Shown here: positions 1 through 37,411 of the stretch, in pieces
How the letters are laid out: each line of letters opens with the position of its first letter
Position numbering within the stretch: the first letter of the stretch is position 1
Origin: a bacterium
Lineage (GTDB): Bacteria > Verrucomicrobiota > Verrucomicrobiia > Limisphaerales > UBA11358
Direction: 5' to 3'
Assembly (NCBI GenBank): GCA_021813325.1
Contig: JAKALA010000041.1
Span: 1 to 37,411 of the forward strand
Length of the DNA: 37,411 bases
Position numbers and translations under genes: made by a program
Notes under the pieces: model-generated
Database searches by the model: none
What the model was told of the DNA's origin: nothing
What the model saw: the letters and a program-made list of their open reading frames with translations, nothing else

Positions 1-62
1 CACGTTCTCTGATCTCACTCCATTGCTTCATATCGCTGTGCATCCTTCATTGTTTATGAAGG

Positions 63-120
63 CGCCACAGTTTTCGACCGCCCCGTCACACTCATGACCC
101 CGCCACGGTTTTCAACCGCC
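63..120 (+). repeat. Short direct repeat at the hsdR remnant junction
   Basis: A 20-base unit at 63-82 recurs at 101-120 with 18 of 20 bases identical (CGCCACAGTTTTCGACCGCC and CGCCACGGTTTTCAACCGCC), spaced by 38 bases. It lies where recognisable HsdR homology begins, so it may be a scar of the deletion that removed the rest of the gene. Confidence 0.5.
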
Positions 121-456
121 GTTTACAATGCCGGCAACAGCGATTTGTTCGACGTGCTGGCGTATGTGGCTTACGCCTTGCCGCCGGTCGCTCGGACCGC
201 GCGGGCCGATCAGGCGCGGGTGTATATCAATTCGCAATTCAACGCCAAGCAGCAGGCGTTTCTGGATTTCGTGCTGGCGCACTACATCACCGTCGGCGTC
301 GAGGAACTAGACCAGGAAAAGCTGACGCCTTTACTCCGCCTGAAATATCACGACTCCCTAGCCGACGCCATCGCCGACCTCGGCAAGCCCGATGAAATCG
401 GCAAGGTGTTCGCGGGGTTCCAGAAGTATCTTTATACCAGCGCGGGTGGTGAGTGA
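94..456 (+). pseudogene. hsdR: C-terminal remnant of type I restriction enzyme R subunit
   Basis: The 120 residues resemble the C-terminal domain of EcoEI-type HsdR subunits, the ATP-driven translocase/nuclease subunit of type I restriction. Recognisable pieces are SDLFDVLAYVAYAL near residue 17, FNAKQQAFLDFVLAHY near residue 49, GVEELDQEKLTPLLRLKY near residue 68 and FAGFQKYLY at the end. A full HsdR has roughly 800-1000 residues, so the helicase and nuclease domains are missing. The frame is open only from base 13 (TGA at 10-12), so the deletion is real and not just caused by the window edge. No HsdM or HsdS follows. The remnant cannot restrict DNA and marks a former restriction island. The family call is from memory of the domain; the truncation is visible. 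Confidence 0.75.
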
Positions 457-484
457 TGCGTGGTGAAAGTAACTTTATGGGGAG

Positions 485-1393
485 TTAGTAATAACTATCG
501 GCAGTCGGCGTGACATGCCCATTCAGCGAATTCGTCAGGGGTGGCAAGCCCCAGAGCGCCGGCTTGCGTGCCGGCACCGTTTCCAGAAAGTTGCTTGGGA
601 GTCCCAGCATTTGCAAGTAATTCGTCGGTAGCGGCGGATGCGGCAGGATGGAATTTGGCCCCAAACGGTCGGGATGTTCGTATTTGGCGACATTCGTCGT
701 AATGCCCGATATTTCCATGTAGAGCGGGGTGTATTCAAGATTCTCCGCCGAATACTGTTTGGCCCCTGCCTTTCGCCACCGCACGTCAAACAAAGGCAGG
801 GGATAAACCGTTCCATCACTCTCCTCAAACCTATATTGGTTGACCGCCACAGACCGTTTCATCTGTAGCTGCCTGTCCGTCATCCCGAACAGTGTTTGGA
901 GCGCATTTCGGGCGATGGCCTCCGCCTCCGTCTTCGTAATCCTGCTTTTGATCTTTGCCAGCTTCGCCGACTCATCGTCATTGTATCGAAACGACGGCGC
1001 GTAATATTGGCGGTCTTCAAACGAGAAAAGCACGTTGCGATCGAAGCTCCAGTGAAACCGCCTGTCACGCGTCATCAAGTGCCCTTCAATGCCATGAGCG
1101 GTTGGATACACGGCAAAGAAGACATCATCCACTGTCAAGGGATGCGGTATTTCCAAGTGCCATTTCTCCCGAAGTTCGTTGGCTCCAGCCAGCATGACAC
1201 TCAACCCATACCTTTCAAAAGCGGGCGTGTTGCTTGCGATTGTAAACGGTGGCTTCCAGGGGTAAGGCCAGCGCGCGGCAGCCATGCCGTTTGAACTTGG
1301 CGGCGCGATCCAGCGAACGGTATTGGTGCCCGGTTCCGATCCTCGCACCGTCAGTGCGGCAAGTAGCGGCAAGAACAGGATGATGGCTCTCAT
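485..1393 (-). CDS. Secreted protein of unknown function
   Basis: About 302 residues with no recognised family. Starting at the ATG at 1393 gives a good Sec signal peptide (MRAIILFLPLLAALTVRGSE). A start at 1429 would add 12 residues and run into the upstream gene. The mature part is rich in Trp, Tyr and Pro and has no obvious catalytic motif. Residues 150-180 (about TKTEAEAIARNALQTLFG) look like a helical PepSY-like stretch, but this is weak. The gene begins 4 bases after the stop of the caspase-like gene on the same strand, so the two are very probably cotranscribed and translationally coupled, and may act together outside the cytoplasm. No clear terminator is seen after its stop at 485. 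Confidence 0.7.
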   Translation of the reverse strand: MRAIILFLPLLAALTVRGSEPGTNTVRWIAPPSSNGMAAARWPYPWKPPFTIASNTPAFERYGLSVMLAGANELREKWHLEIPHPLTVDDVFFAVYPTAHGIEGHLMTRDRRFHWSFDRNVLFSFEDRQYYAPSFRYNDDESAKLAKIKSRITKTEAEAIARNALQTLFGMTDRQLQMKRSVAVNQYRFEESDGTVYPLPLFDVRWRKAGAKQYSAENLEYTPLYMEISGITTNVAKYEHPDRLGPNSILPHPPLPTNYLQMLGLPSNFLETVPARKPALWGLPPLTNSLNGHVTPTADSYY

Positions 1394-1397
1394 GCTG

Positions 1398-3368
1398 TCA
1401 ATAGTTGATCCACAGGTCTTCTGCGCCAAACAATGTCATCCCGAGTGCGCCATTCGGAGCGGTCTGTTTGGCTTGGTCTATCGCATCACTTACATTACGC
1501 CCTCCCGATCCGCCATTGCCCCACCAATCCCAAAACTTGCCAATATATTCCATGTGGGGTGGGAAAAGGCTGCCGCCACTTAAAATACCCGTGCCCACGA
1601 CCTTCTTGCGGTTCCAGCCCATGAACGCGCGTGGGCGGATGCCGCGCTTCTGCGTGAAGTCGGCAACGCTCATTCCTTGTTTTTTCGGAATGCCAAAGGC
1701 TTGAGGCCAGTCCCCATCTGCCGTGTTGCAGCCGTCGAGAAACACGAAACGATACGGGTGCCGGTTTGTGGCCGTGAGCGGGTCGGAAAAATTATTGGCC
1801 AGCAGTTTTTGCACCGCCGCGAGTGTCAGGCCGGCACCCGAACCCAGCTTGGTGCTGCTGCCGTGACCAAAATAGAAGAAGTCGCTAACCCCCACCCAGC
1901 CGAGATTGCTGGAATTGGTCACCACCGCCCATTCGTTGCTTCCCTGAATTTCATACGGCATTACAAATGTGCCCAGACGGTTTTGATGGAATACTTCTTC
2001 AACATTCCAAATGGCGTTCACCATCAGGCGAACCTCGTCTGCCCCCGGTTGCCAGGACTGAAATATCTGTTCGTAACAAACCACCGCGCGGGTGTAATAG
2101 TTCCACGCTGGTTCGATGAATACTTTATCGGTGACCGATGTGTGTGTGGATGGCGGCGTGGTTTCCGGACGGGCCGCCATCACCATCAGGTAGGAAGTGC
2201 TGGGGTTTTGATTTCCGTTGCCATCCGTGTTGTCCAAGCTGAAACCTGGACCGGGAATGCCGGGATAATTGCAATAACCGTCCGCATCTATCGTTCCATC
2301 CAAATACCCCAGATAGGTGTCCTGATCGTCATAAATATCAAGATGCCAGTCGCCGTTGGTGAAAATCGTCTTGAAACCGCCATAGATCGCCACGCCCCCC
2401 ACATTCCACGGGTCAGGCGTATAGATTACATTGGAAACTGTCACCGTAATTGGTGTGTCCGTTGCAACACTGCCGTCATCCAGAAGCGCGCCCAACTGGA
2501 GCGCATATATGCCATTGGTCCCTTGCAATGTATCCCAAACGCCGCTTGCCGATCCAAGCGGATTCAATGTGAAATTCAAAAAGGAAGATCCCGGAATGGT
2601 TGAATCGCTGTCATTATCGGTCAAAAAAACCTGATCAATCGAACGATTCGTATCTGGATTTCCAAACTCGAACCGCAGGGAAATAGTGCCGCTTAATACT
2701 GTTCCGTTAGTTATCCCAACCAAATGAACGCCCGTCCGCACCACCCGGTAAAAACCTGTTTCCGGTTCGGCCAGGGTGCTGCTGGAATTCTCCATCGGGG
2801 TTGGGAAAAATCCGCCGTCCAGTCCGGCCTCCGTGGTTTGCAGTCGGCTTGACAAACTGGCGGTATATTCCGCGCTGCTGCACAGTAGGTCCGTGACCGG
2901 GTCGTAGATGAGGAATTTGGACAGGTCCACGCCGGGCGGATATAACGCCAGCGGCACGGCTGAACCCAAACCGTTCGTTGGTATCGCCAGCAGCATCAGC
3001 GGAAGTAGTGTGGCGGTCGCACTGGAAAGACTCGACAAACCGCCGCCTGAAGCCATCGCCATATAAGAACCGCCGCCAACGGGATTTTGCACGGCGTTGG
3101 TGTGAACGAAGAACGTCAGGTTGGTGCCGCTGTCCGCCGGCCAGTCCGTCGCCAAGGTTTGCCAGCCGTTTGTGTCCGTGAGCGACGGGCGATATTGCAC
3201 GATGTAAGATTCCGTTTCCGCGCTGGGCCACGACAAGACCACATTGCTGACGACCACCGAAATTTTGAGGTCTTCAATGGCGCGGGCTTGAGGAATGACC
3301 GAGGACAGGCAGCAGGCGAGAACACAACCCACTACCAGCTTGCTAATGCTAGACTTGGTAGTTTTCAT
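1398..3368 (-). CDS. Secreted clan CD (caspase/CHAT-like) cysteine peptidase candidate
   Basis: About 656 residues. The ATG at 3368 is preferred because GGAAGAAG lies just upstream and it gives a signal peptide (MKTTKSSISKLVVGCVLACC). Residues 35-90 look like a fibronectin type III-like fold, and FYRVV near residue 205 is a motif common in verrucomicrobial secreted proteins. The C-terminal third carries FFYFGHGSS (His about 502) and, 45 residues on, FVFLDGCNTADG (Cys about 547). This is the order and spacing of the catalytic His-Gly and Asp-x-Cys motifs of clan CD peptidases such as gingipain, caspase and CHAT domains. Peptidase activity is inferred from these motifs only. The substrate is unknown. 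The small secreted gene immediately downstream is a likely partner. An earlier ATG at 3443 is possible but gives no signal peptide. Confidence 0.7.
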   Translation of the reverse strand: MKTTKSSISKLVVGCVLACCLSSVIPQARAIEDLKISVVVSNVVLSWPSAETESYIVQYRPSLTDTNGWQTLATDWPADSGTNLTFFVHTNAVQNPVGGGSYMAMASGGGLSSLSSATATLLPLMLLAIPTNGLGSAVPLALYPPGVDLSKFLIYDPVTDLLCSSAEYTASLSSRLQTTEAGLDGGFFPTPMENSSSTLAEPETGFYRVVRTGVHLVGITNGTVLSGTISLRFEFGNPDTNRSIDQVFLTDNDSDSTIPGSSFLNFTLNPLGSASGVWDTLQGTNGIYALQLGALLDDGSVATDTPITVTVSNVIYTPDPWNVGGVAIYGGFKTIFTNGDWHLDIYDDQDTYLGYLDGTIDADGYCNYPGIPGPGFSLDNTDGNGNQNPSTSYLMVMAARPETTPPSTHTSVTDKVFIEPAWNYYTRAVVCYEQIFQSWQPGADEVRLMVNAIWNVEEVFHQNRLGTFVMPYEIQGSNEWAVVTNSSNLGWVGVSDFFYFGHGSSTKLGSGAGLTLAAVQKLLANNFSDPLTATNRHPYRFVFLDGCNTADGDWPQAFGIPKKQGMSVADFTQKRGIRPRAFMGWNRKKVVGTGILSGGSLFPPHMEYIGKFWDWWGNGGSGGRNVSDAIDQAKQTAPNGALGMTLFGAEDLWINY

Positions 3369-3494
3369 AGCTTCTTCCAGATTAGATTTTTCTGATGAAA
3401 CAGAGCCTGCATCGGTTCTACGCCTATCATAAAAGTGTTTCAAGAGTTTTCTTTGTAATAGTTAGGAGGTCTAATCCACATCCTTCGCGCAAGA

Positions 3495-3546
3495 CTGGCT
3501 GGCTGGCAATTCCCGTTTCCAAGACGACGCCTTGCCAGCCTGCCAG
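3495..3546. repeat. 15-bp imperfect inverted repeat
   Basis: CTGGCTGGCTGGCAA at 3495-3509 pairs with TTGCCAGCCTGCCAG at 3532-3546, one mismatch, with a 22-base spacer. Neither flank is T-rich, so a simple intrinsic terminator is unlikely, although its position upstream of the caspase-like gene allows a structured leader. Confidence 0.6.
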
Positions 3547-3760
3547 ACTCGCGCTCGCCCCTCAAGTTTGAAGGAGACGGCGGATAGTTGACCCTCCAGC
3601 GCAAATTGCCGGGGGCGCTTCCAGGCCAATTTTCCGCCGACTCCGGGCAGTGGTTCAGAAGGTGAGGATTTTAGTCGGGTTGTTTGTCTTCGCCTTTTCT
3701 TGGTGCTGCCGTCACCCCACCGTCTGCTGCTCACTGGTCCGACACCGGGCCGAGATTGGG

Positions 3761-3831
3761 AGCGAAAGCTAAAACCGCGCCAGCGTCGCCACCTCTCCCG
3801 CTCCGCCGCTGTCACGGTTTTAGCTTTCGCT
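3761..3831. repeat. 17-bp perfect inverted repeat with a 37-base spacer
   Basis: AGCGAAAGCTAAAACCG at 3761-3777 is exactly complementary to 3815-3831. Inside the spacer CAGCG (3781-3785) can pair with CGCTG (3807-3811), so the whole 71 bases can fold into one long interrupted hairpin. There is no T tract on either side. It lies upstream of the broken small gene at 3930 and has no protein-coding explanation. Confidence 0.75.
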
Positions 3832-3929
3832 GGGTATTGAATGCATTGCATGCACGGTCCCGCTGTCTCCCGCCAAGGTGAAGCGAGCAGCATACGGCAG
3901 GGTGACGGACAGCGGTTGCAAAAAAAGCT

Positions 3930-4291
3930 ATGAAAACAACCAAGACAACGATTGAAGCGAAACAAGCTCCGGCGAATGTCCGGCCATCGTCGGTTTCAAA
4001 ACACCAAGCCAACCGGGGCTTGTCCACCGCTGCGGTCTTGAATCTTTTACGGAAGAAGTTGCCCCAGCAATACGAACTGGCGGAGGTCGTCGGCAAGTGG
4101 GTTTGGCTGGAGGTTTCCCCGGCACGGCAGCCAATGCTCGCCAAAATGCCTTGGGCACTTGGTTTTCATTGAACCAGCGCCGGGGCGTGTGGCAACATCC
4201 CTGCGGCAAGTTTGACCCCATTGGCTCCCATCCCACGGACCCGCGCTCGAAGTATCGCTCATTCTTTCCGGCGGATGTCCTACCGGCTTGA
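3930..4291 (+). pseudogene. Small mobile-element-type protein split by a one-base frameshift
   Basis: The first frame (3930-4172) encodes 80 residues with LPQQYELAEVVGKWVWLEV near residue 44 and ends at GFH followed by TGA. The continuation is in the next frame (from 4172): NQRRGVWQHPCGKFDPIG, then DPRSKYRSFFPADVLPA, stop near 4291. Joined as GFH-W-NQRRGVWQHPCG the two halves make one continuous protein of about 120 residues. The missing residue would be Trp: TGG AAC has become TGAAC at 4170-4174, so one G is lost. From memory, proteins of this pattern occur in plasmid and integrated-element gene sets of planctomycetes, verrucomicrobia and others; the function is unknown to me. It may be a true pseudogene or a sequencing error. 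Confidence 0.7.
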
Positions 4292-4446
4292 GTTATGACC
4301 CACACATCATCGCAAAAGCCTTCACTGGCACTGTCAGTCAAACTGTCAGCAACGGCTGACACTGATAGCCGAAAATTAAACCAAATTCACCCGAATAGTC
4401 TTTAGTTTTACCCACAATTCGCTAATCTAACCGAAATAAAATCAAT

Positions 4447-4481
4447 GCCACAGACGTGTTTCATCTGTGCCCATCTGTGGC
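4447..4481 (-). terminator. Probable intrinsic terminator of trpA
   Basis: Directly after the trpA stop, GCCACAGA (4447-4454) pairs with TCTGTGGC (4474-4481). On the minus strand the stem is followed by a T-rich tract (ATTGATTTTATTT). The loop is long (19 bases), so the call is moderate. The rest of 4292-4446 holds no gene. Confidence 0.5.
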
Positions 4482-5282
4482 TTAAATTGTTTTCACCGCA
4501 TCGGCCAGTGATTTCACGAATGCGCCGACTTTGGCGACGAGTTCTGGTGATTGGCCGTGTTCAGCAATCTGATTCACGATGGCGCTGCCAACGACACACG
4601 CGTCACCTTCCCGGGCCACTGCCTTGGCCTGCTCTGGATTGGAAATGCCAAAACCAATCGCGATAGGCAAGTTCGTGTGGGCGCGGATTTTCGCGATTTG
4701 CGTGGTGAGATTGGTGGCGACTTGCGATTGCATGCCGGTGACGCCTTCGCGCGAAATGTAGTAGATAAAGCCGCTGCCACGCAAGACGATTTTGGCCATG
4801 CGGTCCTCCGGCGTGGTCGGCGCGACGAGGTAGATATGGCAAAGGCCGTGTTTTTGCATCAACGCCTCATAGTTGTCAGATTCTTCGGGTGGCAAATCGA
4901 GCACGAGCAATCCATCCACGCCGGCTTGGGCCGCGTCGGCGATGAATTTGTCCAGGCCGACTTTGTGGATGAGATTGAAATAGATGTAGAGAACGATTGG
5001 AATTTGCGAGTTCTGGCGGAGGGCGACGATTGTTTCGAGCAATTTCGTTGGCGTGGTGCCAGATTCCAAACCGCGTTGGGCGGCGAGCTGGTTGACCAGT
5101 CCGTCGGCCAGCGGATCACTGAACGGCACGCCCAGTTCCAACACTGCAACCCCAGCCTGATCAAATGCCTGCGCCAGATTGCGCGTGGCCTGAAGATTTG
5201 GGTCACCCGCGCCGATGTAAACGACGAGGCCTTTTTTACCGGCGGACTTCAATTGGGCAAACTTCGCGGAAATGCGGTTCAT
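4482..5282 (-). CDS. trpA: Tryptophan synthase alpha chain
   Basis: Cytoplasmic TIM-barrel subunit that cleaves indole-3-glycerol phosphate to indole and glyceraldehyde 3-phosphate; the indole passes to TrpB to make tryptophan. The 266 residues are full length for the family (about 268 in E. coli). The catalytic acids fall at the same numbers as in E. coli: Glu49 in VLELGVPFSD and Asp60 in DPLADG. The phosphate-binding end is recognisable in IAIGFGISNPEQ near residue 210 and VVGSAIV near residue 233. LVNQ after DPLADG replaces the usual PVIQ, a mild variation. trpB is not in the window. trpA diverges from aroC, which makes chorismate, the precursor of tryptophan. Confidence 0.97.
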   Translation of the reverse strand: MNRISAKFAQLKSAGKKGLVVYIGAGDPNLQATRNLAQAFDQAGVAVLELGVPFSDPLADGLVNQLAAQRGLESGTTPTKLLETIVALRQNSQIPIVLYIYFNLIHKVGLDKFIADAAQAGVDGLLVLDLPPEESDNYEALMQKHGLCHIYLVAPTTPEDRMAKIVLRGSGFIYYISREGVTGMQSQVATNLTTQIAKIRAHTNLPIAIGFGISNPEQAKAVAREGDACVVGSAIVNQIAEHGQSPELVAKVGAFVKSLADAVKTI

Positions 5283-5290
5283 TGCGCGAT

Positions 5291-5323
5291 AGTTTCAAGT
5301 TTCAGGTGGCAAGTTTCAAGTTT
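5291..5323. promoter_or_regulatory. 12-base direct repeat between trpA and aroC
   Basis: AGTTTCAAGTTT occurs at 5291-5302 and again at 5312-5323, a 21-base period equal to two helical turns, just upstream of the trpA start in the divergent trpA/aroC interval. Spacing and location are operator-like, but the sequence is also simple enough to be low-complexity repeat DNA. No regulator can be named. Confidence 0.45.
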
Positions 5324-5448
5324 GGAAACGAGTGAAAAAGCCCACCGCAAGGTGGCTCATCGCACGAGGTTTTCTTCGGGCTTCACGTTTTTCACGTCCA
5401 GCGAGAAGCGGATTTGACCGATTCAGGATTTTTCCGCATCATCCCGGC

Positions 5449-6531
5449 ATGGCAAGCAGCATTGGACAATTGTTCCGCATCGCGACGTGGGGCGAATCGC
5501 ATGGTGGCGGCGTCGGCGTGGTGGTGGACGGTTGTCCGCCCCGAATCAAACTTTCTGAAGCGGATATCCAGCCGGATCTCGACCGGCGGCGTCCGGGCCA
5601 ATCCAAAATCGTCACGCCGCGCAAAGAGTCGGACACGGTGCAAATCATGTCCGGCATTTCCTGCGACGGCAAAACGCTGGGCACGCCGATTTGTCTCTGG
5701 GTGAAGAACGAGGATCAGCGTTCCGAGGCCTACAACGAGATGCAGGACAAGTTCCGTCCGTCCCACGCGGATTACACTTACTTCGCCAAATACGGCATTC
5801 GCGCCTGGCAAGGCGGCGGCCGTTCCAGCGCCCGTGAAACGATCGGTCGCGTGGCGGCGGGAGCCATCGCCAAAAAGATTTTACGCGAACAATTCGGCGT
5901 GGAAGTGTTCGCTTATGTCAAGCAGGTCCAGAAAATCGTGGGCGAAGTGGACCCGGAAAAAGTGACGCTAAAAGCCGTGGAATCCAACATCGTTCGCTGC
6001 CCGGACGCCCACGCGGCGGAAAAAATGATTCGCTTGATTGAGAAAATTCGCAACGCCGGCAACACCGTGGGCGGCGTGGTGGAAGGCATTGCGCGCGGCG
6101 TTCCGGCGGGATGGGGCGAACCGGTGTTCGACAAGCTGGAAGCGGATCTGGCCAAAGCGATGTTAAGTTTGCCGGCGTGCAAAGGTTTTGAGAGCGGCGA
6201 CGGATTTGCCGGAACGTTGTTGACCGGTTTGGAGCATAACGACGCGATTCGTGCGCGCGGCAAAAAAGTGTTTACCACCACAAATCGTTCCGGTGGGATC
6301 CAGGGCGGCATTTCCAATGGCGAAACGATATTCTTTCGCACGGCGTTCAAGCCGGTGGCCACCGTGATGCACGAGCAGGACACCGTAGATACCCGGTTTC
6401 AGAACACCACGCTCAAGGGCCGTGGCCGTCATGATCCGTGTGTGTTGCCCCGCGCCGTGCCGATGGTGGAGGCGATGACGGCGCTGGTGCTGGTGGACCA
6501 CGCGCTGCGGCACCGGGCACAATGCGGTTGA
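5449..6531 (+). CDS. aroC: Chorismate synthase
   Basis: Last step of the shikimate pathway: 1,4-elimination of phosphate from 5-enolpyruvylshikimate 3-phosphate to give chorismate, needing reduced FMN. The ATG at 5449 gives 360 residues starting [20 protein letters not shown], which matches the conserved family N terminus; a longer frame to 5332 is not homologous. Family signatures are GESHGGGVG near residue 14, [19 protein letters not shown] near residue 122, the FMN/substrate loop [13 protein letters not shown] near residue 280 and [18 protein letters not shown] near residue 325. It is divergent from trpA, which fits an aromatic amino acid locus. Confidence 0.97.
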
Positions 6532-6587
6532 CCTTTTTGATCCGGGGGCGAAACTGATAGATCACCTGATTCCAATGATACTGATTT

Positions 6588-7988
6588 ATGGCTGAGAAAA
6601 CTGTGAACCAATTGAATCCGGACCTGCGCCGGCTTTACTCCAAGGCTACCGAGGCGGCGCAACGGGATAACGACGACTACGCAACAACTTTGTTCTGTCA
6701 GATTCTGGACAAAGAACCGGGCCTGTTCGAGTGCCGTCAGGCCTTGCGCATGGTGCAGGCCAAGAAATCTGCCGGGGCGAGCTCGGGCTTCTTCAAAAAA
6801 ATGATGAGCAGCGCCGGTTCGTCGCCGCAGATCGGCAAAGCCAAACTCGCCTTGAGCCGCAACCCCGAGGAGGCCATGGCCATCGTGGAGCAGGTGTTGA
6901 ACCATGATTCAAACAACAGTTTTGCCCACCGGATTATTGTGGATGCGGCCACGGCTTTGGAAATGCCCAAAACGGCGGTTTTGTCCATGGAAATCCTCGT
7001 GCGCAACTCGCCCAAAGACAAATCGCTGGTGATCGAATTTGCCAACCTGGCCGCGCAGACAGGATTGGAGGCCAAGATGGCCGAAAAGTATCTCAACGAA
7101 CTGATCCGCAGTTCGCCCTACGATCCGGACATGTTGCAGGCGCAGAAAAATTTGTCGGCTCACCGCACATTGGACGAAGGCGGTTATGCGGCACTGGAAG
7201 GCGGGCAGGGGTCGTATCGCGATATTTTGCGCAACAAAGAGGAGGCCACCTCGATCGAGCAGGAAAAGCGGGTGCAGAAAACCGAAGATGTGGCCACGCG
7301 CTTGATCGGCGAATACGAGGGACGCCTGGCGAACGAGCCGGACAATCTTAAGATGATGCGTTCGCTGGCGGAGCTTTACACGCAGAAAAATGAATTTGCC
7401 AAGGCGTTGGAACTCTACGAGCGCGTGAAACAATCCGAGATGGCGGGCGACGCGTCGCTGGACCGGGCGATTTCCGAAACCACCGTGCGCCAGTTTGATC
7501 ATCAGATTTCCCAACTGAATCCGTTTGATGCGGATCACGCAGACCGCGTGGCGCAAATCCAGACGGAGAAAAGTGCGTTTCAACTGGCGGAATGCCAAAA
7601 GCGCGTAGAGAAATATCCCACCGACCTGGCCATTCGTTTTGAGTTGGGACAATTGTGTTTTCAAGCCGGTAAAATTGGAGAGGCCATTGCCGAGTTTCAG
7701 AAGGCGCAGCAGAATCCTCACAAGCGCATCGCCGCCATGAGTTTTTTGGCGCAGTGCTTTGCCAAGCGCGGCATGAATGACTCCGCAGTGCGCACGCTGC
7801 AAAATGCCATCAAGGAAAAACCGGCGTTTGATGAGGAAAAGAAGGACCTTATCTACAACCTCGGTTGCGTGTTCGAGAAAATGGGCAAGAAGGCAGAAGC
7901 CATTGAGCAATTTCTGATCATCTACGAATCCGATGTCACCTATCGCGACGTGAGCGCCAAGGTGGACGCCCACTACGCCAGCCAGTAA
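6588..7988 (+). CDS. TPR-repeat protein
   Basis: A 466-residue cytoplasmic protein without signal peptide. It starts 56 bases after aroC on the same strand and could share its transcript. Helical tetratricopeptide-like repeats are visible, clearest at residues 240-275 (NEPDNLKMMRSLAELYTQ, then EFAKALELYERV), residues 340-375 (DLAIRFELGQLCFQAGKIGE) and near 405-455 (YNLGCVFEKMGKKAEAIEQF). Residues 55-75 are a basic/Ser-rich linker. Such scaffolds hold protein complexes together; no partner can be read from the sequence. Proteins of this kind with similar length are common in Verrucomicrobiota, as far as I recall. Confidence 0.85.
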   Translation: MAEKTVNQLNPDLRRLYSKATEAAQRDNDDYATTLFCQILDKEPGLFECRQALRMVQAKKSAGASSGFFKKMMSSAGSSPQIGKAKLALSRNPEEAMAIVEQVLNHDSNNSFAHRIIVDAATALEMPKTAVLSMEILVRNSPKDKSLVIEFANLAAQTGLEAKMAEKYLNELIRSSPYDPDMLQAQKNLSAHRTLDEGGYAALEGGQGSYRDILRNKEEATSIEQEKRVQKTEDVATRLIGEYEGRLANEPDNLKMMRSLAELYTQKNEFAKALELYERVKQSEMAGDASLDRAISETTVRQFDHQISQLNPFDADHADRVAQIQTEKSAFQLAECQKRVEKYPTDLAIRFELGQLCFQAGKIGEAIAEFQKAQQNPHKRIAAMSFLAQCFAKRGMNDSAVRTLQNAIKEKPAFDEEKKDLIYNLGCVFEKMGKKAEAIEQFLIIYESDVTYRDVSAKVDAHYASQ

Positions 7989-7995
7989 AATCAAA

Positions 7996-8019
7996 AAGCG
8001 CGGACTAACGCCCGCGCTT
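7996..8019. terminator. Bidirectional intrinsic terminator
   Basis: AAGCGCGG (7996-8003) pairs with CCGCGCTT (8012-8019) around an 8-base loop, between the convergent TPR gene and DUF5069 gene. Plus-strand flank GGTTGTTTG is moderately T-rich; the minus-strand flank begins TTTTTGATTTT, a good T tract. It probably serves both genes, mainly the minus-strand operon. Confidence 0.75.
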
Positions 8020-8040
8020 GGTTGTTTGAAAGTTTGACCT

Positions 8041-8466
8041 TTAAATCCGCTTTTCGTCGGCGTCGATGTAATCGACAAACGTCTGGATATCATGGCGGTG
8101 GCCCATGGCGGACTGCTCTTTGCGCATTTGGAGTCGCGCCACGGCGGCGGGATCAGTTTGGATCGGGCGGCTCAAGACATCCCGCCAGTGCGCATCCTTT
8201 TCCGCCGGCGATTTCTGCACATGGATTCTCACCCAGTCGCAGACTTCACCATCGGTGAGGGAGTTTTTCACCACGGCCATAAACTCCTCATGCGTCAGGC
8301 CGGTGGCTTTGAGCCACATGCCGTCGAAGCCCTTGCCGAGGTTGTCTTTATAATCATCGTGGAGTTTGCCGGCGAGTTGCAGGCGGATTTTGTCCACGTA
8401 GCGCGGCAGGTAATGCCAGCCAGCCATGGTCTCGCGCGGACTACGGGGATAAATGATTTCGCTCAT
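8041..8466 (-). CDS. DUF5069 domain protein
   Basis: A 141-residue soluble protein. The N-terminal pattern YPRSPRETMAGWHYLPRYVDKIRLQ (residues 6-30), the aromatic/Gly stretch KGFDGMWLKATGLTHEEF and the acidic end fit DUF5069, a family of unknown function seen mainly in PVC bacteria and other environmental phyla (family recalled, not searched). It starts 7 bases after the SGNH hydrolase stop on the same strand, so the two form an operon. No catalytic motif is evident. Confidence 0.8.
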   Translation of the reverse strand: MSEIIYPRSPRETMAGWHYLPRYVDKIRLQLAGKLHDDYKDNLGKGFDGMWLKATGLTHEEFMAVVKNSLTDGEVCDWVRIHVQKSPAEKDAHWRDVLSRPIQTDPAAVARLQMRKEQSAMGHRHDIQTFVDYIDADEKRI

Positions 8467-8473
8467 AGAAAAA

Positions 8474-9151
8474 TCAAGGCAGATAGGGTTTTACTTGTTT
8501 AACCAGCAGTTTGTAGCCGGCGGCACTGAAGTGAAGTTTGTCATTGCGGAAAAGTTCGGGCCGCGGCTTGCCATCCGTTCCCAGGACAAACGCACAGGCC
8601 TCGATGTATTTCACATGCGGTGCTGTCTGGGCGTAATCCTTCACCAAATTATTGAGCGTGGCTTCCTTGTCGCGATTGCCCCAGCGGGCAATGGTGGGGT
8701 TCCACGCGATGTAATAGATCTCGGTCTGGGGGAGCTTGGCGTGGACGGTGTCCACGAACTCCTTGAAATCTTCAAACACCAGTTCCGGCGGGCGGCCGTT
8801 GGCGATGTCATTACCGCCGGCGCGGAAGAAAATGGATTTTGGCGCATAGGGAAACAGAATGCGGTTGGCAAAGTAGGTGGAATCGGCAATTTCGGACCCG
8901 CCGAAGCCGCGGTTGATAACTTTTTGATCCGGGAAATCCGTGGCCAAAGTGCTCCACATGCGGATGGTGGAAGAGCCGATGAACAACACGGCGTGTTGCG
9001 GCGGTGGATTGGTGCGGTCCTTCGCTTCGTAGGCGGAAATTTCCTTTTCCCACTGGACGTAATTGTGACCCGTGTGGTCAACCGCCAACACTTGACGCAG
9101 CGGTGAAACCACGAACAAACCGATGAGGGTAAATAAAATAACGTGCTTCAT
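8474..9151 (-). CDS. Secreted SGNH/GDSL-family hydrolase
   Basis: A 225-residue exported esterase/lipase-like enzyme. Signal peptide at residues 1-23 (MKHVILFTLIGLFVVSPLRQ...). SGNH blocks: block I FIGSSTIRMW with the nucleophile Ser61, block II NRGFGGSEIAD with the oxyanion Gly, block III RAGGNDI with Asn114, block V NDKLHFSAAGY with Asp204 and His207. All four catalytic positions are present, so the enzyme should be active; the family acts on lipids, acyl-sugars or acetylated polysaccharides, and the substrate here is unknown. First gene of a two-gene operon with DUF5069. Divergent from the flavoprotein gene at 9251, so 9152-9250 must hold both promoters. Confidence 0.9.
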   Translation of the reverse strand: MKHVILFTLIGLFVVSPLRQVLAVDHTGHNYVQWEKEISAYEAKDRTNPPPQHAVLFIGSSTIRMWSTLATDFPDQKVINRGFGGSEIADSTYFANRILFPYAPKSIFFRAGGNDIANGRPPELVFEDFKEFVDTVHAKLPQTEIYYIAWNPTIARWGNRDKEATLNNLVKDYAQTAPHVKYIEACAFVLGTDGKPRPELFRNDKLHFSAAGYKLLVKQVKPYLP

Positions 9152-9250
9152 GATGCTATTTTTAAATCACATGCCCCCGATCGTAAATCAATTTTCTCCA
9201 CGCGTGGCGGAATTCTTGTCAGGGTCCATTTTCTGGATCATGCTCACGAC

Positions 9251-10648
9251 ATGAAACGGGATAACAAATACGACTTTGATGTCGCTGTCATTGGTGCCGG
9301 CAGTGGCGGTTACGCTGCGGCACGCACCGCCGCGGCCGCCGGATTGAAAACGGTGGTGATCGAAGGTGGACGCGAAGTGGGCGGTTTATGCATTTTGCGC
9401 GGTTGCATGCCCACCAAGGCACTCCTCTATGCGGCGGAAGTGAAGCATCTTGCTGAACACGCCGGCATCTGGGGCGTGCGCACTGGAAAGGTGGGCTATA
9501 ATTTTGCCAAGGTCATGGCGCGAAAGGCTGGGCAAATAAAAGATTTTGCCGACTTTCGGGTTCAGCAGTTGAATGATGGCCGTTTCAAATTTCTCCGCGC
9601 CAATGCCGAATTTCTCGACGCCCATACGGTGGTTTTAAGCCCGGGAAAAAAGATTTCTGCCAGGCATTTTGTCATCGCCACGGGTTCGCGGGTGGCGCCC
9701 TCGCCATTGCCGCAACTGGACGAGGTCGGCTATATCACCAGCGAGGACGCGGTTTCGTTGAAGAAGCTGCCCAAGTCTTTGATCATCCTGGGCGGCGGCG
9801 CAATTGCCTGTGAGTTCGCCCAATTCTTTCAACGGTTTGGCGTCAAGGTGACCCTGGTTCAGCGCAGTGAACGCATCTTGAAGGAGTTTGATGCTGACGC
9901 TGGAAGGGAAATTGAAAAGGTCTTTCGCAGCGAAGGCATGCAGGTTTTCACCGGCACCAAACTGACAAATGCGGGACGCCGGGGAAAGCTGAAGACAGTT
10001 ACATTTGAGCAAGGCGGCAAGAAATTGACCGTGGCGGCGGAGGAAATTTTGTTCGCTTTGGGCCGTCAGCCCAATACCGCATCGCTAAACTTGGAAAAAG
10101 CGGGCGTGAAGACCGAGGAAAATGGCCGCGTGATTGCCAGCGCCGGAATGCAGACGAGCGCGCCACACATTTTTGCGGCGGGCGACTGCACCGGGCCGCA
10201 CGAAATCGTGCATATCGCCATTCAGCAAGGCGAGACGGCAGTGCACAATCTGCTGAAGCCAAAATCGCCGCGCAAAATGGATTATCGCCTGTTGACTGCC
10301 GTGGTGTTCACCGAGCCGCAGGTCGCGTGTGTCGGCTTGACCGAAAAGGAGGCCGCGGCGCGGAAGATTCCATTTTTAGCGGCGAGCTATCCGTTCAACG
10401 ACCACGGCAAATCGCTGATCATGGAAGCCACGCATGGTTTCGTGAAACTACTCGCCAATCCCAAAACCGGGGAAATTATTGGCGGCTCATGTGTCGGGCC
10501 GGCCGGCGGAGAATTGATTCATGAAATCGTCGCGGCCATGGCCAAGCGGATGACCGTTCGTGAACTGTCGGTAATGCCGCATTATCATCCGACGCTCGCA
10601 GAAATTTGGACTTACCCGGCGGAGGATCTGGCGGAGAAAATTTTTTAA
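9251..10648 (+). CDS. Dihydrolipoamide-dehydrogenase-like pyridine nucleotide-disulfide oxidoreductase
   Basis: A 465-residue cytoplasmic FAD enzyme. The ATG at 9251 is chosen because the Rossmann strand DFDVAVIGAGSGG begins at residue 8; the longer frame to 9143 overlaps the divergent gene. Redox-active disulfide C47-ILRG-C52 in GGLCILRGCMPTK, where Lpd/MerA proteins usually have C-x-N-x-G-C. The NAD-binding site is SLIILGGGAIACEFAQF near residue 178, the second FAD motif is HIFAAGDCTG near residue 303, and the C-terminal dimer-partner base is His446-Pro447 with Glu451 (HYHPTLAE). These support an active disulfide reductase. Without 2-oxoacid dehydrogenase genes nearby, lipoamide may not be the substrate; glutathione, mercuric ion or other disulfides cannot be excluded. 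Confidence 0.88.
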   Translation: MKRDNKYDFDVAVIGAGSGGYAAARTAAAAGLKTVVIEGGREVGGLCILRGCMPTKALLYAAEVKHLAEHAGIWGVRTGKVGYNFAKVMARKAGQIKDFADFRVQQLNDGRFKFLRANAEFLDAHTVVLSPGKKISARHFVIATGSRVAPSPLPQLDEVGYITSEDAVSLKKLPKSLIILGGGAIACEFAQFFQRFGVKVTLVQRSERILKEFDADAGREIEKVFRSEGMQVFTGTKLTNAGRRGKLKTVTFEQGGKKLTVAAEEILFALGRQPNTASLNLEKAGVKTEENGRVIASAGMQTSAPHIFAAGDCTGPHEIVHIAIQQGETAVHNLLKPKSPRKMDYRLLTAVVFTEPQVACVGLTEKEAAARKIPFLAASYPFNDHGKSLIMEATHGFVKLLANPKTGEIIGGSCVGPAGGELIHEIVAAMAKRMTVRELSVMPHYHPTLAEIWTYPAEDLAEKIF

Positions 10649-10728
10649 AGCCTGAAGTTCTTCCCAACGTCAGGAGCACGGTTGTGTCCTTTCAGCCACG
10701 GACCCGGGTGGCCGGTGGGTTTTATGCC

Positions 10729-10947
10729 TTAATTTTTTACCGCCGCGCAAATGAATGGCAGCAATACCATGCTGCTTTGCAGGGCGTAAATGGCGATGTG
10801 ATACCAGAACCATCCCGGTTCCACCGCCCGCAGACAATATTTTGATGAAGTGGCACCAATGGCAATACGACTAAACCTGCGGACCTTACCAGTCCGCAAG
10901 GCGTAAATGACCTGATAAGCAGACCAGCCTCCAAACGCGCAAGCGGT
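10729..10947 (-). pseudogene. Tail of a small membrane protein beside the IS insertion
   Basis: Reading the minus strand from 10947 (after a TAA at 10948-10950) gives 72 codons and a natural stop at 10729. The product contains AYQVIYALRTGKVRR and then AVEPGWFWYHIAIYALQ followed by SSMVLLPFICAAVKN, which together look like a cytoplasmic Arg/Lys loop and a terminal membrane helix. This resembles, from memory, small two-helix proteins of proteobacteria ending in a PxxFW-helix. There is no ATG; a TTG at 10899 would give 56 residues. The upstream half may have been lost or shifted; the IS5 element is 50 bases away. Could be chance. Confidence 0.35.
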
Positions 10948-10995
10948 TTAGCCGCTGCTGGAAGGGCCACATCTCCCGGACGCCGCTTATGTCCC

Positions 10996-10999
10996 TTAG
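10996..10999. repeat. Left target-site duplication TTAG
   Basis: Matches TTAG at 12209-12212 on the other side of the element and fits the IS5 consensus target YTAR. Confidence 0.85.
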
Positions 11000-12208
11000 G
11001 GAAACGCTGATTTAATCCGGATGGATTTCATTTGAACGCGGCGGCGGAATTTCTCGTCAGTGTAGCATGACGCACCAGCCGAGTTTCGCCCACGCCGAGT
11101 TTGCCGCCAAAAAGAAGATCACCCGTCGCGAAAAGTTTCTCACGCGCATGGAGGAGGTCATCCCCTGGAAACAACTTTTGGCCGTCATCGAACCCTTCTA
11201 TCCGCAGGGCAAACGCGGCCGTCCGCCCATTGGTTTGGAACGGATGCTGCGCGTCTATTTTCTCCAGCAATGGTATGCGCTGGCCGACGAGGCGCTCGAA
11301 GATGCCCTCTACGACAGCCACGCCCTCCAGAGTTTTGCGCGGATTGATCTGGCCGCCGAAGGCGTGCCCGACGCCACCACGCTGTTGAACTTCCGTCACC
11401 TGCTGGAAACGCACGACCTCTGCAAAAGTCTTTTCACCGCCATCAACGCCGACCTCACCGCGCGGGGTTTGTTGCTGCGCGAAGGCACATTGGTGGACGC
11501 CACCCTGATCACCGCGCCGTCCTCCACCAAGAATCAAAAGAAAGCGCGCGACCCCGAAATGCACCAGACCAAGAAGGGCAACCAGTGGTATTTCGGAATG
11601 AAGGCGCACATCGGAGCGGATCGGGGCAGCAAGCTGGTGCATACCGTGGTGGTCACGGCGGCCAACGTGGCGGACATCGCGAAGACTGCGGAGTTATTGC
11701 ATGGGCAGGAGACGCAAGTTCATGCCGACGCGGGTTGCACCGGCGTGGAGAAACGCGCGGAGATCGTGGCGCTGGAACGGAAGCTGGACTGGCAGATCGC
11801 CGCCAAACGCGGGACGATCAAAGCCATGGCCGATGGCGCGGAGAAAGAGGCGGCCCAGGCAGTGGAACAAGCCAAAGCCTCCGTGCGGGCGTATGTGGAG
11901 CATCCGTTCCACATCGTGAAGAATATTTTTCGGCACCGGAAAGTCCGATATCGAGGGTTGGCGAAGAACGGGCATCAACTCTACATCTTGTTCGGGCTGG
12001 CCAATGTGGTCATCGGCGCGCGGACGGCCACGGCGTGAAAAACGGACGCTCCCGCCGGCGTGGCGGTGAAAAACCACCGCCGAACCGCTGAAATCACCGT
12101 GGCGCAAGGGGGAAATCGGCGGCGGCGCGAGCAATTTCAGCTCCGCCCAGCAAAAATCGCCTCCGACCAAAATAGCCAATCCAAAACTTGGCTTTATTCA
12201 GCGTCTCC
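11000..12208 (+). mobile_element. Complete IS5-family insertion sequence (1209 bp)
   Basis: Imperfect terminal inverted repeats GGAAACGCTGATTTAATCC (11000-11018) and, read on the minus strand from 12208, GGAGACGCTGAATAAAGCC (15 of 19 identical) enclose a single intact transposase. Both ends are flanked by TTAG (10996-10999 and 12209-12212), which fits the YTAR target duplication of IS5. Intact ends, gene and duplication indicate a fairly recent, potentially active insertion. Right of it, 12213-12466 holds no recognisable gene. Confidence 0.93.
11067..12038 (+). CDS. IS5-family DDE transposase
   Basis: 323 residues, uninterrupted. N-terminal domain (DUF772 type) includes PFYPQGKRGRPPIGLERMLR near residue 45 and LEDALYDSHALQSFARID near residue 78. 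Catalytic DDE triad: Asp in TLVDATLI (about 150), Asp in VHADAGCTG (about 219) and Glu in YVEHPFHIVK (about 280). The C-terminal KNIFRHRKVRYRGLAKNGHQ is typical of the IS5/IS1421-like branch. It cuts and joins the element at its ends. The coding frame starts 67 bases inside the left repeat and ends 170 bases before the right one. Confidence 0.95.
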   Translation: MTHQPSFAHAEFAAKKKITRREKFLTRMEEVIPWKQLLAVIEPFYPQGKRGRPPIGLERMLRVYFLQQWYALADEALEDALYDSHALQSFARIDLAAEGVPDATTLLNFRHLLETHDLCKSLFTAINADLTARGLLLREGTLVDATLITAPSSTKNQKKARDPEMHQTKKGNQWYFGMKAHIGADRGSKLVHTVVVTAANVADIAKTAELLHGQETQVHADAGCTGVEKRAEIVALERKLDWQIAAKRGTIKAMADGAEKEAAQAVEQAKASVRAYVEHPFHIVKNIFRHRKVRYRGLAKNGHQLYILFGLANVVIGARTATA

Positions 12209-12212
12209 TTAG
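12209..12212. repeat. Right target-site duplication TTAG
   Basis: Second copy of the 4-base target duplicated by the IS5-family insertion. Confidence 0.85.
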
Positions 12213-12466
12213 CACGATTGAGGAAGCGGCAGGCTACTTTTGATGTCCGAGGCGCACCCATTCTTCCAACTGTTCCGCGACTTCCCGGAACCTTGCCGCG
12301 GATGTGAACCCTCCCATGCACCAACCGCTGGGATCAGCGGGATAAATTATGGCAGATTAAAAACCACTTTCTTGCTGTCATTGACCTTCAAGTTTCTTTC
12401 CCTGGCGAAGTTGCAAACACCGCTTTTTAAATTCGATTCCTAGAGCCTCACCAGCCAAGACATGGC

Positions 12467-14200
12467 TCATGGCTTCGGGGCATCTTTGTCAGCTTGCTGC
12501 GCCGATGATGCCGACTCTGGCGTCAGTAACTGAGCGGGTTGGTTGGAGTGCTGGGTTTGATTTGGATGCACGGTATTGGCCCTGCGATGATTGGACCAGG
12601 CCAACGGAATAACAATGATAGCCGCCAATGTGGCTGCCCCGATAATCCCAATTTTTGTTCCTTTGGTTACAAAGGGACCACCGGATTTATTCTTAAACCA
12701 GAGGGTCACGACGACGGCAATGCCCGCCGCCAGGACGAACAGGAACAAACCCATCAGCAATTTACCCTGCCAGCCGAATACTTCAAAATCACGGCCTTGA
12801 ACGTAGGTGGGACACTCGATTCTCTTTTCGGCCAGTAAGGAAAGGGTTGCCTTGTCCGCTGGGGCTATGAATTTGAAAAATTTGCCGTTTTCCTGAAGTC
12901 TGATCCAAAGTTCATCGTAGGAATCTTTGTAGGTTTTAAAAGCAGAATGGTAATGAAAACGCATCACATAAAACTGAGCATCCGGGTTGTTTTCCTGGAT
13001 GATTTTATCGGCTTGCGCACTGGAAATTCTGGCGATGCTTCCATTGGTGTCCGAAAGGGCGAGCACGAAGAACGACGCGGCCACAATCATCGCCAGCGCA
13101 ATGGCCCAGATGAAAATGTTTTTAATTCGAGTGCTCAATGATTTTTCGGCCACGCCCTGCTTGCGCACTTTGCGTCGCTGATAGATCCAAAGCCCTAAGG
13201 ACAAAGCGACCACCCCGTAAAGAACATCCAGCCAGATTCTCATGCCCGTCAGAAAATGTTCCTTGGAACCAAACAGCATCATTAATGGCGCATAGAGCAA
13301 CACGGGCAGCAGAACGAATAAAATCATGCAGATGGCCAGAGTTCCCCAAAAACGAGCAGTGACATTCCTTTGCTCCTCCGAATGGACTGAGTCGCCGCCC
13401 ATTTTATAACCGAGCCAGCCGCCCAATGAAACAAATGGAGCGATGGGAATGATGATTTTGAGGAGCGATTGCAGCACCGCGCCAAGGCCGGTTGCTATTG
13501 GTCCACTTTTGGCCACGGCCGTTCCTGCCGTCGCCGCTTTGGCGGTGGTGGCCAATAACGGCAGAGCTCCAAGCACCCCAAGGGTGAAGGCCTTGCCCGG
13601 ATTGGTCTGCTTCAAGGCACCTTCCACAAAGGAGAGAACCTGTTCCTGCAACATTTTCCGCCCGCGTGAAAGCCGCTGATGCACAACCTCGTCGCTTAAT
13701 CCCAGCGCCTGTGCCACGTGTTCGACGGATTGGTTTTCGCGATAAAACAGCACCAGCGGCTCGCGGTAAATGGCGGGAATGCGTTCCAGCGTATGCCAGA
13801 GAATGGCCTGTTCCTCGCGGGTGATGATGTATTCAACCGGCAGCGGTTCGGGTGAATGGGATTCCTCGGCGTTTTCCAAGGGTTCAGCTTGATGAATAGG
13901 TTTCCGGCCTTCCCGTCGCAGGAAATCATTGATGCGATTGCGGGCAATTCCGCCCAGCCAGCTTCGCAATTTGTCGCGTTCCCGCAGATGTGTGAGATGT
14001 TTCCAGGCCGTGATGAAGGTTTCCTGGGCGAGATCCTCGCTCTGTCCCAGACTGCCGGTGGCGCTGTAGGCCAGAGAGCAAATCAGGGATTGGTAACGGG
14101 CGACGATTTGTCCGAAGGCGTCGCGGTTGCCCGACAAGGTTTCGCCCACCAGCTCGGCGTCGGTTAGCTGGGAAACGTTCATGGTTGATGCAGTGATCAT
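12467..14200 (-). CDS. ECF-type sigma-70 factor fused to a multi-pass membrane domain (copy A)
   Basis: 577 residues. Residues 10-95 are sigma region 2 (DAFGQIVARYQSLICSLAYS; EDLAQETFITAWKHL), residues 135-190 region 4 (IYREPLVLFYRENQSVEHVA; VVHQRLSRGRKMLQ). The helix-turn-helix is intact, so promoter recognition should work. After residue 205 come several hydrophobic segments (about 240-265, 285-312, 325-343, 363-386, 480-502, 515-535) and, between 387 and 475, a soluble domain (AQADKIIQENNPDAQFYVM; SYDELWIRLQENGKFFKF) that may face the periplasm as a sensor. No anti-sigma gene is adjacent; the membrane part may hold or release the sigma domain (inference). Start is ATG 14200 or the in-frame ATG at 14182. 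Paralogue of the gene at 15145. Confidence 0.85.
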   Translation of the reverse strand: MITASTMNVSQLTDAELVGETLSGNRDAFGQIVARYQSLICSLAYSATGSLGQSEDLAQETFITAWKHLTHLRERDKLRSWLGGIARNRINDFLRREGRKPIHQAEPLENAEESHSPEPLPVEYIITREEQAILWHTLERIPAIYREPLVLFYRENQSVEHVAQALGLSDEVVHQRLSRGRKMLQEQVLSFVEGALKQTNPGKAFTLGVLGALPLLATTAKAATAGTAVAKSGPIATGLGAVLQSLLKIIIPIAPFVSLGGWLGYKMGGDSVHSEEQRNVTARFWGTLAICMILFVLLPVLLYAPLMMLFGSKEHFLTGMRIWLDVLYGVVALSLGLWIYQRRKVRKQGVAEKSLSTRIKNIFIWAIALAMIVAASFFVLALSDTNGSIARISSAQADKIIQENNPDAQFYVMRFHYHSAFKTYKDSYDELWIRLQENGKFFKFIAPADKATLSLLAEKRIECPTYVQGRDFEVFGWQGKLLMGLFLFVLAAGIAVVVTLWFKNKSGGPFVTKGTKIGIIGAATLAAIIVIPLAWSNHRRANTVHPNQTQHSNQPAQLLTPESASSAQQADKDAPKP

Positions 14201-14240
14201 ATCACCGCATAAGTGGTTGGTCAGCGCAGAAAACTGACAA
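14200..14240 (-). promoter_or_regulatory. Conserved upstream element of sigma gene A
   Basis: On the minus strand TTGTCA (14240-14235) is followed after 33 bases by TATGAT containing the first ATG. The same TTGTCA-33-TATGAT arrangement, with a shared CCACTYATGCG block about 18 bases downstream of TTGTCA, precedes sigma gene B. TTGTCA resembles ECF -35 elements (TGTCA-type). This suggests each sigma gene is controlled by the same factor, perhaps itself. If so, the transcript would begin at or beside the first ATG. Confidence 0.5.
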
Positions 14241-14300
14241 ACTATTTTACTAATTCATTGGGTAATAGCTGAAGTTTTTGGTCTGCAAGGTCAAACGGCG

Positions 14301-15140
14301 TTACTCGCCGTTGAGCTTTGCCTGGAGCGAGGGGGCGTTCGGGAATTTTTGAGCCCCAAGTCGCCACGTGGCTGCGGCATACTCGGGTTGCCCCAGCTTT
14401 TGATATTGGTTGCCGAGGAGGACATATGATTGCGCGAATTGCGGTTCTGAAGACATCTTTTCCTGTTGATCAATCAGCCTAGACAATCTTTGGACCACCT
14501 CCTCGCTTTTGTTCAATTCAAGCGGCCAATGTGACATGGCTGCCACCTTGAAAAATTGCGCTTCCCAGTTGTTGGGATCGAGTTCAAGGGCGGCATCAAA
14601 GTTTTGATCAGCCTGCATTCCGAGGATGCCCATTTCGCTAATCTTTCCACCATTTTCAAGAATGACTTCCGCCTTTTGCAGTTGAGCCTGTCCCAGTTCA
14701 GCGGGGTAAAAGACAGAATCCGGATGGTCGGTAATGCCCTGTTTCAGAGCTGCAATGGCCTGATCCAGCTGGCCGGCTTTTCGCAATTGATTCCACACTT
14801 CGTGCTTCTGCAGGAAACTGGCATTCGTTGAAACCAATGTTTCAATGGCCCGCGAGATGGCTGTGGGCGCTGGAGCTGGGCTGGCTGCTTGATCTGATAA
14901 AGCTGGATTCAAAGCGACTCCAGCCGCTGACTCATGGGCTCCTGCCGCTGCGTTCTCTGAAATCGGCCGGGGTGATTTTTCTTTCAGCGCGACGGTCTTT
15001 GACGTCATCAAAATTTCCTGGTTCGTCAGCGTTTCAGCATTGGCTGCTGGAGAGTGCGGTGCTCCATGACGGCTCAAATACACCGTGGTTCCGGCCACGC
15101 AAGTGATACCAAGGGCTATAAGCATAGTTGAGGTTTTCAT
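14301..15140 (-). CDS. Membrane-anchored or secreted TPR protein linked to the sigma factors
   Basis: 279 residues. N terminus MKTSTMLIALGITCVAGTTV is a signal peptide or anchor, followed by a Ser/Ala/Pro-rich linker to about residue 90. Residues 110-275 form TPR-like helices (WNQLRKAGQLDQAIAALKQG; NFDAALELDPNNWEAQFFKV; VLLGNQYQKLGQPEYAAATW). It starts 4 bases after the stop of sigma gene B, so the two are translationally coupled, and it lies 100 bases upstream of sigma gene A. An extracytoplasmic TPR partner for the membrane-fused sigma factors is a reasonable inference; no direct evidence for contact. Confidence 0.8.
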   Translation of the reverse strand: MKTSTMLIALGITCVAGTTVYLSRHGAPHSPAANAETLTNQEILMTSKTVALKEKSPRPISENAAAGAHESAAGVALNPALSDQAASPAPAPTAISRAIETLVSTNASFLQKHEVWNQLRKAGQLDQAIAALKQGITDHPDSVFYPAELGQAQLQKAEVILENGGKISEMGILGMQADQNFDAALELDPNNWEAQFFKVAAMSHWPLELNKSEEVVQRLSRLIDQQEKMSSEPQFAQSYVLLGNQYQKLGQPEYAAATWRLGAQKFPNAPSLQAKLNGE

Positions 15141-15144
15141 AAAC

Positions 15145-16773
15145 TTATTCAGGACGAGCCTGCGTTGAATTATGTTTGCGCGTGACCAGCCACAGGATTG
15201 AAAACGGAATGATCCAGAAAAGATTCAGCCACTGCCAATGCCGGGAAACGAATTCAGCGCCGCGGAAGAACGGATTTGGAAAAATAGCCTGCCTGGCAAT
15301 GTCGGTATTGGCCTGCGCGGCATGGACGAAGCGTCCAAGGCCATGGTCATGGGCCAGGGCAAACAATCCCACGGACGCATTCCATCCGACGGCATAGCAC
15401 TCGTTGAATGCCTGCCAGCCGATTCCCAGTCCGCCGAACAAAGGCCAGACTCCCAGCGCGATGCCGCCTAGCGCGACGACCCCGATGCCCAACGCGCCAA
15501 ACGAAAGCACACCCACCGCAAAGCCGCCGAAACTGACCGGCGCAATCGCCCACGCACCCATGGCAAACAATCCGCCTAGCGCACGATCGCCAATCGCAAT
15601 CCACGCTTTCACCGGCGGTTTCAAGAGATTGAATCGTCCGCCAATGCGGATGTGCATAAGCGGCAACCCAAGCAGTTTTGTTTCGGTGCAGAATTCCCAA
15701 ATTGGTCTGGGGAGAATGCCAGCGCACTGCTCGTTCAAAGCCCGGGTCAGTTTTTCCTGGTTCCTTCGCGAACTGGCGGCAGCCAGAATGAAGATGGTCG
15801 GCACAAAGATCACCACCAGGCTGGCGGTAAGCATGCCCGATAAATAGGAACGATCCGTCTGATCTCTGGACCACCACAAAATTGCAATGGCAAACGGAAT
15901 GAACACAGCTAGGGTGATGATGGCGAGCTTTCCGAACAGAGATTGAACCTGACGCCGCTCCTCTTGCGACTGGGATCCAGCTAGTGTGACGCGATATGCA
16001 ATGTAATTAGGCACCAGGACATACAGCGGACCGAGCAGTGCGGCTAGCCCGCCAAAGGTGCCAGTTGCTTTGGCAGTTGTGCCTTTGGCAACCGCGCCGA
16101 TGGCCGCCGCCTTGACTGAGAACGTCAACCCGGGCAATGAGGCCAGCACGGCCAGGGTAAATGCTCTTTCTGGCCTCGTCCGCTCCAGCGCGCCTTCGAC
16201 GAACTCGAGAACCTGCTCCTGCAACAACTTTCGTCCGCGCGAAAGGCGCTGCTTCACGGCATCCTCCGTTAAGTCCAACGATGCCGCGACAGTTTCAATG
16301 GACTGCTGTTCGCGGTAAAACAGCACCAGCGGCTCGCGATAGGTTTCCGGAATGCGTTCCAATGCGCGCCAGAGAATGGCCTGCTCTTCGTTGCTGATGG
16401 TGCGGTCCACGGGCAGAGGCTCGGGGGAGTGGCTTTCGGCAACTTCTTCAAGCGGCGTGGCCTCGCGAATGGGTTCGCGGCCTTCACGGCGGAGAAAACC
16501 ATTGATCCGATTCCGGGCAATGCCGCAAAGCCAGGCGCGCAGTTTGTCGTGTTCGCGCAAATGGCCGAGATGTTTCCAGGCGGAGATGAACGTTTCCTGG
16601 GCGAGATCTTCGCTCTGACCCAGACTGCCCGTGGCGCTGTAGGCCAGCGAGCAAATCAAAGATTGATAGCGGGAAACAATCTGCCCGAAGGCATCGCGAT
16701 TCCCCAACAGCGTCAAGCTGACCAGTTCGGCATCGGTTTGGAGAGCGACGGACATTGATTTGGTTGTCATCAT
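15145..16773 (-). CDS. ECF-type sigma-70 factor fused to a multi-pass, Gly-rich membrane domain (copy B)
   Basis: 542 residues from the ATG at 16773, chosen by alignment with copy A (ATG 16755 also possible; the frame extends to 16899 without homology). Region 2 (DAFGQIVSRYQSLICSLAYS; EDLAQETFISAWKHLGHL) and region 4 (TYREPLVLFYREQQSIETVA; AVKQRLSRGRKLLQEQVLEF) are nearly identical to copy A. The membrane part differs: three or four helices at about 210-330, then WEFCTETKLLGLPLMHIRIG near 360 and a run of Gly-Ala hydrophobic repeats (FGGFAVGVLSFGALGIGVVA; LGGIALGVWPLFGGLGIG) near 405-455, and a final helix. The leading segment and Gly repeat match a widespread, uncharacterised membrane domain. 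Role: envelope-linked gene regulation, by inference. Confidence 0.85.
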   Translation of the reverse strand: MMTTKSMSVALQTDAELVSLTLLGNRDAFGQIVSRYQSLICSLAYSATGSLGQSEDLAQETFISAWKHLGHLREHDKLRAWLCGIARNRINGFLRREGREPIREATPLEEVAESHSPEPLPVDRTISNEEQAILWRALERIPETYREPLVLFYREQQSIETVAASLDLTEDAVKQRLSRGRKLLQEQVLEFVEGALERTRPERAFTLAVLASLPGLTFSVKAAAIGAVAKGTTAKATGTFGGLAALLGPLYVLVPNYIAYRVTLAGSQSQEERRQVQSLFGKLAIITLAVFIPFAIAILWWSRDQTDRSYLSGMLTASLVVIFVPTIFILAAASSRRNQEKLTRALNEQCAGILPRPIWEFCTETKLLGLPLMHIRIGGRFNLLKPPVKAWIAIGDRALGGLFAMGAWAIAPVSFGGFAVGVLSFGALGIGVVALGGIALGVWPLFGGLGIGWQAFNECYAVGWNASVGLFALAHDHGLGRFVHAAQANTDIARQAIFPNPFFRGAEFVSRHWQWLNLFWIIPFSILWLVTRKHNSTQARPE

Positions 16774-16813
16774 AACGTCGCATGAGTGGCTGAAAAGCCC
16801 GAAGAGGTGACAA
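16773..16813 (-). promoter_or_regulatory. Conserved upstream element of sigma gene B
   Basis: TTGTCA at 16813-16808 on the minus strand, exactly 33 bases before TATGAT, with CCACTCATGCG between; same geometry as upstream of sigma gene A. Homology across this noncoding block between two genes whose C-terminal halves differ argues for a preserved promoter, although recent duplication could also explain it. 16814-17038 beyond it shows no gene. Confidence 0.5.
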
Positions 16814-17038
16814 GGTATTTTGCGGGTGCAACTCGGCACCCGCACCGGAGCGCTGGGCCCTGGCCGGCTTTGGTCATGAAACTGTCGGCCGGCGATCATC
16901 CATCGTGGCGGTGTTCCTGGACGGATACCGCGTAACGGTGACGGAAACGTCGGTGCTCCGGCTGGGGGCGCGTGTCAAGTTGGCCCAATGGCCGTCATTT
17001 TTCTAATGAATGGGGCTTTTGCTTCGGGAGGATTAACG

Positions 17039-17335
17039 TCAGCCGGAAATTTTAACCCGGACTTCGTCCGGCTTGAATCCGTGCAGCATCACGGTTTTGT
17101 GGCGCGAGGTGTGGCCGCGGACCAGCTCAACTTTGCCCCGGGAACAACCCAGGGTTTCGGCCAGTAGCTCAATGAGCGCCTGGTTGGCGGCGGCGTCCAC
17201 CGGCGGTGCGGTTACCTTGATCTTTAATTCCTCACCCAACGCCTCGCCAATTTCACTTTTGGAAGCACGCGGCTGAAGCTTGACGGCCAGCAAAGTGCCA
17301 CCGGCGGTTTCACGCAAAAAACTTGGCGTCGCCAT
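17039..17335 (-). CDS. DUF167 (YggU) family protein
   Basis: 98 residues, normal length for the family. Conserved pattern LAVKLQPRASKSEIGEA near residue 16, LKIKVTAPPVDAAANQALIE near residue 37 and GKVELVRGHTSRHKTVML near residue 66 identify DUF167. The family is widespread and of unknown function, with a small alpha/beta fold. It begins 7 bases after the TolB-like gene and is the last gene of a three-gene operon. Confidence 0.93.
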   Translation of the reverse strand: MATPSFLRETAGGTLLAVKLQPRASKSEIGEALGEELKIKVTAPPVDAAANQALIELLAETLGCSRGKVELVRGHTSRHKTVMLHGFKPDEVRVKISG

Positions 17336-17341
17336 GATCAG

Positions 17342-18832
17342 TTAAGGATAGACCAGCTGATAGCTGACGAAGGCCACGTTTTTGCTGTCCGGCGACCAGG
17401 ACGGGACGTTCATCGTGCCTTGCCCGCCGAACAGTTTTGCGAGCACCTGGATTTTGCCATCTACCAGCGACATCAGGCGTAATTGCACATCTTGATTGGC
17501 GGGATGGCCTTTGACCTCGGGAGCGTAGGATAGAAAAACGATCCATTTGCCATCGGGAGAAGGATGCGCAAACCAGTTGTTAAATTGGTCTGAAGTGATT
17601 TGTGTTTGCTCCGAGCCATCGGGCTTCATGCGCCAGATTTGCATCAGGCCGGTGCGTTCGGAATTGAAATAAATGAATTGGCCATCCGGCGAATAGTCGG
17701 GTCCGTCATCCAGTCCAGGCGCGGTGGTGAGACGCGTTTCGGGTCCGCCGGCTGCCGGTATGGTGTAAATATCAAACTCGCCATTGCGCTCGGCGCAATA
17801 CGCCAGCGTTTTGCCGTCCACCGACCAGCCGTGCCAATAGGACGGAGCCAGCGGCGTGATTTGCCGCGCGTTTCCGCCGTCAATGGGCAGCAGATAAACA
17901 CGCGAGCCGGTGCCGGGCATGGTTTCGCCACTGACGGCGAGCTGGGTCCCGTCGGGCGAAAGGCCGTGGTCATTGTTGCATTTGACGGCCGGGTTGAGAT
18001 GCAGTGGTTGCGGCGTGCCTTCGCCCAACGGCAGCGTGTAAAGGTTTCCGTTGCCGTTAAACAAAAGGTATTTCCCATCATGCGACCAGTTGGGAGCTTC
18101 AATGTGGTCGCGAGTCCGATAAAGAATGGCGCGATCCGTAGAGGCTATGGCCACGGTTTCCAGCGAACATTCCAAAATGGGCGGCGGGTTGGTGGAGCTC
18201 GTGACCGCGGCCAGCTCGACGGTGGAAAATGCGGCTTTTTCCACCGTCGCATTGTCGTGGGCGCAAACACCGAGGCCGACATAAAATTCTCCGTCAATCG
18301 GAATTCGGAGGTAGCCGCCAGCGGGTTTCAATTCTTGTCCTGGGGCAGCAATCCACATCGAAACATAGGCGCCACGTTTTTCGAGCCGCACCCGCTCGGG
18401 CGAGGAAACAGCGGCTTGAATTTCGTGGGTTGGACTGCCGGGTGTTTCGCGATATTGCAGCGAGGTCAAGCCGTTGCCATGCACCGCAACATCTGCATAA
18501 GCCGAATCGGCGGCCAGCGATTGACGAATCAGCAGGCACGCCTTGCGATGTGGATTACCACCGGTTCCGACGAACTGGATGTTGGCCGTGAGCGTGAAAT
18601 CGCCGGACAACTTTTTCCAGACAAAATGAAACGCGTCATTGGTGGACCACATGTTTTCACCGCCGCCGGTGATACGATATTCACCCTTGGCGGCATCGTA
18701 TTCTGCTGAACCCGCTTTGAAAACGTTGCCCACGTCTGCTTGCGCGGAAAAAATGCCCAAATCCGTCGCGGCAAACGCGCGGCAACAATTCAGGGACAGC
18801 ACAGCAACCGCCAGACAGAGGGTCCGTTTCAT
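17342..18832 (-). CDS. Secreted DUF1349-like plus TolB/WD40-type propeller protein
   Basis: 496 residues with a signal peptide ([21 protein letters not shown]). Residues 25-205 form a beta-sandwich resembling DUF1349/LamG-type domains ([38 protein letters not shown]). Residues 235-496 contain PD40 propeller repeats, each with S-x-DGK or [97 protein letters not shown]. TolB-like propellers bind proteins or peptidoglycan-linked partners; the sandwich may bind carbohydrate. It follows the isomerase-like gene by 18 bases and shares its operon. No catalytic residues are evident. Confidence 0.88.
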
Positions 18833-18850
18833 GGCACTCGCAAGGTCAGT

Positions 18851-19714
18851 TTACCACTTGAGGGTTTCCAGATAATGGAGGCTTTCAGGAACTTGTTTTT
18901 CCGACCATGGTGATTCATCTTCGATGATATACCATTTGACGCCGATCTTTTTGGCGGCTTTCAAAATGGGCGGAAAATCGATCTTGCCCACGCCAACCGC
19001 CGCATCGTTCGTTACGTCCGTATGGCCCGTCAGGAAACCGGTTGGCGTGCCCACACGCATGCCTTTGACGTGCATGAGCTGCCAGCGTTTGCCGTATTTT
19101 TCCAGCAGCTTCACCGGATCCTGGCCGGGAAACACAATCCAAAAAACATCCATCTGGAAATTGACGAATTGGGGGTTGGTCTCGCGCATGATCAAATCCA
19201 GCAACGTCCCGTCCTGATACGGCTGAAATTCATACCCATGCACGTGATAAAAGAATTTCAACCCGTGTTTGGCCAAGGCTGCGCCGGCGCGATTGAAGAC
19301 GGCGATGGCTTCGCGGCAGGTCTTTTCGTCGAAGTCGCCATTATGCGGAATCCAGGCGCAGCCAACATATTTCAGACCAAGCACCTTGGCGTCCTTCGCG
19401 ACGCCTTCAACGTCGTCGCGAAATCGTTCATAGCCAAAATGGCCGCTGACGGCTTTCAGCCCATGGGCATCCAACTGGGCTTTGAATTGTTCCGGAGTGA
19501 GGTTGTAGGTGCCCGCCAGTTCGACGTTTTTGATACCCCAGCTTTGCACCTCGTCAAGGGTGCCCGGGACATTGGTGGCGAGCTGGGCGCGCAGGCTGTA
19601 AAGTTGGAGCCCAATCGCGGACTTTTTGATGGAAGCGGCCTGGGTGTTGGTGTTCTGGAGGCAGAAAAGCGCTCCCAAAATAACGGCGGTCAAAAGCCGC
19701 AGGTTGGATTTCAT
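18851..19714 (-). CDS. Secreted sugar phosphate isomerase/epimerase-like TIM-barrel protein
   Basis: 287 residues with a signal peptide ending near residue 26 (ALFCLQNTNTQAAS). The rest fits the xylose isomerase-like TIM barrel (AP endonuclease 2 fold): VELAGTY with a metal-binding Glu near residue 66, FYHVHGYEF near 157, NFQMDVFWI near 186, QLMHVKGM near 215 and WYIIEDESPW near 266. Metal ligands appear retained. Exported members of this fold are frequent in Planctomycetes and Verrucomicrobia; the substrate is likely a sugar or cyclitol but cannot be specified. First gene of the operon with the TolB-like and DUF167 genes. Confidence 0.88.
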   Translation of the reverse strand: MKSNLRLLTAVILGALFCLQNTNTQAASIKKSAIGLQLYSLRAQLATNVPGTLDEVQSWGIKNVELAGTYNLTPEQFKAQLDAHGLKAVSGHFGYERFRDDVEGVAKDAKVLGLKYVGCAWIPHNGDFDEKTCREAIAVFNRAGAALAKHGLKFFYHVHGYEFQPYQDGTLLDLIMRETNPQFVNFQMDVFWIVFPGQDPVKLLEKYGKRWQLMHVKGMRVGTPTGFLTGHTDVTNDAAVGVGKIDFPPILKAAKKIGVKWYIIEDESPWSEKQVPESLHYLETLKW

Positions 19715-19819
19715 GCCATCACTAAATCAAACCATGGCCAAATGAAAAGTTTTTTTGTGGCCAGCAGGACAATCTTTGGGCCGTTAATTGAAGCGACTGG
19801 CCGCATTGGCAAACCAAAA

Positions 19820-19849
19820 CCTGCCGGTCTGATTCACCAGACCGGCAGG
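19820..19849 (-). terminator. Intrinsic terminator of katG
   Basis: CCTGCCGGTCT (19820-19830) and AGACCGGCAGG (19839-19849) make a perfect 11-bp GC-rich stem with an 8-base loop. On the minus strand it is followed by TTTTGGTTT. It lies 30 bases after the katG stop. Confidence 0.88.
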
Positions 19850-19878
19850 CTGACGATGGTTGTTTGAAAAAACTTTGA

Positions 19879-22077
<2,199 letters not shown>

Positions 22078-22209
22078 TTATTCTCCTTTGCTTTGATCGG
22101 TTGAACTCAAAACTGACGTTGGATGATAACTTATCCCCGAATTAAGCGTGCCGGTCAATAGCGCGTCGCGACGAAATATTATCCTGCTCAATCACGGCAT
22201 GAGCCTAAA

Positions 22210-22232
22210 GCCATTTACGCGGAATAAATGGC
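22210..22232 (-). terminator. Possible terminator of the FKBP gene
   Basis: GCCATTTA (22210-22217) pairs with TAAATGGC (22225-22232), loop of 7. On the minus strand TTTAGG follows, a short T tract. Only 8 bases after the FKBP stop at 22240. Modest stability, so moderate confidence. Confidence 0.45.
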
Positions 22233-22239
22233 GGCAAAT

Positions 22240-22572
22240 TCAACCGATGCCGAGTAATTCCACCTCAAAGATCAACGTGGAATTTGGTGGGATGGCGCCG
22301 GGATAACCTTGGTGTCCGTAGGCCAGTTCCGGCGGAATGGTGAGCTTCACCTTGTCGCCGATTTTCATTTGCGCCACGCCGAGATCCCAACCGGCAATGA
22401 CCATGCCGGCACCGAGCACAAAGCTAAATGGCTCATCGCGATCCACCGAACTGTCAAACTTCTGGCCGTCCATGAACGTGCCGGTGTAATGCACGGTCAC
22501 GGTTTCACCGTTCTTGGGCGACGTGCCGTTGCCGTTGGCAAGCTTTTCGATCTGTAGTTCAGGTTTCGACAT
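22240..22572 (-). CDS. FKBP-type peptidyl-prolyl cis-trans isomerase
   Basis: 110 residues, the size of a single-domain FKBP. Core motifs: [18 protein letters not shown] (residues 25-42), [18 protein letters not shown] (46-63, including the hydrophobic pocket Val-Ile and Trp), [20 protein letters not shown] and the terminal [10 protein letters not shown]. No signal peptide, so a cytoplasmic folding enzyme. It lies upstream of katG on the same strand, probably as a separate transcript. Confidence 0.95.
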
Positions 22573-22651
22573 GCGGCAGTTTTGCGGTTGCCGCTGGAGG
22601 CGTCAAACAAACAAACGCAAGTGGCGGGGCGAGCAACGGTCTTATTGAGAC

Positions 22652-23084
22652 TTGCATAATACAGTGACATCAAGGCCGCAATTCAGCCTGGGCGTGGCAG
22701 GCGGTGATGACGGAGTTGCGGCGGCGCAGGCCGCCCGCAAACACAACGAACCGCTGAACACGGCGTATCTGTTGAAGGAAGCGCTGGGCTTGCTCAGGGA
22801 ACAGCCCAGCTACGCCCAAATGAAATCCTATCTGCATGAATGGCACGACCTGGCGATCACCTCGGGCGTGCGCCAGATGCGGCAACTGGGCCAAACCCTG
22901 TTGGCTCATGCCAGCGGCATCCTCGCTTGGTGGAAACACCGCATCAGCAATGGACGCATGGAAGGCATCAACAACAAAATCAAAACCCTCCTCCGCCAAA
23001 CCTGCGGCCTCCGCGACGAACGCTGCTTGACCCTCAAACTGTATGCGCTCCATCATTCAAGACTCACACTTCTCGGGTGAACCC
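22652..23084 (+). mobile_element. ISL3-family transposase fragment
   Basis: A 142-codon frame (stop at 23080). Homology to the C-terminal catalytic part of ISL3 transposases starts near residue 30: EPLNTAYLLKEALGLLREQ, SYLHEWHDLAITSGVRQM, then the signature ISNGRMEGINNKIKTLLRQ and CGLRDERCLTLKLYALH. A full ISL3 transposase has about 400 residues, so the N-terminal two thirds including the zinc finger and first catalytic Asp are missing. The right end is probably GTGAACCC at 23077-23084 (TTCTCGGGTGAACCC), which resembles ISL3 terminal repeats. No left end is seen. It cannot move by itself. Confidence 0.82.
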
Positions 23085-23406
23085 AATTTTATCGCATCAA
23101 GGCGGTTTTTTTAAAGGTTGGCACCGGCAGCCCCGTTAATTGGCACGCCGCCCCAGCGACGGCCATTTCATATTCTGATAATTTCGGGCCAGAACATCCC
23201 ATTGAACTGATTTCGTTGACGGCTCACAAATAGGCGGCGAGCCAACTGGATTCCTCGGTAATCGGGACGAGTTTACAGGTATGTCGCCGGAAATTTTTTG
23301 GGGGTTGGTGGGCTGGCGATACGAGCTTGGAAAATAGGCAATCCAGGCGAGTTGGGTCAGCCGGTGGGAGCTGCCCGACAGTGACTTCGGTTGCTGTCGG
23401 GCAATT
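23085..23406. other. Intergenic region after the ISL3 remnant
   Basis: 322 bases without a convincing gene; the minus-strand open frame through here is a shadow of the GNAT-like gene. The only structure is the hairpin at 23372-23403. Confidence 0.6.
23372..23403. terminator. Hairpin after the GNAT-like gene
   Basis: TGCCCGACAG (23372-23381) and CTGTCGGGCA (23394-23403) form a perfect 10-bp stem with a 12-base loop, 3 bases beyond the stop of the minus-strand gene. The T-rich flank (ATTTTATAG) is on the plus-strand side; the minus-strand side reads GCTCCCACC. It would work best for plus-strand transcripts leaving the ISL3 remnant, and only weakly for the minus gene. Confidence 0.5.
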
Positions 23407-24273
23407 TTATAGGTTCCTGGCAAATACGTGGCGCATGGGCATTTCTTCTCCCCCCATGCGAAACGCCAGATTGGCCGTCTCGCGATGTTCCGTTTCGCCG
23501 CCGCGAAATTGCAACCAGCGGATCGGGCTGGCGGGGTTGTAAGTTTTAAAATTGTGCCGGAACAAAACCAGGTTGGCCAACGCCCGCAAGCGCGCATTTG
23601 TATGATCCACCACGCGAATATCGTAGCAGAGCACATCGCCCATGCGCCGGGCCAGCAAAGTGCCAAACGGTTTATCCGCTTCAAACACGACGGAGGACAT
23701 GTCGGAATCAAAACCGTGCGCCGCCGTGGCCTGCCAGAAACGGCGAATCCCCTCGGTGGTCATCAACCGGTGCGGCGCAATGAGATCAAAGACGCATTCG
23801 GGAGCAAGCGCGCGGATGGACTCCGTCCGCCAGTTGGCCGGAATATCCGCCTGATATTTTTCCAGCATCTGCAACACCCGCTTGGCTGCTTCCATCGAGG
23901 GAATTCGAAAAAAACGTTCGGAACGCAGGATTTCAAACTGATTTTTGCGCAGCACGGGTATCCAGGGATCCTCCTGCGCCAGCAGCTCGGCATACATCAG
24001 TTTAAGAATACCTGCCGCCCTGGTGGTCCCGGCGGCTTCGCTGATCAACAGGTCGGCGATTTGTTCGCGATCAGCGCCCGGCAAACAGGCCAGATAAAAT
24101 CGAACGAACTCGCCTTCTTTCCATCCGGCCAGCGCCCCGACGAAACGTTCAACCGGGTGACTGCGCGTTGCGACCAGAACCTGCGCGTTCGCCGGCAGCA
24201 GAACGTTGCGAAACAAATGGAGAACGCGATGGCTCTCGCTGACTGTGGGAACACGAAGGCGCAGATCGCTCAT
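23407..24273 (-). CDS. GNAT-like acetyltransferase family protein
   Basis: 288 residues, cytoplasmic. The first half has the look of an N-acetyltransferase fold: VLVATRSHPVERFVGALAGW near residue 32, followed by ADREQIADLLISEAAGTTRA (acetyl-CoA-loop-like region) and LRKNQFEILRSERFFRIP near residue 108, where GNAT proteins have the GF-x-x-x-x-x-F end. The second half may be a degenerate repeat of the fold (SSVVFEADKPFGTLLARRMG; RLRALANLVLFRHNF). The call is by general pattern, not a specific family. Downstream of glnS, separated by a terminator, so transcribed on its own. Confidence 0.5.
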   Translation of the reverse strand: MSDLRLRVPTVSESHRVLHLFRNVLLPANAQVLVATRSHPVERFVGALAGWKEGEFVRFYLACLPGADREQIADLLISEAAGTTRAAGILKLMYAELLAQEDPWIPVLRKNQFEILRSERFFRIPSMEAAKRVLQMLEKYQADIPANWRTESIRALAPECVFDLIAPHRLMTTEGIRRFWQATAAHGFDSDMSSVVFEADKPFGTLLARRMGDVLCYDIRVVDHTNARLRALANLVLFRHNFKTYNPASPIRWLQFRGGETEHRETANLAFRMGGEEMPMRHVFARNL

Positions 24274-24335
24274 GGGTTTGTGGAAATAATACTGCGACGC
24301 GCCCGGGTTTTTTGGCGAGCAGAAAAGTCCAAAAA

Positions 24336-24369
24336 GTCATGGCGCAGGTTGGTTCACCTGCGCCATGAC
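24336..24369 (-). terminator. Intrinsic terminator of glnS
   Basis: GTCATGGCGCAGGT (24336-24349) and ACCTGCGCCATGAC (24356-24369) form a perfect 14-bp stem with a 6-base loop; the minus-strand flank begins TTTTTGG. It lies 21 bases after the glnS stop. Confidence 0.92.
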
Positions 24370-24390
24370 AGAATCGGATTTCGCCGCCCG

Positions 24391-26205
24391 TTATTTTTTC
24401 TGAGCTTCTTTCGCCCAGGCATCCTTGAGGGTGATCGTGCGATTGAAAACCAATTTGCCCGGCTTGGCATCCAAATCCAGCGCAAAGTAAGCCAGGCGCT
24501 CAAATTGATAACGTTCGCTTGGAACGGCCTCAAGCATCGCAGGCTCGCACTTGGCCGTGATGACTTCCAGGGAATGCGGATTTAAATGGGTCTTGAAATC
24601 GCCATCCGCATCCGGCTCCGGCACGGTAAACAGCCGGTCATAAAGGCGCACCTCGGCATCAACCGCGTGTTGGGCGCTTACCCAGTGAATCGTGCCCTTA
24701 ATTTTACGTCCGGCGGTGGCTCCGCCCATTTTGCTTTCCAGGTCGGCGGTGCAACGCAGTTCAATGATATTGCCCGCCGCATTCTTGATGATTTCCTCGC
24801 ATTTGATGATGTAGGCGTATTTCAAACGGACTTCGCCGCCGGGTTTCAAACGGAAAAATTTTGGCGGCGGGGTTTCCTGAAAATCGTCCTGTTCAATGAA
24901 CAACTCGCGGCTGAACGGCACTTTGCGCCAGCCGGTTTCCGGAGCTTCGGGATTGTTGGTGGCTTTGACCTCCTCCACCTGTCCCTCGGGATAATTGGTG
25001 ATGACCACCTTGAGCGGCCGCAGCACGGCAAGGCGCCGCAAAGCGCGCTTGTTCAGGTCTTCGCGAATGGCGAATTCCAAAACGGAAACATCGGTCAGGC
25101 CGTTGTATTTCGTAATGCCAATGTTGTAGGCAAAGGCGCGTAACGCGGCGGCGGTAACTCCGCGGCGGCGGATGCCGGAAATCGTGGGCATCCGCGGATC
25201 GTCCCAGCCGGTCACGAGATTTTCATCCACAAGCTGCATGAGCTTGCGCTTGCTCATCACGGTGTAGCCGAGCGCGAGGCGGGCGAATTCGTATTGATGC
25301 GGCAGCGGGCGGGGCAAATCCAAATTTTCCAGAATCCAGTCGTAAAGCGGACGGTGGACTTCAAATTCCAACGTGCAAATGGAATGGGTGATGCCTTCGA
25401 TGTAATCGCTCAAACAATGCGCGAAGTCATACATCGGATAAATGCACCACTTGGCGCCGGTGTGATGATGCTCCGCATGTTTGATGCGGTAGAGCAGGGG
25501 ATCGCGCAGCCAGATGTTGGGGGCATCCACGGAAATTTTCGCCCGCAGCACCCGGGAGCCATCTTGGAATTCGCCATTCTTCATGCGCGTGAACAGGTCC
25601 AAATTTTCCTCGACGCTCCGGTCACGGAATGGGCTGGCCTTGCCGGTGCGGCGATATTCATCCGTCTGATCCGGCGTCATGTCGCACACGAACGCCTTGC
25701 CTTTTTTAATCAGGGCGACGGCGTATTCATAAATCTGGTCGAAATAATCGCTCGCGTAAAACGGCTCAAATTTGGCATCTGAATTCTTTCGTTCAACTTC
25801 TGAAGTGCCGAAGATGGGCGCCATTTGAAAGTCCGGCTTTTCATTCACCAGCTTGGTTTCGGGCGTTTTGCCCAGCGGTTTAAGGCCAAGGCGGTCTTCC
25901 GCCCAATCGCCGATCAGCCAGTTGACGTCGGCCTGAATGGAATCCACGTATTCGATGTCTTCCTTCGTCGGATTGGTGTCATCCATCCGCAGGTTGCAAA
26001 TGCCGCCGAATTCGCGGGCAATGCCGAAGTTCAGGCAGATGCTTTTGGCATGACCGATGTGCAGGTAGCCGTTCGGCTCGGGCGGAAAACGGGTGTGAAT
26101 GCGCGGATAACGATTCTCCGCCACATGCGCAGCGACGATATCCCGGATGAAATCTGATGGCGCGACCGCAGGCGCCGGAACATTTTCGTTGTTCAAATTG
26201 CTCAT
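24391..26205 (-). CDS. glnS: Glutaminyl-tRNA synthetase
   Basis: Charges tRNA-Gln with glutamine. 604 residues from the ATG at 26205 ([20 protein letters not shown]), which aligns with the family N terminus; an ATG at 26259 would add 18 unaligned residues. Class I signatures: HIGH as [17 protein letters not shown] near residue 42 and the KMSKS loop as [11 protein letters not shown] near residue 290. The glutamine/tRNA acceptor features [10 protein letters not shown] (near 74) and the C-terminal anticodon-binding beta-barrels ([25 protein letters not shown]) are present. Its presence means the organism can charge tRNA-Gln directly and need not rely only on GatCAB. Confidence 0.97.
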
Positions 26206-26283
26206 TTGCACGCGCAAATTAGCAAACCGCCGGATTATTGGCAAATGCTCTGGCGCCAAGCTCCGATTCGTAACCGGTTTGGA

Positions 26284-26928
26284 TTATTGCCCTGGTTCAC
26301 GCACCAACGGACTGAATTGGCGGTTTTCCGGATCAAAGGCGAATAATTCAGCGGTGGCAATTTTGAAAAACCAGCCGTGCAGTTGCAGGGAACCATCCAT
26401 GAGCCGCTCCTGCACACAATGATAGCTGTGAAGGTTGTCCAGGCCGTAAAGGACGTTTTCTTCGGCGGCGGCATTCAGCCGGGCATTGGTTTCGGTCAGA
26501 TGCGCATAATCCTTTTTTACCGTATGCAACACCGGCTGGGCGAGTTTCAACCAGTCACGCAAATGCGGCATGGAATTTCCGACGGGTTGATCATCCAGCA
26601 AGGCCGTCATCGCCCCGCATTGGGAGTGGCCGCAGATCACAATGTCGCTGACCCGCAGAGTGGTCACGGCATATTCGATTGCCGCCGCCGTCGAGTTGGT
26701 GTCGCCGCTGACGCTCGCGGGCGGAACAATATTGCCAACGTTCTTCACCACGAACAAATCGCCCGGCTTGCTTTGGGTGATCAATTCCGCCAGCACGCGA
26801 GAGTCCGAGCAGGTGATGAACAACGTGTGCGGCGCTTGTCCTTCCTGCGATAGTTTGCGAAACAGCCTGCGATAATTGCCAAATTCGTCTTTTTGAAATT
26901 TATGAACACCTTCAATTAATTTTTGCAT
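26284..26928 (-). CDS. Beta-class carbonic anhydrase
   Basis: Zinc enzyme interconverting CO2 and bicarbonate. 214 residues from ATG 26928 (MQKLIEGVHKFQ), the usual family start; ATG 26961 would overlap the upstream gene by 23 bases. Zinc ligands Cys40 with Asp42-x-Arg44 (CSDSR), His101 and Cys104 (GHSQCGAM) are all present, so it should be active. No signal peptide, hence cytoplasmic. It begins 11 bases after the DUF4185-like gene on the same strand and ends 78 bases before glnS. Confidence 0.96.
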   Translation of the reverse strand: MQKLIEGVHKFQKDEFGNYRRLFRKLSQEGQAPHTLFITCSDSRVLAELITQSKPGDLFVVKNVGNIVPPASVSGDTNSTAAAIEYAVTTLRVSDIVICGHSQCGAMTALLDDQPVGNSMPHLRDWLKLAQPVLHTVKKDYAHLTETNARLNAAAEENVLYGLDNLHSYHCVQERLMDGSLQLHGWFFKIATAELFAFDPENRQFSPLVREPGQ

Positions 26929-26938
26929 GGTAATTGGG

Positions 26939-28099
26939 TCATTGGGTTGTGGCGGGGACATCCGCGGAATATTTCAAACGCACGAACCGCGGCCAGTAGA
27001 GTCGTGCATCGCTCGAAAGTTGGCGGAAGTCAAACGAATTTGCCGCGTAGGTCACGATCAATTCATCGTCAGACGCCGCCAGCCAGGGGTGCGCTTTGGC
27101 GGAATAACAAAAAACTTTACGACCCCAGTTGCCTTCTGGACATCTATAAACAGTCGTTGGCTCGCTCCAAGTTCCCCAGGGTTCAGTGGCGGTGCGAATT
27201 TGAATTTGATCCGAAAGACCGCTTTCCGTTTGCACCAGGACAAGCTTGTGTAACTTGTTTAGCCACGAAATTGAATATTCGCTCGCCATCTTGCCGCAAA
27301 GATCAGCACATTCATTAATGTCACCAGACCAGCCGGTCATTGTTTTGAACTGCCATTTCTCAAAGTTCGCCAGTTCGCCATCCGGCACCCGGCCAAGAAT
27401 CATGGTCTTGCCATTTCCTGATGTGCTGCGCGTTCCAAAAATGTAGATGAAACCGTCCCGCACCAAAATCGACGAGCCAAAACAAATGCTCCCGTTGGTG
27501 CCAAATCGGGCAAAGGGAATTTTTCTCTGTTTCACTCGCCAATCGGTTGGCTCGTTCAACGGATTGTCCACCTCTCCCAACCAGTTGCCGGTTTGACGAA
27601 AACTAAACACCGAATCGCCCTTGCCAGGTTCGATTTGCATCAAGAACAGGAACAAGTGTCCCCGACTCATTATGCCATCGAACAGCCAGAACCAGCCTTT
27701 CCCGTCCGCTGGCGAGATCAAACTGTCAGGTTGGCCGTCAGTCGCCTGTTTATAATAAAAAGCTAACCGCCCAAATTTCAGTTCCGTTCCCCGCTGCAAC
27801 GCGGCTGAGTTATGGATCATTCGTTTTATGCTGCGCTGGCCATGCTGTGCCCGGCCCACCAGCGTGTCGCTAAACAACCAAAGCGCCAGACCATTGGTCA
27901 ACTTCACCGCGAAATTACCGTCCGCGCCAATCCAACCGTTGGTATTTTGAAATGCCCGGTCGTATGTCGGGAGGCTTGTCGATTGCCAATCGGCCCGGCA
28001 AATGGCCGGCAAAATCAGTGCGCTGATTAAAATTGCGCGCCAGGCACCCAGCGGAAACGCGGTGCGCCTTCCAGATGTGCCTGCGCGGCGACTAAACAT
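26939..28099 (-). CDS. Secreted DUF4185-like beta-propeller protein
   Basis: 386 residues with a basic N terminus and hydrophobic segment (LGAWRAILISALILPAICRA) consistent with export. The body has the pattern of DUF4185/DUF5005-type five-bladed propellers: GWIGADGNFAVKLTNGLALW then LFSDTLVG near residue 75, CFGSSILVRDGFIYIFGTRS near 208, and EYSISWLNKLHKLVLVQTES near 275, followed by a tail with YAANSFDFRQL. These are thought to bind or cleave glycans, but no catalytic residues can be assigned. The family call is from memory and moderate. Immediately upstream of the carbonic anhydrase, probably cotranscribed. Confidence 0.6.
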   Translation of the reverse strand: MFSRRAGTSGRRTAFPLGAWRAILISALILPAICRADWQSTSLPTYDRAFQNTNGWIGADGNFAVKLTNGLALWLFSDTLVGRAQHGQRSIKRMIHNSAALQRGTELKFGRLAFYYKQATDGQPDSLISPADGKGWFWLFDGIMSRGHLFLFLMQIEPGKGDSVFSFRQTGNWLGEVDNPLNEPTDWRVKQRKIPFARFGTNGSICFGSSILVRDGFIYIFGTRSTSGNGKTMILGRVPDGELANFEKWQFKTMTGWSGDINECADLCGKMASEYSISWLNKLHKLVLVQTESGLSDQIQIRTATEPWGTWSEPTTVYRCPEGNWGRKVFCYSAKAHPWLAASDDELIVTYAANSFDFRQLSSDARLYWPRFVRLKYSADVPATTQ

Positions 28100-28171
28100 G
28101 CACTCTATAGTTTATGCCAATCACATTTTGAAAATATTGGATTGCTGCTAACAAATGAGGATGCGTTAGGT

Positions 28172-28669
28172 TTACTGCGCCAGCGTCTTGTTTTTGGCGC
28201 GGGATTCTTCGGTCAATCGCACCTTGAACTTTTTCAATTCCTCCTGCAGGCGCGCCTCGCCAACCGCCAGAATTTGCGCGGCGAGAATGCCGGCATTCCG
28301 TCCACCACCAACCGCCACGGTGGCCACCGGCACGCCTGGCGGCATCTGCACAATGGCGAGCAAGGAATCCAGCCCTTCGAACGCTTTGCCCAAAATCGGC
28401 ACGCCAATAACGGGAAGGGTGGTAAACGCTGCGGTTACACCCGGCAAATGCGCCGCGCCGCCGGCCCCGGCAATAATCACTTTGAGACCCCGTGAAATCG
28501 CGGTGGAAACGTATGCTTCAAGTCCATGCGGATCGCGATGAGCGGAAATGACCCTGGCCTCGCTCGCCACGCCAAATTCCTTGAGGGCGTCCGCCGCCGC
28601 TTTCATCGTCGGCCAGTCTGAATCGCTTCCCATCAAAATTCCAACCTGTGGTTTATTGTTTTGGCTCAT
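28172..28669 (-). CDS. purE: N5-carboxyaminoimidazole ribonucleotide mutase
   Basis: Purine biosynthesis: moves the carboxylate of N5-CAIR to C4, giving CAIR. 165 residues, typical of class I PurE. Motifs: [13 protein letters not shown] near residue 10, [12 protein letters not shown] near 38 with the catalytic His, and [19 protein letters not shown] near 66. purK, its usual partner, is not in the window. Located upstream of the DUF4185-like gene on the same strand, 72 bases apart. Confidence 0.96.
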
Positions 28670-28758
28670 GTTTAAGATTAATTTTCGGCCTTAAACAATA
28701 GCAACGACCGGCCCCGCGTGCAATGTTTACCCTGCGGTTTATTCTCTTATTAGATAAA

Positions 28759-28786
28759 AGCCCGGCGGAATTCAATCCACCGGGCT
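28759..28786 (-). terminator. Intrinsic terminator of the DUF6263-like gene
   Basis: AGCCCGGCGG (28759-28768) pairs with CCACCGGGCT (28777-28786) with one G-T wobble on the minus strand, loop of 8; the minus-strand flank is TTTTATCTAATAAG. Confidence 0.8.
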
Positions 28787-28813
28787 GCTCGAATCAATTG
28801 GAGTTGTTTCCGC

Positions 28814-30049
28814 TTACTTGGATTCGATGGCAATGTTGATTTTAAACTTCATGTTCATCGATTGGGCTTGCTGGCCGACTTTCATTGACATGGAAGTTTC
28901 CGTGTCCGCATTGATCGTGGCGCTGGCGGGCAAGAGGTGGGTTAAATCCCGGGTTGAAGTGCCCGAGCCGCTGCCAGTGAGTTTGGTGAGGTCAACGCTC
29001 ACGCCCGGCATGGCTGGATTTTGAACTTTTTGTTTCGCCGCGCTCTGGCTGATCGTAAATTTCAAATTGACCTGATCACCATCAATGGAAACCAGTTCGG
29101 TGGTGATGGTTTGGTCCATGTTAATGCCCTGCGATTTGATCCGGCTCTTGTATTCCCATTTCGCTCCCGGTCCAACCGGTTCATCGGGCAACGGCATGGA
29201 GGAACTGCTGATGGAATCTTTCATCTGATTCGCCAATTGGCTTAACTGGGGATCGGCATTGGCGGGCATTTTGATTTGCATCGACGTGGTGCCCCCGCGA
29301 TCGGACATTTTGCCGGTGCCGGTCAATCCATCAAAAGCGGCAAGCGTTTTTTTCATCAAATCGGCAACGCCCGGCAGGGAGTCGCCTTGTTCATCCATCT
29401 GAAGATTATTGTAAACCAAGTCATAGGAAATAATGCCATCCTTTGAAATGTCTTTGACCTCGGTGGACATGCTTAAAGTGATGGCGGGAATTTTGACGGC
29501 CGGTGTTTTATTGCCCGCCATGACCATTTCCATGCCCATGGTCATGGTCATAGCCATGGTTTGCTTGTCGCCGACCGCCGGATGCAGCCGCAAGACCGTG
29601 CGGGGTTCAGCCCCCTCGGCCAGCAGTTTGACGGCGGATTTTTTAGCCATGCTGGCTGCACTGGGTTTCGGGCTGGAACTACTGCTGGCAGTTGCTGTGG
29701 GGGCGGGCTTGTTTTCCAAGCCGGCAATCTTCTCGGCCAGATAATTCAGGCGGAAATTGACAATCTTGGTGTTCCACGTCGGATTCAGTTGCTGAAAAGT
29801 GCTCAGGTCGGATTGCGCCTCTTGATACTTCGCCAGCGCCCGCTCCGAGTTGCCACTTTTGACCAGTCGATCGCCTTGGTCAATCAAGATGTAAATGGCC
29901 GTATAGTCGTCATCCGGGCCGGCGGCGCGCACGCCGCACGCCGCCAGAAATAACACCAGAAAAGCCCATGCCAACCACCGGTGTTGCCTGGAAGTTTGGG
30001 GACAAACAGCGGCCTTGTTGGGTAAACGGGATGCGGACGATGGGTTCAT
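28814..30049 (-). CDS. Exported protein with TPR-like head and DUF6263-like beta domain
   Basis: About 411 residues from ATG 30049, chosen because it gives an N-terminal hydrophobic export signal (WLAWAFLVLFLAACGVRA); the frame is open to 30235. AAC near residue 36-38 may be a lipobox, though LAAC is followed by Gly as required. Residues 48-112 are TPR-like helices; 115-135 a Ser/Pro linker; 150-411 a beta-rich domain resembling DUF6263 (TVLRLHPAVGDKQTMAM; PVGPGAKWEYKSRIKSQGI; QVNLKFTISQSA). Residues 165-177 place a Met at every second position (seven Met). The function is unknown. Its transcript ends at its own terminator and it lies downstream of the exported 630-residue protein. Confidence 0.65.
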   Translation of the reverse strand: MNPSSASRLPNKAAVCPQTSRQHRWLAWAFLVLFLAACGVRAAGPDDDYTAIYILIDQGDRLVKSGNSERALAKYQEAQSDLSTFQQLNPTWNTKIVNFRLNYLAEKIAGLENKPAPTATASSSSSPKPSAASMAKKSAVKLLAEGAEPRTVLRLHPAVGDKQTMAMTMTMGMEMVMAGNKTPAVKIPAITLSMSTEVKDISKDGIISYDLVYNNLQMDEQGDSLPGVADLMKKTLAAFDGLTGTGKMSDRGGTTSMQIKMPANADPQLSQLANQMKDSISSSSMPLPDEPVGPGAKWEYKSRIKSQGINMDQTITTELVSIDGDQVNLKFTISQSAAKQKVQNPAMPGVSVDLTKLTGSGSGTSTRDLTHLLPASATINADTETSMSMKVGQQAQSMNMKFKINIAIESK

Positions 30050-30212
30050 GATTAGGACGTTAAATAGCGTTGGCAGAAGGTCAAACAAAAATTGATTAAA
30101 ACATGATTTGGCGGCGGCAGGGGAACTTGGAGGTTGCGTATCGCCGGTTGTCTTGGCTGGTTTCATGGGCCGTTGATGGAGCGCTGGTTTCAATTTTCCG
30201 TTCCAAAAAACA

Positions 30213-30247
30213 AAAGCCGTTGTTTTGAAAATCAAGACAACGGCTTT
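30213..30247 (-). terminator. Intrinsic terminator of the 30267-32156 gene
   Basis: AAAGCCGTTGT (30213-30223) and ACAACGGCTTT (30237-30247) form a perfect 11-bp stem with a 13-base loop; the minus-strand flank reads TTGTTTTTTGG. 20 bases after the stop. Confidence 0.85.
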
Positions 30248-30266
30248 GAAATAATGTTACGCCGAA

Positions 30267-32156
30267 TCAGTTTAATTGGGGCGGACGCGGTGAAAACGCT
30301 TTGAAGGTCAAGCCATCGGCGTTGGCACTGGAACTAAACACCGAAATATAGAAATATTTGGCCACGGAATCGAAATCGGGCAGCAGCGAAAAATCCGTCC
30401 ATTCGCGGAAGGCGGGCGGAACCAGAGCCATGACGGGATTGCCGGCATTGGCTGATTTCAACAGCTTGAAGGAAGCGCGCATGGTTTCCCGCTGGTTTTC
30501 AAAGCTGAAAAGCCCCGTGCCCATGCCGCCAACCTGGCTGGCGGCCTCGGCAATGCCCGAGACTTCCCGCAGCGATTTGCCCTTGCCATCGGCGCTGCGC
30601 AGATATTCCTCGATCGGCGTGGATTGGGTGCTGATGGCCAAATACCCGCCGGCAGAGGAGACGTAGAGCAGGTTTTGGGGCGGCGGATTTCCCCCGGTGG
30701 CGACTTGCGGGGTGCGCAGGGCGATGGAGTAAATCTTGTGCCCAAGAAATTCGCGGGGCGCGTTGGCTGGATCTTGCGGACTTCCCATGCTGGCCAGCGT
30801 TTTGATCGCATCCACCGCCTTGTCCACGTCGGCCACGGCCAGCAGAAAGATGGTTGGAGGACTGGCGAAAGCGGCCAGGGTGTCGGCCACGGGCGGTTTT
30901 TGATAGGTGATGATGTCGTCACGCAGATTGTCAAACAGGTAGTTGCGCAGATCAAAGCCGGGATTTCGGGCTTGGGCCATGGTGTTGGCCAGATCAATGA
31001 CCGAGTTCAAGCTGCTCAACCATTGGGGCGAAATGTTGGAAATCATTTTTTGCAATTCCGCCCAAGTCTGTTTGCCATCGAGCCGAATCCGGGAAAATTT
31101 GATGGCATCCGCCGGGACGAAGGCCGGTATGCCCGCATCTTTGGTCGGCATGGCCAAAATTTTCAGCAAACCCGTCCGGCTGGATTCCGGCGCGGTGAGG
31201 TGAAAAACCACGGAGGCGCCTTCGCGATTATTGTTAACCACCAAACAGGCGGATTTCAAATTCGCCAGTCCGGTTGCGTCCAGAATTTTTGAGGCGGAAA
31301 ATTTGGGCATGAACGATGGCGTATCCGAGTCGGCATCATTCTGGCTATCGGCGGTGATTAACTTGAAGAATTTACTGCCGTTGAACCAGCCGTAATAGGT
31401 CGGAGAATCATGAAATTGCGAGAGCTTGTCGGCTGCAAAAACCGGATCATCGGCGATGACAGGTGCGTTGCCACCGGTTAACCGGGCGGAAATCGCGTCA
31501 ACCACCTGGGGCGAATTGCCGACCACCAGCAGGCTTTGGTATTGGGTAAAATAAATTTCCGCCGGCGCGGCCGGCTGGGGCTCTTTGCCAATTTCGGTGA
31601 CGGGCGGACGCTTGGGGAGAATATTGGCCAAATCATTGGTCGAAAGCGTAATGACGGTAAACGCCAGGCCATGAAACTTCGCGGTGCGAAGCGCGCGGCC
31701 GGCATCGGTCCATTTCTTGGTTAAGGCGGTTAAATTCGTTTTCAGCACTTCGCTTTGGTTTTTCGCGTCGAGCAACAAGAGGACACCGACACTGGTGTCC
31801 GATTTGCCACTGGCGCCATTCGCGGTCACGGCCAAGGTGATCTGTCCCTGCGGCAGCGCGAGAAAATCATTCACTTTAAGACCTAAATCCTGTTCCAACG
31901 GCGCGACGAGCTTTTTGGTTAATTTGGCCATGAATTTGTCGTGAAACGGTTTCATGGCCGGGTCATTCCAGAATATCATTTGCGGGGAGACCTTGCTGGC
32001 CGCGCGCAACGCCGCCGTGTCGGGCACCGTGAAAAAGGCCAGCGTATCCGCCGGCAATAAATTTTCCGCCGGGGCGATGGCCGCCCGAGCCAGAGCGGTT
32101 CCGGCCAGAATCAAGCCCATGGCCACAACAGACAGGCGCAGTTGTTTGGTGATCAT
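30267..32156 (-). CDS. Large exported protein, DUF3352-like
   Basis: About 629 residues from ATG 32156, which begins a signal peptide (MITKQLRLSVVAMGLILAGT...ALARA). The following LLPADTLAFFTVPDTAALRA and the alternation of beta strands and helices resemble DUF3352-type proteins, which are exported and of unknown function. Further landmarks: GVLLLLDAKNQSEVLKTNL near residue 125, YYGWFNGSKFFKLI near 260, IFLLAVADVDKAVDAIKTLA near 440 and YVSSAGGYLAISTQSTPIEE near 505. No catalytic motif. It starts 51 bases after the stop of the trypsin-like protease gene on the same strand, so the two may be coexpressed in the envelope. Confidence 0.6.
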   Translation of the reverse strand: MITKQLRLSVVAMGLILAGTALARAAIAPAENLLPADTLAFFTVPDTAALRAASKVSPQMIFWNDPAMKPFHDKFMAKLTKKLVAPLEQDLGLKVNDFLALPQGQITLAVTANGASGKSDTSVGVLLLLDAKNQSEVLKTNLTALTKKWTDAGRALRTAKFHGLAFTVITLSTNDLANILPKRPPVTEIGKEPQPAAPAEIYFTQYQSLLVVGNSPQVVDAISARLTGGNAPVIADDPVFAADKLSQFHDSPTYYGWFNGSKFFKLITADSQNDADSDTPSFMPKFSASKILDATGLANLKSACLVVNNNREGASVVFHLTAPESSRTGLLKILAMPTKDAGIPAFVPADAIKFSRIRLDGKQTWAELQKMISNISPQWLSSLNSVIDLANTMAQARNPGFDLRNYLFDNLRDDIITYQKPPVADTLAAFASPPTIFLLAVADVDKAVDAIKTLASMGSPQDPANAPREFLGHKIYSIALRTPQVATGGNPPPQNLLYVSSAGGYLAISTQSTPIEEYLRSADGKGKSLREVSGIAEAASQVGGMGTGLFSFENQRETMRASFKLLKSANAGNPVMALVPPAFREWTDFSLLPDFDSVAKYFYISVFSSSANADGLTFKAFSPRPPQLN

Positions 32157-32206
32157 TTTTTTGTGGTTTTTTAATTGCGAAATCCCTTTGAGCCTCGCCA
32201 ATCAAT

Positions 32207-33160
32207 TTATTTTGCTTCCGGTGAGTTTAGCTTGATGTGGGTGGGCGGATCTAAATAGCGGAAGGGATTGTTGGGATTATCCGAGGCGTAAGCGAAGGCG
32301 TCACGGTGATCGAGAAATCCTTTCACCAATTCCACCGGAATGGCAAAACCAAGACCCTCGCCGAAAGTGATCTTCATATTGGTGACACCCACGACTTCGC
32401 CCGCGAGGTTAAATAGCGGACCGCCGCTGTTGCCGGGATTGATCTGCGTGCTGGTCTGCAAATACAGTTGCCCTTCCAATTGGCGTGTTTTGGTGCTCAA
32501 AATGCCTTGCGTCACGGTGCGTTCAAGCCCCAGCGGACTGCCAATGGCAAACACCGCGTCGCCCACATTCAAAGCGTCGGAACTGCCCAGCGTGACATAC
32601 TTGAACTTGGGCGCATCCTTGTCTTCAATCCGCAACAGCGCCAAATCTTGAAACTTGTTGATGGCGATTATCTTAACCTGCTTGTAAGTCTCGCGATCCA
32701 AGTGCCCGTTTTTTTGCTGATAAACTTCCACGGAAATCTCCGTTTCCCCTTCGATCACATGAAAATTGGTGATCAAATACCCCTCTTCATTAATGAAAAA
32801 GCCGGAACCGAGGCCACCCGGGGTCTTAACCTGCACCACCGCCTCGCCAATTTGTTTGACCAGCGAACTGACATCCCGCGCCGCTGCGGGCTTGGAATCA
32901 GTGGAATAAAACTGGCCGGGGCCGACGGGATGAGAAAGCGGCAAAGTCGCTGGACCAGTGGAATTTTTTGTGACGTTAACAACCACAGTGCGAGGAATTT
33001 GCAATACAGTAAAACCTAAATCCACCACGTATGAATCCGCCTTCTCCGCCAAAACTTTCCCCGTAACGGAACCATCCTTGAGTTGAATGGTATCGGCAAA
33101 CGCCACCTGCCATCCGCAAAGCAGTGCGGTGCCTGCCGTTAGATATTTGCTAAACAACAT
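32207..33160 (-). CDS. Exported trypsin-like (Deg/HtrA-type) serine protease without PDZ domain
   Basis: 317 residues from ATG 33160 with signal peptide MLFSKYLTAGTALLCGWQVA; the frame is open to 33358 but without homology. Residues 23-66 are a small beta domain (IQLKDGSVTGKVLAEKADSY), then a chymotrypsin-fold protease: His134 in LITNFHVIEGE, Asp172 in FQDLALLRI, Ser245 in NPGNSGGPLF. All three catalytic residues are present. HtrA/DegP proteins carry one or two PDZ domains after the protease; here only about 45 residues follow (VELVKGFLDHRDAFAYASD and a Pro-rich tail), so PDZ is absent. Expected to degrade or process proteins in the periplasm. Divergent from RNase D. Confidence 0.9.
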   Translation of the reverse strand: MLFSKYLTAGTALLCGWQVAFADTIQLKDGSVTGKVLAEKADSYVVDLGFTVLQIPRTVVVNVTKNSTGPATLPLSHPVGPGQFYSTDSKPAAARDVSSLVKQIGEAVVQVKTPGGLGSGFFINEEGYLITNFHVIEGETEISVEVYQQKNGHLDRETYKQVKIIAINKFQDLALLRIEDKDAPKFKYVTLGSSDALNVGDAVFAIGSPLGLERTVTQGILSTKTRQLEGQLYLQTSTQINPGNSGGPLFNLAGEVVGVTNMKITFGEGLGFAIPVELVKGFLDHRDAFAYASDNPNNPFRYLDPPTHIKLNSPEAK

Positions 33161-33267
33161 GGGGCGACAATAGACCAGAGCCATTGGTTTGACAAGCGGC
33201 CCGGCGCCGTATTTTCCCATTGAAAGTTCGCAATTCAACCGGTCGAAAACCTTGCAAATATGGCAAA

Positions 33268-34392
33268 ATGCGAAAAATTCATACGAAAACTTTTCATCCG
33301 CTGATACTTGGGGCATATTGCGCACTCGTGATTGACACCGATGAAAAGTTAGCTGCATTCCTGCCTGTCTTAAAATCCGCCGACTGGCTTGCGATTGACA
33401 CGGAAGCTGACAGTCTTCATGCCTATCCCGAAAAGGTCTGCCTGATTCAAATCAGCACCGCCGATGGAGACCGGTTGATTGACCCCTTGGCGAACATGGA
33501 GCTTCAACCGCTTCTGGATGCCCTCGCGGGACGGGAGTTGATTTTCCATGCCGCCGACTACGATTTGCGCCTGCTGCGCAAACATCATGAATTCTCGCCC
33601 ACGGTGATTTTCGACACCATGCTGGCGGCGCGTTTGCTGGGCGAACGACAATTCGGTCTCGGCGCGCTGGTGGAGAAATTCTTGGGAGTCAAATTGGACA
33701 AAGGGCCGCAAAAAGCCGACTGGGCACAACGTCCGCTCACGCCGCGAATGGAGACTTACGCCCGGAACGACACCCGTTTCCTGAAACCGCTGGAAGAAAA
33801 ATTGAAGTCTGAACTCGTCGCCAAAGGCCGCCGGACCTGGCATGAGGAAGCGTGCGCCCGCCTGATCGCCGAATGCGCGCAGCCTCCCATGATTGATCCC
33901 GACGATGTCTGGCGCGTGAAAGGCAGCACCTTTCTGGAAGGACCGGCGCTGGCGGTGTTGCGTGAACTCTGGCACTGGCGGGAACGCGAAGCGCTCGCCT
34001 CAAATCGTCCGCCATTTTTTGTATTGGCGCACGAAAAGATGGTGGAAATCTCCGTGGCCGCTGCCGGACAAAATCCGGTCGGCCATCTCATTCCGGCCCG
34101 GATGCACCCCCGGCGAAAGGAAAAATTGCAGGAAGCCATTCGGACCGGACAGACGGTGCCAACCGAAAAGCACCCCAGTAAAATCAGGCATCGCTCCGTG
34201 CGGCCAAGCGAAGCAGAATTTCGGCGGTTCCGCGAATTGGAACGCATCCGCGACCGTCACGCGCACGAACTCCAGATCGATCCGACGCTGATCGCGCCCA
34301 AGTCGGTGCTGGGTGAACTGGCCCGGGATTGGGAAGGCTATGCGCCGAATTTAATGCGCTGGCAGCAAGAATTATTGAAGGCAAAACCCTGA
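33268..34392 (+). CDS. rnd: Ribonuclease D
   Basis: 3'-5' exoribonuclease that trims tRNA and other structured RNA. From ATG 33268 it has 374 residues; GTG 33328, giving MIDTDEKLAAFLPVLKSADW, is an equally good start, and a TTG at 33220 is unlikely. DEDDy exonuclease residues (numbering from 33268): Asp44 and Glu46 in AIDTEADSL, Asp99 in HAADYDL, Tyr164 and Asp168 in YARNDTRFL. An HRDC domain follows at about 220-290 (LWHWREREALASNRPPFFVL). Length and domain order are normal. It converges on the SGNH-like gene, with the two stop codons 7 bases apart. Confidence 0.92.
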   Translation: MRKIHTKTFHPLILGAYCALVIDTDEKLAAFLPVLKSADWLAIDTEADSLHAYPEKVCLIQISTADGDRLIDPLANMELQPLLDALAGRELIFHAADYDLRLLRKHHEFSPTVIFDTMLAARLLGERQFGLGALVEKFLGVKLDKGPQKADWAQRPLTPRMETYARNDTRFLKPLEEKLKSELVAKGRRTWHEEACARLIAECAQPPMIDPDDVWRVKGSTFLEGPALAVLRELWHWREREALASNRPPFFVLAHEKMVEISVAAAGQNPVGHLIPARMHPRRKEKLQEAIRTGQTVPTEKHPSKIRHRSVRPSEAEFRRFRELERIRDRHAHELQIDPTLIAPKSVLGELARDWEGYAPNLMRWQQELLKAKP

Positions 34393-34408
34393 ATCTGGTT
34401 CAGGGTTT
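34384..34408. terminator. Shared hairpin covering both convergent stop codons
   Basis: AAACCCTGAA (34384-34393) and TTCAGGGTTT (34399-34408) are perfectly complementary around TCTGG. The rnd stop (TGA 34390-34392) and the opposing gene's stop (34400-34402 on the minus strand) both lie inside the stem. Flanks give CTTTG on the plus side and TTGCC after the stem's own A/T end on the minus side, so it can act both ways but with short T tracts. Confidence 0.75.
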
Positions 34409-35269
34409 CTTTGCACTGGCCGCCGCAATGATGGATTGATTGGCTAAATTCAGCCCTCGCTCAGACACCGCCTTCCAATTCCAATTCACATCTTTGTTTA
34501 GCTCCGGGTGACGCGCCACGTAGGCGTCCAGCACGCTCAAAGAAAGCAGAGCCGCTCCGCGCGGATTGGGATGCAGGCGGTCTTTTTGCAACAAATTGGC
34601 CGTTTCGCTAACCTCCAGTTTGTGCCGGTGCAAATAAAGCTCCTTTCCAGCCACGATGTGTTTCATGAAATCGGCCAAGGCCACCACGCACACCTGTGGG
34701 CGGTTCGCCGCCCACTGAAGCAAACGCCGGTTTGCTGCCTGACGCGCGGTCTCGCTCGGAACCTGGGCCGGGCTGATAATGCCGGAATTGGTGGCGGAAG
34801 ATGCGTCAGGAATGTCACCGACAATGAGCGGGCAGGGGATGTTTTCCAAAAGTTTCAAACCGGTTTCAAAACGTTCCGCCCGCTCGGAATCGGTTCGGCC
34901 CTGGCCGTAGCAGAACCAAAACAGGAAATCCACACCCATGACAATGGTGGGATTCGAGTTGGTGGCGGCCTCGATTTCTTTCTCGCCCAAAGCCTCGGGC
35001 CGAAGGAACAGCAGGGCGGTGGCCAGGTTCTTTACGGATTCATGCGGCGCTTGAATGGCGGCATCAAGATAGTAATTCAGTTTGCATTTTGTCGTGTTGG
35101 TTCCGCCAAACGGCTCGCTGAGGATGAAGCCTGAAGAGGCGCTGGCGCCAATGACCACCGGCCGCCGCCAGACCGAATCCGCTGCGGCGACATTGAGTTG
35201 AACGAGCAGAACGGCCAGCAGCCACGCCCCACAGATCAGAGGCCTGGTGGTTTTCAATGCACAAGCCAT
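34400..35269 (-). CDS. Secreted SGNH-hydrolase-like protein
   Basis: 289 residues with a signal peptide (MACALKTTRPLICGAWLLAV to about residue 30). Block I PVVIGASASSGF supplies a possible nucleophile Ser43 in GAS, and block V KDRLHPNPRGAALLS carries the Asp-x-x-His pair, the usual C-terminal SGNH signature. The block III Asn is not obvious (VMGVDFLFWFCYG sits where GxND is expected), so either the family is divergent or the enzyme is altered. Expected location is periplasm or outside. Spaced 24 bases from the RlmI-like gene upstream, so probably cotranscribed with it. Confidence 0.7.
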   Translation of the reverse strand: MACALKTTRPLICGAWLLAVLLVQLNVAAADSVWRRPVVIGASASSGFILSEPFGGTNTTKCKLNYYLDAAIQAPHESVKNLATALLFLRPEALGEKEIEAATNSNPTIVMGVDFLFWFCYGQGRTDSERAERFETGLKLLENIPCPLIVGDIPDASSATNSGIISPAQVPSETARQAANRRLLQWAANRPQVCVVALADFMKHIVAGKELYLHRHKLEVSETANLLQKDRLHPNPRGAALLSLSVLDAYVARHPELNKDVNWNWKAVSERGLNLANQSIIAAASAKKP

Positions 35270-35293
35270 GATGGTTCTGATCAGACCGCAGTC

Positions 35294-36496
35294 CTACCGA
35301 ACCAGTTCAAAGGCGAATCCTTTCAAATACTCAGTTTCCGGGATCATCGGAATGATCGGATGATCCGGTGACTGGGCATAAGTGGCGACGCGCCGCAACA
35401 CATGGCGCGTATCGTAGGCAGCCGAGAGCAAGGTGTCCTGGAATAATTCCGTGCTGACATGATGCGAGCAGCAAAACGTCGCCAGCGTTCCGCCGGGTTT
35501 CAACAACTTCAAGGCGCGCAAATGAATTTCCTTGTAACCACGCAGCGCATCGGGAACAGAAGCCCGGTTGCGCGTAAATGAAGGCGGATCCAAAATGATC
35601 AAATCAAAACGCGGCACCACCCGCTCATGCGGCTTTACCGCCGTATTGGCTTTGAGCCAGTCAAACACGTTGATCGCCTCGAACGAACAGCCCCCGGCCA
35701 GCCCATTGTTCGCGGCATTGCGTTTTGACGCTTCAATCGCATCCGCGCTCTGATCCAGCAGATGAACGTGCGTGGCGCCGGCACGGGCCGCGTGCAAACC
35801 AAATCCGCCGAGGAAACTGAAGCAATCCAAAACCTGGCCGCCTTTGGCAAACTGCGACACAGCCTGGTAATTCGCCTGTTGATCCAGATACATGCCGGTT
35901 TTGTGTCCGCCCACGAGATCGGTTTCAAACTTCAAGCCGTTCAAGTTGACGGCCATCGGCCCATTATGTTCACCAACTAGCAGGCCGTTGGCTTCCTCCA
36001 AGCCTTCAAATTTACGGGAAGCGACATCGCTCCGTTCAAAAATGGCCCGCGGTGAGAAGATCGCTTGCAGGGCTGGGATAATGACTTTTTTGCGTCGCTC
36101 CATTCCCAGAGAAGAAATTTGAACCACCAAAACGTCCTCGTATTTATCGACGATCAGGCCGCTCAGAAAATCGCTTTCCGCGTTGACGACGCGAAACGAA
36201 GTCGCGCCGGGCATGTGCTTTTGGCGGACTGACAGCGCGGTGCGAATCCGCTCCTCAAAAAAAGCTTCATTGGGCGTGATGCGCTCCGGCGACAACAGCC
36301 TCACATTGATTTTGGATTTGGAATTGTAAAAGCCCGTGCCCAGCAAACGCTGGCGGTGATCTTTGACCTGGACCAGTTCGCCATCGCCCACTTGCGCGGT
36401 AAGCCGGAGAATTTCGCCGTGATAAATCCAGGGATGCCCGGCCAGGATGCGATCCGCTTCGCCCGGTTTAAGTAAGACAGTCGGTAATGATTCCAT
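35294..36496 (-). CDS. rlmI: RlmI-like 23S rRNA m5C methyltransferase
   Basis: 400 residues, cytoplasmic. Residues 1-75 are a PUA RNA-binding domain (LLKPGEADRILAGHPWIYHG; GTGFYNSKSKINVRLLS). The central segment DFLSGLIVDKYEDVLVVQIS is typical of the RlmI/RlmK family. The SAM-dependent domain has GHKTGMYLDQQANY near residue 196, motif I VLDCFSFLGGFGLHAARAG near 222, FDLIILDPPSFTRNR near 297 and the catalytic Cys region LATFCCSHHVS near 339. In E. coli this enzyme methylates C1962 of 23S rRNA; the same site is likely but unproven here. Family subgroup is uncertain, so the symbol is tentative. Confidence 0.88.
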   Translation of the reverse strand: MESLPTVLLKPGEADRILAGHPWIYHGEILRLTAQVGDGELVQVKDHRQRLLGTGFYNSKSKINVRLLSPERITPNEAFFEERIRTALSVRQKHMPGATSFRVVNAESDFLSGLIVDKYEDVLVVQISSLGMERRKKVIIPALQAIFSPRAIFERSDVASRKFEGLEEANGLLVGEHNGPMAVNLNGLKFETDLVGGHKTGMYLDQQANYQAVSQFAKGGQVLDCFSFLGGFGLHAARAGATHVHLLDQSADAIEASKRNAANNGLAGGCSFEAINVFDWLKANTAVKPHERVVPRFDLIILDPPSFTRNRASVPDALRGYKEIHLRALKLLKPGGTLATFCCSHHVSTELFQDTLLSAAYDTRHVLRRVATYAQSPDHPIIPMIPETEYLKGFAFELVR

Positions 36497-36589
36497 ATTT
36501 TTTTAAACAGTTTGTGGGCACAGGTTGAGCCACGCCCGGTTTCCGATAGATTCGCAGGATAAAGGCGGATGGAAAAGGCTATTTCTGCC

Positions 36590-37411
36590 AGGGCGTGTTA
36601 ACACTGATTGACTTCTGGCCCGAAAGCGGTGTTTTTGCGGGGCCTGGAGCCAACCCAAAGCCAGTTTGAACGCATCGCCGATTGCCTGCCGAGCTGGCGC
36701 GGCAACCTGGGCCGGCCCCATTTACAGTTGCTCAACGCCCGGCTGTATGTCGTGGAGCATGGGTGCCAATGGCGCGGTCGGCCAAAGCCTTTTGGCAACT
36801 GGCATGCCATTTACACGCGCATGAACCGCTGGCGCAAGGCGGGCGTTTTGGCTCGGGTGTTTGCTGCGGGCCGAGCAGATTTTGGCCGTTCGCCTCGAGC
36901 GCGTCTGTCTGGACAGCACGGTCATCAAGGTTCATCCCGACGGCACCGGCGCACTAAAAAAACGGCCCGCAAGCCAGCGGGCGCTCCCGCGGCGGTTGCC
37001 CCACCAAGATTCAGCTGGTGGCCGCGCAGGCTCGGTGTGCCTTGATGTTGCAGCTTTCCCCGGGCCAAGCCGGTGATGCGCCGCAGGGACGCGAACTGTT
37101 GCGGGCGGGCGGAACGGCTCCGGCGGGTTGCAAATTAATCCGGGACCGCGCCTTTGAAGGCGATGAAACGCTCGGATTGGCAAGGCAATTGGGCTATACG
37201 CCCGTCGTGCCACCCAACCCCAATCGGCTGAAGCCTTGGGACTATGATCGCGTGGCTTATCGGCGCCGAAATGAAAGCGAACGACGGTTTCGACGGCTCA
37301 AGGCCGATCGCCGGATCTTCTGCCGCTTCGACAAGCTCAACACGCTTTTTACCGGATTCATCGGGTCGGCGCTCATTGTCGAAGCTTTGCAGATTAGTGT
37401 TAATACGCCCT
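36590..37411 (+). mobile_element. IS427-type IS5-family insertion sequence reaching the window end
   Basis: Left terminal repeat AGGGCGTGTTAACACTGAT (36590-36608) matches the right one, AGGGCGTATTAACACTAAT on the minus strand from 37411, with 17 of 19 identical. The element is 822 bp, the usual size of the IS427 group. The right repeat ends at the very last base of the window, so the right target duplication cannot be seen. The transposase is frameshifted twice. Confidence 0.88.
36608..37411 (+). pseudogene. IS427-type transposase with two frame changes
   Basis: Three frames are needed to read the conserved protein. Frame one (36608 to about 36862, first possible start TTG) gives FERIADCLPSWRGNLGRP, GCQWRGRPKPFGNWHAIYTR and MNRWRKAGVLARVF. 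The next (from about 36864) gives LRAEQILAVRLERVCLDST then VIKVHPDGTGALK with the first catalytic Asp. After a run of seven A at 36956-36962 the third continues NGPQASGRSRGG, KIQLVAAQARCALML, LIRDRAFEGDE (second Asp), RRRNESERRFRRLKADRRI (Glu) and FTGFIGSALIVEALQ. Six A would restore the second join, so that site could be a slippage site, but the first break near 36863 has no slippery sequence. Likely inactive, or sequencing errors at the end of the assembly. Confidence 0.82.

Follow-up and report, generated by a model that had tools for sequence, protein, structure and literature searches.

Sigma factor genes at the locus

Two sigma factor genes, designated A and B, were found on either side of a gene for a TPR protein in the window (the whole stretch of DNA analyzed, 37,411 nucleotides). 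This content and order, proposed in the initial annotation, were borne out by the open reading frames and the Pfam matches, with TPR_14 above the Pfam cut-off in the middle gene (Table 1). The gap of 4 nt between B and the TPR gene (15141-15144) was likewise as annotated and, judged by position, these two genes are cotranscribed. The start of A is probably ATG 14200, which lies 9 nt after the -10 element of A, exactly as in B. The claim that no anti-sigma gene is adjacent also held, since none was present among the scanned flanking genes (DUF167, PD40 propeller, TIM barrel, IS transposase, GDSL hydrolase and pyridine-nucleotide oxidoreductase).

Table 1. Features of the locus, with positions in the window.
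Feature	Position	Strand	Remarks
Sigma factor B, 542 aa (P0002)	15145..16773	minus	
Sigma factor A, 577 aa	12467..14200	minus	counted from ATG 14200; starting at ATG 14182 gives the 571-aa P0001
TPR protein, 279 aa (P0003)	14301..15140	minus	N-terminal hydrophobic anchor
IS transposase, next door to A	11067-12038		
Putative promoter of B	16783..16812	minus	TGTCAC 16812-16807, CACTCA 16788-16783, ATG 9 nt on
Putative promoter of A	14210..14239	minus	TGTCAG 14239-14234, CACTTA 14215-14210, ATG 9 nt on
B region 2, residues 33-99	16477..16677	minus	Pfam PF04542, 9.7e-16
B region 4, residues 133-184	16222..16377	minus	Pfam PF08281, 4.2e-11
B codon 174 (Lys), candidate promoter-specificity residue	16252..16254	minus	covariation; contact of aligned residue
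B membrane core, residues 237-333: weaker hydrophobic helix and two-helix hairpin	15775..16065	minus	AF2 helices; hydropathy/charge profile, 70 sequences
B Gly-pentad domain, residues 359-484, predicted beta-solenoid	15322..15699	minus	AF2 strands
B terminal hydrophobic helix, residues 513-539	15157..15237	minus	AF2; hydropathy/charge profile, 70 sequences
A region 2	13904..14104	minus	Pfam PF04542, 8.2e-17
A region 4	13649..13804	minus	Pfam PF08281, 2.6e-8
A codon 174 in 577-aa numbering (His)	13679..13681	minus	residue 168 of P0001
A tail unit: helix, outer FtsH_ext-like domain, helix	12683..13123	minus	

The only sigma models above the Pfam cut-offs in A and B were Sigma70_r2 and Sigma70_r4_2, that is, regions 2 and 4 only (ECF, group IV), and both regions were intact in both genes, as had been claimed. 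In a fold search with the whole B model, in which the lists were filled by matches to the sigma half, predicted residues 11-103 of B matched SigW (Z 15.6, rmsd 2.9, 93 aligned) and the sigma-half structure also matched sigmaE. The sigma halves had been described as nearly identical; they are closely similar, but this wording was too strong for an identity of 78% over residues 14-190 (86% over 14-104 and 73% over 129-190).

Sigma frame and C-terminal tails

Past the sigma half, the identity between A and B dropped to 27% across the membrane core and to 18% across the tails, which are unrelated. The family, examined as 126 distinct members, was found in Verrucomicrobiota and some Gammaproteobacteria, and its tails were assigned to classes B (90 members), A (10), C (7) and D (1), with 18 others. 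One sigma-plus-linker frame thus bears four recognisable tail kinds as well as the 18 unassigned tails, which supports the earlier reading of one-protein modules that were duplicated and had their C-terminal part exchanged. At the level of sequence, the C-terminal membrane halves are exchangeable parts on a common sigma frame. The linker after region 4 (B residues 191-215) retained invariant positions across tail classes A, B and C in a 20-member alignment. No earlier description of this family was found in literature titles and abstract openings among the matches listed, in searches that may have missed one.

The tail of B had been annotated as a Gly-rich multi-pass domain. Its multi-pass character was not supported, since the Gly-pentad domain was all-beta in AlphaFold2 (pLDDT 92-98). 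The conserved Gly residues stood mostly at 5-residue intervals, and residues 401-450 were nearly free of charge in 70 sequences. Despite this spacing, no match to the pentapeptide repeat (PF00805) was obtained in the Pfam scan of A, B and 13 B tails. The best hit of the B-tail profile against PDB sequences (E 0.21) looked like chance, and no relative of the domain was found in Pfam or among PDB sequences. The B-type tail domain was also found fused to Ser/Thr kinases, and no hydrophobic helix was seen between kinase and solenoid in these fusions. If all four hydrophobic segments of B spanned the membrane, the positive-inside rule would be violated. A non-spanning first helix is preferred, an argued rather than proven topology, because the strongly positive loop after the hairpin of A and the kinase fusions agree with it. 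The Gly-rich domain of B is probably cytoplasmic.

The resemblance of the outer domain of A to the periplasmic domain of FtsH was moderately supported. A Pfam match to FtsH_ext (PF06480) was obtained in only one of 12 A-type tail units (E 0.096). When the A tail unit was aligned to FtsH_ext with hhalign, the probability was 80 and the score 38.5, against a maximum of 18.2 in 40 shuffles; with the helices left out, the score was 16.3 against a shuffle maximum of 14.0. FtsH proteins ranked at the top of the A-tail profile search, yet with E values of 0.05 or worse, and the best hit against PDB sequences (E 0.38) looked like chance. The outer domain was predicted as H-E-E-E-H-E in a low-confidence model (pLDDT 31-60). 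One FtsH-like unit is present in A, and two or three in several relatives.

Promoters, residue 174 and partner genes

A common promoter, TGTCAC-N18-CACTTA, was found just 5' of the own ATG in most members of the family. Of 121 upstream regions, 107 contained TGTCA, compared with 18% after shuffling and, among the 104 regions in which GTCA[C/G] occurred once, CAC followed 24 bases further in 55 and 23 bases further in 17. The distance from the site to the ATG was at most 15 nt in 89 of 100 cases, and transcripts from this promoter are probably leaderless. The -35 element was missing in four of the 121 regions (L112, L117, L137 and L214). A supported -10 element, defined as CAC, or T and A, at fixed places, was missing in 21 of them, most class C members included, and these 21 were set aside in the second pass of the covariation analysis. 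From these putative promoters, A and B each appear to switch on their own gene.

The last base of the -35 element varied together with residue 174 of the recognition helix. In the second pass, H174 was paired with xGTCAG in 6/6 cases and other residues with G in 1/93 (H+G 6, H+other 0, non-H+G 1, non-H+other 92; Fisher 6e-9); because of relatedness among the members, two of the six with H174 being near-identical, these counts are not independent. The first pass, made without the -10 requirement, gave 6/0/4/106. In two of its exceptions, L104 and L230, the supported site identified in the second pass read TGTCAC; a third, L094, also shows TGTCAC and was dropped as it has no supported -10, and L091_1 (Leu at residue 174) was the remaining true exception. 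On the tree, the coupled change arose independently at least twice. Common descent alone is disfavoured as the reason why the promoter is conserved, given that the final -35 base follows residue 174 in separate branches. In our alignment, residue 174 corresponds to R171 of sigmaE and K170 of SigW, which contact G'-31 (PMC6713349), in the base pair that matches the covarying -35 position. The conserved promoter, alongside this covariation, speaks at the sequence level for promoter recognition by region 4. Since B combines K174 with TGTCAC and A combines H174 with TGTCAG, the two paralogues are probably insulated from each other. A weaker link, between Arg-174 and a first -35 base other than T (5/19 against 5/73 for Lys, p 0.03), is not claimed.

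Genes of two kinds recurred beside the sigma genes. A TPR homologue adjoined 18 of the 90 B-type genes, and 15 of the 90 showed the order B-then-TPR; this arrangement is commoner than the sigma/TPR/sigma cassette, which was present in one genome (L036/L078) besides the window when such neighbourhoods were counted, as the annotation had suggested. A divergent gene with a CIA30 domain adjoined 20 of the 126 members, often with the same promoter: the promoter matrix scored above 13 in 10 of 20 upstream regions of CIA30 genes and in 6 of 994 control ORFs. The TPR protein starts with a hydrophobic stretch, as do the CIA30 proteins (the latter read by eye). Both are probably located outside the membrane, with the sigma factor inside, and look more like targets than regulators.

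A wide regulon was not supported at the stringency used. The exact B site occurred once in the own genome; when up to one mismatch was allowed, the site and its reversed pattern gave 12 hits each, and nine of the former were covered by ORFs of 80 aa or longer. One further site precedes a kinase gene (C38:25711; PF00069) and is doubtful; apart from it, no trusted predicted targets were found in this genome beyond A and B. Across 20 genomes, the exact site was found 21 times against 8 in the control; 8 of the 21 were the sites found earlier upstream of family members or CIA30 genes, and the rest were not trusted. In six genomes, the A-type pattern occurred 18 times (control, 11), and only the site of A itself was trusted; the H-type genes of G007, G235, G021 and G019, where spacing or bases differ, were not recovered by it.

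Proposed mechanism and known systems

We propose, with a probability of roughly 0.6, that A and B are one-protein modules: membrane-anchored ECF sigma factors that transcribe their own genes, carry exchanged tails, are insulated by the pair of residue 174 and -35 base and are inhibited by their tails. Each sigma factor would be anchored in the inner membrane by a C-terminal half that differs by module and would recognise the promoter immediately preceding its gene. B would then direct its own synthesis and that of a TPR protein with an anchor that holds it outside the membrane, and A would direct its own. Insulation would have arisen through paired changes at residue 174 and the final -35 base (K/C in B, H/G in A). 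The tail may hold the sigma factor inactive at the membrane until a signal acts on it, outside the membrane in A and at or beneath it in B. The sigma half would then be freed or reoriented by proteolysis or a conformational change, and positive autoregulation would amplify the response. The best candidate for a built-in inhibitor is B residues 191-215, just after region 4, because their invariant positions are kept across tail classes A, B and C. The sequences themselves reveal a conserved promoter, its covariation with residue 174, a common frame bearing exchanged tails and partner genes that recur. Of these, the promoter and the covariation at 174, neither of which had been noted in the initial annotation, argue most strongly that A and B may be working, insulated regulators.

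The conserved autoregulatory promoter, and the lack of any anti-sigma model match in A or B (E <= 1) or in 13 scanned B tails, would also fit a membrane half that is merely an anchor, with the sigma factor working at the membrane unfreed and its activity set by expression through positive feedback. This seems unlikely, since the tails are diverse, the occurrence of the B domain on Ser/Thr kinases suggests sensing, and positive feedback left unchecked would be expected to lock the system on. We give even less credence to a TPR or CIA30 neighbour, or an unlinked protein, as the true regulator that holds the sigma factor, with the tail as its docking site. The recurrence of these genes, the hydrophobic start of their products and the promoter often found before CIA30 genes would favour such a role; however, neither neighbour was present within 1.5 kb in 86 of 126 members (some contigs end sooner), and the partners' probable location and likeness to targets tell against it.

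It is similarly improbable that A is a decaying duplicate. Its single FtsH-like unit, the absence of a downstream gene of its own, the adjoining IS transposase and the lack of another trusted A-type site in the genome would agree with decay, but its 577-codon frame is intact and the joint change of promoter and residue 174 suggests selection.

If the one-protein reading is right, the locus is a small system, amenable to genetics, in which duplicated sigma factors may escape crosstalk by one residue against one base pair, a pattern seen more than once in related genomes; the reading predicts a few promoter/sigma pairs that are self-contained and insulated from one another. The tail domain common to both links ECF sigma factors with Ser/Thr kinases. 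More tentatively, a tail toolkit common to both might be used to build one-protein signal-to-promoter circuits with leaderless promoters, in which a second copy splits off by the coupled 174/-35 change, and the B tail might be a new Gly-pentad beta-solenoid sensor.

A and B are a variant of the already known ECF sigma factors with fused regulators. The extension of ECF41 is soluble and SnoaL-like, whereas the tails of A and B are membrane-bound and varied, and no SnoaL match was found in either (Pfam, E <= 1). A and B share with ECF41 a fused C-terminal extension, a TGTCAC-type -35 element and a neighbouring gene as the only detectable target, but the -10 element of the family is CACTTA; in ECF41, described in the published account as having a regulatory extension, the promoter is TGTCACA-n16-CGTC (PMC3426412). 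In IutY (ECF243), sigma factor and membrane anti-sigma also form one protein, freed by proteolysis (PMC8999054), whereas A and B matched no anti-sigma model, FecR in Pfam included. The actinobacterial ECF48, ECF52 and ECF53 (e.g., SCO4117) likewise carry a C-terminal transmembrane fusion, with a zinc-finger anti-sigma domain (PMC8999054) that is missing in A and B, where no zinc-finger model matched (E <= 1). The TPR domain is fused to the sigma factor in ECF42 (PMC8103513), whereas it is encoded here by a separate gene. Unlike SigW/RsiW and RpoE/RseA, A and B have no separate anti-sigma gene next door, but they resemble these systems in the sigma fold, in their putative autoregulation and in the predicted -35 contact by the aligned residue.

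Family of Fused Sigma Factors and Its Promoter

Regions 2 and 4 exceeded the Pfam cut-offs in both sigma factor ORFs of the window, A and B, and the B model matched SigW and sigmaE in structure comparison. The two proteins were 78% identical over residues 14-190, 64% over the linker (191-215), 27% over 216-345 and 18% in the tails. In their own genome (4.28 Mb), B had matches at E <= 0.001 in 21 places, but A and B were the only family members, the next best match having E 5e-16. Seven more long sigma proteins of this genome (L011-L016 and L019), which have a hydrophobic helix and differ in their C-terminal parts, were judged by eye to represent another family. The next gene past A encodes an IS-type transposase (PF01609, PF05598; 11067-12038, plus strand).

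Genes of the B-TPR-A cassette and proteins carrying the Gly-pentad domain of the B tail
Feature	Sequence	Position	Strand	Remark
B	window	15145-16773	minus	first in order B, TPR, A
TPR gene	window	14301-15140	minus	between B and A
A	window	12467-14200	minus	last in order B, TPR, A
Domain on Ser/Thr kinase	L291	2389-5499
Domain on Ser/Thr kinase	L292	251-3301
Domain on Ser/Thr kinase	L293	1310-3631
Domain on Ser/Thr kinase	L294	996-2711
Small proteins with domain	L287-L289, L295, L296

Matches to B at E <= 1e-30 were found in 20 of 40 genomes and in 58 of the 245 genomes of the order, its own included in both counts. Furthermore, a scan of GTDB contigs yielded 313 relatives from 348 candidate stretches. 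The best 80 of these 313, giving 79 loci, came mostly from Verrucomicrobiota, as did most named relatives of the window, together with several Gammaproteobacteria, among them Thalassotalea, Colwellia, Teredinibacter, Gilvimarinus and Dokdonella, and a single contig bearing the label Planctomycetales. The loci used contained 158 family ORFs scoring >120 bits, of which 126 were distinct once identical ends had been removed, near relatives being kept. Their tails were assigned to class B (90), class A (10), the multi-helix class C (7) and class D (1), and 18 were of other kinds or too short to tell. In a 20-member alignment covering A, B and C tails and one other tail, residues L196, P201, F205, V209, L213 and P214 of the linker following region 4 were kept in every member.

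Upstream sequence of 230 nt was available for 121 of the 126 members, and TGTCA was present in 107 of these regions vs 17.8% of shuffled ones. Ten of the 14 regions lacking it showed CGTCAC, GGTCAC or AGTCAC, and no -35-like element was detected in the 230 nt upstream of L112, L117, L137 and L214. In a non-circular spacing test, limited to the 104 regions in which a fixed stretch contained GTCA[C/G] only once, CAC was sought 15-35 nt further on and lay at offset 24 in 55 regions, 23 in 17, 21 in 5 and two other offsets once each. The resulting consensus was TGTCAC-N18-CACTTA. The -35 element was found across all tail classes, in Verrucomicrobiota and Gammaproteobacteria alike, and the -10 element was weak in classes C and D. 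Among 100 members with a supported site (CAC, or T and A, at the fixed -10 places), the first in-frame ATG lay within 15 nt of the site in 89 and exactly 9 nt from it in 45, a spacing shared by A and B; since the ATG is so near, the family transcripts are probably leaderless.

A matrix built from 74 of these sites gave 114 hits >13 in the family loci vs 5 on reversed sequence. Since many of the sites hit had also been used to train the matrix, the hits away from family genes are the informative ones: 92 of the 132 hits >10 lay near family genes and 40 elsewhere, the control giving 26. In the own genome, the site search revealed no target besides A and B exceeding the control. A one-mismatch site (G000 C38:25711-25740, L249) was observed directly 5' of a gene for a 335-aa Ser/Thr kinase and may be due to chance.

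Covariation of Residue 174 with the Last -35 Base

B has K and A has H as the residue preceding QRLSRG in the region-4 recognition helix, position 174 in both proteins. The comparison covered 99 members for which the site was supported and the helix readable. H occurred with xGTCAG in six (five TGTCAG, one CGTCAG) and with no other base, and a residue other than H occurred with xGTCAG in one (Leu, L091_1) and with xGTCAC in 92, one of these being GGTCAA. The Fisher value of 6e-9 (n=99) is overstated because the rows are related, L031 and L075 being near-identical. The H/G state arose at least twice on the tree, where L031 and L075 stood beside a K/C pair and A of the window grouped with L039; this count is based on these two groups, leaving aside L103 and L041_15.

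In solved structures, according to PMC6713349, G'-31, the partner of the last -35 base, is contacted by R171 of sigmaE and K170 of SigW, both of which aligned with residue 174 in our own alignment. As far as sequences can tell, covariation and structural contact together form the pattern expected of a working sigma-promoter pair. A K/xGTCAC member was also present in the genomes of all six H/G genes (the window; G007, L055; the isolate of L063 and L075; G021, L047; G019, L060; and isolate MAG_BO64, L071), which, in this small sample, would fit insulated paralogues. Locus L041 (3673-10070) carries two family genes with unlike tails, three FtsH-like units in one and a D tail in the other, and the pair differs at the -35 element (H with CGTCAG, K with TGTCAC).

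Tails and Partner Genes

Residues 359-484 of B were predicted to be mostly beta strands (pLDDT 92-98, 70 sequences). Gly was conserved at positions 406, 416, 421, 426, 431, 436, 441, 447 and 452 but not at 411; spectral analysis gave a peak at 5.3 residues, and charged residues were nearly absent from 401-450. Our reading of this tail is a predicted beta-solenoid, probably on the cytoplasmic side. The domain had no sequence relative in Pfam or PDB searches and was found in 23 of 288 genomes from the phylum, a count that includes the own genome. Ten of its 27 matches, picked for frames unlike sigma proteins, comprised four Ser/Thr kinases (PF00069) with the domain C-terminal to the kinase, five small proteins and one protein whose N-terminal part has no assigned family. 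A protein with kinase motifs and this domain is also encoded upstream of a B-type sigma gene (L082, 2149-4116).

The A tail unit, laid out as helix, soluble domain and helix, was found in 7 of the order's 245 genomes (the own genome among the seven), and relatives carried one, two or three copies. Its soluble domain was predicted as H-E-E-E-H-E with low confidence, and a positively charged loop preceding the outer helix suggests that it lies outside the membrane. The A-tail profile matched FtsH N-termini of relatives with hhalign probability 80 and score 38.5 (controls: <=18.2 in 40 column shuffles, 17.8 reversed); the soluble part alone scored 16.3, barely over shuffles at 14.0. In a same-genus genome, an ORF with Ser/Thr-kinase motifs (L144, 2-2134) had an FtsH_ext match over the Pfam cut-off.

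A TPR homologue, with a hydrophobic stretch at the start of the protein, adjoined 18 of the 90 B-type genes, in 15 cases downstream on the same strand; the sigma-TPR-sigma cassette of the window recurred in one other genome (L036/L078). A CIA30-domain gene was divergent from the sigma gene in 20 of 126 members. Its products had a signal-like start by eye, and PF08547 was found in the two scanned (6e-9 and 3e-6). The best site before these genes showed TGTCAC in 16 of 20 and scored >13 in 10 of 20; among 994 control ORFs no shorter than 250 aa, 6 reached this score. Additionally, members of an acyltransferase-3 gene cluster were present near 23 sigma genes, mostly upstream on the opposite strand (19 positions), and PF01757 was found in the single protein scanned. 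The partner genes make a role in the envelope likely.

Self-Contained Circuit and Known Systems

At the level of sequence, these results show a self-contained circuit of a sigma factor, its own promoter, a coupled change of specificity, exchangeable tails and recurrent partner genes. In such a circuit, the tail would hold the sigma factor inhibited, and the sigma factor would then be released.

The closest known principle is ECF41, for which PMC3426412 describes a fused regulator, a TGTCAC-type -35 element and a neighbour as only target. A and B are also like IutY and ECF48/52/53, the membrane fusions on ECF sigma factors named in PMC8999054, in that a sigma factor is joined to a membrane part. 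Since membership in ECF41, IutY or ECF48/52/53 did not fit, A and B are placed as a new form among the ECF sigma factors with fused regulators.
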